From contig JAXHNR010000002.1 of the NCBI GenBank assembly GCA_034520215.1, positions 142,060 through 206,059 on the forward strand: a stretch of 64,000 nt of DNA. The letters are read 5' to 3'. Shown in pieces: positions 1-64,000 of this stretch. Made by a program: the position numbers and the translations under genes. This stretch comes from Candidatus Krumholzibacteriota bacterium (lineage in GTDB: Bacteria > Krumholzibacteriota > Krumholzibacteriia > Krumholzibacteriales > WJIX01). Under the pieces are notes generated by a model that searched no databases, was not told the DNA's origin, and was given only the letters and a program-made list of their open reading frames with translations. The number at the start of each line of letters is the position of its first letter. The stretch's first letter is position 1.

Positions 1-774
1 TTCGGCTTTCCTTACCAGGCCCCTGAACCTCTTGTCGCCGTATCTTACCGCCCTCCTGATATTTCCCTCCGCCAGAACCGCTCTCTTGATGGCTTCTTCC
101 TTTTTCAAACCGCGGTTTTCAATCAGAAAAGATTCCACGTCGGCGGCGGACAGGTAATCAAACCTGACTTCGTAGCATCTCGAGGTTATTGTCGGCAGCA
201 GTTTATCGGGAAATTCTGTCACAAGAATTATTACAACTGATTTTGGAGGCTCTTCAAGAAGCTTCAAAAAAGCGTTTTGGGCTTCTATAGTGGCGAGATG
301 AGCTTCATATATGATAACCAATGTTTTTTTTCCTTCGAACGGGTGTTTCGACGCCTTTTCTATCACGTCTCTAATAAGGTCTATCCCAATGCTTCTGGCC
401 TTGCGGCCGAATTCCCCGCTATTAAAGAAATCTTCTCTTCTACTTTCAATAACCACGGGATATGATTTCTCTATCGATCCATACGGAAGGGGGTATACTA
501 AATGAACATCAGGATGTTCGAGCCTTGATATCTTAGAGCATACCGGACAGGAGAGTTCCTCTTTAAAACAATCTCCCGAACAGTTTATTCTGGCGGCGAA
601 ATATAGAGCCATGAGCTCCTTGCCCGATCCTTCCGGGCCGGCAAAAAGCATAGAGGAAGGAAGCTTCTCCCCTTCAAGCATGTGAGTAACGAGGTCCGAA
701 ACTCTCTTTTGTGATTTTGCTATCGACCTTGCAGCTTTCAGTATATCGATGCTGGAGCTCCTTATTCTATCCAT
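1..774 (-). CDS. holB: DNA polymerase III delta' subunit (partial, 3' end outside window)
   Basis: This is an AAA+ clamp-loader subunit that helps load the beta clamp onto DNA. I translated the reverse strand from the ATG at 774-772; at least 258 residues are open to the window edge. A Walker-A-like GPEGSGKE lies at about residues 46-53. Four cysteines at about 65, 69, 76 and 79 form the zinc module of clamp-loader proteins. The motif KLLEEPP and the sensor-1-like TSRC follow, as in delta'/tau/gamma proteins. The start overlaps the end of envC by 13 bp, so it is probably the last visible gene of the long reverse-strand operon. The C-terminal collar domain is not in the window. Confidence 0.85.
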   Translation of the reverse strand, partial: MDRIRSSSIDILKAARSIAKSQKRVSDLVTHMLEGEKLPSSMLFAGPEGSGKELMALYFAARINCSGDCFKEELSCPVCSKISRLEHPDVHLVYPLPYGSIEKSYPVVIESRREDFFNSGEFGRKARSIGIDLIRDVIEKASKHPFEGKKTLVIIYEAHLATIEAQNAFLKLLEEPPKSVVIILVTEFPDKLLPTITSRCYEVRFDYLSAADVESFLIENRGLKKEEAIKRAVLAEGNIRRAVRYGDKRFRGLVRKAE

Positions 775-1946
775 TCCCCGGGGTTCAGGGCTTTCTTGGA
801 TTTTCTGATTTCAAAATGAAACACCCTGCCTCCAGAAACCGTAGAACTTGACACCTCCGCTATGATATCCCCTTTTTCAACCCGGTCTCCGTTCTTTACA
901 AATATCCGGGCTATTCTCGCGTATAACGTATAGTAGCTGTCTCCGTGATTTATAATAATACAATTTCCATATCCGGAGAGTTCTCCGGCGTATTCGACTC
1001 TTCCGCGGGCCACTCCGCGAACAGGAGATCCTTCTCTGGCATCTATATCCAGACCGGAGTTGAAAGTAACCGTGCCGAATTCGGGGTTTCTTGATCTGCC
1101 GTATTCCCGGACAGTCCTGCCATTCACCGGCATCGGCATCTTGCCCTTAAGCCCCTCAAAATCCGGCTCTCCGAACTCTCCCCGCGTATCGATGCTTTCT
1201 TTCCTCTTCTCCAGTCGGGTAATAATATTTAAAAGATTCTCTTCAGCGGCAGCCAGTTCGTCTATTCTCCTCTCGTATTTTCTTTCTTTTTTCTTCAGCT
1301 GACCGAGAGCCCTCTTTCTTTCCTCTTCATTTTCCCGCAACTTGGCCAGTTCTCTCTTTTTTTCTTCGCTGGAGAGATACAGTTTATGAATCATCCGTAC
1401 GAGTTTCGCCTTTTTTTTCGATATCTCTTCTTTTTTTGTTTTAATGTCATCTATAAAGGCCGCGTCTCTCGCGGCTACGATCAAAAAGAATTTGTACCTC
1501 TGGATGAGATCCGGGAAATCGTCGGCGTTCAGAATCTGCCGCCAGAAATCTCTGTCCCTCTCTTTGTAGATTTCCCTGAGTCTGCCCGAAAAGAGCTTCA
1601 GTCTCTGGGCATAAATCTCTTCGTTCCGATCCAGCGAGATTTTCAATAAATGCGCCTGTTTTTCCATCATATCTGCTTTTTCTTCTATTCCTTCAAGGAG
1701 GGACTTTGTCAAACTTCTCTCCTCTTTCAACTTCTCGAGGTAGTCTCCAACATTTTTCTCTTCGCGCTTCAACTGCTCTATATTCTTCCGCTGTTGTCTG
1801 ATCTCTTCTCTCAATTTTGCCAGCTCTTTTTCCTTGTTGTTGATTTTTTCTCCGAGCCTGCTTTCCTGCGCACGCGGCGCGGCCGTTGCCGCGATAATAA
1901 CAAGGAAAAAAAAGAGATATGCGGATCTGTTCTTCAAGTTTCCCAT
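762..1946 (-). CDS. envC: EnvC-like divisome murein hydrolase activator (degenerate LytM)
   Basis: Exported 394-residue protein with an N-terminal signal segment (residues 8-25), a charged coiled coil (about 28-250) and a C-terminal LytM/M23 fold (about 285-394). The LytM zinc site is degraded: the first ligand position reads FNSGLDI rather than HxGxD, the YGN...HG strand ends YARI instead of YxHL, and the last motif is VFHFE instead of HLHFE. E. coli EnvC is likewise catalytically dead and activates amidases under FtsEX control. Here the gene follows ftsE and ftsX directly (12 bp after ftsX), which supports the same role at septum splitting. That role is inferred from architecture and neighbours. 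Confidence 0.82.
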   Translation of the reverse strand: MGNLKNRSAYLFFFLVIIAATAAPRAQESRLGEKINNKEKELAKLREEIRQQRKNIEQLKREEKNVGDYLEKLKEERSLTKSLLEGIEEKADMMEKQAHLLKISLDRNEEIYAQRLKLFSGRLREIYKERDRDFWRQILNADDFPDLIQRYKFFLIVAARDAAFIDDIKTKKEEISKKKAKLVRMIHKLYLSSEEKKRELAKLRENEEERKRALGQLKKKERKYERRIDELAAAEENLLNIITRLEKRKESIDTRGEFGEPDFEGLKGKMPMPVNGRTVREYGRSRNPEFGTVTFNSGLDIDAREGSPVRGVARGRVEYAGELSGYGNCIIINHGDSYYTLYARIARIFVKNGDRVEKGDIIAEVSSSTVSGGRVFHFEIRKSKKALNPGEWIE

Positions 1947-1958
1947 CCTGAAAAAAAT

Positions 1959-2831
1959 TTATCTTTTAAGAAATTTCCTGACGGCAATAAAGCTTCCCGC
2001 GGCTCCCAGTAAAGCACATAAAACAACAAATCCCGCCACTCCTTCAAGCTGGAAAAACACTATTCCCGGCAAATACCTCTCGGCAAATGAATACACCACC
2101 CACAAGAGCAACATGGCTAATCCTGAGGATATGACCCCCTGAACCCCGCCCTCGATTATGAAGGGGACCTGTATGTAAGAGTTTGTCGCGCCCACCAATT
2201 TCATTATTTCAACGGATTTTTGTCTCGATAAGATCGATAACCTGACCGTATTAGATATCACGAAAATTACTGAAAGAAAAACTATCAACCCCAGGGCGAG
2301 CCCCGTCATATAAAAGCCCTTAACGAGTTTTTCGCCTCTTTCAACCCACTTTTTGCCGTATCTCGCTTCTTCTACTCCCTTCCACCCCATGGCAGTTTGA
2401 GCGATTTCCTTCATAAAAGAGCTCTCGGTCCGTTCTGGTTTCATCTGTACTCTGAACGCGTCCGGAAGAGGATTAGAGCTGAGTTCATCTAAAATCTCGC
2501 TGCTTTCTCCCAGCTGGTCGCGGAATTTCTTCAGCGCTTCTTCTTTTGAAACAAAAATAACTCCTTTTATACCTTCAATATCCAGAAGCTTATTTCTAAT
2601 AATCTCGACTCTTTTGTTATCCAAACCGTCTTCAAGATAAACATAGACATATACCGCTTCCATTCCCCTGTCTATCACCATCGAAACATTCATAGTGATC
2701 AGAAGGAAAATCACGAGTACCAACAGAGAAAAACCCATAATAATGATAGATATCAGGTTAGAGAGTGTTCTGCGTTTCAGCATTCTCGTTGATTCGCCAA
2801 TGATATATTTTACGTTATTTATACCCGCCAT
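1959..2831 (-). CDS. ftsX: Cell division ABC transporter permease FtsX
   Basis: A 290-residue membrane protein with the FtsX layout: a cytoplasmic N-terminus, a first membrane helix at about residues 25-50, an extracytoplasmic domain of about 120 residues containing FVSKEEALKKF, then three more helices (about 170-200, 220-245, 260-285). The conserved SRQKSVEIMKLVGATN segment lies between helices 2 and 3. With FtsE it forms the complex that transmits ATP hydrolysis to a periplasmic amidase activator, here the downstream EnvC-like protein. It starts 37 bp after ftsE ends and stops 12 bp before envC starts. Confidence 0.92.
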   Translation of the reverse strand: MAGINNVKYIIGESTRMLKRRTLSNLISIIIMGFSLLVLVIFLLITMNVSMVIDRGMEAVYVYVYLEDGLDNKRVEIIRNKLLDIEGIKGVIFVSKEEALKKFRDQLGESSEILDELSSNPLPDAFRVQMKPERTESSFMKEIAQTAMGWKGVEEARYGKKWVERGEKLVKGFYMTGLALGLIVFLSVIFVISNTVRLSILSRQKSVEIMKLVGATNSYIQVPFIIEGGVQGVISSGLAMLLLWVVYSFAERYLPGIVFFQLEGVAGFVVLCALLGAAGSFIAVRKFLKR

Positions 2832-2868
2832 TCGAACCCCTCTGAGTCAATAAGACTACACTTAATCT

Positions 2869-3669
2869 TTATTCTGTTTTGCCCCTATCCTCTCCTATAG
2901 CGTTGTCAGTAAATTTTCTGGCGCGGTAATCAACGTGGGAATCAGAAAGACTGTCTCTGAGATTTCCCCTGAAGAGCATTTCGGTGTCCTTGACAATCCT
3001 GCCGTCCCGTAAATAGATTATTCTCTGACCGAAGCTCTTGACAAGGTCAACGTCGTGGGTAGCCATCAACACCGCTGTCCCTCCGGAATTTATCCTGAAC
3101 AGCAACTCGAGTATTTCCCTTGTTACTTCCGGATCGAGGTTGCCTGTCGGCTCATCCGCGAGGAGGATAACCGGCTTGTTCGCCAGCGCCCGGGCTATTG
3201 CCACTCTCTGCTGCTCTCCCCCCGAAAGTGATCCCGGGAATTCGTATCTTTTGTGGTATAGTCCAACTCTGGTTAGAATGTCGGTCATTTCTCTTTTTAT
3301 TTCCGCCATTCCGGTTCCGCCCACTTTCATGGCAAGAGCAACATTTTCAAAAACCGTCCTTCCTTCCAGCAGACGGAAATCCTGAAATATAATGCCTATT
3401 TTCCTCCTCAACTCAGGTATAGTACTCCTCTTCATTCTTGTAGAAACATATGACCCCATTATTACCTGGCCTGAATCAGGAAGATCATCCATATACATCA
3501 TCTTCAGCAGCGTACTTTTGCCCGCCCCGCTCGGCCCGACCAGAAAAACAAACTCTCCATTTGCCAACTGTATGTTTATATCCCGCAGCGCGAAATCCCT
3601 GCCCAGTTTTTTTGACAGGTGATAAACACCGGCTATTATCCTGTTTTTTTCCGGCATAATTTCAGCCAC
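2869..3669 (-). CDS. ftsE: Cell division ABC transporter ATPase FtsE
   Basis: A 266-residue ABC ATPase with Walker A GPSGAGKST (about residue 45), Q-loop FQDFRLL, signature LSGGEQQR, Walker B VILLADEP and switch histidine ATHD. It is longer than most FtsE proteins (about 220 residues) because of an extra charged C-terminal tail of about 40 residues after the D-loop region. The start is ambiguous: the GTG at 3669 overlaps the pdxA stop, and an ATG follows at 3657. The partner is ftsX directly downstream. Confidence 0.92.
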   Translation of the reverse strand: MAEIMPEKNRIIAGVYHLSKKLGRDFALRDINIQLANGEFVFLVGPSGAGKSTLLKMMYMDDLPDSGQVIMGSYVSTRMKRSTIPELRRKIGIIFQDFRLLEGRTVFENVALAMKVGGTGMAEIKREMTDILTRVGLYHKRYEFPGSLSGGEQQRVAIARALANKPVILLADEPTGNLDPEVTREILELLFRINSGGTAVLMATHDVDLVKSFGQRIIYLRDGRIVKDTEMLFRGNLRDSLSDSHVDYRARKFTDNAIGEDRGKTE

Positions 3670-4687
3670 CGACCTTCTTTCGTTTTGTTAAGCAGCACTC
3701 AGCGGCGAGAGAAACCGCCTCGTAGAGGCTTCCGGATTCAGCTTCTCCCCTTCCGGCAATTCCATATGCCGTGCCGTGGCATACGGATGTCCTGACCACA
3801 GGCAACCCTATGGTCATATTCACACCCTTATCAAATCCCGCGGTTTTAAAGGGAATCATCCCCTGGTCATGATATAAAGCAACATAGGCGTCATAATTCT
3901 TGTTTTTTCTGTTATAAAAAAGTGTGTCCGAGGGCACGGGGCCCGTCACGGTCAAACCTTCTGAGAGGAGCCCTTCAATCGCCGGAATGATAATTTCCCT
4001 CTCTTCCGATCCGGTAACTCCCCCGTCTCCGGCATGAGGATTCAAAGCCGCCACCGCTATCTTCGGTTTTTTTATTCCCCAGAATTCTTTCAGGGCGCTG
4101 TCTGTTACTCTGACACATTTTCTTATCCTGTCTGTTGAAATCGCGCCCGGCACATCTCTCAATGCAATATCCCTTGTCATAATAACAATTCTAAGGGGAC
4201 CGTTGACCATCATCATCTGGCAGTCAGGTGAACTGAATTTATCCGCGAGCATGTCAGTGTGTCCTATATATGAATACCCCGCGAGAGCAAGAGCTTCTTT
4301 AGATACAGGTCCCGTAACTATGCCCTCTACATGTCCTGACAGAGCCATAGAAACCGCTGTTTCAACCGCTTTGCCCGAAATTCTCCCGCCTTCCTCACTC
4401 GCCCTTCCGGCCGGAAGGTTGACTTTTGGTAAAGATGTGTCTATCAAAATGGGGTTTCCCGTTTTTATTTCAGCCGCGGAATTCCAATCAGTAATCGTTC
4501 TTATTCTATCCGCCGTCTTCTGTGACAGATATTTTACCAGCTCTTCGGCTGAACCAATAATATATAGATTATGATCGTCAAATCTTCCGTTTTCAATCAA
4601 ATCGGCGGTAATCTCCGGCCCTATTCCGGCTGGATCACCTATCGTAAGAGCAATGCTTATCCTCTCATCAGACATCCCTTCCTCCAT
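3662..4687 (-). CDS. pdxA: 4-hydroxythreonine-4-phosphate dehydrogenase
   Basis: PdxA oxidises 4-phosphohydroxy-L-threonine in DXP-independent-ring vitamin B6 synthesis. The 341-residue protein has the N-terminal TIGDPAGIGPEI signature and the histidine metal-ligand motifs GHTDML, NPHAGDGG and YHDQGMIPFK. Length is normal for the family. It starts 5 bp after the S4-domain gene and overlaps ftsE, so B6 synthesis is embedded in the cell-envelope operon. No other pdx gene is visible in this window. Confidence 0.94.
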   Translation of the reverse strand: MEEGMSDERISIALTIGDPAGIGPEITADLIENGRFDDHNLYIIGSAEELVKYLSQKTADRIRTITDWNSAAEIKTGNPILIDTSLPKVNLPAGRASEEGGRISGKAVETAVSMALSGHVEGIVTGPVSKEALALAGYSYIGHTDMLADKFSSPDCQMMMVNGPLRIVIMTRDIALRDVPGAISTDRIRKCVRVTDSALKEFWGIKKPKIAVAALNPHAGDGGVTGSEEREIIIPAIEGLLSEGLTVTGPVPSDTLFYNRKNKNYDAYVALYHDQGMIPFKTAGFDKGVNMTIGLPVVRTSVCHGTAYGIAGRGEAESGSLYEAVSLAAECCLTKRKKVGG

Positions 4688-4692
4688 CTCCT

Positions 4693-4950
4693 CTATAAAT
4701 TTCTTTCCCTGATAATTCTGTAGAACTGCTTTCTGTTTTTCCGGGGAACCTGTTTTCGCGGTACTTCAATTATTTTGATTACTATTTCCCTTTCAGGATA
4801 CCTTATATGCAAAATGTCACCGGTCTTTATTTCTTTCGAGGACTTTACGGCTTTCCCCTCAACCCTGATTTCTCCGCTGCTGATACCCTTAGCGGCTTCG
4901 CTCCTCGTCTTTGCCAGACACAGGTATTTTAGTAAAAGATCTATCCTCAC
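4693..4950 (-). CDS. S4 domain RNA-binding protein, Hsp15/RqcP-like
   Basis: An 85-residue protein that is essentially one S4 domain: MRIDLLLKYLCLAKTRSEAA, then GEIRVEGKAVKSS, then GDILHIRYPE, with a basic C-terminal tail. Members such as Hsp15 and RqcP bind stalled 50S-tRNA complexes. The start codon overlaps the stop of the SurA-like gene by 4 bp, implying coupled translation. Assignment to Hsp15 versus RqcP cannot be settled from sequence inspection. Confidence 0.8.
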   Translation of the reverse strand: MRIDLLLKYLCLAKTRSEAAKGISSGEIRVEGKAVKSSKEIKTGDILHIRYPEREIVIKIIEVPRKQVPRKNRKQFYRIIRERNL

Positions 4951-6290
4951 TGCTGAACGTCTTCCTTGATATCAACGTAATATTTGCTCTTAAGGGTATC
5001 GATATAATCTGTGTATTTCTCCTGCAGTTTCTCCTGTCTGAGAAGTTTTCTTAAATCATCCTCCGCTTCCTTGAAACTGAAAGGTCTTTCTTTTTCCCGC
5101 CCGAGAACTTTTATGATTCTAAAACCTTTGCTGTCTTTTACAACGGGAGCTAATTCTCCCGGCTTGACGTTTTGTATCGCGTCTTTGAAAAACTGCGGAA
5201 GATTAGCTGTTGGTATTTCCCCGATGACTCCTTTTTTTTCCGCTGTTTCTTTATCGTCTGACAAACGGGATGCCAGCTTGCCAAAGTCCTCGCCATCGAG
5301 AATCCTCTTTCTGATCTCTTCAGCTTTTTTCAGAGCTTCTTCTTTCTCTCCGGTGCTTTCTTTGATCTTAACGAGTATATGTCTAATCTTTTTTTCTTCT
5401 CCATCTATTTCATCGAGTTTAATAAGATGATATCCTAAATCTGTTAGAACCGGGGGGCTCGTCTCTCCAACTTTCAGCTTACTCGCGGCTTTTACAAAAT
5501 CGGGGTTGCTAAGCTCCTCCAACTTCAAGAATCCGAGGTTTCCTCCGTATTCGGCGCTCGGGCCCTCTGAATATTTCTCGGCAAGGCCGGAGAAGGCTTC
5601 TCCATTCTTTAACTTTTTCTCTATCTCTCCTATCTTCTCCAGCGCCTTCTCTTTGCTTTCCCCCGAAGGTTCCGGCAGGATAAGAATCTGTGCCAGCTTA
5701 ACTGTGGCCGGCCGTAGAGACATTTCATGAATATAATCGCTGTAATATTCTCTTAATTCCTCTTCTTTAATGTTTATCTGGCCCATAACTTCCCTGTACA
5801 TGAGTTTCTGAATCAATTGTCTTGATTTTATTTTCTCACGCCATTGCATTCTAAGCTGTTGAACCGTTATACCGTTCTTCTTTAATTCCCTTTTAAAGGC
5901 TTCTTCCCCTCCAATATCCCTTTTGTTTCTCTCAATTGCTTCCTGCACCTCGGCATCTATGCTTTCCTGTTCAACCTCCATTCCGATTCTCTCGGCGTGA
6001 ACGGCCATGAGCAAATCCGCCACAAGACCATCCAGCACTTCCTTTCGGATTTCCCGCTTTCTTTCACCTGTAATATTTTCCGTTTTCCCTATCTGAAGCA
6101 TCAGCCGTTTATACTCAATCTCAAATTCGCTCTGAAGTACTGCCTTATCCTCAACAACGGCAATTACTCTGTCAATTATCTTCTTCCGGCCGGCATCCCC
6201 TGAACCACGGGCGTTTCCGCATAGAAAGCCGGCGATCATAAGCAGGAGCGCAGCAGCGGCAGGCCTTTTTAATCCTATTGCTAAGTTCAA
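4947..6290 (-). CDS. surA: SurA-like periplasmic peptidyl-prolyl isomerase/chaperone
   Basis: A 447-residue exported foldase. It has a signal peptide (about residues 8-28), a SurA N-terminal chaperone domain (VIAVVEDKAVLQSEFE, about 40-190), a first parvulin domain (about 195-300; SEGPSAEYGGNLGFL) and a second (about 305-410; LSDDKETAEKKGVIGEI). The order N domain-P1-P2-short C helix matches E. coli SurA, which escorts outer-membrane proteins. It is the last of three consecutive PpiC genes, 38 bp after the previous one. Confidence 0.85.
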   Translation of the reverse strand: MNLAIGLKRPAAAALLLMIAGFLCGNARGSGDAGRKKIIDRVIAVVEDKAVLQSEFEIEYKRLMLQIGKTENITGERKREIRKEVLDGLVADLLMAVHAERIGMEVEQESIDAEVQEAIERNKRDIGGEEAFKRELKKNGITVQQLRMQWREKIKSRQLIQKLMYREVMGQINIKEEELREYYSDYIHEMSLRPATVKLAQILILPEPSGESKEKALEKIGEIEKKLKNGEAFSGLAEKYSEGPSAEYGGNLGFLKLEELSNPDFVKAASKLKVGETSPPVLTDLGYHLIKLDEIDGEEKKIRHILVKIKESTGEKEEALKKAEEIRKRILDGEDFGKLASRLSDDKETAEKKGVIGEIPTANLPQFFKDAIQNVKPGELAPVVKDSKGFRIIKVLGREKERPFSFKEAEDDLRKLLRQEKLQEKYTDYIDTLKSKYYVDIKEDVQQ

Positions 6291-6328
6291 TCTATCACCC
6301 CTCTATTCCAAATCAATTAACTCCATAG

Positions 6329-7279
6329 TCACCGCTGATCAGGTGCCTTTGAAGAGATTTCCGTGGAATCACTATTCGGCTTGTATGTCTCATCGTAGTA
6401 CTCTACGCCTATTTTCTCGCGGAGGGACCTGATGAATTCCCGGTAAGCCTTCTTACGCTTTTCCACCATAAGGATATTCATTATCTGCTCTTGAACATCG
6501 CTCAGATGAACTGTTCCGAGCGTTTTGCGGCTTCCAACCAATTTAATTATATGATAGCCGAAATCAGATTTAACTATATCGCTTACTTCACCCGGCTTCA
6601 TCTGAAATACTACAGATTCGAATTCCGGAATCATGTTTTCCTTGGTAAGATAACCAAGGTCTCCTCCTCTTTCCGCGACAGGATCAACAGAATATTTGTT
6701 AGCGATATAAGAAAAGCTGTTTCTTTTAAGAAGACCCTTTACTTTTTCAGCCTCTTCTCTGCTGTTTAAAAGTATATGCCTTACTCTGTATTCCCGTTCA
6801 TATTCTCTTCTGTGTTCTTCAAAATAATCTTTAATTTCCTTCTCTTCTATCTGTATTCTCTCTCTCATTTCGAGGAAGAGAAGATGATCGGCAAGGTATT
6901 CCTTCTCGAGGTTTTTTATCCGCGCTTTCACGCGTGGGTCATTCTTCAGCCCTCTTCTTAAAGCTTCCTGATAACACAGTTCAACATCAACCCACCTGTT
7001 AATATAAGATCTTCTATCCTCTGCCGTGTAAAGTCCATCCTGATCACGCGGCAAAAGATTCTCAAATCCTTCTTTTGTAAAAATCTTCTCGCCGACTCTT
7101 ACAATATCGCCCGGTGACGGCTTTGTGTCACCGGGATCTTTTTCCTTTTGGCAAGCGAAAGATAGTAAGATAATAACCAGAAGTATCGCTGTTATTCTGA
7201 AAATTGATCTCTCGCCGCCTTCCGGAGCCCAACCTCTATTTTGTTCTGGTAAGTTCGGCTTTAGCAAGGTTTTCTTCAT
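6329..7279 (-). CDS. PpiC-type peptidyl-prolyl isomerase lipoprotein
   Basis: A 316-residue predicted lipoprotein. The hydrophobic segment ITAILLVIILLSFAC ends in a lipobox Cys at about residue 43. A SurA_N-like helical region (about 70-160) and one parvulin domain (about 160-260; SVDPVAERGGDLGYL, FGYHIIKLVG) follow. The chosen ATG overlaps the upstream PpiC gene by 44 bp and gives an unusually long pre-lipobox leader of about 42 residues. A non-ATG start nearer the hydrophobic segment is possible. It is probably a PrsA-like periplasmic foldase. Confidence 0.8.
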   Translation of the reverse strand: MKKTLLKPNLPEQNRGWAPEGGERSIFRITAILLVIILLSFACQKEKDPGDTKPSPGDIVRVGEKIFTKEGFENLLPRDQDGLYTAEDRRSYINRWVDVELCYQEALRRGLKNDPRVKARIKNLEKEYLADHLLFLEMRERIQIEEKEIKDYFEEHRREYEREYRVRHILLNSREEAEKVKGLLKRNSFSYIANKYSVDPVAERGGDLGYLTKENMIPEFESVVFQMKPGEVSDIVKSDFGYHIIKLVGSRKTLGTVHLSDVQEQIMNILMVEKRKKAYREFIRSLREKIGVEYYDETYKPNSDSTEISSKAPDQR

Positions 7280-8930
7280 ACACTTCTATAGAATAGTTCT
7301 TACGCCATTCTGCCACTTTCTTGTCAAACAATTCATTTATTTTCTCTTGCTTCAGAGTGCTCCTGATTGACTCTTCAGCTTGCTCCTTAGACACCTTCAT
7401 GGCTTCAACTATTTTATCAAGCTTCAATAGTATCCAACCCCTGTCGGTTTTGAAAGGCTTTGATATCGCACCCTTCTCCGGAAGACCGAAAGCTATTTCG
7501 TCAATTTTCGAATCTTTATTTTCAGCGTGCAGCTTCACTTTTCCGTTTTCCTCCTTAAGGGCTTCATCTTCAGAGAAGTTTTTGACAAGGGTCTCAAAAT
7601 CTTCCCCTTCCTCTGCAAGCTTTTTGGCTTCTTCGATGATCTCCCTGTCGGAGTTTAATATTACTGTAAATGCTCTCTGCTCCTTCGTTACAATCTGCGC
7701 CTCATTCTCTTTATAGTAATCATCGATCTCCGGCCGAGTCACCTGAACTTTCCCTTTTATGGTTTCGTTATAAAGAGCAGATAACATAACCTGCTCGACT
7801 CGTCTGTCGTAGATCCCTTTTATTTCAGGGTCTTCCATCAGCTTAAGTCTCTTCTCCGCGTACTCGGGAAGGACGTCGTTAAAGAACTTTTTGTTCATAG
7901 TATTTACTATGTTCTCCCTACCCTTTTCGCGGCGTGGTCTTGCAGGCAGATCCAGGTTTTCATAAAGATACTTGAAGTCGGCAAGCGTGTATGTATTCCC
8001 CTCATATTCACACAGAATCATCCCCTTGTAATCATCAGGCAAATTGAATTCCGGCGCGTTTTTTCTGGTTACTTTTCTGTCCATAATATCTTTGAACGGA
8101 ATATCTTCCGGAAGACTGTTATAAGCGATTTCTAACGCGTCGGGATAAATTTTATATCCCATTTCGTCCATTATACTCTGCTTGACCTTCTGCATTCTTT
8201 TGTTTTCCTTTATCGCTCTGATTCTTTTCCTCGCGTATTCCTTGTCCCTCGAGGGAGGGACAGTCCTTCTGTCATGTACTTTAAGTATCCTGAATTCGTT
8301 TTCCGTTCTCAAGGGAAGCGTTATGCCGCCTTCTTCTGTATTAAGGAGGGCTTCCTCCACCCACCAGTACATCTCGCCAATTGGCACCGTCCCGAGCTTT
8401 CCGCCATCTCTTGCTGTTTTAGTTATGGAGTATTTCCTCGCCGCTTCCGCAAAATCTGTTCCTTCTAATATTTCATCTCTTATTTTCAGAGCCTTCATAC
8501 TGTCAAGGACCGTAATTTCGCTTAGAACAAATTCGTTTTTCATCTTATCATAATATTCATCCACTTCTTTTTCATTAACCTCAACCTTATCCCGTATGAA
8601 ATATTTTGTTATCGCGCCAACCAGAAAGGGCCCTTTGTACATATTTTTAAAGGCTCTAACCCTTTCGTTCTTTTCGTACCCCATATCTTTTGCCTTAAGG
8701 ACCATAACCTCTTTGGCGATCATGTAATCTAAGATTTTCTTTTTCCCTTCAATGTTGTTTGTGTCCGGCAGATAACTCTCATCTATCACTTCCTGGACCT
8801 TTTCAAATTGCCCTAAAGTGAGTTCTTTTCCTTCAACCCTCGCGATCACAAGGTCTTCTCTGTCCGTAGTAGAACAGCCCAAATACCCTGTTATAAGGGT
8901 GATTATCAATACAAATGCTGCCTTTTTCAT
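7236..8930 (-). CDS. PpiC-type peptidyl-prolyl isomerase lipoprotein, two foldase modules
   Basis: A 564-residue protein with a lipoprotein signal (LITGYLGCSTTD; lipid Cys at about 19). Two diverged parvulin-like modules are visible: about residues 115-220 (ARKYSITKTARDGGKLGTV) and about 390-510 (FSEDEALKEENGKV...DRGWILLKLDKI). Each is preceded by a helical arm with DEYYDKMKNEF or DDYYKENEAQ. It is the first of three tandem foldase genes and starts 69 bp after mfd ends. Confidence 0.8.
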   Translation of the reverse strand: MKKAAFVLIITLITGYLGCSTTDREDLVIARVEGKELTLGQFEKVQEVIDESYLPDTNNIEGKKKILDYMIAKEVMVLKAKDMGYEKNERVRAFKNMYKGPFLVGAITKYFIRDKVEVNEKEVDEYYDKMKNEFVLSEITVLDSMKALKIRDEILEGTDFAEAARKYSITKTARDGGKLGTVPIGEMYWWVEEALLNTEEGGITLPLRTENEFRILKVHDRRTVPPSRDKEYARKRIRAIKENKRMQKVKQSIMDEMGYKIYPDALEIAYNSLPEDIPFKDIMDRKVTRKNAPEFNLPDDYKGMILCEYEGNTYTLADFKYLYENLDLPARPRREKGRENIVNTMNKKFFNDVLPEYAEKRLKLMEDPEIKGIYDRRVEQVMLSALYNETIKGKVQVTRPEIDDYYKENEAQIVTKEQRAFTVILNSDREIIEEAKKLAEEGEDFETLVKNFSEDEALKEENGKVKLHAENKDSKIDEIAFGLPEKGAISKPFKTDRGWILLKLDKIVEAMKVSKEQAEESIRSTLKQEKINELFDKKVAEWRKNYSIEVYEENLAKAELTRTK

Positions 8931-8999
8931 TTTTGCTCCTTTCTTTCTTTTTAATACTTCCGCGAACCTTTGAATCTTCAGAAATCCAAACCTTACTGT

Positions 9000-11900
9000 T
9001 TAATCAATTAAACTATTCCTTTTAACATACAACTCCATAATAGTCAATAAGTTTTCAAAGTCTTCCTCTTTTTTGCCGCGCCGCTCTTTCTTCAATTCAG
9101 GTTTGGAGGTTTCCGGCGGCCCCGAATATATAGTCAGCGAGAGTTTCGGTTCAGAGTTAAAGAGCAGCCTGTTTTCGAATTGGCCGGCTATTTCAGCCAA
9201 TAATTCCCTAGACAATTTCACCTTTCCGCTGAAAACAACTCTTAGAATACCGTCGCGGCTCATGTCAGCTTCAACTATGCCGGCTTCCCGCGCGCGGATT
9301 TTCAGCTCTGCAGCCCTCAATAGATTCCCGGCGGCTTGAGGGAGCGGACCGAACCTGTCCGTCAGCTCTTCCGCGATGCTATTCAATTGATTTATATCTG
9401 TTGCTCTAATTAGACGTCTGTAAATATCCATTCTTTCTTCTGAATCCGATATATACTTCTCCGGCAGGAACTTGTTTGATTTTGATTTAATGCGGACATC
9501 GATATCCTCCCGCAGAGTCTCTCCCTTTATCCTCGCGACCTCCTTCTTGAGCATCTTTGAGTATAAATCCAGCCCCACACTGTTTATCTGGCCGGATTGC
9601 TGATGCCCGAGGATATTTCCGGCCCCTCTGATCTCTAAGTCTTTCAGAGCAACTTTATATCCTGCTCCCAGATAATCAAATTCGCTTATTGCTTTCAGTC
9701 TCTCGATACTTTTGACGGTCAAAGAACGGTTTTCCTCGACAAGAAGAAAGGCGTAGGCTTTTCTGTCTGACCTTCCCACCCGGCCCCTAAGCTGATAAAG
9801 CTGAGCCAGACCGAACTTATCGGCGTTATTAATTATAATTGTGTTTACATTCGGGAAATCGAGTCCCGCCTCTATGATCATAGTAGAAACCAGCACATCG
9901 AACTTCCCTCTCATAAAATCAAACATGACCTTTTCCAGCTCTTTTCCTCTCATCTGACCATGCGCGTGTACCGTTTTTACACGGCTGGGGAGCAGACGTT
10001 CCAAATATCCCTCCATCACACCGATGCTTTGAACTCTGTTGTGTACGAAGAAAACCTGCCCGCCTCTGTCTACCTCCCTCATAACGGCCCTCTCAATCTG
10101 GTGATCATCAAAAGGAAGTATTTCCGTCTGAATAGGGAGTCTGTTTCTCGGAGGCGTGTCTATAACGGAAATGTCCCTTATGCCTGACAGCGCCATATTA
10201 AGTGTGCGGGGTATAGGTGTGGCCGTCATACTCAGAACGTTAACATTTTTCTTCATCTTTTTAAACGCTTCCTTCTGTTTTACTCCGAACCTGTGTTCTT
10301 CATCCACGACAACCAGTCCGAGGTCGTAGAAATCGAGGTCGCCGGAAAGGAGCCTGTGAGTCCCGATGACTATATCGATGCTTCCTCTCTTTATTCCTTC
10401 CAGTATCCTCTTCTGCTCGCTCCTTGATACAAATCTGCTTAAAACAGAGACGTTAACGGGGAATCCGCTCAATCTCTCGCTCACCGTCTCGAAGTGCTGC
10501 ATCGCGAGCACCGTAGTCGGCACGAGAAAGGCGCACTGACGCCCGGAGAGCACCGCCTTGAATATCGCCCTTATAGCTATTTCGGTTTTGCCAAAGCCGA
10601 CATCTCCGCATATGAGCCGATCCATCAGCCGCGAAGACTCCATGTCCTTTTTCACTTCTTTAGTTGTTTCGATCTGATGAGGGGTTTCCTGATACGGGAA
10701 CAGGGCTTCCATCTCGAACTGCCATGGTTTGTCAGATTCAAAACTGTATCCCTCCGAGACCTCCCTCGACGCGTAAATTTCTATTAAATCCCTGGCTACT
10801 TTCTCGGCGTTTTTCCGTGCTTTTTTCCTTGCCCTAAGCCAGACCCCGCTGCCCAGTTTTGAGAGAGCGGGCTCTATCGAGTCAGCGCCCGCGTACTTCT
10901 CCACCATTCTCAAACCGTCAACCGGAATAAAGAGGTGATCTCCCCGGGCGTACTTAAGACTCAGACACTCCGTTTCTCCATCGGCCATATCGAGAACCCT
11001 CGTCCCCATGTATCTGCCAATCCCGTGATCTAAGTGCACGACAAAATCTCCCGGCTTGAAGTACGAAGGGTCGTACGATAAGGATCTGCTTCGAGTTTTT
11101 GGTTTTGTATAAACTCTGTGAAACCTGCCGAATATCTCATTTTCACTCAGAAATAGAACTTTTGCTTCCGGCCAGCTGAACCCGCTGGATATTTCTCCGA
11201 CCGGAAAATCCATATCTATTGCCGCGTCTTCAAGCATCTCTTCCATTCTTCTTCTTTGCGCGGGGTTATAACAGAAAAGGAAGACCTGGAATCCTTTTCG
11301 CGAGAGCCTTTTTATATCTCCTGATAACTCCTTTATCTTTCTTCTGTAATTTTTCGGGGGCAATGTTGAAAATTTAATTTCGCTCTCTGTTTTCAGCCCG
11401 TGTATTTGAATCTCTTTCGATCCCTTGAAAAGCTCGTCCAGTTTTTCCGATTTAACGTAAACTTCCGACGGTTCCGGATATATCCTCCCCTCCTCCCGGG
11501 AATTTTCAAATCTCCGATTTATTTCATCGAAGAACCGGTCCATTTCAGCTTCCAGCTCTTCATAATCAACCATCAAAACGAGCCGTTCCTGCGGAAAATA
11601 CTCCAATACGGATCCCAGGTCATTCATCAAAGGCGCGTAATGCTCCATTCCAAAGAAAGTAATGCCGTTTTCAAGCCTCTCGGCGGGAAGCATCAATTTA
11701 CGTTTAACATTTGAAGGCACATTCCCTATTCTTGATTCCAGCATCCTTTTAATCCGTTTTATGCCTTCTGTGTTTGTAACAAAGTGATTCAGAGGCCTTA
11801 CATTAAAATCGTTTATTGCTTCTTTTGACCTCTGGGTTTCTATGTCGAATTCTCTGATCGAAATTATCACATCATCATCAAATTCAATCCTTACGGGAAC

Positions 11901-12467
11901 CTGAGCTCCCACCTCGAAGATATCCATGATAGATCCCCGGACGGCATATTGTCCCTTGCTCTCAACTGTCTGATGTCTCTCATAGCCAAGACGCGCGAGC
12001 CTGCCGGCCAGAGATGTCATGTCATACCTCTCGCCGGATATAATCCGGGTTATATATTCCTTTAACTGCTCAGGCGTGAACACCTTTCTAAGAAGAGATT
12101 TCAGCGTACAGACAAAGCTCTCGCATTCTCCTTTCAAAAGAGATTCGAGGGCCGTCATCTGGGCTCCGGTTAAATCTCTGTCCGGATCGTGATAGTCATA
12201 AGGCAGAACCTCGCTTTCAGGGTAATAAACCACCTTCTCAACCCCGAAGTTCTTCAAATCAGCTTCCATATCACGGGCGCTTACAGGATCAGGGGTTACC
12301 AGCAGCACGGGGTTCGTGTTATTTTCGATCAGGGCGGCGGCAACAATACTTCTAGAGCTGCCGATAAGGCCCGACACACGAATCTTCTTCCTCTCTGAAT
12401 CGAGGAGGCTTTCGAGTTTACGGTACTGCCCGAGCTCCCTTACTTTCTCTTTCAAACTATCCCACAT
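9000..12467 (-). CDS. mfd: Transcription-repair coupling factor
   Basis: Mfd displaces stalled RNA polymerase and recruits UvrA. The protein is about 1155 residues from the ATG at 12467, which has GGGAGG just upstream; an in-frame ATG at 12503 lies inside the previous gene. Domains in order are a UvrB-like damage-recognition domain (about 30-340), the RNA-polymerase-interacting domain (PGDFVVHLDHGIGRYMG, about 470), RecG-like helicase motifs (GDVGFGKTEIAIRA, DEEHRFGVKQKE, TATPIPRTL, QLRGRVGRS) and the C-terminal TRCF domain. It overlaps the end of the BatA-like gene by 11 bp. Confidence 0.96.
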   Translation of the reverse strand: MWDSLKEKVRELGQYRKLESLLDSERKKIRVSGLIGSSRSIVAAALIENNTNPVLLVTPDPVSARDMEADLKNFGVEKVVYYPESEVLPYDYHDPDRDLTGAQMTALESLLKGECESFVCTLKSLLRKVFTPEQLKEYITRIISGERYDMTSLAGRLARLGYERHQTVESKGQYAVRGSIMDIFEVGAQVPVRIEFDDDVIISIREFDIETQRSKEAINDFNVRPLNHFVTNTEGIKRIKRMLESRIGNVPSNVKRKLMLPAERLENGITFFGMEHYAPLMNDLGSVLEYFPQERLVLMVDYEELEAEMDRFFDEINRRFENSREEGRIYPEPSEVYVKSEKLDELFKGSKEIQIHGLKTESEIKFSTLPPKNYRRKIKELSGDIKRLSRKGFQVFLFCYNPAQRRRMEEMLEDAAIDMDFPVGEISSGFSWPEAKVLFLSENEIFGRFHRVYTKPKTRSRSLSYDPSYFKPGDFVVHLDHGIGRYMGTRVLDMADGETECLSLKYARGDHLFIPVDGLRMVEKYAGADSIEPALSKLGSGVWLRARKKARKNAEKVARDLIEIYASREVSEGYSFESDKPWQFEMEALFPYQETPHQIETTKEVKKDMESSRLMDRLICGDVGFGKTEIAIRAIFKAVLSGRQCAFLVPTTVLAMQHFETVSERLSGFPVNVSVLSRFVSRSEQKRILEGIKRGSIDIVIGTHRLLSGDLDFYDLGLVVVDEEHRFGVKQKEAFKKMKKNVNVLSMTATPIPRTLNMALSGIRDISVIDTPPRNRLPIQTEILPFDDHQIERAVMREVDRGGQVFFVHNRVQSIGVMEGYLERLLPSRVKTVHAHGQMRGKELEKVMFDFMRGKFDVLVSTMIIEAGLDFPNVNTIIINNADKFGLAQLYQLRGRVGRSDRKAYAFLLVEENRSLTVKSIERLKAISEFDYLGAGYKVALKDLEIRGAGNILGHQQSGQINSVGLDLYSKMLKKEVARIKGETLREDIDVRIKSKSNKFLPEKYISDSEERMDIYRRLIRATDINQLNSIAEELTDRFGPLPQAAGNLLRAAELKIRAREAGIVEADMSRDGILRVVFSGKVKLSRELLAEIAGQFENRLLFNSEPKLSLTIYSGPPETSKPELKKERRGKKEEDFENLLTIMELYVKRNSLID

Positions 12468-14571
12468 ATTCCTCCCGATTCTTCTTTCGCGCCCCCTGAG
12501 CAATCAATATTTCAACGATCAAAAGAACAATAGCCGAAATGAGGAACACTGCCGCTATCTCTCTTCCCTCTCTGGCTCTCCTGATTTTCCTTTTCATACT
12601 TTCTTCCGCGCCTATAACCGCGGCGTCTTCAATCCCGAGAGAATCCGCCGCTTCCGAGCCACCGGCATATATAAGGTCTGATTCTCCTTTCGCCTCGGTA
12701 TTTACCGCTATCCTTCCCACTATACCCTCTTTGCTGTTTATAGATATAAATCCCGGTCTATTTACGGGATCTATAAGCAGTCCCCCCGGTTTTCTTGTAA
12801 ATCCGGTTATTTCTCCTTCATCTAATTCCACCGAGCCGCCGACTCCTGATATTCCCGAGAATCTACAATTCAAGCTATCCGGATCATGCGCTCTCCACTC
12901 AGCACTCCCGCCGACTCTGATATCACATTCACTTTCAGCCCTTCCGGCCGCGTCAGTTATCATCCGCTGAACAATCGGAAGGAAATACGGAGAGACTACA
13001 AGTTCTCCGCCTTCTATGCCGGGCTTGAAAACCACAAAAATAAGTGTGCCCTTTCCCGCCTTCTCCTTCCATATAAAAGGAGACTCGTCCTTGAAACTCA
13101 TAAGGGTATGATTTTCAGGTATCCCTTCGACCATGATATCACTTACAAATCTCAGCCTGGAGAGGCCTCTCAACTCCTCCTTGCTGAAAGATGAAAGAAG
13201 ACTTGTTCTTTTTTCCGGAATCTTTAGAGAAACTCTTCTCAACCCTTTATTTCTCAAACGAACTTCCGGAGTGAACCCGCTGATTCTCCGGATGAATTCT
13301 TCATCTTCCTGCTGAACAAAGACAATCACGCCTCCGCCTTTTTCGATAAATTTTTCTATTATTTCAACATCCTCCTCCCATAATTCTCCGCCAGAACCAA
13401 TAACTATTACATCAGCCTTATCAACTGCCTCGCTCGTTATTGTTGCCGTATCCTTCCCGTATAACAACATGCCGCCCATAGATCCTTCGGGGCTCACGGC
13501 TTGCCGTATATAGAAATTCTCCTCTTTTCCCGCGAGCAGGACCTTTATCTTTTCCGCCGAGTTCAGAACAAAATACTTCCTGTCATCATGCGGGAGCTTA
13601 TCCCTGCTCAATCTCACTTCCCCCCTTATCCACCCCCTTGTGTCAACCGTAAAAGCGGCTTCCTCTTTTCTTCTCTCCCCCGGGGCCAATTTTATTTCCC
13701 TGTTTATTATCCTTACTCCCTCTAGAAACACGCTCATTTGAACTACAGCGTCTCTCGCGGTTGATGTATTACGCAGTATGATTTCAAGATCAACAGCCTC
13801 TCCGGCGTGAACCGAGACGGACGGGCAGATTACATCCTCCACGGCAACATTTACCCCCGGGGCATCCCGCAATGGAATAATAAAGTCTCTTGTTTTTTCT
13901 TCTTCCACATCAGTAATGCTCTTCCCGCCTGCTCTTTCATCGACTCCTTTTCTCTTAAGAGATGATTTTTGAAAATCTGAAATCACATATAATTCCCTTG
14001 CCTGAAGTCCTGTTTCCGCTAACATTTTTCTGGCCGCGGAGACCCCGCTCTTTAAATCAGTTGTCTTCCAGGAAGGTCCGATTTCATCAAGAGCTTCCAG
14101 GACGAGAGATTCATCTCTTCCTTCACCTTCGTATATTTTACGCGCCGACTCATCCACCGCAGCTATTATTAACAGGTCCTCATCCCCGACACTTTTTGCT
14201 ATTTCCTGCGCTTTTAAGGCCGCCCTGTCAAAAAGGGTCCCCCTGTCTGTTTCAACACCCATACTGTAGCTTCTGTCGACAAGAATACACGATGCTACGG
14301 GAATTCTTCCCGGGAAAAGAGAAGCTGACTTACCCTTAATAACCGGGCGCGAAAACGCCAGAGCTATACACGCGACAGCGGCCATCCTCAGTATCAGAAG
14401 CAGCATTCTTCTAAGCTTGACGCTTCGCATACTCCGCCGCTGTGAGCTCTCGAGAAAGAGCAATGAGCTGAATTTAACCTCTCTCACGCGTCTTCTGCTG
14501 AAAATATGAACAATCAGCGGTACGGCTACGGCAAGAAGTGAAAATAAGAAAAGAGGATTTAAGAAAGTCAT
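12457..14571 (-). CDS. BatA-like N-terminal membrane domain and VWA domain protein
   Basis: A protein of about 704 residues starting MTFLNPLFLFSLLAVAVPLI, the aerotolerance/BatA N-terminal membrane domain with the following FSRRR segment. A second helix is at about residues 55-75. The VWA domain starts at about 90 with the MIDAS DRSYSMG and continues to SDFQKS. A long beta-rich region and a GAT-like domain (about 380-560) precede a final membrane helix (about 670-690). Together with MoxR and DUF58 genes upstream it forms a Bat-type module. The true function is unknown; the ATG at 14571 fits the family start. Confidence 0.8.
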   Translation of the reverse strand: MTFLNPLFLFSLLAVAVPLIVHIFSRRRVREVKFSSLLFLESSQRRSMRSVKLRRMLLLILRMAAVACIALAFSRPVIKGKSASLFPGRIPVASCILVDRSYSMGVETDRGTLFDRAALKAQEIAKSVGDEDLLIIAAVDESARKIYEGEGRDESLVLEALDEIGPSWKTTDLKSGVSAARKMLAETGLQARELYVISDFQKSSLKRKGVDERAGGKSITDVEEEKTRDFIIPLRDAPGVNVAVEDVICPSVSVHAGEAVDLEIILRNTSTARDAVVQMSVFLEGVRIINREIKLAPGERRKEEAAFTVDTRGWIRGEVRLSRDKLPHDDRKYFVLNSAEKIKVLLAGKEENFYIRQAVSPEGSMGGMLLYGKDTATITSEAVDKADVIVIGSGGELWEEDVEIIEKFIEKGGGVIVFVQQEDEEFIRRISGFTPEVRLRNKGLRRVSLKIPEKRTSLLSSFSKEELRGLSRLRFVSDIMVEGIPENHTLMSFKDESPFIWKEKAGKGTLIFVVFKPGIEGGELVVSPYFLPIVQRMITDAAGRAESECDIRVGGSAEWRAHDPDSLNCRFSGISGVGGSVELDEGEITGFTRKPGGLLIDPVNRPGFISINSKEGIVGRIAVNTEAKGESDLIYAGGSEAADSLGIEDAAVIGAEESMKRKIRRAREGREIAAVFLISAIVLLIVEILIAQGARKKNREEYVG

Positions 14572-14708
14572 ATCAAATTCTTTCGCCTCACATCCCGCGT
14601 GTATAAAGTCTCTTCGGCCGCCGTAAAACACAGGCGGGGTGAGGCAATCTCAGACGGCGTTTCTATCTCCTTATAGAGACTCCGGAGAGGCGGATTCTTC
14701 GGGCACCT

Positions 14709-15614
14709 TTAATTCAATCTGGATCTTTTATTCAAGTATGAAACCAGGGCTTTGTCAAACGGAGTTTCTACCGAAAGAAGATTGTAATCAATTCTATTAT
14801 CTTTACAACTTATCTCGAGCCATTTTGTCCACGCATCGATCTTTCTTTTATATTCCGCTTGGAGAAATCTCGGCTGTGTGCGGACCGTTTTTCCTGTTTC
14901 CATATCTACGAATTTGACCTCTTTGTCATAATCCAAATCAAGTTCCATGGGATCTAAAATGTGGAAAACTATCGTTTCGTGCCCCCTGTGCCGCAGCCGT
15001 TTCAGACTGGATAGAACGCTTCCCGGTTCATCCATAAAATCACTCATCACTATAACCAGTCCCTTTCGTTTTATTCTCTCGGCAACACTGCTCAATGAAT
15101 CTGCTATGTGAGTTTTACTGCCGGGTGTTATATTTTCAAGTTCCTTCAGCAGAAGATGAAGATGTTTCTTTACAGACCGGTGTAGAGTCATCTTGTTAAT
15201 ACTACTGTCAAAAAGGGCCAGCCCCACGGCATCTCTCTGCTGAATCATCAAAAAGGCAAGAGCCGCTGAGAGCATGGACGCGTAAGTCAGTTTTGTAATA
15301 CCTTTGCTTGAAAAAGCCATCGAGGCGCTTCTGTCCAGCACAATGGTAGCCCTGAGATTAGTTTCATCCTCAAATACTTTTAGATAATAGCGGTCTGTCT
15401 TGGCGTATAATTTCCAGTCTATAAATTTCGTGGACTCCCCCGGATTATGACGCCTGTATTCCGCGAATTCAGCGCTGAATCCGTGGTAGGGGCTCCTGTG
15501 CATTCCTGCTATAAGCCCCTCTACTATGAGTCTCGCTTTCAGAGCCATATTCCCGAACCTGCTGACAACTTCCGGCTTGAGAAATCTGGTCTCCCGCTTT
15601 ATATTATCTGCCAT
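14709..15614 (-). CDS. DUF58 family protein
   Basis: A 301-residue DUF58 protein. The family signature is visible as FAEYRRHNPGESTKFIDWKLYAKTDRYYLKVFEDE, followed by a VWA-like fold with LDRSASMAF and VIMSDFMDE. These proteins accompany MoxR ATPases. The gene starts 12 bp after moxR stops and stops 137 bp before the BatA-like start, consistent with one operon. Its biochemical role is not established. Confidence 0.88.
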   Translation of the reverse strand: MADNIKRETRFLKPEVVSRFGNMALKARLIVEGLIAGMHRSPYHGFSAEFAEYRRHNPGESTKFIDWKLYAKTDRYYLKVFEDETNLRATIVLDRSASMAFSSKGITKLTYASMLSAALAFLMIQQRDAVGLALFDSSINKMTLHRSVKKHLHLLLKELENITPGSKTHIADSLSSVAERIKRKGLVIVMSDFMDEPGSVLSSLKRLRHRGHETIVFHILDPMELDLDYDKEVKFVDMETGKTVRTQPRFLQAEYKRKIDAWTKWLEISCKDNRIDYNLLSVETPFDKALVSYLNKRSRLN

Positions 15615-15626
15615 TTTCCCCTCTTA

Positions 15627-16622
15627 TTACCTTTCTCCCGCTATATTCCAGCTTTCCGCCGCTTCAAGCAGCATTTCAATCAGTTCATCTGTCGATACTC
15701 CGTCAGCCTCGGCATGGAAATTTGTCACAAGTCTGTGACGAAGCACGGGATGAGCCACAGCTCTTATATCCCGAATTTCCGGGGTTGTCCTTCCCATCAA
15801 TACAGCTCTGGTTTTAGCCGCCAGAATAAGGTATTGACCCGCTCTCGGCCCAGCTCCCCAGGAGAGGTACCTGCCGATTTTCTTTACGTCTCTTCCCCTG
15901 CTTATCCTGGTGAGACCTACCGCAAACCGGAGAACATCTCTGGAAACCGGCACTTTTCTTATTAATCCCCTTATCTCCATTATTTCTTCAGCGTCTAAAA
16001 CACTTTCGGGTTCTTCGGCATCCCTGGAAGTAGTTGTTTCTATTATTTCAAGCTCCTGCTGCTCAGAAGGGTAGTCAACCCTTATATCAAACATAAACCT
16101 GTCCAGCTGAGCTTCAGGAAGCGGATATGTCCCTTCAAGCTCAATTGGATTCTGTGTGGCAAGAACGAAGAAAGGCATATTCAGTTTGTGAGTTTTTCCG
16201 CCGATCGTTACTTCCAGTTCCTGCATGGCTTGAAGTAGTGCCGCCTGAGTCTTTGGCGGAGTACGGTTTATTTCATCGGCCAGCAGAACATTCGTAAATA
16301 CCGGACCTTTGAGAAATCTGAAAACCCGGTTTCCAGTTGTTTTATCTTCTTCCAGCACTTCGGTGCCGATAATATCTCCGGGCATTAGATCCGGTGTGAA
16401 TTGAACCCTGGAGAACTGAAGGTTCAGGCACTTAGCCACAGTTGAAACCAGGAGCGTCTTTGCGAGTCCCGGAACACCGACAAGCAGGCAATGCCCGCCT
16501 GAGAACAGGGCTGTCAAGAGCTGTATAATCACCTCATCCTGACCTATAATTATCCGGCTGATTTCATCTCTTAGTTTACCGTAAGCATCCTCGAATTTCT
16601 CCAGAAGCTGTTTGTCATCCAT
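15627..16622 (-). CDS. MoxR family AAA+ ATPase
   Basis: A 331-residue MoxR AAA+ ATPase. Walker A is GVPGLAKT (about residue 48), Walker B LLADEINRTPPKTQAALLQAM, sensor 1 FVLATQNPIE, and the C-terminal lid contains the typical SWGAGPRAGQ. MoxR proteins act as chaperones for VWA-domain partners, which here are the DUF58 and BatA-like proteins downstream. It is the first gene of the long reverse-strand run that extends to holB. Confidence 0.93.
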   Translation of the reverse strand: MDDKQLLEKFEDAYGKLRDEISRIIIGQDEVIIQLLTALFSGGHCLLVGVPGLAKTLLVSTVAKCLNLQFSRVQFTPDLMPGDIIGTEVLEEDKTTGNRVFRFLKGPVFTNVLLADEINRTPPKTQAALLQAMQELEVTIGGKTHKLNMPFFVLATQNPIELEGTYPLPEAQLDRFMFDIRVDYPSEQQELEIIETTTSRDAEEPESVLDAEEIMEIRGLIRKVPVSRDVLRFAVGLTRISRGRDVKKIGRYLSWGAGPRAGQYLILAAKTRAVLMGRTTPEIRDIRAVAHPVLRHRLVTNFHAEADGVSTDELIEMLLEAAESWNIAGER

Positions 16623-17092
16623 TTTTTCACCCTTAACCTGTTCACCTTATCCTCGTTCAGTCCAATACCTCGCTATTCTTTTATAACTTATACATCATAT
16701 TGCCTGGTTGTTCCAATTCTTTCTTATTCGTATAAGAATGAGCCCGCCCGCCAAATACCTCTTAGTTATCTCTGGGGCTATTTTTTTTGCGATTTTTATC
16801 AAATGCTTCGAAAAATTCAACTGATATCTTTTAGGAAAATAAAATATTGCCAGAATGGCAGTTATCGCTGACAAGTTTGGTAAGACATAATGGCAGCAAT
16901 AGCGGGTTCTTCCCGCATAAATGGCAGGAGTTTTTCTTCGGAGTTGACAATTTTTTTATTCTTATTTTTTTCTATCATTGTATAATATTGTTGTTATTGC
17001 TGTTAGCTTTTTGTTTTCATTTTGGCATGCGAAATGCAATTTATTTCATAATGAAAGAAAAAAACTTAAAACTTTTAAAAAGGAGGGTTAAA
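16623..17092. promoter_or_regulatory. Divergent regulatory region between moxR and hsp20
   Basis: This 470-bp gap has no supported gene. An inverted repeat TTCTTAT-N4-ATAAGAA lies at 16721-16738. On the reverse strand a TTGGAA...TATAAG pair with an 18-bp spacer lies between that repeat and moxR and may be its sigma-70 promoter. Near hsp20 the region is T-rich, with a TATAAT at about 16980 and the sigma-54-like element listed separately. Confidence 0.45.
17023..17038 (+). promoter_or_regulatory. Sigma-54-type promoter candidate for hsp20
   Basis: The sequence TGGCATGCGAAATGCA carries the GG (-24) and GC (-12) elements with exactly the 10-bp interval of sigma-54 promoters. The predicted start near 17049 leaves a leader of about 44 nt with a strong AAGGAGGG ribosome site. 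No activator site was identified, so use by RpoN is an inference. Confidence 0.5.
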
Positions 17093-17539
17093 ATGGGACT
17101 TATAAGGTTTAGACCATCAAGCGGCCTTACGGCAAAAGAGGACAGCTTCAACCGGATTCTTGACAGCTTCTTTGGTTTCAATAATATTGCGGAGCCTAAT
17201 AAAGAGGCTTATTTTACTCCACGGGTAAACATCAAGGAAAATGATAACAGCTTCGAAATATCCGCGGAGCTTCCGGGCATGAACAAAGAAGAAATATCTA
17301 TTGAGGTTCAGGATGGCGCCCTGGCAATAAGGGGTGAAAAGAACTTTAAAAAAGAGAAGGAAAACGACAACTATCACATCCTGGAAAGGAGCCACGGCAG
17401 GTTCGAAAGGACATTCCGGCTTCCCGAGCATGTAGATATTGAAAAGATCGACGCCGAATACAATGACGGGGTCCTTAAGGTTAACATCCCTAAGACGGAA
17501 CACGCTAAACCCAGGGAGGTTAAAATTAACGTCAAGTAA
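17093..17539 (+). CDS. Hsp20/alpha-crystallin family small heat shock protein
   Basis: A 148-residue small heat-shock chaperone. The start is the ATG at 17093 with AAGGAGGG just upstream; the open frame extends further upstream but without a ribosome site. The alpha-crystallin domain occupies about residues 40-135 (FEISAELPGMNKEEI, HILERSHGRFERTFRLPE, YNDGVLKVNIPK), and the core also ends typically with a lysine-rich tail. It holds unfolding proteins in soluble oligomers. It is monocistronic and is followed by a strong terminator. Confidence 0.93.
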   Translation: MGLIRFRPSSGLTAKEDSFNRILDSFFGFNNIAEPNKEAYFTPRVNIKENDNSFEISAELPGMNKEEISIEVQDGALAIRGEKNFKKEKENDNYHILERSHGRFERTFRLPEHVDIEKIDAEYNDGVLKVNIPKTEHAKPREVKINVK

Positions 17540-17560
17540 TCTTTCGGATTAGATCTTTTA

Positions 17561-17598
17561 AAAAGGAAGGGGTTGATTAAGCCTCCCCTTCCTTTTTT
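17561..17598. terminator. Bidirectional Rho-independent terminator
   Basis: A perfect 12-bp stem AAAAGGAAGGGG (17561-17572) pairs with CCCCTTCCTTTT (17585-17596) across a 12-nt loop. T-runs follow on both strands, so it can serve hsp20 and the convergent bactofilin gene. Confidence 0.85.
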
Positions 17599-17619
17599 CT
17601 TATGCTTTGTCTCTTACTG

Positions 17620-18063
17620 CTATCTATCCAAATATGAACTCTTCTTATTCATTTTTTCTATGGGTTCTGCCTTATTTCCTTCACTTTTCCCTTTATCTAC
17701 TCCGCCCTCCGGGCTCATATTGCACGACCCCTCAAAGAAAACACCTTCATCTATAACAAGCCTCTTGGTCTTTATATCCCCTTCAAGCCTTGACCCCGCC
17801 TGAAGCTCTATCTTTTCATCCGCCTCGATATTTCCAACTACGGTGCCGCCTACGACGACATTTTTTACCTTAATATCGGCCTTGACATTCCCCCCCTTCC
17901 CTACAACCAAAGTTCCCGGACAATCGACATTTCCTTCAAATTCTCCGTCTATCCTCAACGTGCCTTCCTTGACTTCAACTGTCCCGGAAATCTTGCATCC
18001 TTTTCCGAAAATCGAGTTCATCTTTCCTTCGTTCGCCATCTTTTCACCTTCCTTCTTAAACAT
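17620..18063 (-). CDS. Bactofilin family cytoskeletal protein
   Basis: A 147-residue bactofilin: a short N-terminus, then a right-handed beta-helix built from repeated GTxxVxGxVxG/GxIxA units (about residues 18-115; GKGCKISGTVEVKEGTLRIDG, then GTVVGNIEADEKIELQAG) and a polar tail. Bactofilins polymerise without nucleotides and position envelope enzymes and ParABS components. A second ATG at residue 9 (MANEGK) is an alternative start. It follows the M23 peptidase gene by 44 bp; this pairing is common for bactofilins. Confidence 0.9.
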   Translation of the reverse strand: MFKKEGEKMANEGKMNSIFGKGCKISGTVEVKEGTLRIDGEFEGNVDCPGTLVVGKGGNVKADIKVKNVVVGGTVVGNIEADEKIELQAGSRLEGDIKTKRLVIDEGVFFEGSCNMSPEGGVDKGKSEGNKAEPIEKMNKKSSYLDR

Positions 18064-18107
18064 AAACCTCTTCCTTTTCTGTGCTCCCCCGAACCTTTCT
18101 ATCTAAT

Positions 18108-18884
18108 TTACTTCAACAAGTACTTAAGAGGATTTACCTTCAGGTTGTTCTTAGACACTTCAAAGTGAAGATGCGGGGCTGAGCTTCTACCTGAATTACC
18201 TGAATAGGCAATTGTCTGTCCTCTTTCCACCTTTTCTTCTTCTTTTACTACAATTCTTTCATTATGTCCATAAAGACTTTTTATGCCGTATCCATGGTCT
18301 ATACTTACAAAGTATCCATATGTTTCATCCCAGCCCGCATCTATAACATAGCCGGATGCCGCCGCCCTAACCGGTTCTCCTCTCTGAACCGCTATATCAA
18401 TCCCCTGATGATAATCGGGACTGCTTTCTTCTACATCTACATTGAATTTCTTTGTAAGAAACCCCCTTGCCGGCCAGAAACTCGGGATGGCTGTCAGCAT
18501 TCTGTCTTTTTCATCCTGCAATTGCCGCCCGGCCGTCACGCGGGCTTCACTCTGCCTTGCGCCCTCATCTGTTTCCCCGCCTTCCTTATAAACACCCAAC
18601 ATCGTTCTTACTTCTTTGCTCAGCTTGCTGATTTCGTCGATATTACCCACTATTTCTTTCAGATTTTCATTTCTTCTGGTAAGTTTTTCCACCTGATTTT
18701 GAAGAATGATTATTTCCCTGGCTTTAAAGAGCAACTTCCCGTAAGTTGCCGCGAAGACAGTCATCGCTATAATACTTGCCGCCGCAACCGCGATAACCGC
18801 ATAAAAAACTTTGTACGGAATTCTATAGGTGCGGGTTTTTCTCTCATCGTGCGGCACTATAATTACTGAAAATTTGTCCTTCAT
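18108..18884 (-). CDS. M23 family metallopeptidase (murein endopeptidase, bactofilin-linked)
   Basis: A 258-residue inner-membrane-anchored protein: membrane helix at about residues 25-48, coiled coil (about 50-100) and a LytM domain (about 150-258). Unlike the EnvC-like protein at 762-1946, its zinc site is intact: HQGIDI, YGHNERI and HLHFEV. It should cleave peptidoglycan cross-links. The gene lies between parB and bactofilin; bactofilin/M23 pairs shape the cell wall in several bacteria, so a morphogenesis role is inferred. Confidence 0.9.
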   Translation of the reverse strand: MKDKFSVIIVPHDERKTRTYRIPYKVFYAVIAVAAASIIAMTVFAATYGKLLFKAREIIILQNQVEKLTRRNENLKEIVGNIDEISKLSKEVRTMLGVYKEGGETDEGARQSEARVTAGRQLQDEKDRMLTAIPSFWPARGFLTKKFNVDVEESSPDYHQGIDIAVQRGEPVRAAASGYVIDAGWDETYGYFVSIDHGYGIKSLYGHNERIVVKEEEKVERGQTIAYSGNSGRSSAPHLHFEVSKNNLKVNPLKYLLK

Positions 18885-18969
18885 CCCAAACCTGCCTCAA
18901 CAGAGTAAACTAATAAATCTTCCGGCCGGAATTTTCGGGCCCCGCCCCTCCTGCCTTTAACCGCCAACA

Positions 18970-19821
18970 CTAAAGGGGAAGGTCGATCCCTATTCTCTCC
19001 AATATCCCTTCAAGCTGCTCATTTGAAAAATATTCTATAGCCAGAACCCCCCCTTTTTTGCTTGGCTTTATCCTTGTTCTGGTTCCCAGATATACCTCCA
19101 GTTTTTCTTCTATTGCCAGAATCGCCGGATCTGTTTTTTTCTTCCCCCGTGTTCTCCTGCCCTGTTTCTTCTCAGACCTTTCAACGTCTCGGACAGAAAG
19201 GTTTTCTTTAACGATTTTTTCAGCCCGTTTTATCTGTTCCTCTTCTTCCTTCACAGACAGAAGCGCCCTCGCGTGCCCTTCCCTTAATTCTCCTGAAGCG
19301 ATCATTTCTTTGACTTTCCCGGGCAGCTTCAACAGCCTCATCGTGTTCGTTACGGCGCTTCTGCTTTTTCCGACAATCCTGCCGATCTCGTTAGCTGACA
19401 AGCCCAGCTCCCGCACCAGGGACTGATATCCCCCGGCCTCTTCAAGGGGATTCAAATCTTCACGTTGCAGGTTTTCAAGTAAGGCCAGCTTTAATGAATC
19501 CTCATCATTTATATCTCTGACAAGGCAGGGAATCAATTCTTTTCCGGCAATCTCGGAAGCCCTGAGTCTCCTTTCACCTACTACAACCTGATACCTTTTT
19601 CCCTTCCTTCTCACAACAATCGGCTGCAGCATGCCGTTTTCGGCGATTGAGCTCGCAAGTTTCTCCAATTCATCCTTTCTAAAATTTTTCCTTGGCTGAT
19701 CCGGGTTTGGATCTATGGAAGACGTTTTCAATTCTTTAACCGATTCGGTCTCCGCGGCACCTTCTCTTATTTCCTGTGAAATCAGCGCTTCAAGCCCCCT
19801 GCCGAGAACTCTTTTTTTCAT
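18970..19821 (-). CDS. parB: Chromosome partitioning protein ParB
   Basis: A 283-residue ParB/Spo0J CTPase that spreads from parS sites. The N-terminus has RGLEALI, the CTP-binding ParB/Srx domain carries PDQPRK and GERRLRASE, and ENLQREDLNPLEEA begins the helix-turn-helix region (about residues 100-190). The C-terminal dimerisation domain is at about 225-283. It starts 21 bp after parA stops. Two exact consensus parS sites lie upstream of parA at 21044 and 21093. Confidence 0.95.
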   Translation of the reverse strand: MKKRVLGRGLEALISQEIREGAAETESVKELKTSSIDPNPDQPRKNFRKDELEKLASSIAENGMLQPIVVRRKGKRYQVVVGERRLRASEIAGKELIPCLVRDINDEDSLKLALLENLQREDLNPLEEAGGYQSLVRELGLSANEIGRIVGKSRSAVTNTMRLLKLPGKVKEMIASGELREGHARALLSVKEEEEQIKRAEKIVKENLSVRDVERSEKKQGRRTRGKKKTDPAILAIEEKLEVYLGTRTRIKPSKKGGVLAIEYFSNEQLEGILERIGIDLPL

Positions 19822-19842
19822 ATTACCGCCCTTTCCTTGTTG

Positions 19843-20649
19843 TTATCCTGATATTCCCGCCGATCTTTTCCCGGCACCATTATCTTTTCTTTTCTTATTT
19901 TTATCTATAACCTCCTGGGCCAACTTCAGATAGCTGGCGGCGCCCACACTTTTTACATCATACATTAAAACGGGCTTTCCGAAACTCGGACATTCGCTCA
20001 ATCGCACGTTGCGCGGTATTACATTTTTATAAACGACATCCCCAAAGTATGTTATTGCCTCTTCAGCCACCTGGCTGGATAATCTAAGCCGCCTGTCGAA
20101 CATTGTCAAAAGCACTCCCTCGATCTTCAGGTCAGGATTAAGATGCTTCTGAACCATTCGAATTGTGCCCAAAAGCTGACTCAGCCCCTCAAGCGCGTAA
20201 TATTCACATTGAATAGGTATCAAAACCGAATCCGAAGCGGCAAGAATGTTAAGCGTTAACAAACCCAGGCTGGGCGGACAGTCAACTATAATAAAATCAT
20301 ACTTTTCTGAAAGGCCGGAAAACGCCGATTTCAATTTCCTTTCCCTGGCCATAAGCGGGACCAGCTCGATTTCAGCCCCCGCAAGCTTTGGGTGTGACGG
20401 GATAATATCTAAGAGCTCCGTCTTTTTTATTGTGTCCAGCGCGCTTGCCGACTCCATCAACACTTCATATATTGTATCTTCATCCCTCTCAACCCTGACG
20501 CCGAGCCCGCTGCTCGCGTTAGCTTGGGGGTCGACATCCACGAGGAGAACCCTTTTTTCAGCCGCGCCCAGGCTGGCACTAAGATTGATCGCGGTGGTTG
20601 TCTTGCCAACTCCGCCTTTTTGGTTTGCTATAGCTATTATCTTCCCCAT
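19843..20649 (-). CDS. parA: Chromosome partitioning ATPase ParA/Soj
   Basis: A 268-residue ParA/MinD-family ATPase with deviant Walker A KGGVGKTT at about residue 11, switch I DVDPQANAS, and Walker B FIIVDCPPSLG. Length and motifs are typical of chromosomal Soj. It dimerises on DNA with ATP and is released by ParB. It is the first gene of the parA-parB-M23-bactofilin cluster. Confidence 0.96.
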   Translation of the reverse strand: MGKIIAIANQKGGVGKTTTAINLSASLGAAEKRVLLVDVDPQANASSGLGVRVERDEDTIYEVLMESASALDTIKKTELLDIIPSHPKLAGAEIELVPLMARERKLKSAFSGLSEKYDFIIVDCPPSLGLLTLNILAASDSVLIPIQCEYYALEGLSQLLGTIRMVQKHLNPDLKIEGVLLTMFDRRLRLSSQVAEEAITYFGDVVYKNVIPRNVRLSECPSFGKPVLMYDVKSVGAASYLKLAQEVIDKNKKRKDNGAGKRSAGISG

Positions 20650-20842
20650 TGTCCCTTCCTCCCTTTAACACACAAGGTTCCTTCCGGAATAATGCTCGCC
20701 CTTGCGCCATTTCAATAAACAGGCCACTGCTTTTCCACTAACGCTTCCCCATTTTCATATAAGCATATATCCGGGATCTTGAAAATAATTTTCTGGAATT
20801 AAAAATATACCAAATCGAAAAGAATATCAACCTTCATTTCCA

Positions 20843-20963
20843 GGAGTTTCCTCAAAATCCTGCAAGTATTTTACCAACTTTGCGAGATACAACCATTTGT
20901 CAGGATTGATAAGTGGAATAGGGTTTTCATTGCTGATGAGTGCGGCTGATTGATATTTTCAAA
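20843..20963 (+). repeat. Palindromic repeat family, copy A (left part only)
   Basis: This stretch matches the left 124 bp of the full copy at 59999-60303. It begins with the terminal GGAGTTTCC, shares GCAAGTATT and GCGAGATACAA, then the identical block GTGGAATAGGGTTTTCATTG, and stops after the inner palindrome arm GCGGCTGATTGATATTTTC. The right part is absent, so the copy is truncated at the inner arm. Confidence 0.8.
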
Positions 20964-21043
20964 GCCCCCATCATTTCAACCCTTTCACTTACCCGGTTCT
21001 TAGCTCATATCAATTAATTTTTTTCTCCAAAAAAAAGGAGGTG

Positions 21044-21059
21044 TGTTTCACGTGAAACA
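21044..21059. promoter_or_regulatory. parS site 1
   Basis: TGTTTCACGTGAAACA, identical to the universal parS consensus, between rsmG and parA. It is the centromere site loaded by ParB. Confidence 0.95.
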
Positions 21060-21085
21060 ACTTTTTCCCGTTTTTGTAAGTTCAG

Positions 21086-21115
21086 AACCAGATGTTTCAC
21101 GTGAAACATCTGGTT
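21086..21115. promoter_or_regulatory. parS site 2 within a 30-bp perfect palindrome
   Basis: The core at 21093-21108 is again the exact 16-bp parS consensus. The symmetry extends seven further bases on each side (AACCAGA/TCTGGTT), giving a 30-bp perfect palindrome. It lies 33 bp from parS site 1. No T-run follows on either strand, so it does not look like a terminator. Confidence 0.95.
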
Positions 21116-21156
21116 AAAATCTTCCTGGGTCATCTTTCCTTCACAAAAAGACTCCT

Positions 21157-21939
21157 TCAGCCTGCGGTTTTCCTGTAAATAACCGCAACCCCTCTTCCTT
21201 CCGGCATATCATCTGCTTTTTCCAGCTTCATAGAGGTAAACCCTTCTCCCTGTTCCTTCTTTCTCCAGCCCTCCCCTTTTAAGGTCGTGTAAATCCCGCC
21301 TTCTGAGAGAAGCATGGAAACAACCGGCATTATTTCAGGAAGTTTTCCCGCCGCCTTGGATGTAACAATTTCAAAGCGTCCCTCCGGTGAATATGCCGCC
21401 GCGTCACATGCAAAGACTTTAGCGCCTTTCAGATCGAGCCTATTTGTTTCTCTTGTCAGAAAGGCGGCGGCCTTCTGTTTCCTTTCGAAGAGTGTTATAT
21501 CTAATTCCGGATGGAGTATTTTCCATACAAGGGCCGGGAACCCGGCGCCCGAACCTATATCGGCAACCCTTATGCCGTCCAGAAAACTTTTGCCGCCTTT
21601 AGATCTTGCGCCCGGCCCCTTACTCATTCCATTTGCAGGGACGCGATCTAAATAAGATTTAAGAAACCGCAGAATATAAGCTGAATCGCTGATTTGCCTT
21701 TCGATATTCGCCTCTATATTTCTTTTTCCAAGAAGGTGAATTCTGTCGCTCCACCACAACAGGTCTTCTATAAAAGAAAAGAGTTTTTTCTTTTTCTCTC
21801 CATTAAGGGGACGGTGCCCGGTTTCTTCGAGTTTTTCCGCAATCTTCTTGCATAACGCGCTTCTCAATATTCCGTATTCCTCTGCTCCGAACCTCAATTT
21901 ATCGAAGGTTCTTACTATTAACTTCTTTTCTCTTTTCAA
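21157..21939 (-). CDS. rsmG: 16S rRNA (guanine(527)-N7)-methyltransferase
   Basis: RsmG methylates G527 of 16S rRNA using S-adenosylmethionine. The 260-residue protein has the GidB fold with the SAM-binding motif VADIGSGAGFPALVWKI (about residue 127) and the downstream catalytic-region segment VTSKAAGKLPEI. It carries a slightly longer N-terminus than most RsmG proteins (about 210-240 residues). The start overlaps the end of mnmG by 41 bp, the classical gidA-gidB pairing. Confidence 0.92.
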   Translation of the reverse strand: MKREKKLIVRTFDKLRFGAEEYGILRSALCKKIAEKLEETGHRPLNGEKKKKLFSFIEDLLWWSDRIHLLGKRNIEANIERQISDSAYILRFLKSYLDRVPANGMSKGPGARSKGGKSFLDGIRVADIGSGAGFPALVWKILHPELDITLFERKQKAAAFLTRETNRLDLKGAKVFACDAAAYSPEGRFEIVTSKAAGKLPEIMPVVSMLLSEGGIYTTLKGEGWRKKEQGEGFTSMKLEKADDMPEGRGVAVIYRKTAG

Positions 21940-23800
21940 GCAAAACCATCAATATCGAAAGGTCTGCCGCCCTTACTCCCGCTATCCTCGAAGCCTGACC
22001 CAGAGTCTCCGGCCTGAATTTCTCCATCTTCTCCCTTGCTTCTGTGCTGAGGGCGCCTATATCCATAAAGGTAAAATTCCGGGGTATTTTCATCATATCC
22101 ATCTTAAGGAATCTCTCGGCCACATTTTTCTGTCTCTTTATATAACCACTGTACTTTGCGCGTATCTCCAGAGAGTCCCTTTCTCTCTCGTTTAAGCCCA
22201 ACGCCCCCCCCGGCAGATATTCTTCGAGGGTGTTCAGCTTGATCTCCGGTCTCTGAAGAAGCTCTACCGCCCTCTTTCCTTCCCCGACTTCTGCTCCTCC
22301 AACCCTTTTCAGCATTTTATTACAAAGGTTCTTGGGCATCTTTTCTTCTGACAGACGTTTCCACGCGAGAACAACATTTTTCCTTCTTCTTATAGCCTCT
22401 TCCCACCTATTCTTTGGTAATAATCCGAGTCTTACGGCATACTTGAGAAGTCTTTCATCGGCGTTATCCTGCCTCAGGGTAAGCCTGTGTTCCGCTCTTG
22501 ATGTAAACATCCTGTAAGGCTCATCTATTTCTTTGGTTACAAGGTCGTCTATCAATACTCCCGTATATGCCTGGTCTCTTCTCAATACAAGAGGGTTTTC
22601 TCCGCGGAGACTCTTTGACGCGTTTATGCCCGCCACAATTCCCTGTGCCGCTGCCTCTTCATACCCCGACGTTCCGTTAACCTGGCCCGCGAAATAAAGT
22701 CCGTCGACATTCTTTGACTCCAGGCTCGCGTAAATCTGATAAGGCGGGAAGAAATCATATTCTATGGCATATCCGTATTTTAGTATAACCGCCTTCTCCA
22801 GTCCCGGAATATGCTTTAATATATCCTCCTGGACATCTTCAGGCAGGCTTGTAGCCAGCCCGTTAACATATATTTCCTCCGACTCCAGCCCCTCGGGTTC
22901 GAGGAAAATCTGATGTCTGTCCTTTTCGCCGAACCTTACCACTTTGTCCTCGATAGAAGGGCAGTATCTGGGTCCCGTTCCCTCTATCTGGCCCGAAAAG
23001 AGGGGCGCCCGGTCTATGTTTTTCCTGATTATCCCGTGTACTTTTTTGTTAGTATATGTTATATGGCACAATATCTGGTCTACTTCTATTTTCTCCGTCG
23101 TGAAGGAAAAGGGTGACGGCTTGATATCCCCGGGCTGGGGTTCACATTGTGAAAAATCCACAGTTTCCTTTTTCAACCTTGGCGGCGTTCCCGTCTTCAA
23201 TCTGCGTCTCTCGAAGCCCATGCCGGCAAGCTGATCCGATAAGCCGCGTGAAGCCGGCTCCCCCCTTCTTCCGCCTCGTATTTTATTTTCTCCAATATGC
23301 ATTAGCCCATTCGGGAATGTACCCAATGCGAGAATTACCTTTTTCCCTTTTATTCTTCTGCCGTCGCTTACCGCTATACCGGCAACCCCTCCGTTTTCAA
23401 CTATTATACCGGTTACCTCCTCCTCGAGAATCTCCAGTCGCTCCTGATTCACAAGAGCCCTTAACATCCTTTCATGATATGCCTTCTTATCCGCCTGGGC
23501 TCTGGGCGACCACACCGCGGGCCCCTTTGATCTATTCAACATTTTAAACTGAATTCCGGTTTCATCAATCGCCCTGGCCATTTCGCCGCCCAGCGCGTCT
23601 ATTTCCCGTACAAGCTGTCCCTTTGCCAGCCCCCCTATAGCCGGATTACAGGGCATTCCCGCTATATCACTGACCGAGAGAGTAACTATGAGTGTGGAAA
23701 AACCAATCCTTGAAGCGGCAAGCGCGGCCTCGCACCCCGCGTGTCCGCCTCCTACAACCACTATATCATATTTTTTTGTCTTCTGTGCAATATTATCCAT
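21899..23800 (-). CDS. mnmG: tRNA uridine-5-carboxymethylaminomethyl modification enzyme MnmG
   Basis: A 633-residue FAD protein with the N-terminal dinucleotide fold GGGHAGCEAALAASRIG, the conserved MPCNPAIGGLAKGQLVREIDALGG, GTFPNG and the cysteine-containing signature GPRYCPSIEDK. With MnmE it modifies the wobble uridine of several tRNAs, using methylene-tetrahydrofolate, glycine or ammonium. It follows mnmE by 75 bp. Confidence 0.97.
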   Translation of the reverse strand: MDNIAQKTKKYDIVVVGGGHAGCEAALAASRIGFSTLIVTLSVSDIAGMPCNPAIGGLAKGQLVREIDALGGEMARAIDETGIQFKMLNRSKGPAVWSPRAQADKKAYHERMLRALVNQERLEILEEEVTGIIVENGGVAGIAVSDGRRIKGKKVILALGTFPNGLMHIGENKIRGGRRGEPASRGLSDQLAGMGFERRRLKTGTPPRLKKETVDFSQCEPQPGDIKPSPFSFTTEKIEVDQILCHITYTNKKVHGIIRKNIDRAPLFSGQIEGTGPRYCPSIEDKVVRFGEKDRHQIFLEPEGLESEEIYVNGLATSLPEDVQEDILKHIPGLEKAVILKYGYAIEYDFFPPYQIYASLESKNVDGLYFAGQVNGTSGYEEAAAQGIVAGINASKSLRGENPLVLRRDQAYTGVLIDDLVTKEIDEPYRMFTSRAEHRLTLRQDNADERLLKYAVRLGLLPKNRWEEAIRRRKNVVLAWKRLSEEKMPKNLCNKMLKRVGGAEVGEGKRAVELLQRPEIKLNTLEEYLPGGALGLNERERDSLEIRAKYSGYIKRQKNVAERFLKMDMMKIPRNFTFMDIGALSTEAREKMEKFRPETLGQASRIAGVRAADLSILMVLLEKRKEVNSKNLR

Positions 23801-23875
23801 TATATCCTGCTTTTTGCCCTATCGTCTACTCCTGCCGCTCCCTGTGTTCATCCCCAAATTTCCAAGGGTAAAAAA

Positions 23876-25243
23876 TTATTTTCCGACGCAGAAGGTGCTG
23901 AAGATATTGTCTAAAAGATCCTCTTCAATTGAGCGTCCCGTAATTTCACCGCAAGCAGCGGCGGCTTCTCGTAATTCTACAGATAATATTTCTGCCGGTT
24001 GGCCCGCCTCAAGGTCCCCTTCCATTCTCTTTATTGCCTCCAGCGCTTTTGTTAACGCCATAGCTTGCCTCGCGTTAACTGCTATTTTATCTCTCGCCAC
24101 CCTTCCCGCTTCCGAGCTTACCGTGTTTTTATAAATCCACCTTTTCAATTCTCCGAACCCCGCGGTAGTCAACGCTGAAATTTCGATTACATTTTGTGCT
24201 CCGGTCAGCTTTCCGACATCTTCCTTGTTTATTTTCAACCCGAGGTCTTTCTTGTTAATTACAATAATATGTCTCCTGTTTTTAAGTCTTCCGGCAAGTT
24301 CATAAAGGCCTTCCTCCTGCTCTACGCTTCCGTCAATGACAAACACCACCATGTCAGCCGCGGCCGCCGCTTCAATCCCGGCCGATATTCCCTTGGCCTC
24401 TATTTCGCTCTCAGCTTCGGCTATCCCCGCCGTATCCTCAAGATAGTATGTAAACCCGCCGATATGTATCCTTTCGCGGAGGATATCCCTTGTAGTCCCC
24501 GCAATATGAGATACTATAGCCCTTTCTTCTCCGAGCAGAGTATTATAAATGCTGCTTTTTCCGGCGTTTCTAGGCCCCGTTAAAGTAATCCTGATTCCGT
24601 TTCTCAGTTTGCCGCCCGCCGCCCTCGAGGATATTAATTTCTCCAGTTCTTTTGTTATCCATTCGGCTTTCCGGGTCAATTCATCTACCGAATATGTCTC
24701 GATATCTTCCGTTGTAAAATCTATCGAGACTTCAACCAGAGAAAGCTGCCGGAGAAGTTCTTTTTCTATGCCTCTGACTTTCTCGGAAAGACCTCCTCTG
24801 AGGTGCTTTAGCGCCACGCTGCTCTGAAGCCTTGTTTCTGATGAAATCAGATCCGCTACAGCCTCAGCTTGAGCGAGGTCGATTTTCCCGTTCAGAAAAG
24901 CTCTTTTCGTAAATTCTCCCGGCGGAGCTACTTCAGCCCCCAGCCGCATCGCTTCTTCAATCAAGGCCGATACAACATTCATGCTTCCATGGCAGAAGAT
25001 TTCAACAACATCTTCGCCCGTGTATGAACGGGGCCCCCTCATGACTACGACTGCCGCATCATCGATCGGCTGCCCGTTATGATCCTTTAATATTCTATTG
25101 TACAGGTGGTGTGACTCGGAGAGTGCGGGCCCCTCGATTAATTCGCCGGCAATATTTAAGGCCTCGCTGCCGCTTATCCTGACTGCCGCGATGGCGGACT
25201 CGCCCGGCGGAGTACTTAGAGCAACAATTGTTTTCTCGCCCAT
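23876..25243 (-). CDS. mnmE: tRNA modification GTPase MnmE
   Basis: A 455-residue three-domain protein: an N-terminal folate-binding domain (STPPGESAIAAVRISG, FCHGSMNV), a helical domain, an inserted G domain (P-loop GPRNAGKSS at about residue 226, DTAGI, NKKD) and the C-terminal FCVGK motif whose Cys is needed for tRNA modification. The P-loop has GPRNAGKSS in place of the common GxPNVGKSS. Start is 3 bp after jag ends, so jag-mnmE-mnmG-rsmG is one transcription unit. Confidence 0.96.
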   Translation of the reverse strand: MGEKTIVALSTPPGESAIAAVRISGSEALNIAGELIEGPALSESHHLYNRILKDHNGQPIDDAAVVVMRGPRSYTGEDVVEIFCHGSMNVVSALIEEAMRLGAEVAPPGEFTKRAFLNGKIDLAQAEAVADLISSETRLQSSVALKHLRGGLSEKVRGIEKELLRQLSLVEVSIDFTTEDIETYSVDELTRKAEWITKELEKLISSRAAGGKLRNGIRITLTGPRNAGKSSIYNTLLGEERAIVSHIAGTTRDILRERIHIGGFTYYLEDTAGIAEAESEIEAKGISAGIEAAAAADMVVFVIDGSVEQEEGLYELAGRLKNRRHIIVINKKDLGLKINKEDVGKLTGAQNVIEISALTTAGFGELKRWIYKNTVSSEAGRVARDKIAVNARQAMALTKALEAIKRMEGDLEAGQPAEILSVELREAAAACGEITGRSIEEDLLDNIFSTFCVGK

Positions 25244-25246
25244 AAT

Positions 25247-25945
25247 CTAACTTCTTCTGCCTGGAGTTTTTCCCTTCTTTCCTCCTCCGGCAAGTGTGAC
25301 AAAGACCTTTCTCAGCTCTCCGCTTCCTACTGTATAGGTTGATATACCCTCTTGTCCGGTAAGTTCGATGTGAGCAATCCGCCTCTCGGAGGATTTCATG
25401 GGCTCAAGCCCTACGTCCTTTTGTGTTTTCTTAACCCGTTGAGCTGCTTTTTTCGCCTTTTTTCTTATTATATCGTGCCTGTTCTTCAAATAACCCCCTA
25501 CATCGAGGGTTATCCTCCTGTATCCGCCCATTTTTTTAGATACTATCCTGCCGACGAGGTGCTGCAGTGAATTAAGAGTGTCGCCCTTTCTTCCTATGAG
25601 CAAACCGTCAACTCCGGCTGTTTCAATATTTATGTATGTGGAATCATCAATGGAATCAGAAAATATTCTGTAATTAACACCGACACAGTCGAGTATGATC
25701 CTGGCAATCTCTTCCGCTATTTCCTCCACACCCGTATTATCCTCTTTTCTTCTGACGTGCACCTTGGCGTTTCGTGCTCCAAAAACACCCAGAATGCCCT
25801 TCTGGCCCGTATTCTCAATTTCAACTTCCACATTATTTATACTTGTTCCCATTATTTTTAACGCTTTTTTCAAAGCCTTTTCGACACTCTTGCCGGTCGC
25901 TTCAACTGACGAAGGTTTTTTGCCATTATCCTTTTTTTCTTTCAT
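25247..25945 (-). CDS. jag: Jag/KhpB RNA-binding protein (Jag_N, KH, R3H)
   Basis: A 232-residue protein with a Jag_N domain (about residues 15-65; VEKALKKALKIMG, KGILGVFG), a KH domain (about 80-155; IGRKGDTLNSLQHLVG) and an R3H domain (about 155-220; SSERRIAHIEL). It binds RNA in complex with KhpA in firmicutes. It lies directly downstream of yidC, its standard position. Confidence 0.92.
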   Translation of the reverse strand: MKEKKDNGKKPSSVEATGKSVEKALKKALKIMGTSINNVEVEIENTGQKGILGVFGARNAKVHVRRKEDNTGVEEIAEEIARIILDCVGVNYRIFSDSIDDSTYINIETAGVDGLLIGRKGDTLNSLQHLVGRIVSKKMGGYRRITLDVGGYLKNRHDIIRKKAKKAAQRVKKTQKDVGLEPMKSSERRIAHIELTGQEGISTYTVGSGELRKVFVTLAGGGKKGKTPGRRS

Positions 25946-26018
25946 CTTTACCTCTCCTGTTTCTCAAAGTATGATGATCTATATTGTACTATTTAGTATA
26001 TTTTTCCTCGCTGCTCCC

Positions 26019-27806
26019 CTATTTTTTGTTTCCCCTCTCTACGGCGAGCTCTTCCTCTTTTTCAGATTGCTTATGCGCGTAGTATTGCTGCAGGATCGTC
26101 AATAAATTGTTTACTATCCAGTAAAGAACCAAACCTGACGGCATCCCGTAAAAAATAAATGTGAATATAATCGGCATCATCGTCGACATCATCTTTGTTT
26201 GTCCGGGCGGAGCCGATCCCCCCGTCGGCGATCCCCCGAGTTTCGACTGGAGTACCATTGCTCCACCCATCAAAATGGGAAGAAGGTGAAACGAGTCTCC
26301 CAGGAAGGGGACCGAAAAGCCGAAATGGAACAACACATCCGGCGCTGAAAGGTCATTAATCCACAGTATAAACGGCGCGTTTCTCAATTCTATCGTATTT
26401 CTAAGTACGCCGAACAACGCGATAAAGACCGGCATCTGAAAAACAAGAGGCAGGCATCCTCCCAACGGGTTAACCCCCGCTTCTTTATAGAGTTTCATCG
26501 TCCGCTTGTTCAGCTCTTCTTTGTTGTCCCTGTACTTTTCCTGTAATTCCTTGATTTTCGGCTGGAGCTTCTGCATATCTTTCATTGATTTAAAGCTCTT
26601 GTGTGTCAGTCTGTAGAACAAGACCTTCGTTATTACAGACATCAGAATAATTATAAGTCCGTAGTTTGGAATGAACCTTCTGAAAAACAGCATCACTTTC
26701 AGCACGATAACACTCAGAAACCTCAGCCATCCAAGTTCAACAGATTCTTCCAGCCCGACATTGAATTTGCTAAGCCTGTCGGCATCCAGCGGACCGATAT
26801 ACCCCCGGTATGTTTTCTCGACCTCCCTCGGGTCTCCCCTGAATGGATAGACAACGGCATATCCGACAAAACTCTCGTCTTCGTTGCCCCTTAGTTCCAG
26901 GGTGGCGGAGCTGGGATTGTCTTCTATAATCGCGCTTATAAAATACTTGGTCCTTGCGCCGGCCCATATAACCTGGCCCGGAGCTGAAGGCCTCTTTGTT
27001 TTTCCGTCCTCGAAATCTCCGAGAGACACCTTGTAGAATTCCTCTCCCACTTTTCCGAGAGAGGCAAACCCCTGCTTATCCACACTCTCGTTTTTCTCCG
27101 TTACGACGAGCCCGCAATTCCAGGCAACCGCGTAACTGTCGGCTTCCCTGAAAGGACCTTCCCGTTGCATTTTAGTCGAAAACCGGAATTCATAACCCTC
27201 TTTGAAAAACACAAATCGTTTTTCCAGGAAGTCCCCGCCTCCGGCCTCCTTCCTGAATACTATCTCTGCTTCTTCCCTTCCGCCCCCAAGTCTTATCGTT
27301 CGGTCAGCGTCAAGCTGATTTCCGTTTACAGAGACAGAAAACAGCGCGCCCCCAAAGTCTTCTGTTAAATCTCCTTTCTTCAGCTCCACCGCCAAGCCGC
27401 CCTTTTTACCCTCGGGCAGCAATTCCAGCGGTTCACCTTCATCGTCCCTGTACTCGTAAAGCTTTACCTGTTCTATTTCACCCCCCCTGCTTATAAGGGT
27501 TATATCCATTACTTCCGTTGAAACTCTAACCGTCAAAACCCTGCCGGTATCCGCTGGGGCGTAGAATCCCTTTAATTCCTCGTCTCTTCCGGCTTTACGC
27601 TCCCATTCCCGTTTTTCAGCGGCGGGTTTAGCCTGTCTTGTTATTTCTTCCCGCTCCGGCTCACTCGATCTTCGGGCGGTTGTCGTGTCGGATATAGAAT
27701 GCTCCTTTTTTAAGTTGTTTTCCCTTCTCGGAGCAACGTATAATGTTTGCCACAAAATAAGAACCAGGAATGTAACAACAATCGCAAACAGAGAACGTTT
27801 ATCCAT
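26019..27806 (-). CDS. yidC: Membrane protein insertase YidC
   Basis: A 595-residue gram-negative-type YidC. It has an N-terminal anchor (about residues 5-22), a large periplasmic beta-sandwich domain (about 70-360) and the conserved insertase core (about 375-580) with KVLFYRLTHKSFKSMKDMQKLQPKIKEL, GVNPLGGCLPLVFQMPVFIALF, and TFIFYGMPSGLVLYWIVNNLLTI. The last segments match TM3-TM5. The full-length periplasmic domain supports a diderm envelope. Confidence 0.96.
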   Translation of the reverse strand: MDKRSLFAIVVTFLVLILWQTLYVAPRRENNLKKEHSISDTTTARRSSEPEREEITRQAKPAAEKREWERKAGRDEELKGFYAPADTGRVLTVRVSTEVMDITLISRGGEIEQVKLYEYRDDEGEPLELLPEGKKGGLAVELKKGDLTEDFGGALFSVSVNGNQLDADRTIRLGGGREEAEIVFRKEAGGGDFLEKRFVFFKEGYEFRFSTKMQREGPFREADSYAVAWNCGLVVTEKNESVDKQGFASLGKVGEEFYKVSLGDFEDGKTKRPSAPGQVIWAGARTKYFISAIIEDNPSSATLELRGNEDESFVGYAVVYPFRGDPREVEKTYRGYIGPLDADRLSKFNVGLEESVELGWLRFLSVIVLKVMLFFRRFIPNYGLIIILMSVITKVLFYRLTHKSFKSMKDMQKLQPKIKELQEKYRDNKEELNKRTMKLYKEAGVNPLGGCLPLVFQMPVFIALFGVLRNTIELRNAPFILWINDLSAPDVLFHFGFSVPFLGDSFHLLPILMGGAMVLQSKLGGSPTGGSAPPGQTKMMSTMMPIIFTFIFYGMPSGLVLYWIVNNLLTILQQYYAHKQSEKEEELAVERGNKK

Positions 27807-27844
27807 CCGCTAATTCCCTTCCATTAAATAAATATTGTGCTTTT

Positions 27845-28072
27845 TCAGCGAACCGGGTCATACCCGCCACGGGATGAAAATGGGTGGCATCTAAGCAACC
27901 TCTTCATCGATTTATACCCTCCCCTGACGACGCCGTATTTTGCTATGGCGTCTTCGGCGTATTTCGAACATGTGGGAACAAATCTGCAGGTGGGAGAATG
28001 ATATGGTGAAATCGCTGTTCTATATACTCTAATACAAAAAATTGCAGTTGTTTTTAATATTTTTGATATCAT
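27845..28072 (-). CDS. yidD: Membrane protein insertion efficiency factor YidD
   Basis: A 75-residue YidD with the signature [27 protein letters not shown] and the terminal [12 protein letters not shown]. It is a small membrane-associated protein that aids YidC-dependent insertion. Start lies 4 bp after rnpA ends. Confidence 0.94.
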
Positions 28073-28076
28073 ACGC

Positions 28077-28415
28077 TTACGATATTAGCCCCGCTCTTAA
28101 CAAAGAGCTTTCCATATCTTTCTTCAATTCACTGAATGGTGTTTTCCTCAGATCCTGAGAAGCTATAAAAACTATCCATAACCCCTCATCTGTAAATCGT
28201 TCCCTCAAATCCATGAACCCTTGCCTCATGAGCCTTTTTGCCCTATTTCGCCTATTAGCTTTTCCAACTCTTTTTTTGCTTGCTACAAACCCGGGGAGTA
28301 ATCCCTCTTCTTCCCGTTTAAGAAAACATATCGTTACTTTGTCGCCCTTCTCTCTCTTTCCCTCACTGTAAACAAGCCTGAACTGCCGGTTCTTTTTAAG
28401 CCCGGAAATAGTCAT
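28077..28415 (-). CDS. rnpA: Ribonuclease P protein component
   Basis: A 112-residue RnpA containing the RNR motif region [18 protein letters not shown] and the N-terminal [15 protein letters not shown]. It binds RNase P RNA and helps process tRNA 5' ends. It starts 17 bp after rpmH stops, the classical rpmH-rnpA order. Confidence 0.95.
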
Positions 28416-28432
28416 GTTTATTTTGCCCCAGC

Positions 28433-28567
28433 CTAGACTGCAAGGCGCTTTCTTCCCTTTTTCCTTCTTCTGCTTATTACTCTTCGCCCGGTTTTAGTGC
28501 TCATCCTCTTGCGAAAACCGTGCTTCTTCTTTCTTTTAGTCTTTTTGGGCTGATATGTTCTCTTCAT
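28433..28567 (-). CDS. rpmH: 50S ribosomal protein L34
   Basis: A 44-residue protein read on the reverse strand from the ATG at 28567: [18 protein letters not shown], then [13 protein letters not shown], ending [12 protein letters not shown]. This is full-length L34. It is the first gene of the rpmH-rnpA-yidD-yidC-jag run, just downstream of a strong promoter. Confidence 0.97.
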
Positions 28568-28621
28568 AACTATCCTCTTTCAGTAATTCTATACTCTATA
28601 TAATCATAATATAAACAATTT

Positions 28622-28650
28622 ACAATACCAAACTCTTTATTTTATGTCAA
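28622..28650 (-). promoter_or_regulatory. Sigma-70 promoter of rpmH operon
   Basis: On the reverse strand TTGACA (28650-28645) and TATTGT (28627-28622) are separated by 17 bp, about 55 bp upstream of the rpmH start. Confidence 0.8.
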
Positions 28651-28949
28651 GCCCTTAATCCTTAAGCCCCAAAACCAATTGTGCCGCAGACTGTTACGCG
28701 CTCGCCTTTCCTGCCTTTCAACATCCGGGTTCCAAGCACTAAAATACGGCCGTTTTTTTTAGTCTTTATCTCCTTTATTTACAGGGTGTTTTAACTTTTA
28801 TTTTTTTTATTGTCTTTTTTTCTTGATATGAATTTACCCTTGTGATAGCTTTTCTCTGCTGGGCGTCGGGGACTACTTCTGTGATGAAACATCATTTTTG
28901 TATTATATACCTTTTTACAGCACTCGCCCCTTGATGTGGAAAACAGCTT

Positions 28950-29022
28950 TTGTCAACCTTAAAAAGCTTCCGTATCTTGTTTTTATTCTTTGAGTTATAT
29001 AGTTATCCACAATTGTTGATAA
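28950..29022 (+). promoter_or_regulatory. dnaA promoter with DnaA boxes
   Basis: TTGTCA (28950-28955) and TATCTT (28973-28978) with a 17-bp spacer form a sigma-70 promoter candidate. Two DnaA boxes follow in the leader: TTATCCACA at 29003-29011 (perfect consensus) and TGTTGATAA at 29014-29022 (reverse orientation). Their position downstream of the likely start site suggests DnaA autorepression. The rest of the 28568-29063 gap is T-rich and shows no gene. Confidence 0.7.
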
Positions 29023-29063
29023 CTTTTCATTTTTGCGTTCGTTTTTTCTATGGAGAGGTTTAT

Positions 29064-30458
29064 ATGGGGGGCGGAAAACCCATTAAAGACGGTTCTTCTG
29101 AACTTTCCGGAGGTGTTAACCTGGTGGATCTGTGGGGTAATATTCTGGGTAAAATCAGCCTGCTTGTCAACGCGCAGACATTCCAAACCTGGTTTGAACC
29201 AATGAAAATAGCCACTCTTGTCGATAGCCTTATAGTTATAGAGGGCCCCAACCCGTTCTTTATCGACTGGGTAGCTGAACATCATATAGATAAAATATCC
29301 ATGGCGGCGGGGGAAATCCTCGGCCGTAATATAACAGTTGAATTCACCGCCGCCGGTTCGCACGAGCGTACAAAATCCATCGCGCCCCCTCCTTCTTCGC
29401 CACAAAAAGAAAGTAACCGCGTAGAGCCTCCTTTAAATAAAAATCTTAACCGGAGATATACTTTCAGCGAGTTTGTTGTGGGGGCTTGCAACAGACTGAC
29501 ACACGCTGCCGCGAGCGCCGTGGCGGAAAACCCCGCTGCCGCTTACAACCCTCTCTTTATTTACGGAGGGGCGGGGCTTGGAAAAACACATCTTATACAG
29601 GCGATAGGCAATTACGCGATCACTCATCACAGCTCCCTTTGCGTCTCATATGTTTCCGCGGAAACATTTATGAACGAACTTATTTATGCAATTCAAACGG
29701 GAAGCACCCTTAAATTTAAGGAACGTTACAGAAACACCGACATCCTGCTCATAGACGACGTTCATTTCCTGGCGGGCAAGGAAAGCACGCAGGAGGAATT
29801 CTTCTTCACATTCAACGCCCTGCATGACGCCAATAAACAGATAGTTGTAACCAGCGACCGCCCCCCCAAGGAAATCCCAACTCTTCAGGAAAGATTAACG
29901 ACAAGATTTGAGTGGGGCCTTATAACAGATATTCATCCGCCTGACCTTGAAACCCGTATAGCCATACTTAGAAGAAAGGTTAGAAAAGAGAATATCGAAA
30001 TCCCGGATGATGTTATAACCTTTATCGCCGAGAATGTTAAAACCAACATCCGGGCTCTCGAGGGCTCCCTTATAAGACTTCTCGCGTCTTCAAGCCTAAC
30101 CCGCCAGGAAATAAACTGTGAAATGGCTGAGCGGACACTGGAAGGTATTATTAAAAACTTAAAACCCACTCCCGTCACCATAGAGTCGATCCAGAAACGA
30201 GTTTCTGAAACCTACGACATTTCAGTCGCGAAAATCAAGTCAAGCTCCAGAATTAAAAAGATCGTTCTCGCGAGGCAGGTTGGTATATTTCTGTCAAGAG
30301 AAATCACAGACAAACCCCTTGTCGAGATAGGTAAGAAATTCGGGGGGAGAGACCACAGCACGGTTCTTCACGCTATAAAGAAAATCAATAAATCCCTTTC
30401 CAAAGACCCTTCCCTTGAAAAGGAAATCCAGATACTGCGGGGAAGACTCTCTGAATAG
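29064..30458 (+). CDS. dnaA: Chromosomal replication initiator protein DnaA
   Basis: DnaA melts the origin and recruits helicase. The start is the ATG at 29064 with GGAGAGG upstream; an upstream in-frame ATG at 28950 lies in the promoter. The 464-residue protein has domain I (QTFQTWFEPMKI), a polar linker, the AAA+ domain (YGGAGLGKTHL, DILLIDDVHFLAGKE, TSDRPPKEI) and domain IV with the DnaA signature GRDHSTVLHAIKKI. The gene is transcribed away from rpmH, the common origin arrangement. Confidence 0.97.
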   Translation: MGGGKPIKDGSSELSGGVNLVDLWGNILGKISLLVNAQTFQTWFEPMKIATLVDSLIVIEGPNPFFIDWVAEHHIDKISMAAGEILGRNITVEFTAAGSHERTKSIAPPPSSPQKESNRVEPPLNKNLNRRYTFSEFVVGACNRLTHAAASAVAENPAAAYNPLFIYGGAGLGKTHLIQAIGNYAITHHSSLCVSYVSAETFMNELIYAIQTGSTLKFKERYRNTDILLIDDVHFLAGKESTQEEFFFTFNALHDANKQIVVTSDRPPKEIPTLQERLTTRFEWGLITDIHPPDLETRIAILRRKVRKENIEIPDDVITFIAENVKTNIRALEGSLIRLLASSSLTRQEINCEMAERTLEGIIKNLKPTPVTIESIQKRVSETYDISVAKIKSSSRIKKIVLARQVGIFLSREITDKPLVEIGKKFGGRDHSTVLHAIKKINKSLSKDPSLEKEIQILRGRLSE

Positions 30459-30700
30459 ATTTTGATTGTCAACACTTTCAACATAAGGTCTGTTGATTAC
30501 GTGTTATTATCTCTTTTTGCTGTTGATAATAGAATCAATTTGTGGAAACCGGCTGCTTTTCAACAAATAAGTCAACATCAATTTTTACCCCTTTTTTAGC
30601 TGGTGTTATCCGGATCTTTCGGTTATCAACATATCCACACCCCCTACTACTTCTTCTATATATTATATATTAATAGTATGTTGTTAAATCCCCCCGGAAA
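30459..30700. other. Probable oriC: DnaA-box cluster and AT-rich unwinding region
   Basis: Between dnaA and dnaN lie several DnaA boxes or close variants: TGTTGATTA 30491, TGTTGATAA 30521, TGTGGAAAC 30541, TTATCCGGA 30606, TTATCAACA 30623 and ATATCCACA 30631. A run of almost pure A/T at 30652-30690 follows and is a candidate DNA unwinding element. Together with the boxes at 29003-29022 this would be a bipartite origin flanking dnaA. No experimental evidence is available from the sequence alone. Confidence 0.75.
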
Positions 30701-30786
30701 TTAAACAGAAAACTGAATAGCAGTAAATTAATAAATAAATTAACGTAATGGACGGGTGGAATCAGTATTATGGATACCATACGACA

Positions 30787-30993
30787 GTTGATTGAATTTG
30801 TCAAAACCCTCGCCGAGTGGCGAGCGGGCAGGGATTTCTGGCCCGAAGGGGCAGAAAGAGCGAGCCCGAGGCGGGAGAGCCAGCGGTTTCCTCGGCCGGC
30901 GAGAAACCGACAACGATTTTGAAAATATCAATCAGCCGCATACTGTTACAAATCATCGACTACCTTATAGATTATAAAAATTGGGAAAACTTC
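30787..30993 (+). repeat. Palindromic repeat family, copy B (right part)
   Basis: It matches the central and right portions of the full copy at 59999-60303, including GGATTTCTGGCCCGAAGGGG, CAGAAAGAGCGAGCCCGAGG and the arm GAAAATATCAATCAGCCGCA, ending in AAAATTGGGAAAACTTC. The left part is absent or highly diverged. The copy sits between the origin candidate and the dnaN promoter. Small open frames over it are also found over copy C and reflect the repeat, not genes. Confidence 0.8.
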
Positions 30994-31007
30994 AAATATT
31001 ATTTACC

Positions 31008-31035
31008 TTGAATATTATCTCTCTTGTTTTATAAT
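31008..31035 (+). promoter_or_regulatory. Promoter candidate for dnaN
   Basis: TTGAAT (31008-31013) and TATAAT (31030-31035) with a 16-bp spacer, 51 bp upstream of the dnaN start and immediately after repeat copy B. Confidence 0.65.
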
Positions 31036-31086
31036 GCTTTTCGTGGAACAGAAGAAATCTAACTATCTATTTTAGGAGGTAGAGGT

Positions 31087-32193
31087 GTGAAAAGTTTAAT
31101 TCCTCTGGATGAACTTCAGAAAAAAATGAGCGCTATATCATCAGTAGTTCCGGGAAAAACAACTATGCCAATTCTTTCTATGGTACTTATAAAAGCAGAG
31201 GAGAATTTACTTACGTTCTCGGCAACAGATCTGGATATCTCTGTTACTTCAAGGATTAAAGGTAAGGTAGAGAAGAATGGATCGATCGCCGCTCCGGCTA
31301 AAAAGCTTACAGAAATAGTGAAGTCTCTTTCGGGTGATCAAGTTTCGTTCGAAGTCGATAAAGGTGCGCTTAACATAGTTTCAGGAAGAAGTAGTTTTGT
31401 GATTAACGGAAGAAACGCGGATGATTTTCCTCAGATTCCCAAACAGGAGGGAAAGACAGGATTTTCTATTGATTTTAAACTTCTCGAAAAACTTATAAAA
31501 AAAACAACATACGCGGTATCTACAGACCTTACAAGACCGGCCCTATGCGGTGTCTTATGCAAGGTGAACACCGACGGAATGACGATGGTTTCTACAGACG
31601 GGCACCGTCTGGCAAAGATTGATTTAAAGCAAAAGTTTACAAATGTAGATAAAATTGACGTCATAATACCTCCAAAAGCTCTATCTACACTAAAGCAGTT
31701 TTCATCGGGGCAAAACAGGGTAAATATTCAATTGGCGGAAAACAATGTCTCTTTCTCGATGGAGGATGTAGTTATTTATTCTAGGCTTCTCGAGGGACCC
31801 TTTCCGGATTTTTCAAAAGTTATTCCCGAGAATAACAAGAAAGAACTTGTACTTTCCAGAACTTCCCTTTTAGAAGCTACAAAGAGGGTGTCTATACTGT
31901 CAGACAGTTTAACCCATCTTGTTGTTTTTTCGATTAAAGAAGGAAAGATACTGATCAATGTTAAGACAAAGGAACTTGGGGGGGCAAAAGAGGAAATAGA
32001 TGTTTCATACTCCGATAACCCTATGGAAATAGGGTACAATGCTAATTATCTTCAGGATATTTTAAGGACAATGGAAGGTGATAATATAATATTTTATCTC
32101 GACAGACCTGATAATGCCGGAGTTGTTGTTCCCGCAAAACAGGAAGAAGAGTATGATCACCTTTGTATTATTATGCCCCTGAGGATAAATTGA
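31087..32193 (+). CDS. dnaN: DNA polymerase III beta sliding clamp
   Basis: A 368-residue sliding clamp. The GTG start at 31087 follows TAGGAGGTAGAG. Three clamp domains are evident from the spaced segments TTMPILSMVLIKAEENLLTF, LTRPALCGVLCKVNTDGM plus TDGHRLAK, and the C-terminal hydrophobic groove with the ending CIIMPLRI. It encircles DNA and tethers the polymerase. It precedes recF by 24 bp. Confidence 0.97.
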   Translation: MKSLIPLDELQKKMSAISSVVPGKTTMPILSMVLIKAEENLLTFSATDLDISVTSRIKGKVEKNGSIAAPAKKLTEIVKSLSGDQVSFEVDKGALNIVSGRSSFVINGRNADDFPQIPKQEGKTGFSIDFKLLEKLIKKTTYAVSTDLTRPALCGVLCKVNTDGMTMVSTDGHRLAKIDLKQKFTNVDKIDVIIPPKALSTLKQFSSGQNRVNIQLAENNVSFSMEDVVIYSRLLEGPFPDFSKVIPENNKKELVLSRTSLLEATKRVSILSDSLTHLVVFSIKEGKILINVKTKELGGAKEEIDVSYSDNPMEIGYNANYLQDILRTMEGDNIIFYLDRPDNAGVVVPAKQEEEYDHLCIIMPLRIN

Positions 32194-32217
32194 TCTTTTT
32201 GTGAGGCGAAGCGGTGA

Positions 32218-33321
32218 ATGGGAATGAGGATAAACAGGGTAGAAATTACAAATTTCAGGAATATAACTGAAGCCTCTCTCGAATTCTCTCCCGGATTTAA
32301 TTTTATTACAGGATTGAACGCTCAAGGAAAGACAAATCTCCTCGAGGCGCTTTATATCTTTTCTCTCGGAAGGTCATTCAGAACAAGAAATAAAGAGGAG
32401 CTTATATCGCTGGGGGAGGACTTCTTCTTTATAAGGATGGCTGTAGAGAGCGACAGGGGGGTGGAATACATACTTGAGGTTGGAGTGGAACGATCCGGAA
32501 GCGCCCGCGTAAAGATAAATGGTGAAAGAACAAAGGGGTTTTCCAGCTTGATCGGGATAATACCGGGGGTGATATTTACTCCGCGGGACGTTGGTATGGC
32601 GTCTGGTCCTCCGGGAGACAGGAGAAGTTTTATAGATTACACGGCGGCGCAGATATCCGGTGATTTCTTCGGGGTTCTTAAAGGGTATAGGCAAGTATTG
32701 AAACAGAGGAACGCGCAGATCAAGGAAACAGCTGCGGGAAGGGGGCGGGGGGAAGTTATGAGAGCGCTCGACAGTATGCTTGTTGAAAGGGGAGAAATGC
32801 TTGTCAGGGGGCGAAGGAGGGTACTTAAAATAATAACCGACAGGGCGGCGGAGATGTTCAAATATGTGTTTAAAGGGGACGATTGTCTTGAGATGAAGTA
32901 TACCTCTTCAATTAACCCCGACGGCGGCAATTATTCAGATATCTTTTTGGATTATCTGATCAAAATGAGGGACGAAGAAATAAGAAGGGGTTATACAATC
33001 GCGGGACCTCACCGCGATGATATTAAAATATCAATTGGAGAACTCAACCTCAGGAAGTATGGATCTCAGGGAAGAAAGAGACTCGTGGCGATAGTTATGA
33101 AGATGGCGCAGGCTTCAGTTATTTATGAAAAACGGGGAGAAAGGCCCGTTATTATGCTGGACGATATTTTTTCTGAACTCGACAATAAAGTATCCCGGAA
33201 AGTAAAGGATTTTTTATCTGAGAAATATCAGAATTTTATCACTTCTCCCGACACGGCCGGCGTGGAGAACAGAGAAGGAGCAAGAGAGTTTTTTATAGAT
33301 GGAGGGGTGATAGAAGCATAA
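32218..33321 (+). CDS. recF: DNA replication and repair protein RecF
   Basis: A 367-residue SMC-like ATPase of the RecFOR gap-repair pathway. Walker A is GLNAQGKTNLLEAL (about residue 33), the ABC-type signature region is YGSQGRKRLVAI, and Walker B VIMLDDIFSELD. A second in-frame ATG at 32224 (MRINRVEITNFRN) is the more family-like start. The C-terminal about 25 residues are not conserved. Confidence 0.93.
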   Translation: MGMRINRVEITNFRNITEASLEFSPGFNFITGLNAQGKTNLLEALYIFSLGRSFRTRNKEELISLGEDFFFIRMAVESDRGVEYILEVGVERSGSARVKINGERTKGFSSLIGIIPGVIFTPRDVGMASGPPGDRRSFIDYTAAQISGDFFGVLKGYRQVLKQRNAQIKETAAGRGRGEVMRALDSMLVERGEMLVRGRRRVLKIITDRAAEMFKYVFKGDDCLEMKYTSSINPDGGNYSDIFLDYLIKMRDEEIRRGYTIAGPHRDDIKISIGELNLRKYGSQGRKRLVAIVMKMAQASVIYEKRGERPVIMLDDIFSELDNKVSRKVKDFLSEKYQNFITSPDTAGVENREGAREFFIDGGVIEA

Positions 33322-33421
33322 GAGATAGACCGGAAGAAAAGAATTGTTGAGAGGGCGCGATTGGGGTAGATTTATGTAATATTTTTGTTTATTTTTAACC
33401 TGTTTAGTAATACCATTCGGT

Positions 33422-35669
<2,248 letters not shown>

Positions 35670-35752
35670 TACAATAAGAACAGAAACCGGATGAGAAGTA
35701 ATTACCAGAAACGGAGTTGTCGTGCGGAAGAGTTTCCAGGAGGACAGATTAA

Positions 35753-38275
35753 ATGCAGATTAACAGACAACAGATAAAACAGAGCTATATAGAAGATGAA
35801 ATGAGAGACAGCTATCTCGATTATGCAATGAGCGTTATAGTTTCCAGGGCTCTTCCAGACGCACGGGACGGCTTAAAGCCCGTGCACAGACGCATATTGC
35901 TCGCGATGGACGATCTTAACCTTGCCCACAACCGGGCGTTCCGCAAATCTGCCAAAGTAACCGGTGATGTAACGGGAAATTACCACCCTCACGGCACAGC
36001 ATCTGCGTATGACGCGATAGTCAGAATGGCTCAGCACTTTTCGCTGAGGTATCCCCTTGTCGAAGGCCAGGGAAACTTCGGTTCGATAGATGGGGATCCC
36101 GCGGCCGCCGAAAGATACACGGAAGTGCGGATGCAGGGGATCGCCGAAGAGCTTCTGGAAGACATAAAGAAGGAGACGGTCGAGTTTGGGCCGAACTACG
36201 ATAACACCAGGCAAATGGCGCTTGTTTTGCCCGCGAAAATACCGAACCTTCTTATAAACGGAGCATCCGGAATAGCTGTCGGTATGGCCACTAATATTCC
36301 TCCTCACAACCTTGTCGAAATCATCGGCGGCCTGAAGGCTCTCCTGGAGGATCCGGAGCTGGACGCCGACCGGCTTTGCGAGCTTGTGCCGGGTCCGGAT
36401 TTTCCCACAGGGGGAATAATATGTGGAAGAGAAGGGATAAGAGAGGCTTATAAGACGGGCCGGGGGAAGCTGCTTGTCAGGGCAAAGGCGAATATAGAAA
36501 CCGCCGAAAGGGGAAAGTCGAATATTATCGTAACAGAAATTCCCTATCAGACCAACAAGGCGAAGATAATCAAAAAGACAGCTGATCTTGTAAGAAGCGG
36601 CAGCTTATCGGGCATCAGCGATATACGTGACGAATCGGACAAAGACGGAATGAGAATCGTTATAGAGCTGAAGAGAGACGCGTACCCAAAGGTTGTCTTG
36701 AACAAGCTTTATAAAAAGACACAGCTGCAGACCAGTTTCGGCATCATCCTTCTGGCTCTGATCGACGGAATAAGACCTTTGGTGATGACCCTGAAACAGG
36801 CCATGAAGGCATTCCTCGATCACCGCGAAGAAGTTGTAACCAGAAGAACCAAGCACGACCTTAAACGCGCTGAAGAAAGAGCCCATATACTCGAGGGTTA
36901 TAAAAAGGCCCTGGATAATATTGACGCCGTAATAAAACTCATTAAAAAGAGCGCTTCTCCCGGGGAAGCAAAAAACGGTCTCACGAAGGAATTCGGCCTT
37001 ACGGAAATACAGGCTCAGGCGATTCTGGACATGAAACTTCAGAGACTCACCGGACTCGAGAGGAAAAAGATCGACGAAGAGTATCTGGCGCTTATTCAAA
37101 AGATAGAATATTACAAATCTATTCTGGAAAGCCGGACGAGACTTCTTGGTATCATATCAGATGAACTTGACGATATAAAAGAGAGGTTCGGAGACGAAAG
37201 AAAAACGTCAATAATAGAAAAGGAAGGCGAGTTCGAAGTAGAGGACTTTATTGCTGAAGAAGACATGATAATTACTATAACGCACTCGGGGTATATCAAG
37301 CGGATTGCTTCTGACACCTACCGCAGACAGAAAAGAGGGGGCAAAGGTGTCAAGGGAATGGGGATGAAAGACAAAGATTTCATTGAACATCTCTTTATCG
37401 CGTCAACTCACACTTATATCCTTTTCTTTACCGACAAGGGGCAATGCCACTGGCTGAAAGTTCACGAGATTCCGAGAGGGGGAAGGCTTTCAAGGGGCAA
37501 AGCCATAGTCAACTTACTCCAGTTATCGAGTGAAGAGAGGATTACAGCGTTTGTTTCCGTGGATGATTTCGGCAGGGACCTCAATCTGATAATGGCCACA
37601 AAGAACGGTCGCGTCAAGAAGACCCCCCTGGCTGAATATTCCCATCCCAGAAAAAACGGAATAATAGCGATCGACCTGAAAGGTGATGACAGTCTCGTCC
37701 GCGCAGCAATGACTTCCGGAAATGATGATATTATTCTCGCGAAGAAGAAAGGCAAAGCGATAAGGTTTAATGAAAAAGATGTCAGAATAACCGCGAGGGC
37801 AACAATGGGAGTAAAAGGGGTCTCGATGAGCAAAGACGACGAAGTAGTTGAAATGGTTGTTGTAAAAGCGGGAGCCGCCCTACTGACCGTCACGGAGAAA
37901 GGCTACGGAAAGAGAACAGACATCAAGGAGTACAGAAACATAAGGAGGGGGGGAAAGGGTGTGATATCCATTCTGACCGATGAGCGAAACGGGAACCTGG
38001 TAACTATTAAAGAAGTTTTCCCCACCGATGAGATCATGATGATAACGAAAATGGGGAAGATCATAAAAAGCTCAGTATCTGAGATTTCAGTGATCAGAAG
38101 AAACGCCAAGGGTGTAAGATTGATCAATCTCGACGAAGGGGATTCCCTTGTAGGAGTTACTCTGGTAGCAGGAGAAAATGAAGAGGAGAACGGGAATTCA
38201 AATGAGGAGGAGAGCAAAAACGGCACTCCCGCCGGCGGAGGCGCTGAAGAGAGTAATAATCAGGGGGAAGAGTGA
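35753..38275 (+). CDS. gyrA: DNA gyrase subunit A
   Basis: An 840-residue GyrA. The catalytic Tyr lies in AAERYTEVRMQ (about residue 122), and the GyrA box region appears as RRQKRGGKGVKGM in the C-terminal beta-pinwheel, supporting gyrase rather than topoisomerase IV. The quinolone region reads HPHGTASAYDAIV, with Ala at the position of E. coli Ser83 and Thr at Asp82. The last 40 residues are acidic and Asn/Gly-rich. A GGAGG ribosome site precedes the ATG. Confidence 0.96.
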   Translation: MQINRQQIKQSYIEDEMRDSYLDYAMSVIVSRALPDARDGLKPVHRRILLAMDDLNLAHNRAFRKSAKVTGDVTGNYHPHGTASAYDAIVRMAQHFSLRYPLVEGQGNFGSIDGDPAAAERYTEVRMQGIAEELLEDIKKETVEFGPNYDNTRQMALVLPAKIPNLLINGASGIAVGMATNIPPHNLVEIIGGLKALLEDPELDADRLCELVPGPDFPTGGIICGREGIREAYKTGRGKLLVRAKANIETAERGKSNIIVTEIPYQTNKAKIIKKTADLVRSGSLSGISDIRDESDKDGMRIVIELKRDAYPKVVLNKLYKKTQLQTSFGIILLALIDGIRPLVMTLKQAMKAFLDHREEVVTRRTKHDLKRAEERAHILEGYKKALDNIDAVIKLIKKSASPGEAKNGLTKEFGLTEIQAQAILDMKLQRLTGLERKKIDEEYLALIQKIEYYKSILESRTRLLGIISDELDDIKERFGDERKTSIIEKEGEFEVEDFIAEEDMIITITHSGYIKRIASDTYRRQKRGGKGVKGMGMKDKDFIEHLFIASTHTYILFFTDKGQCHWLKVHEIPRGGRLSRGKAIVNLLQLSSEERITAFVSVDDFGRDLNLIMATKNGRVKKTPLAEYSHPRKNGIIAIDLKGDDSLVRAAMTSGNDDIILAKKKGKAIRFNEKDVRITARATMGVKGVSMSKDDEVVEMVVVKAGAALLTVTEKGYGKRTDIKEYRNIRRGGKGVISILTDERNGNLVTIKEVFPTDEIMMITKMGKIIKSSVSEISVIRRNAKGVRLINLDEGDSLVGVTLVAGENEEENGNSNEEESKNGTPAGGGAEESNNQGEE

Positions 38276-39918
38276 AACAGTTAGAAAAGATAAGAATATG
38301 GCTGGCGATTCTAACACCTCTGCTCGCGCTTGCGATTAGCGGCGGCGCGGCATCTTCTGTTAGGGGCGGCAATGACAAGATAGCTCAAGAGTACAAGAAG
38401 GGAAAAGACGCGGCCCTGAAGGAAATGATAGGAGTTGCCGTGCGGGATGAAAAAACGGTAGTTCTCAGGTGGGAAAAGGGCTCAAAACAAATTACGGCAG
38501 AGTATAACATTGAATTGCAAAAGGAAGAACCAAATACAAAAATCGCCGGCTCTGCACAAATCGTCAAATTAAGGGAAGCCGAAAAGAAGAATGGAATCAA
38601 AGGTTTGTTTGAGAAATTCACAGGGGATGGATATGAGAACGGAGATTTTGCCCCTATAGGGGACAGGATGCATATAGCGGTCGGGGAAGAAAAAGTATAT
38701 AATAAATGCTATACATGGGCTTATAAGCACGTGAAAGATTTTGTTGGAATAACGACTGTTTTCCAAGACCAAGCCCGCGTAAAAGAGAAGAGAGATAGAG
38801 CTCTCAGTTTGCGTGTCCGTTTCTTTACGGGCGAATCGCCGGGCAGTAAAAATGACCTGTCTTCAAAGGTTTTATCGGAGTATCCTGAGTTCGCCGCCGA
38901 CTCGCTTAACGGGGTCGTCTTTTCCAGCGACAGCCTTTTTGCGGGGGCTGTTATTCTGGGGGCTAACCCCGGCGGAGCATTTAGGCTGGAGCTCGAGCCG
39001 CGCTTTAGTTCAGAGAGCGACTCGTCTGAAGCCGCGGGAGCAAGGGCGGTAGACAGAACGAACGGCGACGAAAGAGAACAAGTCAGATTTCCTTCCGCGA
39101 GATTCTTTGCGGCCTCGAACAGCGGCAGCAGTGAATCCGGGTTCAGGCAGGTAGACTGGGCGGTGGTTTTTGCCAACTCCGAAGAAGAGATAAAGAGGAA
39201 CTTAACGGCAGCGCTTGAAACCTACAAAGGTACAGTTAATGAGAAAGGGAAGAGGACAAAATGGGTGGTGCCGCCGCTAAAAACAAGCATAATAAATCTG
39301 GAGACGAGGTTGCTGGCCGTCTGGAAAGATAACAGAAAAAATAGAGCCGCGGCGATGAAGATTCCTTTCGATTTTATCGGCAGCGGCATTAAGTGGATAA
39401 AGGTTGACGGTTCCAGGGTGCCGGATTATAAGAAATTAGGGACAGATATTATTGTGCCCCTAGAGGAAAGGTCTCTGAACAGGCCGGATTCCGTGTTTAT
39501 AGAGGGTGAATTCATAAATGGAATTTTGTTTGCGGGCAAGACAGCGCTGGCTGCCGGCAAAGAAGATTCATCCGGAAAAATTCCCGATGACGGCAGGCTG
39601 CCCCGCAGCTTAATGAATCTGTATCCAAATCCGTTTGTGGAAAAGGTAAACATTACGCTCAGCATTCCGAGGAAAGACGAAACGGATCTTTTTAATTCCG
39701 CGGAGATTTTGAAGGGAGACGGGATTGTTCGGATCTATGACGTAAAGGGTATGCTGGTCAAGAAGGTTCTTGAAAGAAAAATCAACTCACCGGGAAGATA
39801 TTCCGCGTTCTGGGACGGCAGGGACAGGAGGGGAGAGCAGGCGGCTCCCGGTGTATATTACTGCAACCTTCAAATAGACGGGATGACGTTAACCAAGAGG
39901 ATCGTTCTTCTCAGGTAA
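38272..39918 (+). CDS. Secreted protein with C-terminal FlgD/T9SS-like sorting domain
   Basis: A 548-residue protein of unknown function. The GTG start overlaps the gyrA stop by 4 bp. A signal peptide occupies about residues 8-27 (IWLAILTPLLALAISGGAAS). The central 400 residues are not recognised. The last 90 residues form a FlgD-like Ig/T9SS sorting domain: LYPNPFVEKVNITLSIP, RIYDVKGMLVKKV, YSAFWDGRDRRGE, APGVYYCNL, ending KRIVLLR. Such domains target proteins for export or surface attachment in FCB-group bacteria. Coupling to gyrA is odd for a surface protein. Confidence 0.72.
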   Translation: MKQLEKIRIWLAILTPLLALAISGGAASSVRGGNDKIAQEYKKGKDAALKEMIGVAVRDEKTVVLRWEKGSKQITAEYNIELQKEEPNTKIAGSAQIVKLREAEKKNGIKGLFEKFTGDGYENGDFAPIGDRMHIAVGEEKVYNKCYTWAYKHVKDFVGITTVFQDQARVKEKRDRALSLRVRFFTGESPGSKNDLSSKVLSEYPEFAADSLNGVVFSSDSLFAGAVILGANPGGAFRLELEPRFSSESDSSEAAGARAVDRTNGDEREQVRFPSARFFAASNSGSSESGFRQVDWAVVFANSEEEIKRNLTAALETYKGTVNEKGKRTKWVVPPLKTSIINLETRLLAVWKDNRKNRAAAMKIPFDFIGSGIKWIKVDGSRVPDYKKLGTDIIVPLEERSLNRPDSVFIEGEFINGILFAGKTALAAGKEDSSGKIPDDGRLPRSLMNLYPNPFVEKVNITLSIPRKDETDLFNSAEILKGDGIVRIYDVKGMLVKKVLERKINSPGRYSAFWDGRDRRGEQAAPGVYYCNLQIDGMTLTKRIVLLR

Positions 39919-39920
39919 TT

Positions 39921-41234
39921 ATGGATTTTTATGGGTCATCGGGTTCCCCGGATGAACGGGCGTTGCTTATCGGCGTAAGGCTTCCAGGGTCAAGTTTAGA
40001 CAGAGAAAAAGCAAATCTTGAGGAATTAAAGGCCCTCGCGGAAACAGCCGGCGCTGATGTTGCCGGCACAGTGATTCAGCAGAGAACCCGTGTTGACGGA
40101 TCTACATATGTAGGCAAGGGCAAATTACGGGAAATACTAAGAAAAATCCAAGAGGAAGAGATAAATCTGGTAATTTTTGATGATGCTCTTACACCCGGCC
40201 AGGCCGGGAAGATTGAGAAGATACTGAAAGTAAACGTCATTGACAGAACAGAACTGATCCTTGACATTTTTTCCAAAAGGGCAAGGAGCCGCCAGGCCCG
40301 GCTCCAGGTGGAAATCGCCCAGTTGAATTACGCTCTGCCGAGACTCAAAAGGATGTGGGATCATCTTTCGAGGCAGGCGGGGGGGATCGGAACCAGAGGG
40401 CCGGGCGAGAAACAGCTTGAAGTTGACAGAAGAAGACTGAGAGATAAAATATCCCATCTGGAAAAGGGGCTTGATAAGATAACCCGGGGCACGTTCGAGA
40501 GACGCAAAAAGAGAAAAAAACTTTTCAATGTAACGATAGTAGGATATACAAACGCGGGAAAATCAACTCTACTTAACAGGCTTGCCGGAAGCGATATATA
40601 TAGAAGCGAAAAACTGTTTTCCACAATTGATTCCACTACCCGAAGGGTAGAGGGTATTAAAAACTTCCCCGTTTTGTTAACAGACACCGTAGGATTCATA
40701 CGAAAGCTTCCGCCTTATCTTGTGGCGAGCTTCAAAAGCACTCTCCTTGATGTAGAGGAAGCGGACATGCTGCTCCACGTTGTTGATGTTTCGAGCCCGT
40801 CGTTCGAGGATGAAATCGAAGTTGTAAACGATGTTCTGGGCGGTATATTCAAACGTGCCTCGAAAGAAGGAGAAGGGGAGCGGGAAGTGCCCACAAAGCT
40901 TATTTTTAACAAGATAGACCGCCTGGGCGACATGGGGTCGGAGCGCATACTGAAAAGGGAATACCCGGAGGCCGTTTTAATAAGCGCCTTAAAGGGGGAG
41001 GGTGTTGGAAGAATACTTAAAGAAATCGAAAGACACACAAAAAGTGGGAGAGTTAAAATTGAAGCAAAGGTTTCTCTGTCAGACGGAAAGACTATCGATT
41101 TAATTGAAAGAGTTGCCGAAGTGGATCAAAGGGAAATTTCAGGAGGGTCAATAACAGTGACTGCCGTAATAGACAGGGCCTATCTGCCGGTTCTTGAAAA
41201 AAAGCGCGGAGTAAGGCTGTTAAGTGTTGTTTAG
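39921..41234 (+). CDS. hflX: GTPase HflX
   Basis: A 437-residue HflX: N-terminal HflX domain (QQRTRVDGSTYVGKGKL, TPGQAGKIEKILKVNVIDRT), a middle helical linker (GGIGTRGPGEKQLEVDRR) and a G domain (GYTNAGKSTLLNRL, DTVGFIRKLP, NKID). HflX splits or rescues ribosomes under stress. It starts 2 bp after the secreted protein stops and overlaps the convergent membrane gene by 4 bp. Confidence 0.95.
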   Translation: MDFYGSSGSPDERALLIGVRLPGSSLDREKANLEELKALAETAGADVAGTVIQQRTRVDGSTYVGKGKLREILRKIQEEEINLVIFDDALTPGQAGKIEKILKVNVIDRTELILDIFSKRARSRQARLQVEIAQLNYALPRLKRMWDHLSRQAGGIGTRGPGEKQLEVDRRRLRDKISHLEKGLDKITRGTFERRKKRKKLFNVTIVGYTNAGKSTLLNRLAGSDIYRSEKLFSTIDSTTRRVEGIKNFPVLLTDTVGFIRKLPPYLVASFKSTLLDVEEADMLLHVVDVSSPSFEDEIEVVNDVLGGIFKRASKEGEGEREVPTKLIFNKIDRLGDMGSERILKREYPEAVLISALKGEGVGRILKEIERHTKSGRVKIEAKVSLSDGKTIDLIERVAEVDQREISGGSITVTAVIDRAYLPVLEKKRGVRLLSVV

Positions 41235-42553
41235 AAAGAGCCGGGGTGTTGGGCTTTTCCCTTAAAGCGGAGCTTGTTGTTTTCCAGAATAACATCGTCA
41301 TAATTTTTCGCGAGTGATTCTCTCTGGGCGGCGGCGTCCTTATGATTTACCTTGTTTTCATAACTCCTGTCGAGCTGGACAACTATGAACCGGGATAGTA
41401 GGATGAAGGCAAGGGGGACGATTAGCGGAATAAACTGCTGCCATTTTCTGTGTGAGACAAGCCGTGAACAATAAACCGCTCCCGAAGATATAACTGCCAC
41501 AAAACCGACGGAAACCAGGTAGAGATGGCGGATATTGAGCCAGTCTCTGGGAAACTGGAAGAACGCGAACGGAAGAATCATGATATAAGTCCACGCGATA
41601 AAGAACCGGATTGTGCGGTTTCCGAAAATGAACCCGAAGAAAGAATAGGAAAAGATTGTAAGGACGATCAACACACGAATTTCTGTGGCAAGCTTATATA
41701 TCAACACTACAGCTTTTCCGGAAGCGGTGACGAGGTGAGATGTATGAATGGGGAATATCATCCTGACCATATAATTGACAACATTTTTCGCCGCGTAATA
41801 GATGAATTTAAAAACCCCCGGATTTTCAGAGTAAAAAGCGGGGCTGTAGCGAAAGAAGATAACTTTTGTAATTATCGCGGCCGCTACAATGAAAATAAGA
41901 ATGATAAAACCGGGGTTAAAAACAGGTTTTTTAATATCAGATCTGTCGCGGAAGAAGAAATTAAAGGCGAGAAAACAGCCTAGAATCGAAAAACTGGTGC
42001 TCTTTGTAAACATCGAAGCTATAAAGAAAACAACGGAGAGGAAAAACCAAATAGTACGAATCTCTCCGTCGCGTTCTAATTCATTCTTAAAGTAGAACAG
42101 CATTGTCAGCAGAGTCAGCGTGGTAATCATAAGATCTTCAAACCCGGATGCTATCATAACGGCTTTTCCGTAGTTGCCGACAGTGAATACAAAGAGAATG
42201 CCCGAAAGGAGCGCGACCTTTCTGTCGCGAAGCAGAGAGTTGACGAGGGTATAAACAAGAAATGAGTTAACGGCGTGGAGAAGAATATTGAATATGAAAT
42301 ATCCTTGAGGATTAAAATGAAATAATTTAAACAGAAGAAAATGAACGTAATAGACAAGGGGCTGGAATTTGAACGGATATGTGCTGTTGAAAGCTGCCGC
42401 GGGATCATCTCTCATCTCCAGGCTGCTTTGAAGGGTTATGAAATCAAAATCATGCCAGAAGCCGTTGTTAAGAGTAAGGCTGAACGCGATAAATCCCAGT
42501 AGTAGAAGAACAAGGAAAATTAAGAGATTACGATTCACAGTATTAAAAAACAC
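41231..42553 (-). CDS. Multi-spanning membrane protein, GT-C glycosyltransferase-like
   Basis: A 440-residue protein with about ten hydrophobic segments starting at residue 10 (LLIFLVLLLLGFIAFSLTL). An acidic first loop (NNGFWHDFDFITLQ) resembles the catalytic Asp loop of lipid-linked sugar transferases of the PMT/GT39 type. No clear family signature is visible, so transferase activity is only a guess. The last 30 residues are charged and cytoplasmic. It is monocistronic and convergent with hflX. Confidence 0.6.
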   Translation of the reverse strand: MFFNTVNRNLLIFLVLLLLGFIAFSLTLNNGFWHDFDFITLQSSLEMRDDPAAAFNSTYPFKFQPLVYYVHFLLFKLFHFNPQGYFIFNILLHAVNSFLVYTLVNSLLRDRKVALLSGILFVFTVGNYGKAVMIASGFEDLMITTLTLLTMLFYFKNELERDGEIRTIWFFLSVVFFIASMFTKSTSFSILGCFLAFNFFFRDRSDIKKPVFNPGFIILIFIVAAAIITKVIFFRYSPAFYSENPGVFKFIYYAAKNVVNYMVRMIFPIHTSHLVTASGKAVVLIYKLATEIRVLIVLTIFSYSFFGFIFGNRTIRFFIAWTYIMILPFAFFQFPRDWLNIRHLYLVSVGFVAVISSGAVYCSRLVSHRKWQQFIPLIVPLAFILLSRFIVVQLDRSYENKVNHKDAAAQRESLAKNYDDVILENNKLRFKGKAQHPGSF

Positions 42554-42703
42554 CCCTTAAGTACTTTTATCAGTCCGGCCGCAGGCCGTTATACCTTATC
42601 ATATTATACATTAATAAGCCCCGGATTTGTAGAAAAAAGAACGCCTCAAAACATTTTCTCACATAAAAAACCCTTTTAGAAAGACCGTCCTTTCTATGCG
42701 GGG

Positions 42704-43951
42704 CTATTCCTGCAGAAACAGGTTGGCAAGAACCTTCGAGTCATTAACCATGTTTTTCACAAACTGATATTCGTTCGGCTGATGGCAGACATCGGCAATG
42801 CTGGACCATACAACAGCGTTGTAGCCGTGACGCCTGAAAAATGCCGCGACGGTTCCTCCCCCTATTCCGATGATCTCAGGTTCGATTTTGCCTACCTCTC
42901 TGATCGCCTTTGACAGCGCGACTGCCACCGGCGCGTCGGCAGGAGTGGCGGGGGCGGCTTTATCGCTCTGAGCTATACTTGTAGATATCTCCACTTCGAA
43001 TTCCGCCTCGATCTCAGCGGCGACTTCGCTCACAGTTTCTCTTACATCGTCAAGTTCTATGCCGGGCAGAATCCGCATGTCGATGTAAAAGATGTCTTCA
43101 CCGGGTATAGTATTGACATTTGGGACATTTGGTTCTTTCTTTGTGGGTTCGAAGGTGTTGCCGGGCGGATCGAAGAGATCGTCGGATTGGTTATAGGTTT
43201 CAGCGAGCCGCCTGTCGAGACGTGACGTCAGATGGGCGGCCGCCCTGTGCGCGTTAATGCCCTTGTCGGGTTCCGAGGCGTGACATGATTTGCCCGAAAC
43301 CTTGATCTTCAGCCAGAGAATTGATTTTTCCGCGACTTCAATAGTTTTTCCCTCGGGGTCTCCCGAATCGGGAACAATAATAAAGTCGTCTTTTCCGAAA
43401 ATGTCGGAATTTTCAAGTAGATATTCAATCCCGTATTTACTGCTTGTTTCCTCATCCGACACAAGGGCCAGGGCGACATCGAAGGGAAGCGGGAGGCCGA
43501 GTTCGCGGATGGCTTTCAGGGCAAAAAGTGTAGGGACAATGCCCTGATGGTCGTCTTCGACGCCCCGTCCAAACATCTTCCCGTCTTTGACTTCAAGCGT
43601 AAACGGGTCAGTTTCCCATTTATCAAGATCTCCGGCGGGCACTACATCGATATGAGCCATTATCCAAATTTTTCTCTCGCTTGACTTACCTTTCATTATG
43701 GCGGCGATATTTGGCCTTGTGCCGGCTGAGACGCGCTCGTCCGGCGCGTCATAATGATCCACCCGGTCGAATCCTATCTCCTTTTTCATCCAGCTCTCAA
43801 GAAATTCCGCTTTCTCAGTTTCCCCGTCACCGTCATTGTCGGGGCCTAGCGCCGGAATGGCGACAAGCCCCCTTTGAAGCTCTATCATGTCATCTTCATA
43901 GCTTTCTATCTTTTTGTATATTTTATTCAGTTTATCAGAGTTCATGATCAT
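42704..43951 (-). CDS. M20 family metallopeptidase (dipeptidase/deacylase-like)
   Basis: A 415-residue zinc hydrolase of the M20/ArgE/DapE superfamily. Metal ligands and catalytic acids are seen in IMAHIDVVPAG, GRGVEDDHQG, SDEETSSK, IVPDSGDPEG and the C-terminal VCHQPNEY. A dimerisation domain is inserted at about residues 210-320 (GKSCHASEPDKGINA). It removes an amino acid or acyl group from an unidentified substrate. No neighbours suggest a pathway. Confidence 0.87.
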   Translation of the reverse strand: MIMNSDKLNKIYKKIESYEDDMIELQRGLVAIPALGPDNDGDGETEKAEFLESWMKKEIGFDRVDHYDAPDERVSAGTRPNIAAIMKGKSSERKIWIMAHIDVVPAGDLDKWETDPFTLEVKDGKMFGRGVEDDHQGIVPTLFALKAIRELGLPLPFDVALALVSDEETSSKYGIEYLLENSDIFGKDDFIIVPDSGDPEGKTIEVAEKSILWLKIKVSGKSCHASEPDKGINAHRAAAHLTSRLDRRLAETYNQSDDLFDPPGNTFEPTKKEPNVPNVNTIPGEDIFYIDMRILPGIELDDVRETVSEVAAEIEAEFEVEISTSIAQSDKAAPATPADAPVAVALSKAIREVGKIEPEIIGIGGGTVAAFFRRHGYNAVVWSSIADVCHQPNEYQFVKNMVNDSKVLANLFLQE

Positions 43952-44156
43952 CTCCCTTAACAGAATAAATTCTTAAACAGCGAAAAACTTTTACTAACTA
44001 TCCTTAACACCGGTAAGGAGGCTGGTCAAGTTCTTTATCTTAGTCTTAGGGTCTTTCATGCGCGCCGGCGGAAATATGGAAGTTTCTTTATTGACAGGGC
44101 GGCTCCACAGGGAAAAAAAGGAGTGTTGGGAAAAGAGCAGAGACAGGCAGGGGCCG

Positions 44157-44188
44157 TAAAAGAAAACCCCTTTCTCCATCAGAAAGGG
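44157..44188 (-). terminator. Reverse-strand hairpin followed by T-rich tract
   Basis: On the reverse strand CCCTTTCT (44188-44181) pairs with AGAAAGGG (44175-44168) over a 5-nt loop, then GTTTTCTTTT follows. No gene on this strand lies upstream, so it may be a leader attenuator for the M20 peptidase gene or end an unseen transcript. Confidence 0.5.
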
Positions 44189-44347
44189 CCGTACTTATAA
44201 GAGGGCCGAGTAGTCCGCGAGAGTGGATCTTCTTAGAATTCACTCGGTACCGGCGACAGGACTTAAAACCCCATTTTTACAGAAAGTTTCTATCGCCGCT
44301 AAGTAAATCTGTAAGGGTAAATGCCGGCAAGGGCTTTCAGGCTGAGA

Positions 44348-44414
44348 GTGTTCTCAGAACACCCCGGAGCACCGGAAAATTGAGTTGACTTTGAAGCCCC
44401 CGTTCTGGTTAAAT
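44348..44414 (+). promoter_or_regulatory. Operator-like palindrome and promoter for lipoprotein gene
   Basis: GTGTTCT-C-AGAACAC (44348-44362) is a perfect 15-bp inverted repeat. It lies 22 bp upstream of TTGACT (44385-44390), which pairs with TTAAAT (44409-44414) at an 18-bp spacing. A regulator binding here would act just upstream of the -35 element. Confidence 0.5.
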
Positions 44415-44540
44415 AATCAGTGATGAACTCGGCAAACGAATTTTCAGATTGATCAGGCGGGTTGAGCCGGATAAAGTATGTGAATCTTCCAAACCAGGAA
44501 GATTTTAATCAGCCAAAAAAAAACGGGAAGGAGTTCAAAA

Positions 44541-46223
44541 ATGTACAGACGCTTGATTGCGGGATTGATCTTTTGCGCGGTTTCGGTTTTGACAGGATGT
44601 GGACAGGGGGATGGTGAAAAAGAGATGAAACAGAACAATATTGAAAAAAGGCTTGAGAAATATGCCGTGGTAAAAGTTGGTGTTCCTTGGGAACTTCTAA
44701 GTAAGGAAGAAACGGCCGCTCTAGAGAAGCTTTATATGGCCGCCAAGGTAATAGACAGAATATTTCTCAGGCAGGTTTCTGAGCGGAATGTCGAACTGGA
44801 GAAAATATTAAAGGAAAAGGGAGATAGAGATCTTCTTCGCTTTTTTAATCTTAATTTCGGTCCGTGGGACAGATTGGACGTGGATAAACCCTTTTTCGGA
44901 GAGAAAGCAAAACCGGAAGGGGCCGCCTTTTATCCTGCGGATATGACAAGAGAAGAATTCAATTTATGGCTTCGGAATCACCCGAAAGACAGAGAGGATT
45001 TTGAGAGTAAATATACTGTTATAAGAAGGGACAAAGACGGCGGCCTTAAAGCGGTTCCTTATTCACAGCAGTATGGAGAGTTGCTTAAAAAAGCCGCTGG
45101 ATATTTGAAGCAGGCGGCCGATTTGACTGAAAACAGCTCGCTGGAGAAGTTTCTGAGATTAAGAGCGGACGCTTTTTTGAGCGATGAGTATTATCGAAGC
45201 AACATGGCCTGGATGGATATAAAAAACAACATTCTGGATGTTACGATAGGGCCTTATGAAGTTTATGAAGATAAACTTTTTAATTATAAAGCTGCTTTTG
45301 AAGCCTTTCTCTGCGTCAGGGATCCGGAAGAAAGCGAAAGACTCGAGAAGCTGAAAAGCTATATTGTCGAAATGGAAAAAAACCTGCCGATAGAGGACAA
45401 GTACAAGAATTTTGAAAGAGGAATGTCTTCTCCCGTCTCTGTTGTAGATGAAGTTTTCGCGGCCGGAGATACGAAAGCCGGAGTACAGACACTAGCGTTT
45501 AATCTGCCTAATGACGAGAGAGTTCGCGAGGCAAAGGGCTGTAAGAAGGTCATGCTCCGCAATATATGCCACGCCAAGTTCGATAAAATACTCCTGCCCA
45601 TCGCAAGCCGGGTCATAGACAGGGAACAGTTATCGCAGGTAACATTCGATGGGTATTTTAACCACATACTTCTGCACGAATTTACACACGGGCTCGGTCC
45701 CGGAAATATTGTTCTCAAAGACGGCACTGAAACGACTGTCGCCAAAGTTCTCCGCGAGAGATATTCCGCTATTGAAGAAGCGAAAGCCGATGTCGGCGGA
45801 GAGTATAATTTCTATTATCTTATTAATGAGGGCCTCTTTCCGGAGGAAATGAAAAAAGAAGCGGCGGTTACTTTTCTCGCTGGCTTCTTTCGGTCTGTCA
45901 GGTTCGGTGTTGAAGAATCTCACGGCAGGGCGAACATGATAGCGTTTAACTATTTCAGGGAAAAGGGAGCCTATATTCTCGATGATGATACAGGGCGCTG
46001 GAAAGTGGACTTTGAAAAGATCAAGGGTGCTGTAGAGTCGCTTCTGCGGGAGCTTCTTATGATACAGGCGCGCGGCTCCTATCAAGCGGCCGGAGATTTA
46101 ATCGAGAAGTATGGCGCCATGGGGAAGGACGTAAAGGAATCTCTCTCGAAACTTGAGGAGATACCTGTGGATATTATCCCCGAATACAGTATCGAGGATA
46201 AATTCGGGGCTGAAAATCAGTGA
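44541..46223 (+). CDS. Predicted M49 (dipeptidyl-peptidase III)-like zinc lipoprotein
   Basis: A 560-residue lipoprotein: signal IAGLIFCAVSVLTGC with lipid Cys at about residue 20. The zinc site appears as LLHEFTHGLGPGN (about 378), followed about 50 residues later by AIEEAKADVGGEYN, whose Glu fits the third ligand. This HE-x2-H plus EExxAD layout matches bacterial M49-like peptidases better than classical DPP III, which uses a six-residue HEXXGH motif. It may cleave short peptides in the periplasm. An AAGGAG site precedes the ATG. Confidence 0.65.
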   Translation: MYRRLIAGLIFCAVSVLTGCGQGDGEKEMKQNNIEKRLEKYAVVKVGVPWELLSKEETAALEKLYMAAKVIDRIFLRQVSERNVELEKILKEKGDRDLLRFFNLNFGPWDRLDVDKPFFGEKAKPEGAAFYPADMTREEFNLWLRNHPKDREDFESKYTVIRRDKDGGLKAVPYSQQYGELLKKAAGYLKQAADLTENSSLEKFLRLRADAFLSDEYYRSNMAWMDIKNNILDVTIGPYEVYEDKLFNYKAAFEAFLCVRDPEESERLEKLKSYIVEMEKNLPIEDKYKNFERGMSSPVSVVDEVFAAGDTKAGVQTLAFNLPNDERVREAKGCKKVMLRNICHAKFDKILLPIASRVIDREQLSQVTFDGYFNHILLHEFTHGLGPGNIVLKDGTETTVAKVLRERYSAIEEAKADVGGEYNFYYLINEGLFPEEMKKEAAVTFLAGFFRSVRFGVEESHGRANMIAFNYFREKGAYILDDDTGRWKVDFEKIKGAVESLLRELLMIQARGSYQAAGDLIEKYGAMGKDVKESLSKLEEIPVDIIPEYSIEDKFGAENQ

Positions 46224-46230
46224 TAGATTC

Positions 46231-46302
46231 GGGCCGGATGTCAACCTCTGGGTTTGGTCGGCCTTCAGGGGATACAGGAAATAGCTGTCAGGCATCCGGC
46301 CC
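46231..46302 (+). ncRNA. Structured leader candidate before the corrinoid operon
   Basis: GGGCCGGATG (46231-46240) pairs perfectly with CATCCGGCCC (46293-46302). Inside, CCTCTG (46245-46250) pairs with CAGGGG (46266-46271) and ACAG (46274-46277) with CTGT (46285-46288). The result is a 72-nt three-way-junction-like fold ending 55 nt before the corrinoid-protein gene. No T-run follows, so it is not a simple terminator. I do not recognise a known riboswitch class. Confidence 0.45.
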
Positions 46303-46357
46303 TTAACAGTTTGGGGGGGCGGAAGGGGAAGGCGGGGCAGATCAGCAGAGGTGAAAG

Positions 46358-47005
46358 ATGAAGGAGTTTTATGATAAATGCAGAAAATCGGTTATAGACG
46401 GCGACGGCGAACTTGCCCTGAAACTCGCCAAGGAAGCCATTGACAACAAAGAACCGGCCATTGACGTAATAGAAAAGGGGTTTGTCCCGGGGATAAGGGA
46501 AGTAGGGAGGCTCTGGGAAAACGGCGCGTTTTTCCTGCCCGAACTCGTGATGGGCGCCGAGGCTATAAAAAAGGCCCTGTCTATTCTTAATCCCATGCTC
46601 GCGGATAAGCAGACAAAGAGGTGTAATAAGGGGAGAGTGGTTATTGGCACCGTTGAAGGGGATATTCATGATATTGGAAAAACACTGGTAGCGACAATGC
46701 TGTCGGCAACAGGTTTTGAAGTCTATGATCTGGGGTTTGATATAGACGCGAACAGCTTCATAGAAGAAGCGGAAAGAAGAGGAGCGGACTGTATCGCCTC
46801 TTCGGCGCTTCTTACGACAACTATGCAGAAGCAGCGTGAAATAGTCGAAGAACTTAAAGTTCGCGGACTAAAGGATAAATACAGGGTCATAGTGGGGGGA
46901 GCGCCGTGCAGCAGAAAGTGGGCGGACGAAATAGAAGCTGACGGTTACGCCAAGGACGCGGTGGCGGCAGTAGAGGTGATAGAAAGACTGATAAACGGCG
47001 GCTGA
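46358..47005 (+). CDS. Corrinoid (cobalamin-binding) methyltransferase protein, MtbC/MttC-like
   Basis: A 215-residue two-domain protein: a helical cap (about residues 1-85; the methionine-synthase B12-binding module 1) and a Rossmann-like B12 domain with the cobalt-ligand motif GDIHDIGKTLVATML (His at about 106) and the later IVGGAPCSRKWADEIEADGY. It carries the methyl group between a substrate-specific methyltransferase and an acceptor. It starts the four-gene cluster of corrinoid functions. Confidence 0.92.
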   Translation: MKEFYDKCRKSVIDGDGELALKLAKEAIDNKEPAIDVIEKGFVPGIREVGRLWENGAFFLPELVMGAEAIKKALSILNPMLADKQTKRCNKGRVVIGTVEGDIHDIGKTLVATMLSATGFEVYDLGFDIDANSFIEEAERRGADCIASSALLTTTMQKQREIVEELKVRGLKDKYRVIVGGAPCSRKWADEIEADGYAKDAVAAVEVIERLINGG

Positions 47006-47033
47006 GAAGAAAAGGCCGGCGTGAGGATTCCCG

Positions 47034-47939
47034 ATGAGCTTTGATTTGAAGAAGATGCTTGACGAGAAAGTCTTGATTTTTGACGGGGCGATGGGGACTA
47101 TGCTGATGGCGGCGGGAATGGCGGGCGATGAAATACCGGAAAGCTGGGTTTTTTCCAGAGAAGAGGACCTCATAAGAATACATTCAGAATATATAGACGC
47201 CGGCGCTGATGTTATTCAGACAGACACATTCGGGGCGAGTGAAATAAAGCTTTCCTCTTCAAGGCAGGGAGCCGGGCTCGATCCGGAGGAAACAAACAGG
47301 AGGGCCGCGGTTTTAGCGCGTAAAGCCAGGAGGAGGTCTGGAGACAAACGTGTCCTTGTGGCGGGAGACATCGGTCCCGCGGGGGGGTTCTTCCCGCCGG
47401 TAGGAAAAATGAAAGAAGATGAGGTGAGAGGAAACTTCGCGCGGCAGGCCCGCGCACTCGATCAGGGGGGGGTAGATCTTTTTCTCATAGAAACGATGAC
47501 CGACCTTAGAGAAGCGGTGGAGGCCCTGAGGGGCGTGAAAGAGGTTTCCGACAAGCCTGTCGTGGTGGAGTTGACTTTCAGCAGGAAACCAAAAGGACAC
47601 TTTACACTTATGGGAAACACGCCCCGTGAAGCAGCAGAAGTCCTGGCGGAGGAAGGCGCCGACATGATTGGAGCTAACTGCACTCTGTCGAGCAGCAAGA
47701 TGATAGAATTGGCGCGGGAGATGAGATCACAGACAAAAACCCCTCTTCTTTTTCAGCCAAACGCCGGGCAGCCTGTTCTGGAGGGAAAGAAAACGCTTTA
47801 CAGGCAGTTACCTGAAAGTTTCGCGAAAGACATAGAAAAAATAGTGTCAGCCGGAGCGGATGCCGTCGGGGGATGCTGCGGTACTACTCCGGAGTTTATC
47901 AGATTGATCAGGAGAAAACTGGAAGGTTCAGGAGCTTAG
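47034..47939 (+). CDS. Homocysteine S-methyltransferase domain protein (MetH N-terminal module)
   Basis: A 301-residue TIM-barrel protein equal to the homocysteine-binding module of MetH. It has FDGAMGTML at residue 16 and the zinc cysteines in GANCTLSS (about 215) and GGCCGTTPEF (about 283). It should transfer a methyl group from the corrinoid protein to homocysteine. The methyl-tetrahydrofolate module normally fused behind it is absent. It lies 28 bp after the corrinoid-protein gene. Confidence 0.9.
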   Translation: MSFDLKKMLDEKVLIFDGAMGTMLMAAGMAGDEIPESWVFSREEDLIRIHSEYIDAGADVIQTDTFGASEIKLSSSRQGAGLDPEETNRRAAVLARKARRRSGDKRVLVAGDIGPAGGFFPPVGKMKEDEVRGNFARQARALDQGGVDLFLIETMTDLREAVEALRGVKEVSDKPVVVELTFSRKPKGHFTLMGNTPREAAEVLAEEGADMIGANCTLSSSKMIELAREMRSQTKTPLLFQPNAGQPVLEGKKTLYRQLPESFAKDIEKIVSAGADAVGGCCGTTPEFIRLIRRKLEGSGA

Positions 47940-47951
47940 CCCGGAGAATAC

Positions 47952-48563
47952 ATGAAGCCGGTTATATACGATAATATAGAGATAGAAATCAAGGAAACGG
48001 AACTTTTCAAAACTCTCGGCAATATGGGCAGGATTGAAAGCTGGAAGGGAAAGGGGCTCGAGGAAAGAATCGAAAAGGCCCTTGATTTGGCGTCTAAACT
48101 CGTAGAGCCAAGAGGCATGTATGTAATCACGGAGGGCAAGAACCTCGGTGGAACAGATATCTTCGACTCACTCGGGAAAATGGCTTTTTCCGCCTGTACA
48201 ATAGGGAAAGATTTGGAGGCGGAAGTGACTGCTCTTTCCAGAGAAGGCGTGATATTGGAAGCTGTGCTGCTGGATTCAGCCGGATCCGTGGCGGTCGAAG
48301 AGGTAGCGGACTATATCGAAAATATAATTTCAGAGATTGCCGGAAAAGACGGGGAAAAAACATCGCCGCGCGCGAGTCCCGGGTACGGAGAATGGAAGAT
48401 AAGTAATCAGAAAAACCTCTTTGAACTTTTACGTCCGGACAGAATTGGAGTTGCCCTGAAAAAGAGCATGATGATGTCTCCGCGGAAATCGACAACTTTC
48501 GCGATACATATTTCGGAAACGCCGGTAAGATTAAGAGGCAAAAATTATCTGGAAAAACTTTAG
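47952..48563 (+). CDS. MetH-type cobalamin reactivation domain protein
   Basis: A 203-residue stand-alone version of the S-adenosylmethionine-binding activation domain of MetH. The key segment RASPGYGEWKISNQKNLFEL (about 137-156) and the following IGVALKKSMMMSPRKS match the domain that remethylates inactive cob(II)alamin. It starts 12 bp after the homocysteine methyltransferase gene with GGAG in the right place. This supports a split cobalamin-dependent methionine synthase. Confidence 0.87.
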   Translation: MKPVIYDNIEIEIKETELFKTLGNMGRIESWKGKGLEERIEKALDLASKLVEPRGMYVITEGKNLGGTDIFDSLGKMAFSACTIGKDLEAEVTALSREGVILEAVLLDSAGSVAVEEVADYIENIISEIAGKDGEKTSPRASPGYGEWKISNQKNLFELLRPDRIGVALKKSMMMSPRKSTTFAIHISETPVRLRGKNYLEKL

Positions 48564-48613
48564 GATCTCAGCTTAAAACAATAATTAACCTTCAACGCTT
48601 TTAAGAGTAAAAT

Positions 48614-50074
48614 ATGAAACGGCCAACCCGAATTAACTGGCTCGAAGATGAAGATGTCGAACGTATAATAGGAGAAGCTATAGTTATCCTCGCCGAAACG
48701 GGCGTGTATATAGAGAATGAAGAAGTTCTGTCCATCGTAAGTGACGCAGGGATAAGAACCTGCGATTTCAGAGCCTTTATGCCGGAAGATGTGGTAAGAA
48801 ACGCGGTAGAATCCGCGCCGGAAAGAGTAACTGTTTATAACAGGCTGGGAAAACCCGCGATGGATCTCGGCGGAAGTAGTCTAAATTTTAATCCGGGGTC
48901 CTCGGCCGTTCAGATACTTCGGCATGGTTCAAACAGGACGGAGGTGCCTGACAGCGGAGACCTGGTAAGATTTGCCATACTTACGGATTACCTCGAGGCT
49001 TACGATGCCCAAAGCACAGCTCTTGTGCCGGGCGATGTGCCGCAGGCGATAGCCGACAGATACAGACTCTACTTAGCGCTGAAGTTTTCCCCAAAACCCG
49101 TGGTTACCGGAACATTCAGCCTCGACGGCTTTGAACCTATGAATGATATGCTGAGGGCGGCTGCCGGGGGAGAAAAAGAATTAAGGGCCGGGCCAATCGC
49201 GGTTTTTGACTGCTGTCCTACATCGCCTCTTTTGTGGAGTGACCTGACTGCCGGCAATCTGGTAGATTGCGCCAGGGCGGGGATTCCGGCTCAAATCGTT
49301 CCAATGCCTCTTGCAGGAGCCACTTCCCCCGTTACTCTGGCGGGGACGATCACTCAGCAGTGCGCGGAAAATCTAAGCGGCATAGTGATCAATCAAATTG
49401 CCGCGCCCGGCGCTCCGGTTATATACGGAGGGTCTCCGGCATGTTTCGATATGAGGAAAGGAACGACGCCGATGGGAGCTGTTGAAACACAGATTATAGG
49501 CGGAGCCGCGGCTCAAATTGCTGAATGTCTGGGGTTGCCGTCGCACGCCTATATGGCTCTGAGCGACTCAAAGGCCGTTGACTATCAGGCGGGTATGGAG
49601 ACGGCAATGAGCGCGGTTATCGCGGCTTTCAGCGGAGTAAATAATGTTTCGGGTCCGGGAATGCATAACTTCCAGACCTGCCAGAGCATGGAAAAACTCG
49701 TGCTGGACCATGAGGTCTGCATGATGGCGAAGAGATTAAGGGAAGGCATTAGAATAGATGGCTCGGGAAGCGCGAAAGAGATTATTGAAGAGGGGATAAG
49801 GAAAAAGACATTCCTGTCACTTGAAAACACCCTGAAATTCTACCGCGAGGTAACATATTTTCCAGACAGTGTTATCGACCGGACCATGGGGGATAGTGAA
49901 GGTGATGTCAGCGAAGGGGATATAATAGAGAGAGCTTCGGAAAGAGTGAAGGAAATCCTCAGATCCCACCGGCCTGTTCCGCTCGAAGAGGAAAAATCCA
50001 GGGCCATAGAAGAAATTATGACGCGGGAAGCGGAAAAAAGCGGAATGGACAACCTTCCGGAATTGCGGGATTGA
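48614..50074 (+). CDS. MttB family methyltransferase (non-pyrrolysine)
   Basis: A 486-residue TIM-barrel methyltransferase of the trimethylamine methyltransferase (MttB) family. Family features include NFNPGSSAVQIL (about 94), GTFSLDGFEPM, CPTSPLLW, PLAGATSPVTLAG and QPxxA-type segments. The frame contains no internal TAG, so it lacks pyrrolysine and belongs with the MtgB-like subgroup, which demethylates quaternary amines such as glycine betaine. The actual substrate cannot be read from the sequence. It ends the corrinoid cluster. Confidence 0.87.
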   Translation: MKRPTRINWLEDEDVERIIGEAIVILAETGVYIENEEVLSIVSDAGIRTCDFRAFMPEDVVRNAVESAPERVTVYNRLGKPAMDLGGSSLNFNPGSSAVQILRHGSNRTEVPDSGDLVRFAILTDYLEAYDAQSTALVPGDVPQAIADRYRLYLALKFSPKPVVTGTFSLDGFEPMNDMLRAAAGGEKELRAGPIAVFDCCPTSPLLWSDLTAGNLVDCARAGIPAQIVPMPLAGATSPVTLAGTITQQCAENLSGIVINQIAAPGAPVIYGGSPACFDMRKGTTPMGAVETQIIGGAAAQIAECLGLPSHAYMALSDSKAVDYQAGMETAMSAVIAAFSGVNNVSGPGMHNFQTCQSMEKLVLDHEVCMMAKRLREGIRIDGSGSAKEIIEEGIRKKTFLSLENTLKFYREVTYFPDSVIDRTMGDSEGDVSEGDIIERASERVKEILRSHRPVPLEEEKSRAIEEIMTREAEKSGMDNLPELRD

Positions 50075-50110
50075 GCGGGGAATTTTAAAGAAGAGAAGTG
50101 ACGGGAAGAC

Positions 50111-51010
50111 TTATTTGATTTCCATCATTTTTTCGATAGCGTTTCTGGCTCCTCGGGCGATCTTCTCGGGCACGGTAACGACAGGCCCTAAGGTTTTAAG
50201 CGAAAGAAGAAGTTTTTCCGGTGTAATTTTCTTCATGTTCCTGCAGACAGCGCCGGAAAAAGCCGGAATGAAATTCTTGCCGGGGTAGATCGTTTTCAAC
50301 CGGTAGACCATGCCAGTTTCCGTTCCGACAATAAATGTGTCCGAGTCGCTGTCTCCGGCGAAACGTATCATGCCCCCGGTGCCGAGAACGACATCTGATT
50401 CCTTTATAATTTCGGGCGGAACCTCGGGATGAACCATAACCACGGATTCCGGATACTCCTTTTTTAGTTCCCTTATTCTGTCAGCTGAAAACATCTGGTG
50501 AACTATGCAGTACCCGTCCCAGAGGATGAGGTCCCGTTCCGCCTGCGCGGAAACCCAGGAGCCGAGATTTCTATCAGGTCCGAAAATAATTTCCCTGCTT
50601 TTGGGGATTGAATTTACCACTTCAAGCGCGTTTGCCGACGTGCAGCATATATCGGTTTCCGCCTTAACTTCAGCGGTAGAGTTAACATAAGTTACTACAA
50701 CCGCGTCGGGATGCTTCAGTTTCAGTTTCCGGAGGGCTTCAGGCGTCACCATATCCGCGAGAGGGCATCCGGCTTTGGGGTCGGGAATAATAATTTTTTT
50801 ATCCGGCGACAGAATAGCCGCGGTTTCGGCCATAAACAGTACGCCGCAGAAAATAATAATATCCGCGTCAAGATCCCTGGCTCTGCGGCTTAAAGCGAGA
50901 GAATCTCCCATATGGTCCGCTATGTCCTGAATCTCGGGAATCTGATAGTTGTGTGCGAGGATGCTGACGCCTTTTTTCTTCTTCAGATCGAGAATTTCTT
51001 CTTTAATCAT
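50111..51010 (-). CDS. nadA: Quinolinate synthase
   Basis: A 299-residue NadA that condenses iminoaspartate with dihydroxyacetone phosphate to quinolinate in NAD synthesis. The three [4Fe-4S] cysteines are seen in IIFCGVLFMAE, ICCTSANA and GAVCRNM, and HNYQIPEIQDIADHMGDS marks the N-terminal domain. This is the short archaeal/Thermotoga-type length. It is convergent with the mttB-like gene and has no nadB or nadC nearby. Confidence 0.95.
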   Translation of the reverse strand: MIKEEILDLKKKKGVSILAHNYQIPEIQDIADHMGDSLALSRRARDLDADIIIFCGVLFMAETAAILSPDKKIIIPDPKAGCPLADMVTPEALRKLKLKHPDAVVVTYVNSTAEVKAETDICCTSANALEVVNSIPKSREIIFGPDRNLGSWVSAQAERDLILWDGYCIVHQMFSADRIRELKKEYPESVVMVHPEVPPEIIKESDVVLGTGGMIRFAGDSDSDTFIVGTETGMVYRLKTIYPGKNFIPAFSGAVCRNMKKITPEKLLLSLKTLGPVVTVPEKIARGARNAIEKMMEIK

Positions 51011-51352
51011 TACTGATATTCCTTTCAGGCAAAATGTTCGCCGGCAGCTGACAGGTCACGGAGATTAAAAGATATTAAGTGTTGATTTACAAGAACAAAT
51101 TCTCAATTTTTCCGTTTGAACAGATGTTTTTAATGTTTCATTGTAGAGAAAGCACAGGATGAGAAAAAAAGAAAAAGAAGATTTTTATGGAATTATCGGC
51201 CGCGATTTGTTTATAATAAGTAATGGGTATGCCGGAATATAGTTTGGTATGATAATAACGGATGCCGGATAGAATTCAAATACTGGAATATTGTCCCGTT
51301 CCCGCAGGTTTGAAATATCGGGAGGGGGCTGTTTTTATTACTGGAGGATTAG
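51011..51352. other. Intergenic region upstream of the DUF1573 gene, no gene seen
   Basis: This AT-rich 342-bp divergent gap holds a TATAAT-like element near 51215 and a GGAGG ribosome site before the ATG at 51353. A 27-codon open frame at about 51159 has no convincing ribosome site and is not called. Confidence 0.4.
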
Positions 51353-52405
51353 ATGAAGTTTTTTATTAAATTATCCGTTTTTTCAGCGGCCGCGGTTCTT
51401 GTTTTTACTTCCTTTTCGGCTGCTTTCTGCGCGGATGAGAAATCGGACAACCCCGTCTTCTATGTTCAAGAGAGGGAAGTTGATGTAGGAGAAGTATATG
51501 AAGAAAAAAATGTGACTTATGATTTTATCGTGGAGAACCACGGCCAGGGAGAGCTGCATATTAACAGAGTTAAAGCCGGTTGAGGATGTTCCGCGGCCGA
51601 TTATGATAAGGTCATCCTTCCCGGGGAGGAAGGAAAAATAAAGACAGTAATCAATACAAGAAGTTTCAGCGGTTATTTTAACAAGAGTTTTACGGTATAT
51701 ACGAATGACCCTGAGAATAAACAGGTGCGGCTGAAAGTAAAAGGCAATATAAAAACGATATTCAAACTCTCAAGACCTGTTTCGATAACGGGGTTTATGG
51801 GTGAAAACCTCAAGCTCAAGACTATCGTTACGAACCTGCTTGTAGAGCCCGTTCATATAGAGGATTTATACTGGGATGAGAGCGCCGACGAAGCCCTTAA
51901 GGAAAAACTCGGAGTCCAGCTCGAAGAGATCGAAAAGGGAAAGAAATACGCTATAGTTTTTGACGATAAAGAACCGTTTGAGCCGGGAACCTATGCCGGA
52001 GCTTTTATTCTCAAAACAGATTTTGATAAGGTAAAGGAAAAGAATATTAATGTAAGGGTAGTAATCAACGCCGAAGTAAGAGCGTATCCGGAAAGGCTGA
52101 TTCTGCCCGAGATGTTGATTCCCGAAGGGACAACCAGAAGTTTCAACAAACTGGTAAGAATTGTAGCTATGAGGGGCGACTCTTTAAAAATTCTCAAGGT
52201 CGTTCCGAGTAGAGAAGATATAGTAACAAATGTCAAAGAAGTCAGGCCCGGAAAAATGTACCGCTGTAAACTTACTATAAGGCCGGAGAGTGAAACGGGA
52301 GAATATCACGGATATCTGACATTTTTTACCAATTATGAAAACTATGAAGAAATCAAGGTTGAAATTCTTGGAAGCGTGAGAGTTATGCCCGCAGGAAAAG
52401 ATTAG
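51353..52405 (+). CDS. Exported DUF1573 protein with in-frame TGA: predicted selenoprotein
   Basis: A 350-residue protein if TGA at 51581-51583 is read as selenocysteine (residue 77). A signal peptide (about 1-27, ending SFSAAFCA) is followed by a DUF1573 Ig-like domain (about 35-122). The family motif, normally SCGCT, here reads GUGCS, followed on script by LPGEEGKIKTVINT and FSGYFNKSFTVYTNDPE. Reading after the TGA continues in the same frame for 273 codons without disruption. Further Ig-like repeats fill the rest (about 130-345). A sequencing error or pseudogene is possible but unlikely. It is followed by a thioredoxin-like gene. Confidence 0.82.
51582..51634 (+). promoter_or_regulatory. 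Candidate bacterial SECIS hairpins behind the TGA
   Basis: Two overlapping, mutually exclusive stems lie directly after the TGA. One pairs GAGGATG (51582-51588) with CATCCTT (51613-51619). The other pairs TCCTTCC (51615-51621) with GGAAGGA (51628-51634) around the loop CGGGGA. The second loop lies about 38 nt from the TGA, at the outer edge of the usual bacterial SECIS distance. A small AAGG-UCAU-CCUU hairpin at 51608-51619 is a third option. None reproduces the E. coli fdhF element. Confidence 0.4.
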
Positions 52406-52569
52406 GGAACGCTCTGTCGGCTGCCGGACGGGAGTATTCGGACAAGTCGTAATTTCTTCGAACTCTAAAGCGTAAAATGCCTTCCGGTCAATCGATGCAG
52501 GTCAACCCTTTTTTGAGCAGAGGCTGTAAGTTTTCAGTTGTTATTTTTAAACTTGGTAAAGGAAATGGA

Positions 52570-53541
52570 ATGAACAAGAGAATCATAAACTATTTAAAAC
52601 CACTTCTTATATTTGCCTCGGTAGTTATGTTGATTAATCCGGGTCTATCTATGGCGGCCGATTCCGGGGATCAGAAAGAGGTGAGCTCTGAATCATCAGC
52701 CGGGGAAGAATTTCAAAAGGTCGTGACTGCTATAAGGAGTAAAAACCGGACTATGGAGCCTGAGCAGGCGGCGGAGTTTTCAGAAGAAAAGCTCGCTGAG
52801 TTTATAGAAAAATATCCCGACAGTCCCGAAGCGGTGCAGGCAAGAATGGGTATAGGGCAGATCTATTTAGGTGTCGGGAATAGCAAAAAGGCTATAGAGC
52901 AGTTTAAGATGACATTAGAAGGTGATATAACCCTGTCAGAAGATAATATAAAGGCGGCGCGCTGGTTTTTGTCCAAAGCCTACCTGAAAAACGAGGATTT
53001 TGATAAGGCGGAAGAACTTCTAAAAAAAATAGCCGGGGAGGCGGAAGGATCAGATGAAAAAATGCTCGCGGCGGCGCGCAACGACCTGGAGAGAATAGAG
53101 ACACTTAAAAAACTTACTGTAGGATCTCCCGCTATTTCTTTTCCGGATACAACCAGGGATATTTCCGGCGAAAATATATCGCTGAAGGAGTTTAAGGGAA
53201 AAGTGGTTCTTCTTGATTTCTGGGCAACCTGGTGCCAGCCCTGTATGATCGAAATGCCGAATGTAATAAAGACCTATAATAAGTATCACGATCAGGGTTT
53301 TGAAATCATAGGTATTTCACTCGACAAAGATATTGATAAGTTAAAGGGGTATATCAAAGAAAATGATATAAGCTGGCGGCAGATATTCGGAGGATATTGG
53401 AAGGCTCCGATTGCCGGAATATACGCTGTGAACTCTATTCCATCAACCTTTCTTATAGGAACCGACGGCGCGATAATAGCCAAAAATATGAGGGGAGATG
53501 AGCTGGAAGAAGCTGTCAGAAAAGGTTTAGGTAAGGAATAG
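52570..53541 (+). CDS. Exported TPR and TlpA/ResA-like thioredoxin protein
   Basis: The start is set at the ATG 52570 (MNKRIINYLKPLL), giving 323 residues with a signal peptide (about 8-28); the frame extends further upstream without support. Residues about 40-160 form tetratricopeptide repeats (YPDSPEAVQARMGIGQIYL, DITLSEDNIKAARWFLSKAYL). The C-terminal half is a TlpA/ResA thioredoxin fold with active site FWATWCQPCMIEM and cis-Pro in NSIPSTFLIG. It acts as a periplasmic thiol reductase and may reduce the Sec-Gly-Cys centre of the gene before it; that pairing is inferred. Confidence 0.88.
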   Translation: MNKRIINYLKPLLIFASVVMLINPGLSMAADSGDQKEVSSESSAGEEFQKVVTAIRSKNRTMEPEQAAEFSEEKLAEFIEKYPDSPEAVQARMGIGQIYLGVGNSKKAIEQFKMTLEGDITLSEDNIKAARWFLSKAYLKNEDFDKAEELLKKIAGEAEGSDEKMLAAARNDLERIETLKKLTVGSPAISFPDTTRDISGENISLKEFKGKVVLLDFWATWCQPCMIEMPNVIKTYNKYHDQGFEIIGISLDKDIDKLKGYIKENDISWRQIFGGYWKAPIAGIYAVNSIPSTFLIGTDGAIIAKNMRGDELEEAVRKGLGKE

Positions 53542-53583
53542 GAAAACAACAAACGTCCGTTATTCAAAAAACAGTGTTTATTT

Positions 53584-53601
53584 GGCCCCCCATGGGGGGG
53601 C
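53584..53601. terminator. GC palindrome between convergent genes
   Basis: A C6-AT-G7 palindrome lies in the 75-bp gap between the thioredoxin gene and iorB. Its turn is very tight and no long T-run follows, so terminator function is uncertain. Confidence 0.3.
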
Positions 53602-53616
53602 TTGAAAAATTCTGAA

Positions 53617-54201
53617 TCAGTTTTTTAGTTCTCTTCCCGCCAAGAACGCCTTTTTGTTGATTTCTCCGGTTCCCTTCGGCGCCATTCGTTGAATGACTTC
53701 AATCCATTTTTCTTCTTTCAGATCGAGCGATTGCGAGAGGACGCCGAGCATAATGGTGTTTACAAGTCTCACGTTGCCGAGGCTTTTTGCCAATTTAAAC
53801 GCGTCTATAATTCTGGCGCCCTCGTTCTTCTTTTTGATTGCTTCTCCAGGGGCGTCCGGGTATGAGAAGTTACCTGTGCTTACGATTGTAGGTATGATCT
53901 TCTGGTTATTGACGATTGTTACGCCGTCTTTTTTACATTGACCTGTCCAGCGAAGCCCCTCGGCGAGTTCAAACGCGAGAACAGCGTCGGCTTCACCTTC
54001 AGGGATAAGCGGCGAAAAGACCTCTTTGCCGAAACGGACATGGCTGGTAACTATGCCGCCTCGCTGAGACATCCCGTGAACTTCACTCTTTTTAGCGTCT
54101 AGGCCGCTTGATTTAGCTACTTCGGACAGGATCTCACTGGCGAGAAGGACCCCCTGCCCTCCTACGCCGACTATTAGAATATTTGTCGCTGCGTTTTTCA
54201 T
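53617..54201 (-). CDS. iorB: Indolepyruvate:ferredoxin oxidoreductase beta subunit
   Basis: A 194-residue gamma-type 2-oxoacid oxidoreductase subunit: VGVGGQGVLLASEILSEVA at residue 11, EVHGMSQRGGIVTSHVRFG and GEADAVLAFELAEGLR. With IorA it oxidises aryl-pyruvates from aromatic amino acids to acyl-CoA, reducing ferredoxin. It starts 23 bp after iorA stops. Confidence 0.93.
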   Translation of the reverse strand: MKNAATNILIVGVGGQGVLLASEILSEVAKSSGLDAKKSEVHGMSQRGGIVTSHVRFGKEVFSPLIPEGEADAVLAFELAEGLRWTGQCKKDGVTIVNNQKIIPTIVSTGNFSYPDAPGEAIKKKNEGARIIDAFKLAKSLGNVRLVNTIMLGVLSQSLDLKEEKWIEVIQRMAPKGTGEINKKAFLAGRELKN

Positions 54202-54224
54202 TGTGTTTCCTTTCTTTTTCCCTG

Positions 54225-55997
54225 TTATGATTTGTCCTCAACGATTGCTTCGGAGGGACAGACTTTCGCGCAAATCCCGCAGCCCGTGCACATCGCCGGA
54301 TCAATTGCCGGAATGGGCTTACCCTTGTCGTTTGTCGCGCCGGAACCGGATATAGCGGGGCATCCCACACTAAAGCAGACTCCGCAGGCTATACATTTGT
54401 CAGTGTCAATCCTGAAGGGCTCGTCTTTTATTTTTCGCGGAAACAGCATGCAGGGTCTGTTGGTGATGACAACTGAGACAGCATCCCGGTCTATTTCCTC
54501 TTTTAGAGTATTGTAAGTTTCATCTATATCGTATGGATCCACGGTCTTTACATTCTCGACGCCGAGGGACCCGCAAAGATCAGATAGGTTGATTGCTTTA
54601 GTATCGCCGCCCATTAGAGTTTTAGATGTTGCCGGGTTATCCTGCCCGCCGGTCATCGCGGTTATCCTGTTGTCGGCAATGATTACAGTAATTGAAGAAT
54701 TGTTGTATACGGCGCTCGCGAGAGAGGTCATTCCACTGTGAAGAAAAGTGCTGTCTCCGAGGAGAGCGACGGCCTTCTTGCTGGTTTTGCCGGCTTTTTC
54801 AATGCCCATAGCGTGGCCTATGGATGCTCCCATGCACAGGCATGTATCGATTTGGCTCAGCGGGGGAAGTGCCCCGAGAGTGTAGCATCCGATATCGCCG
54901 GTCGTGAACACCTTCAGCTTACGAAGCGCCACCATCAAACCTCTGTGAGGACAGCCGGGGCAAAGTACGGGGGGCCTGGGAAGCAGAGGCTCTTCTTTTT
55001 TGTCAGCAGAAGATGAGTCGGGTTCGAGCACACCCGCGTCGGCAAATCCCTTTCTTACCTTGGTTACATTGAGTTCGAGAAAATTTGTGAAATACTTTTT
55101 TCCCTCAACCTCGATGCCAGCGGCCCTTATCTGCTCTTCATAGAATGGTTCAAGTTCTTCGACTACAAAGAGGCGGTCCACTTCAGAGGCGAATTTTTTT
55201 ATCTTGTTTATTGGAAGGGGGTATCCCATACCCAGTTTAAGCACACTGGCTTCGGGAAGGGCGTCTCTGGTATGCTGATAAGCAATGCTGCCCGTGACAA
55301 CGCCCACATTTTTACCGTTCCATAATATTTTGTTAAGGCTGCTTTCTTCAGCGAATTCTTTCAATTTACTGAGTCTGTCGATGATTATGGAATGGCGTTT
55401 AGCGGCGTACGCGGGAACCATCACATATTTTTCAATGTTGCGTTCGAACCCCGGGTGGTCCACTGTGTTCCTTTTGCCTATCCGGACTACTCCTTTGGAA
55501 TGAGATATTCTGGTGGTTAATCTTAGAAGAACGGGTGTGTCGAATTTTTCGCTAATTTCAAAAGCGTCCTTGACGAAATCTTTTGCTTCCTGGCTGTCAG
55601 AGGGTTCAAGCACGGGGATAGAAGCGAATTTTCCATAAAACCGGTTATCCTGTTCGTTCTGAGACGAATGCATGCCCGGATCATCCGCGCTGACTATAAT
55701 CAGCCCCGCGCCGACACCTGTATAGGATAAAGTCATCAGAGGGTCCGCGGCCACATTAAGGCCGACATGTTTCATTACGGCTATTGACCTTGCACCCCCA
55801 TAACTCGCTCCAACTGCGGTTTCAAGCGCCACCTTTTCGTTGGGCGCCCACTCTGAATAAAGATCGTCCTTGAAGAATTTGCCCATTACCTGCATGATCT
55901 CGGTACTGGGAGTTCCCGGATAAGCCGAGGCAAACTCCCCTCCATATTCGTAGAAACCACGGGCGAGGGCTTCGTTGCCGGCAAGAAGCATTTCCAT
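54225..55997 (-). CDS. iorA: Indolepyruvate:ferredoxin oxidoreductase alpha subunit
   Basis: A 590-residue IorA from the ATG at 55997 (AGGAGGA upstream). An N-terminal pyrimidine-binding domain (YPGTPSTEIMQ, KHVGLNVAADP) is followed by the thiamine-diphosphate domain with CPGCPHRGLM, GDIGCYTLG and GDSTFLHSG. The C-terminal ferredoxin domain carries two clusters: CIACGVCFSVGC and CTGCGICAKVC. The first is CxxCxxCxxxxxC spaced, as in other IorA proteins. It indicates anaerobic amino-acid fermentation. Confidence 0.95.
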   Translation of the reverse strand: MEMLLAGNEALARGFYEYGGEFASAYPGTPSTEIMQVMGKFFKDDLYSEWAPNEKVALETAVGASYGGARSIAVMKHVGLNVAADPLMTLSYTGVGAGLIIVSADDPGMHSSQNEQDNRFYGKFASIPVLEPSDSQEAKDFVKDAFEISEKFDTPVLLRLTTRISHSKGVVRIGKRNTVDHPGFERNIEKYVMVPAYAAKRHSIIIDRLSKLKEFAEESSLNKILWNGKNVGVVTGSIAYQHTRDALPEASVLKLGMGYPLPINKIKKFASEVDRLFVVEELEPFYEEQIRAAGIEVEGKKYFTNFLELNVTKVRKGFADAGVLEPDSSSADKKEEPLLPRPPVLCPGCPHRGLMVALRKLKVFTTGDIGCYTLGALPPLSQIDTCLCMGASIGHAMGIEKAGKTSKKAVALLGDSTFLHSGMTSLASAVYNNSSITVIIADNRITAMTGGQDNPATSKTLMGGDTKAINLSDLCGSLGVENVKTVDPYDIDETYNTLKEEIDRDAVSVVITNRPCMLFPRKIKDEPFRIDTDKCIACGVCFSVGCPAISGSGATNDKGKPIPAIDPAMCTGCGICAKVCPSEAIVEDKS

Positions 55998-56183
55998 ATT
56001 GGATTCCTCCTGAAGGATTGAAATTATTGAAATTGTAAATAAAATCGGAAAAACGCGATTTTCAGTGTCTAAAATACACCGGTTTACGGAGAAATGCAAA
56101 CATTGTTTAAGTATGAAGGATTGACGGGCATCTTTCCCTTATTATAAATCGGAGGGGTCCGCGCCCGCGAATTGAAGGTACGG

Positions 56184-57254
56184 TCAAACCATAACTTCGG
56201 GAACCTCCATCTCCCCCATACTGAAAATACTCAGAAAAGCCTCGACAACATCAGGGTCGAATTCAGTCCCCTTGGCTCTGGCAATGTTTTCTTTAGCATC
56301 AAAAGGAGACATCGCCTTACGGTAAGGGCGGTCGCTTGTAAGGGCGTCATATACGTCGGCAACCGCTATGATACGCGCCTCCAGGGGTATATCTTTTCCA
56401 TGTGTCTCGTGATATCCCGAACCGTCGAATTTGTCGTGGTGGGCTAGAATTATCGGGATGATTCTAGAAAGCGGCCCCTCAACGGTATTCAGTATAGCGG
56501 CGCCCCTGTCGGCGTGACTTTTAACCTCCCGCTGCTCTTCCTGTGTCAGCCGGGAAGCCTTGTATAATATTGAGCGACTGACCTCGAGTTTTCCAAGGTC
56601 GTGAAGGAGGGAGGCCGCGCGGACATCTTCTATCTTTTCACGCGGCAGCCCCATCTGAGCAGCAATTTTAGCCGCATATACCGAGACGCGGTAGCAGTGA
56701 TTTTCAGTATACTTGTCTTTGGAGATAAATTGCCGCAGGATGTGCATAATTCCATGATACGCCTGGTTAAGTTCCCGCAGCCGCCGTTCGTGGCGTTCAT
56801 ACAGAGTGCCCATGGCGTAGGAGGTGACAATAAGTAAGGCGGCCCAAAGGGAGAGGTCGTACCAATGTCCTCCCGGGAGTTGAGATGAGAAATTCCGGCT
56901 GAATAAATCAGGTTTTAAGTAAGAGAGGAGGAATATAACAAGGGTGCTTGCAAAAGCTGTCAGCACGGAGTGCCGTCTTCCGTATACATAAGCGGCAAAA
57001 AGTGTCGGAAGGAAATAAAAACTCAGAACAATGCGGTTGGAGGTAACCGCGTAATTCATCAGTCCGGCCAAAAATATCAGGGAGAGGATAATCCACAATT
57101 CTTTGTTTACTTTTGCCAGATTCATTGCAAACTGAGATTTTGTATTAGTGTACCTTCCCGCGTTGGCGTAATTTCCTGCATAGGCTGTTGTTCCAATCGT
57201 TTCAGTATAATTATCGTTCCTGTTCCGCTTGTCTTCAGCTGATAAAAGAGACAT
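56184..57254 (-). CDS. Membrane HD-GYP domain phosphodiesterase-like protein
   Basis: 356 residues from the ATG at 57254 (GGAGGG upstream). Four hydrophobic segments at about residues 50-155 form a membrane sensor, then an HD-GYP domain (about 175-340). Metal motifs are HCYRVSVYAAKIA, SLLHDLGKLEV, HADRG, AHHDKFDGSGYHE and VADVYDALTSDRPYRK. The GYP triad reads GYH, so cyclic-di-GMP phosphodiesterase activity is likely but not certain. It is monocistronic, 228 bp upstream of iorA's end-to-start direction. Confidence 0.85.
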   Translation of the reverse strand: MSLLSAEDKRNRNDNYTETIGTTAYAGNYANAGRYTNTKSQFAMNLAKVNKELWIILSLIFLAGLMNYAVTSNRIVLSFYFLPTLFAAYVYGRRHSVLTAFASTLVIFLLSYLKPDLFSRNFSSQLPGGHWYDLSLWAALLIVTSYAMGTLYERHERRLRELNQAYHGIMHILRQFISKDKYTENHCYRVSVYAAKIAAQMGLPREKIEDVRAASLLHDLGKLEVSRSILYKASRLTQEEQREVKSHADRGAAILNTVEGPLSRIIPIILAHHDKFDGSGYHETHGKDIPLEARIIAVADVYDALTSDRPYRKAMSPFDAKENIARAKGTEFDPDVVEAFLSIFSMGEMEVPEVMV

Positions 57255-57505
57255 AATACCCTCCGGTTTATCTTGTATCGGCAAAATATGAGAATCAAAG
57301 AGGAATTTTAGCAAAAAACATACCTGATTCGGAGTTCCGCGGCGCGTAATTGAAAAAATCGGTAAATGTGAACACCGGTTGTCACGGCCGGAAACGGTGA
57401 CCAGCCCGATCTTCATCGAGTATCTTCAGAGGTTTCTTCGAAAGCTGTTGTTTTAGTAGTTGTAAAGAAGGATCGTTGACGGCAAGTATATCAGGCTTAT
57501 AAGCA

Positions 57506-58186
57506 TCAATAGTAGCTTTTCGGGGTTTTAAGATAGAAGCTGATACCCGCCCTTATTTCGAAAAAAGAATAGTTTTCTTCCAGAGGATTCCCCCGGCTGT
57601 CTAGAATAATATCTCCGCTCACATTTTCAAGATGAGCCGCTTCGAATGTTCCGGTGTTTAACGCGCGCGTGTAGACGGCTTCAATAAAGAATTTCTTGTT
57701 CTTCCTGAAACCAGACTCAATTAGAGCGGATAGAATAAGCTCTGCTGATTCAAGCCTTCCACCCCCGGAGACCAGGTTTGATCTGCCGTAACCAATTCCC
57801 GCGCCTACAGAAGGCGAGAATTGTCTTTTGCCGGGAAGCAGATATTTTCTCAGTAGAAATGAGAAGCTGTAATGCCCGAATGATTCTTTGAAATCCTCAT
57901 AGTCGTTTTTATATCTCAAGCCGGGAATTATGGAATATGAAAACATCAATTCAGCCCCTATCGATTCATCCAGGAATTTCTTCCCTATTGAAACGGGCAG
58001 TACATATCCTAATTCCGGCATCTCGTTTCCCTGCTCCTCAAGCTCTTCGGAAAGTGTCTCCATAAGAGGTTTTCCGGCTCCCGGGCCCGCCCGCAGATAA
58101 ACACCTGTATCCTGGGAAAAACAGGCGGGGGTGAAAGCAAGATATACAGTTAGAAAGATTATCTGTTTAAGTAAATGTTTTGCCAT
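57506..58186 (-). CDS. Outer-membrane beta-barrel-like protein
   Basis: 226 residues from the ATG at 58186 (GGGAGA upstream). A signal peptide (about 1-24, FTPACFSQ) precedes alternating amphipathic strands typical of small barrels: GVYLRAGPGAG, AELMFSYSIIPGLRY, SVGAGIGYGRSNL, FFIEAVYTRAL, ending FEIRAGISFYL. This resembles OmpA-like/OMP_b-brl families. No enzyme motif is visible. Confidence 0.65.
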   Translation of the reverse strand: MAKHLLKQIIFLTVYLAFTPACFSQDTGVYLRAGPGAGKPLMETLSEELEEQGNEMPELGYVLPVSIGKKFLDESIGAELMFSYSIIPGLRYKNDYEDFKESFGHYSFSFLLRKYLLPGKRQFSPSVGAGIGYGRSNLVSGGGRLESAELILSALIESGFRKNKKFFIEAVYTRALNTGTFEAAHLENVSGDIILDSRGNPLEENYSFFEIRAGISFYLKTPKSYY

Positions 58187-58202
58187 CGAACATCTCCCTT
58201 GA

Positions 58203-58388
58203 TTATTCCGAGATTTTCTCCAGCGCGGCTGAATATATGTCAAAATCTTTCTTAGAGAAGAGAACGACTCTTACTTCACTGACCGAGCTTGTCTTTATTT
58301 CACCGGCGATGGTTTTAAGAGCGATAAGAGCGGCTCTGTCAACGGGAAAACGGTACGCCCCCGTACTTTCTGAGGTGTATTTTTTCAT
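58203..58388 (-). pseudogene. C-terminal macro-domain remnant
   Basis: A 61-residue frame whose sequence STGAYRFPVDRAALIALKTI...VRVVLFSKKDFDIYSAAL matches the last third of a macro domain (ADP-ribose-binding, O-acetyl-ADP-ribose deacetylase type; typical length about 170). The N-terminal ADP-ribose-binding half is missing and the preceding DNA belongs to the thioredoxin-like gene. A GGAG site before the ATG means it might still be translated. It is best read as a truncated remnant. Confidence 0.6.
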
Positions 58389-58403
58389 TCAAGCTCCGAA
58401 AGT

Positions 58404-58799
58404 TTAAGAATCAACAGAATTCAGATTCTGTATATTCTTTTCAATCCATTCTTTCAGCTGATTGAGCGGCGTCAGCCTTGTAAGCGTCTCGACAGGTTTT
58501 CCGTCTTTGAAGACAACGACTGCGGGAACACCAGTAATATTAAATCTCTGAGGGGTATAGGGATTATCTCTTATATCCATCTTGTAGAAATTTGCCTTTC
58601 CTATGTAGTTCGGCCCGATTTCGTTCAGCAACCCCCCCATTACCTGACATGAAGCGCTACAGAGCGTGTAGAAATGTACAAAACACAGGCTGCCATCTTC
58701 TTTTATTACTTCATCGAATGAAGCGTCACTTAATTTTTCCGGTTCTCCCGGTTTTACTTCGAGGCCCAGCAGTCTTCTTATAAAGCCCGTGATATCCAT
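58404..58799 (-). CDS. Thioredoxin-fold protein with atypical CSASC centre
   Basis: A 131-residue cytoplasmic thioredoxin-like protein. The strand VHFYTLCSASCQVM aligns with DFWAPWCGPCKMI, so the usual Trp is Cys, the first catalytic Cys is Ser, and the second is kept, giving CxxxC. The following YKMDIRDNPYTPQRFNITGVPAVVVFKDGKPVETL keeps the cis-Pro and thioredoxin fold. Chemistry is uncertain. Confidence 0.75.
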   Translation of the reverse strand: MDITGFIRRLLGLEVKPGEPEKLSDASFDEVIKEDGSLCFVHFYTLCSASCQVMGGLLNEIGPNYIGKANFYKMDIRDNPYTPQRFNITGVPAVVVFKDGKPVETLTRLTPLNQLKEWIEKNIQNLNSVDS

Positions 58800-58942
58800 T
58801 GTTTATTCCCTTCGATTCTCTTGCGGAGGCGGCCTTAAAGCGGCTCCGCAATTATCAATATAAATGAAGTATGGACCGATTGCCAGCAAAGAACAAAGGC
58901 AGAATGGAGAAAATGACGGGAGAGTTTATGCGGTCCTCTGAG

Positions 58943-59959
58943 TTAGAGGACTATTTCCGAAGCTCTGCTCAAGAGCTCGGGAATGGGAAGATCGTAAGGG
59001 CATTTTTCAAGGCATTGGCCGCATGCAATACAATCGTCATAATTCTTTTCCAGCTTTTTTAATCTGGAAAGCGCCCAATCTTTTAAATCGTAACGGCTGT
59101 AGTAAGCTTCTATGAGAAGCAGAAATGGTATGTTAAGGCCTTCCGGGCAGGGCATGCAGTAGCCGCAGCGACGGCAGAACTCGCCTTCCCAGAGTTTTTT
59201 CTCTTCTTCAAGCTTGTCGAATTCGGCGTCTGTTATTTTGCCGGGAGTTTCACCGGCAAGAGCGTTTTCGTCGACTTGGTCTATTGAATCCATCCCCGGT
59301 ATGGAAACATCCACCCCCTTCGAAAGTGTAAACCTTATGGAAGCGGAGACGTTTTTTATGGCGCCGCCGGCGACCGGTTTCATGCCTATTATTCCCACGC
59401 CCTTTTCTTTTGCCGCTGGTATGACTTCTTCTTCCCATTCGGTCTCGATCGGGTTGAAGGGAAATTGCACCGTATCGAAGAGGCCGGTTTTGACCGCTTT
59501 TAATAGAACCGGACGGGAATGTCCGGTTATGCCGATCCAGCGGATTTTGCCGGCTTCGCGTGCCTTGACGAGAGCTTCAAGGGCTCCGCGTTCACCCGTG
59601 ATCCTTTCCAGGATTTTTTCACTGCCCACAGAGTGCAGCTGGTAAAGGTCGATAGTGTCTGTCTGAAGATTTCGAAGACTGGTTTCAAGCTCAAGGGTCA
59701 TGCCCCTGAAGTCGCGGGACATGGCCTTACTTACAAGATAGATTTTATCCCTGTGGGGTTTAAGGGCTTGACCCATTTTTCTCTCGCTGTCTGTGTAGCC
59801 GCGGGCGGTATCAAAGAAGTTCATTCCTCTTTCAACCGCGCGGGCGAGGACCCTTTCAGCTTCGCCGAATGAAAGCCGTTGTATGGGAATGCCCCCGAAA
59901 CCTACGGGGCATGCCATAATATCCGTATTGCCGAGTTTCCGTTTTTCCATACCGGGCAT
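58943..59959 (-). CDS. Aldo/keto reductase with C-terminal ferredoxin domain
   Basis: A 338-residue fusion. The aldo/keto reductase barrel (about 1-255) keeps the catalytic tetrad: FFDTARGYTDSE (Asp, Tyr), VSKAM (Lys) and LYQLHSVG (His). The tail holds two cysteine clusters, CRRCGYCMPC and CIACGQCLEKC, typical of 4Fe-4S reductases in anaerobes. ATG 59950 (MEKRKLGN) is the family-like alternative start. Substrate unknown. Confidence 0.9.
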   Translation of the reverse strand: MPGMEKRKLGNTDIMACPVGFGGIPIQRLSFGEAERVLARAVERGMNFFDTARGYTDSERKMGQALKPHRDKIYLVSKAMSRDFRGMTLELETSLRNLQTDTIDLYQLHSVGSEKILERITGERGALEALVKAREAGKIRWIGITGHSRPVLLKAVKTGLFDTVQFPFNPIETEWEEEVIPAAKEKGVGIIGMKPVAGGAIKNVSASIRFTLSKGVDVSIPGMDSIDQVDENALAGETPGKITDAEFDKLEEEKKLWEGEFCRRCGYCMPCPEGLNIPFLLLIEAYYSRYDLKDWALSRLKKLEKNYDDCIACGQCLEKCPYDLPIPELLSRASEIVL

Positions 59960-59998
59960 TATACGATATTAAGCGAAAGATGTCCAGAGAATAGGGTT

Positions 59999-60303
59999 TG
60001 GAGTTCCCTCTGAAAATTCGGCAAGTATTGTAATAACATTGCGAGATACAATCAGTTATCAGGATTGGTAAGTGGAATAGGGTTTTCATTGCTGATGAGT
60101 GCGGCTGATTGATATTTTCAAAACCCTCCGGAGGGCGAGCGGGCAAGGATTTCTGGCCCGAAGGGGCAGAAAGAGCGAGCCCGAGGTGGGAGTTGCGATT
60201 TCCTCGCCGGGGAAATCGACAACGATTTTGAAAATATCAATCAGCCGCATACTGTTACAATTCATCGACTACCTTATAGGTTATAAAAATTGGGGAAACT
60301 CCA
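59999..60303 (+). repeat. Palindromic repeat family, copy C (full, MITE-like)
   Basis: A 305-bp element with terminal inverted repeats TGGAGTTCCC (59999) and GGGGAAACTCCA (to 60303). Inner 23-bp arms at 60101-60123 and 60226-60248 are perfect inverted repeats (GCGGCTGATTGATATTTTC plus AAAA). Further stems include GCCC/GGGC around a GAAG turn near 60160 and GATTTCC/GGAAATC at 60197-60217. AATAGGGTT occurs on both sides (59989 and 60306), a possible target duplication, but it also occurs inside the element. No transposase gene is present. Confidence 0.8.
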
Positions 60304-60647
60304 CAATAGGGTTGAAAATCCCTCCCTGATCTTTTAAAGAATATGAACATTATAAATGACTGGAATTAGACCGAAAGGGGCTCTCTTTCCGCGATCTTAA
60401 AGTAAGCTGGCAATAGAGATAGCAAGGGTGTAGTGTCGGCTCTGAAACATGAGATATAATCCGAAGGCACTGCAAAGACATTTCACATACAAGGTAAATA
60501 TATTTACACTATATCAGTAAGCGTAAAAATATTTAATAAATTGAATTAGCACAAAAATGGCTTAAAACCCATATTATTGGATGAACAGGGGGGATAAAAC
60601 GCATTATAAATATCGCGTAAATGGTTTATATAATTGCAAATAAGAAG
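60304..60647. other. AT-rich intergenic stretch, nothing recognised
   Basis: No coding frame, repeat or clear signal could be supported between the repeat and the DnaA-box pair. Confidence 0.5.
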
Positions 60648-60668
60648 TTATCCACAATTTGTTGATAA
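60648..60668 (+). promoter_or_regulatory. Pair of DnaA boxes away from the origin
   Basis: TTATCCACA (60648-60656) and TGTTGATAA (60660-60668) repeat the inverted pair seen in the dnaA leader at 29003-29022 with one extra base between them. The pair is about 50 bp upstream of the small-RNA candidate. Confidence 0.65.
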
Positions 60669-60702
60669 GTATATATTAAAAATAAATCCGGTTTACTCAT
60701 TT

Positions 60703-60718
60703 TGGCATAAAACTTGAT
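60703..60718 (+). promoter_or_regulatory. Possible promoter of the small RNA
   Basis: TGGCATAAAACTTGAT resembles the hsp20 sigma-54-like site and shares CATTTTGGCAT with it, but the -12 dinucleotide is GA instead of GC. The predicted start is near 60729, six bases before the RNA's closing stem. Confidence 0.3.
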
Positions 60719-60728
60719 GTAATTAATG

Positions 60729-60892
60729 ACAGTACCTGAGATATGAGCCCGCGATTCAAAAAATAATTCTCCCCCCAGGTAGTAGGAGAATAGGCTTGAT
60801 CAGGTTATTAATGAGAGGGAGATTAGCAGTCGTTATTTGAAATTCTAATCTTCGGGACCTTAGGGGCAGGTAGAATTACCTGCCCCTTTTTA
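60729..60892 (+). ncRNA. Putative structured small RNA, class unknown
   Basis: A roughly 160-nt non-coding stretch ends in a textbook terminator. Long-range pairs are CCTGAG (60735-60740) with CTTAGG (60859-60864), CCCG (60748-60751) with CGGG (60853-60856), and GATT (60753-60756) with AATC (60847-60850). An inner hairpin pairs ATTCTCC (60766-60772) with GGAGAAT (60785-60791). The closing stem competes with the terminator. The rod-with-bubble outline recalls 6S RNA, but I cannot match its conserved bases. Confidence 0.55.
60862..60892 (+). terminator. Rho-independent terminator
   Basis: AGGGGCAGGTA (60862-60872) pairs perfectly with TACCTGCCCCT (60877-60887) around the loop GAAT, followed by TTTTT. 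No protein gene precedes it on this strand for 7 kb, so it marks a non-coding transcript. Confidence 0.9.
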
Positions 60893-60926
60893 TTTGTGTA
60901 AAAATCACGAGGGTTTATTTTCTCTT

Positions 60927-60955
60927 TTGACTTAAAGTAAGTAATTGTTTAAAAT
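60927..60955 (+). promoter_or_regulatory. Sigma-70 promoter of the citrate lyase genes
   Basis: TTGACT (60927-60932) and TAAAAT (60950-60955) with a 17-bp spacer, giving a leader of about 125 nt before citDE. That leader contains a hairpin CCCGAAGC/GCTTTGGG at 61022-61049. Confidence 0.7.
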
Positions 60956-61087
60956 TCGTTCTGTTATGAGGCCGGCGCTTGCTTGGCTTTCCAGCGGGGT
61001 TTTTTAAGTAATAAACCGGGACCCGAAGCGGCAAAGGACCGGCTTTGGGTATTAAGGAAGGTGTAATTACTTTGATGGAAGTGAGAT

Positions 61088-62293
61088 ATGAATAGAATAA
61101 TGAAGACGCTTACAGGAAGAGAGGGCAAGAAGAATGACCTTCTCGTTAAGATGGAAGCCAAAAAAAGCGGCAGCGTTAGCGTAAGTATAGAGAGTAAGGT
61201 CATGAGTATGTACGGTGACCAGATAGAAGCGACCGTCAGAGAGACCTTGAAGACCCTTGGAGTTAAACACTGCCGCGTTGAAGTAAGTGACAACGGGGCT
61301 TTTGATTATGTTATTCAAGCACGCGTGGAAGCAGCCGCGAGAAGATTGTATGATATTGAAGAGCCGGGATGTTTGCCTGAAAGGAAAGTGCCTCGGAGGA
61401 AACCCGGGAAAGAAAGACTCAGAAGAACCCGCCTCTATATGCCCGGAAACAACCCTTCCCTGATGTATAACGGGGGTATTTTCGGAGCCGATTGTGTGAT
61501 ACTTGATCTTGAAGACTCCGTTGCTCCAGCTCAGAAAGATGCCGCGAGAATTCTGGTAAGAAACACTCTGCTGTCGGTTGATTTCGGAGAAGCAGAAAAG
61601 ATCGTGAGAATAAACCCGCTTTCGAGCCGGTACGGGAGATGCGATATTGAGACGGTTTTGCCTGCCGGGCCGGACACGATACTTATACCAAAATCGGAGA
61701 ATGCGCGCGACATAAGGGATGTCGAGGAGATTACAGGGGAAATCGAGCAAAGGGAGGGTCTAAAAAATAAAACATTTCTTATGCCGCTCATTGAGACAGC
61801 CGCGGGTGTTTTAAGCGCGCGTGAGATAGCTGAGGCAAGCGGCAGGGTTGTCGCCCTTTGTTTTGGAGCCGAGGATTTTACGGCCGATATGGGTGTGAGC
61901 CGGACACGAAGCGGCAAAGAAAGCTTTGTGGCTCGAAGCCTGCTGGTTATTGGAGCAAGAGCGGCGGGGGTGCAGGCTATTGACACGGTATTCTCTGATA
62001 TTAAAGACACTGAAGGTTTAATAGAAAGTGCTCGTGAGGCGAAAGACCTGGGGTTTGCGGGAAAGGGAGTCATTCATCCTTCTCAGATTGAACCCGTACA
62101 TGATGTTTTCGCCCCCGGGATTGAAGAGATTGAATACGCCAGGAAAGTCGTTTCCGCTATTGACGAGGCGCGGGAAAAGGGAAGTGGAGTTGCTACTATA
62201 GGGAGGAAAATGATCGATGCTCCCATTGAAAAAAGAGCCAGGAAGGTTCTAAGTATCGCGGAGACTCTCGGTCTGATCGATAAAACAGGGTGA
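61088..62293 (+). CDS. Citrate lyase acyl-carrier/beta subunit fusion (CitD-CitE)
   Basis: A 401-residue fusion. Residues 1-88 resemble the CitD acyl-carrier protein (VRETLKTLGVKHCRVEVSDNGAFDYVIQARVEAAARR). Residues about 115-401 are the CitE citryl lyase TIM barrel (RRTRLYMPGNNPSLM, DCVILDLEDSVAPAQKDAAR, FGAEDFTADMG, GFAGKGVIHPSQIEPVH). CitE cleaves citryl thioester to acetyl thioester and oxaloacetate. The CitD serine that carries the prosthetic group (Ser14 in Klebsiella) aligns with Lys, within GREGKKNDLLV, and no Ser occurs before residue 26. Confidence 0.87.
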   Translation: MNRIMKTLTGREGKKNDLLVKMEAKKSGSVSVSIESKVMSMYGDQIEATVRETLKTLGVKHCRVEVSDNGAFDYVIQARVEAAARRLYDIEEPGCLPERKVPRRKPGKERLRRTRLYMPGNNPSLMYNGGIFGADCVILDLEDSVAPAQKDAARILVRNTLLSVDFGEAEKIVRINPLSSRYGRCDIETVLPAGPDTILIPKSENARDIRDVEEITGEIEQREGLKNKTFLMPLIETAAGVLSAREIAEASGRVVALCFGAEDFTADMGVSRTRSGKESFVARSLLVIGARAAGVQAIDTVFSDIKDTEGLIESAREAKDLGFAGKGVIHPSQIEPVHDVFAPGIEEIEYARKVVSAIDEAREKGSGVATIGRKMIDAPIEKRARKVLSIAETLGLIDKTG

Positions 62294-62339
62294 AATTCAA
62301 CAGCGGGCACAGCCCGCTAAGAAATATGGGGGATGGGGC

Positions 62340-63884
62340 ATGAAAATGATTCGAAACGCCGCGGGAAGAATGGTCCCGGATGAAATTGACGGGAAGAAGC
62401 TCAAACCCTTTAAAGGGGCGCACGAAGATCACGGCGGCGGAAGGAAAATAGGACCGCCTATAAGAGCGATTGCCGACTATAAGACAAAAATCCGATCCTC
62501 TCTGGATGAGGCGATTGATGACTGTAACCTGAAGAACGGTATGACGGTGTCGTTTCATCATCATCTGAGAAACGGAGATCACCTCGGCAACATGGTTGTT
62601 GACAAGCTCGCCGAAAGGGGCTTGAAAGATATGGTTGTGGCTCCTTCGGCGCTCTTCCCTGTTCATGAACCGATTGTAAAACATATAGAAAACGGAGTTG
62701 TCTCACATATTGAAGGGTCGATGAACGGCCCGGTGGGAAAGGCTTGCTCTCTTGGAAAGATGAACAAAACTTGTGTGCTTCGTTCTCACGGGGGTCGTTA
62801 CAGGGCGATACAGGATGGGGATTTACATATAGACGCGGCGTTCATAGCGGCGCCGGTCGCCGATCCCCACGGTAACGCGAGCGGGCGGGGCGGGCCGTCA
62901 GCGTGCGGTGTTCTGGGGTATTCGCTTGCCGATTCACTTTACGCGGATAATGTTATTGTTGTAACAGACAACCTTGTTCCTTTCCCCAATTATCCATGGA
63001 CAATAAGGGGCGGCAACGTGGATCATGTCTGCCAGGTGGAAAATCTGGGTGACCCTGAAAAGATACTGTCCGGAACCACGAGATTAACACGAAGCCCTAC
63101 ACGGCTCCTGATTGCCCAATACGCGGCGAGAGTTATCGAAGATACGGGGATTATGAATGAACCGGAATTTTCTTTCCAGGCGGGAGCGGGGGGAATTTCC
63201 CTGGCATTTTTAAAATATTTGGCTGAAATTATGAGGAAGCAGGGCGTTAAGGCTGATTTCGCGAGAGGCGGATCGACAAAATTCATGGTGGATATGCTTC
63301 AAGAGGGGCTTATAGATTATATTCTTGACCTTCAGTGTTTCGATATACCCGCTGTCGAGTCGGTTATAAAAAACCCCAGGCATATTGAATCGGATCCCTT
63401 TACATCATACAATTATCACACAAAGGGTAATCTGGCCACGCGGGCGAAAGCAGCTGTTCTCGGCGCGACTGAAGTCGACCTGGATTTTAACGTTAATGTG
63501 AACACCCATTCCGACGGATGGCTGCTTCACGGAACAGGCGGCTTCACCGATGTCTGTGACAGCGGCTGTACGATTATTACCGTGCCTCTTTTGAGGGGGC
63601 GGGTCTCCTCTATAGTCGACAGTGTTACAACTGTAACGTCACCCGGAGAACTAATTGATGTAATCGTTACAGAACGGGGAATCGCAGTTAATCCGAAGAG
63701 GAAGGACCTCATAGAAAATCTAAAAGGAAGCGATCTTCCGTTAAAACCGATTGAAGAATTAAGGCAAATGGCGGTCGATATTGCCGGTACGCCGAAGAAA
63801 CCGGAGTATGAAGACAGAATTGTGCCTCTTATAGAATATCGCGACGGAACAATTATAGATACCGTGAAGCAGTTGAAACTATAG
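62340..63884 (+). CDS. citF: Citrate lyase alpha subunit (citrate CoA-transferase)
   Basis: A 514-residue CitF. Family segments include GRMVPDEIDGKKLKPFKGA, SFHHHLRNGDHLGNMV, HIEGSMNGPVG, RSHGGRYRAIQDGDLHIDAAF and AGAGGISLAFLKYLAEIM. It exchanges the acyl group on the carrier for citrate. It starts 46 bp after citDE with GGGGGATGGGG upstream. No citC, citX or citG is visible; they may lie beyond the right edge. Nothing is seen in the last 116 bp. Confidence 0.93.
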   Translation: MKMIRNAAGRMVPDEIDGKKLKPFKGAHEDHGGGRKIGPPIRAIADYKTKIRSSLDEAIDDCNLKNGMTVSFHHHLRNGDHLGNMVVDKLAERGLKDMVVAPSALFPVHEPIVKHIENGVVSHIEGSMNGPVGKACSLGKMNKTCVLRSHGGRYRAIQDGDLHIDAAFIAAPVADPHGNASGRGGPSACGVLGYSLADSLYADNVIVVTDNLVPFPNYPWTIRGGNVDHVCQVENLGDPEKILSGTTRLTRSPTRLLIAQYAARVIEDTGIMNEPEFSFQAGAGGISLAFLKYLAEIMRKQGVKADFARGGSTKFMVDMLQEGLIDYILDLQCFDIPAVESVIKNPRHIESDPFTSYNYHTKGNLATRAKAAVLGATEVDLDFNVNVNTHSDGWLLHGTGGFTDVCDSGCTIITVPLLRGRVSSIVDSVTTVTSPGELIDVIVTERGIAVNPKRKDLIENLKGSDLPLKPIEELRQMAVDIAGTPKKPEYEDRIVPLIEYRDGTIIDTVKQLKL

Positions 63885-64000
63885 GGCGCCGGACGAGTGT
63901 TTTAGAATTTTAAAACCGGGGAAAGGGACCGGCCAGCGGACAGGGTTCTAAAATAGTTTATTTATCCCCACAGTCCATCTGAAATCCCATTTGTCCTCTC

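Follow-up and report, generated by a model that had tools for sequence, protein, structure and literature searches.

A stretch of 64,000 nucleotides from the genome of a Candidatus Krumholzibacteriota bacterium, in the following called the window, carries a gene whose in-frame TGA at 51581-51583 almost certainly serves as a selenocysteine (Sec) codon, as judged from the sequence comparisons set out below. The analysis supports the prediction that this gene, located on the forward strand at 51353-52405, specifies a DUF1573/OS_HP2-type selenoprotein destined for export. Taking all parts together, we regard it as probable that an exported protein of the OS_HP2 kind is decoded by means of a SECIS hairpin and engages in thiol/selenol redox chemistry with a co-encoded thioredoxin. 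DUF1573, a domain of unknown function, is common among exported proteins. A lineage in which the CGC pair retains Sec and the thioredoxin partner is constant speaks strongly for chemical activity of the pair, and the conserved TPR-thioredoxin offers a concrete, testable partner for DUF1573.

Translated with TGA as Sec (U), 51353-52405 forms a single frame of 350 amino acids with one TGA, at codon 77, and TAG as terminator. The predicted protein comprises an N-terminal signal peptide (MKFFIKLSVFSAAAVLVFTSFSAAFCA), a DUF1573 domain and a C-terminal region. The signal peptide was recognised by eye, as was a GGAGG 5' of the ATG. The Pfam profile PF07610 (DUF1573) spans the TGA (residues 38-133, E 1.6e-22) with a score of 79.8 bits, which exceeds the gathering cut-off of 26.1 bits, and the CGC centre of the domain is present as aligned U-G-C in the context VKAG-U-G-C-SAADYDKVILPG. 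Sec77 is the first residue of this motif, and the second, Cys79 (codon TGT, 51587-51589), is an invariant Cys in the alignment. A preliminary description of this DNA had noticed a single TGA splitting an otherwise intact DUF1573 frame, and both the translation and the profile match across the TGA confirm this; its reading as an exported selenoprotein is likewise supported, the export being predicted from the signal peptide. A scan of the window revealed 24 other in-frame TGA read-through candidates. The frame 3' of the TGA comprises 274 codons in the DUF1573 gene compared to at most 116 in these other cases.

The genome carrying the window (2.6 Mb in two contigs, 97% complete, with the window in contig 2) contains the full set of SelA, SelB, SelD and tRNA-Sec. 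In profile searches SelA, SelB and SelD scored above their cut-offs (496, 349 and 363 bits, respectively), and the tRNA-Sec has the anticodon tca (UCA). SelA is present in 78 of 80 genomes of the phylum, so that co-occurrence with SelA is uninformative. The SelD gene (G000:C1:572311-573237, L112) has an in-frame TGA of its own and encodes a selenoprotein itself; SelD is a classic selenoprotein.

Conservation of the TGA was searched in 58 relatives and then in 80 genomes of the phylum. A TGA at exactly the aligned codon was detected in 26 genes from 25 genomes, the most divergent of them with a protein identity of about 25%, and the protein sequence 3' of it is conserved across the TGA-bearing relatives. 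These genes are confined to two families of the window's order (f1 and f2) and one family of the same class (f7). Six close homologues from the genomes G017, G018, G044 and G045 carry Cys instead of Sec. In the homologue alignment, which also underlies the tree (26 Sec and 11 Cys rows), all 37 rows have Cys or Sec in both CXC columns and every non-Sec homologue has Cys opposite Sec77; any other Cys column is common to at most 11 of 32 aligned sequences. Four Sec/Cys changes were found on the maximum-likelihood protein tree, at least three of them forced by well-supported branches. Tandem DUF1573 paralogues, some with Cys, occur in G045, G044, G017 and G018 (L103, L105, L095 and L098, respectively) and adjoin the Sec gene in three of these four loci. 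They are local duplications with a Sec-to-Cys change. A search of viral contigs yielded no relative of the Sec-DUF1573 gene.

Two explanations that dispense with Sec have to be weighed against these data. The TGA might be a true stop, in a pseudogene, by a sequencing error or at the end of a short functional peptide, as TGA does terminate genes elsewhere in the genome. The aligned TGA in 25 genomes, the conserved downstream protein, the Cys found elsewhere at this site and the conserved SECIS make this very improbable, and a read error is ruled out because the TGA recurs at the aligned codon in other genomes. Still less credible, and in our view negligible, is the reading of TGA as an ordinary amino acid following a code change or by leaky readthrough. 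The open frame is all that speaks for it, whereas the genome has the full Sec machinery and the residue found here in the homologues is Cys rather than Trp or Arg. According to the ORF listing TGA terminates other genes of the window, so that a genetic-code change does not apply, as the preliminary description had already argued. It had further proposed that Sec replaces the first Cys of the CGC motif, and had named a lack of selenocysteine machinery, or reads with TGT or TGC at 51581, as observations that would speak against this. The proposal is borne out by the machinery, the conserved TGA and the SECIS: selA, selB, selD and the tRNA-Sec are all there, homologues with TGA at this codon exist, and their occurrence in independent genomes disposes of a misread Cys codon.

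The hairpin 3' of the UGA, which is common to all Sec genes, is a predicted bacterial SECIS element. In the window it is located at 51615-51634 on the forward strand (stem TCCTTCC/GGAAGGA, loop CGGGGA, 38 nt from UGA to loop). Among 24 aligned Sec genes, 94.6% of the stem cells are able to pair, and pairing dropped to 49-72% when the partner was slid by 1-3 columns as a control. Of these genes, 14 have C-G and 10 have U-A at stem pair 38/51, and 23 have U-A and one has G-C at pair 39/50. Two stem pairs are compensated, with both sides changed, in 11 sequences, and the covariation score of the stem was reached by none of 500 shuffles. In G047, the compensating base swaps a usually conserved Glu for Ala. 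The Sec genes of G009 and G045, which are outside the 24-gene alignment, also keep six pairs. Loop positions 2-3 are GG in all Sec genes, although the Pro-Gly codons there favour GG anyway. Synonymous third-position identity amounts to 0.82 in codons 80-89 compared to about 0.48 elsewhere. Of 305 windows along the gene, the one with the strongest constraint on synonymous positions starts at codon 77. Folding of the single sequence over 75 nt after the UGA was no better than that of dinucleotide shuffles (z -0.36). Two of the six Cys paralogues keep six nominal stem pairs, but their loops and predicted folds differ.

Excerpts of PMC13188914 describe bacterial SECIS elements as having a loop of 3-9 nt with a G within the first two positions, a stem of 4-16 bp and a minimum free energy of at most -7.5 kcal/mol; the distance from UGA to apical loop is 16-37 nt for most of them, and a subset departs from the model. 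With the loop CGGGGA, a stem of 7 bp and -9.5 kcal/mol, the hairpin of the window lies within the limits for loop, loop G, stem and energy. The energy limit was missed by one of 26 relatives (G033, -7.0). The UGA-to-loop spacing of 38 nt is constant in the clade and one beyond the range of 16-37. Since exceptions to the model exist, this spacing is no bar to selenoprotein status. RNAalifold predicted a second small hairpin (GGCC/GGTC, 51595-51613, forward strand) between the UGA and the SECIS stem, which may shorten the effective distance from the UGA to the SECIS. This upstream hairpin hardly varies and exhibits almost no covariation.

The preliminary description was not aware of any DUF1573 selenoprotein, but such proteins are already listed. 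DUF1573 with UGC appears among the selenoproteins in excerpts of PMC9312934 and PMC13188914, and OS_HP2 is given as a pfam07610 selenoprotein with a UxC motif in an excerpt of PMC2398784. PMC13188914 cites Zhang & Gladyshev (2007) for its first report, from a symbiont of Olavius algarvensis. The window protein carries the same UGC/UxC motif in pfam07610, with Sec at the first Cys of CGC as in OS_HP2. The reported OS_HP2 example differs in belonging to another phylum, and no thioredoxin partner was seen for it in the excerpts of these papers. The NCBIfam model NF041425 (OS_HP2 family (seleno)protein, curated cut-off 100 bits) is matched by 27 of 27 clade members; its cut-off was passed by no genome examined in the phylum, the window protein scoring 96.7 bits. 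Because of this sub-cut-off score we call the protein OS_HP2-like and not a formal member. A gap from 74.6 to 60.6 bits on this model splits the clade from the other DUF1573 proteins of the phylum. Cys-type DUF1573 proteins (PF07610, SCGCT) share the domain and the two-residue centre with the window protein, but have Cys where it has Sec, and the distant ones of the phylum reach at most about 61 bits on NF041425. Judged by these scores, the clade is a putative unlisted branch of, or next to, the known OS_HP2 selenoprotein family. What looks new here is the lineage and the fixed linkage of the gene to one for a secreted thioredoxin; with the slightly unusual SECIS, these amount to a useful but modest addition. 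The current NCBI OS_HP2 model misses an entire phylum branch, and the genes of that branch are probably cut at the TGA by standard annotation. Outside the Sec clade, a single in-frame TGA also occurs in a distant match to DUF1573 (G037:C95:2369-2686, 27.8 bits on NF041425).

The gene directly downstream (52570-53541, forward strand) encodes, according to profile searches, a signal peptide, a TPR region and a thioredoxin domain of the TlpA/ResA-like type that contains WCQPC. The ORF as listed (52477-53541) begins too far upstream, and 52570 was taken as the start. What the preliminary description had seen as a neighbouring periplasmic thioredoxin turned out to be a conserved partner. Comparison of the stretches placed it directly 3' of the Sec gene on the same strand in 22 genomes, and it is also present, partly masked, in G042. 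In G002, G004 and G024 it stands after C-terminal DUF1573 fragments, and it also follows a Cys-type pair (G044) and a mixed cluster (G045). It was not seen in G040 and next to one G018 copy, where the contig ends; every relative that allowed the check has it, with Sec as well as with Cys. All partner copies compared keep WCxPC. The partner has the thioredoxin domain with WCxPC in common with the ResA/TlpA/DsbE oxidoreductases (95 bits as ResA-like), but differs from them in an extra N-terminal TPR region and scores below the cut-offs of all named models. Phylum-wide, long matches to the partner (>180 bits, TPR and thioredoxin parts) occur only in the families f1, f2, f7 and f8, whereas the best match in f3-f6 has 102 bits and covers the thioredoxin domain alone. 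Full-length partners are limited to families that have the DUF1573 branch, a co-distribution that rests on two related clades and few independent events. None of five distant Cys DUF1573 proteins of the phylum examined adjoins a TPR-thioredoxin. No link between DUF1573 and a thioredoxin partner was found in the open-access literature searched, in which DUF1573 is named in just three papers, and this is weak evidence of absence; the constant pairing of Sec/Cys-DUF1573 and TPR-thioredoxin genes is apparently undescribed. In G036, the Sec-DUF1573 gene is flanked on both sides by thioredoxin-like genes, since a second one (L102:5767-6843, matching the partner with E 4.5e-10) is located upstream of it. 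Thioredoxin-like matches with an in-frame TGA were also detected in G047 (C198:1529-1855) and G042 (C1:2764405-2764767) and may be further selenoproteins.

In the proposed mechanism, SelB and Sec-tRNA would read UGA77 as Sec, directed by the hairpin 38 nt downstream, and the mature protein would be exported to the periplasm with Sec77-Gly-Cys79 as its sole conserved thiol/selenol centre. Sec77 may attack an oxidised substrate, Cys79 would resolve the Sec77 adduct as a selenenylsulfide, and the TPR-thioredoxin (WCxPC) would reduce the latter again. Its electrons might come from a DsbD/CcdA-type membrane reductase; a DsbD_TM protein (DsbD-type membrane reductase) is encoded in the genome. Thiol/selenol redox chemistry is suggested because Sec lies in a CXC motif without another conserved Cys, and because of the Sec/Cys exchange, the predicted export and the invariable CxxC thioredoxin partner. 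The genomic context favours a redox role of the U-G-C pair, and on balance we lean towards a redox partnership of Sec-DUF1573 and the TPR-thioredoxin. More speculative, and in our estimate somewhat short of probable, is a dedicated two-protein periplasmic selenol relay, in which Sec-Gly-Cys on an Ig-like domain (a new redox fold) would work with its own TPR-thioredoxin and a tandem-hairpin SECIS would bring the distant SelB site within reach. A structure prediction from three sequences was discarded (mean pLDDT 33).

The main rival to the redox reading is a selenoprotein whose U-G-C binds a metal or metalloid (Cu, Hg, As) or a ligand, the thioredoxin only keeping the pair reduced. CXC spacing would suit a soft metal, oxidoreductases are not known to have the Ig-like/DUF1573 fold, and sequence searches of solved structures with the single protein and with a profile found no relative. 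We nevertheless consider metal binding unlikely: no conserved His, Met or further Cys near the motif that could complete a site was found in the alignment, and the constant partner is a CxxC thioredoxin. U-G-C might instead have a structural or assembly role, e.g. by crosslinking an Ig-like scaffold at the surface under redox control, which would agree with the frequency of DUF1573 and related Ig-like domains in the large proteins of the phylum (long frames). Here the protein is small, stands alone and forms a fixed pair with a thioredoxin, and Sec is rarely retained for purely structural bonds, which makes this role improbable.

Just upstream of the Sec-DUF1573 gene, at 46358-50074, the window contains consecutive genes for a corrinoid-protein-like product, a homocysteine S-methyltransferase and an MTTB-type methyltransferase, which form a methyl-transfer cluster. 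The MTTB-type frame within it is open, without an in-frame TAG.
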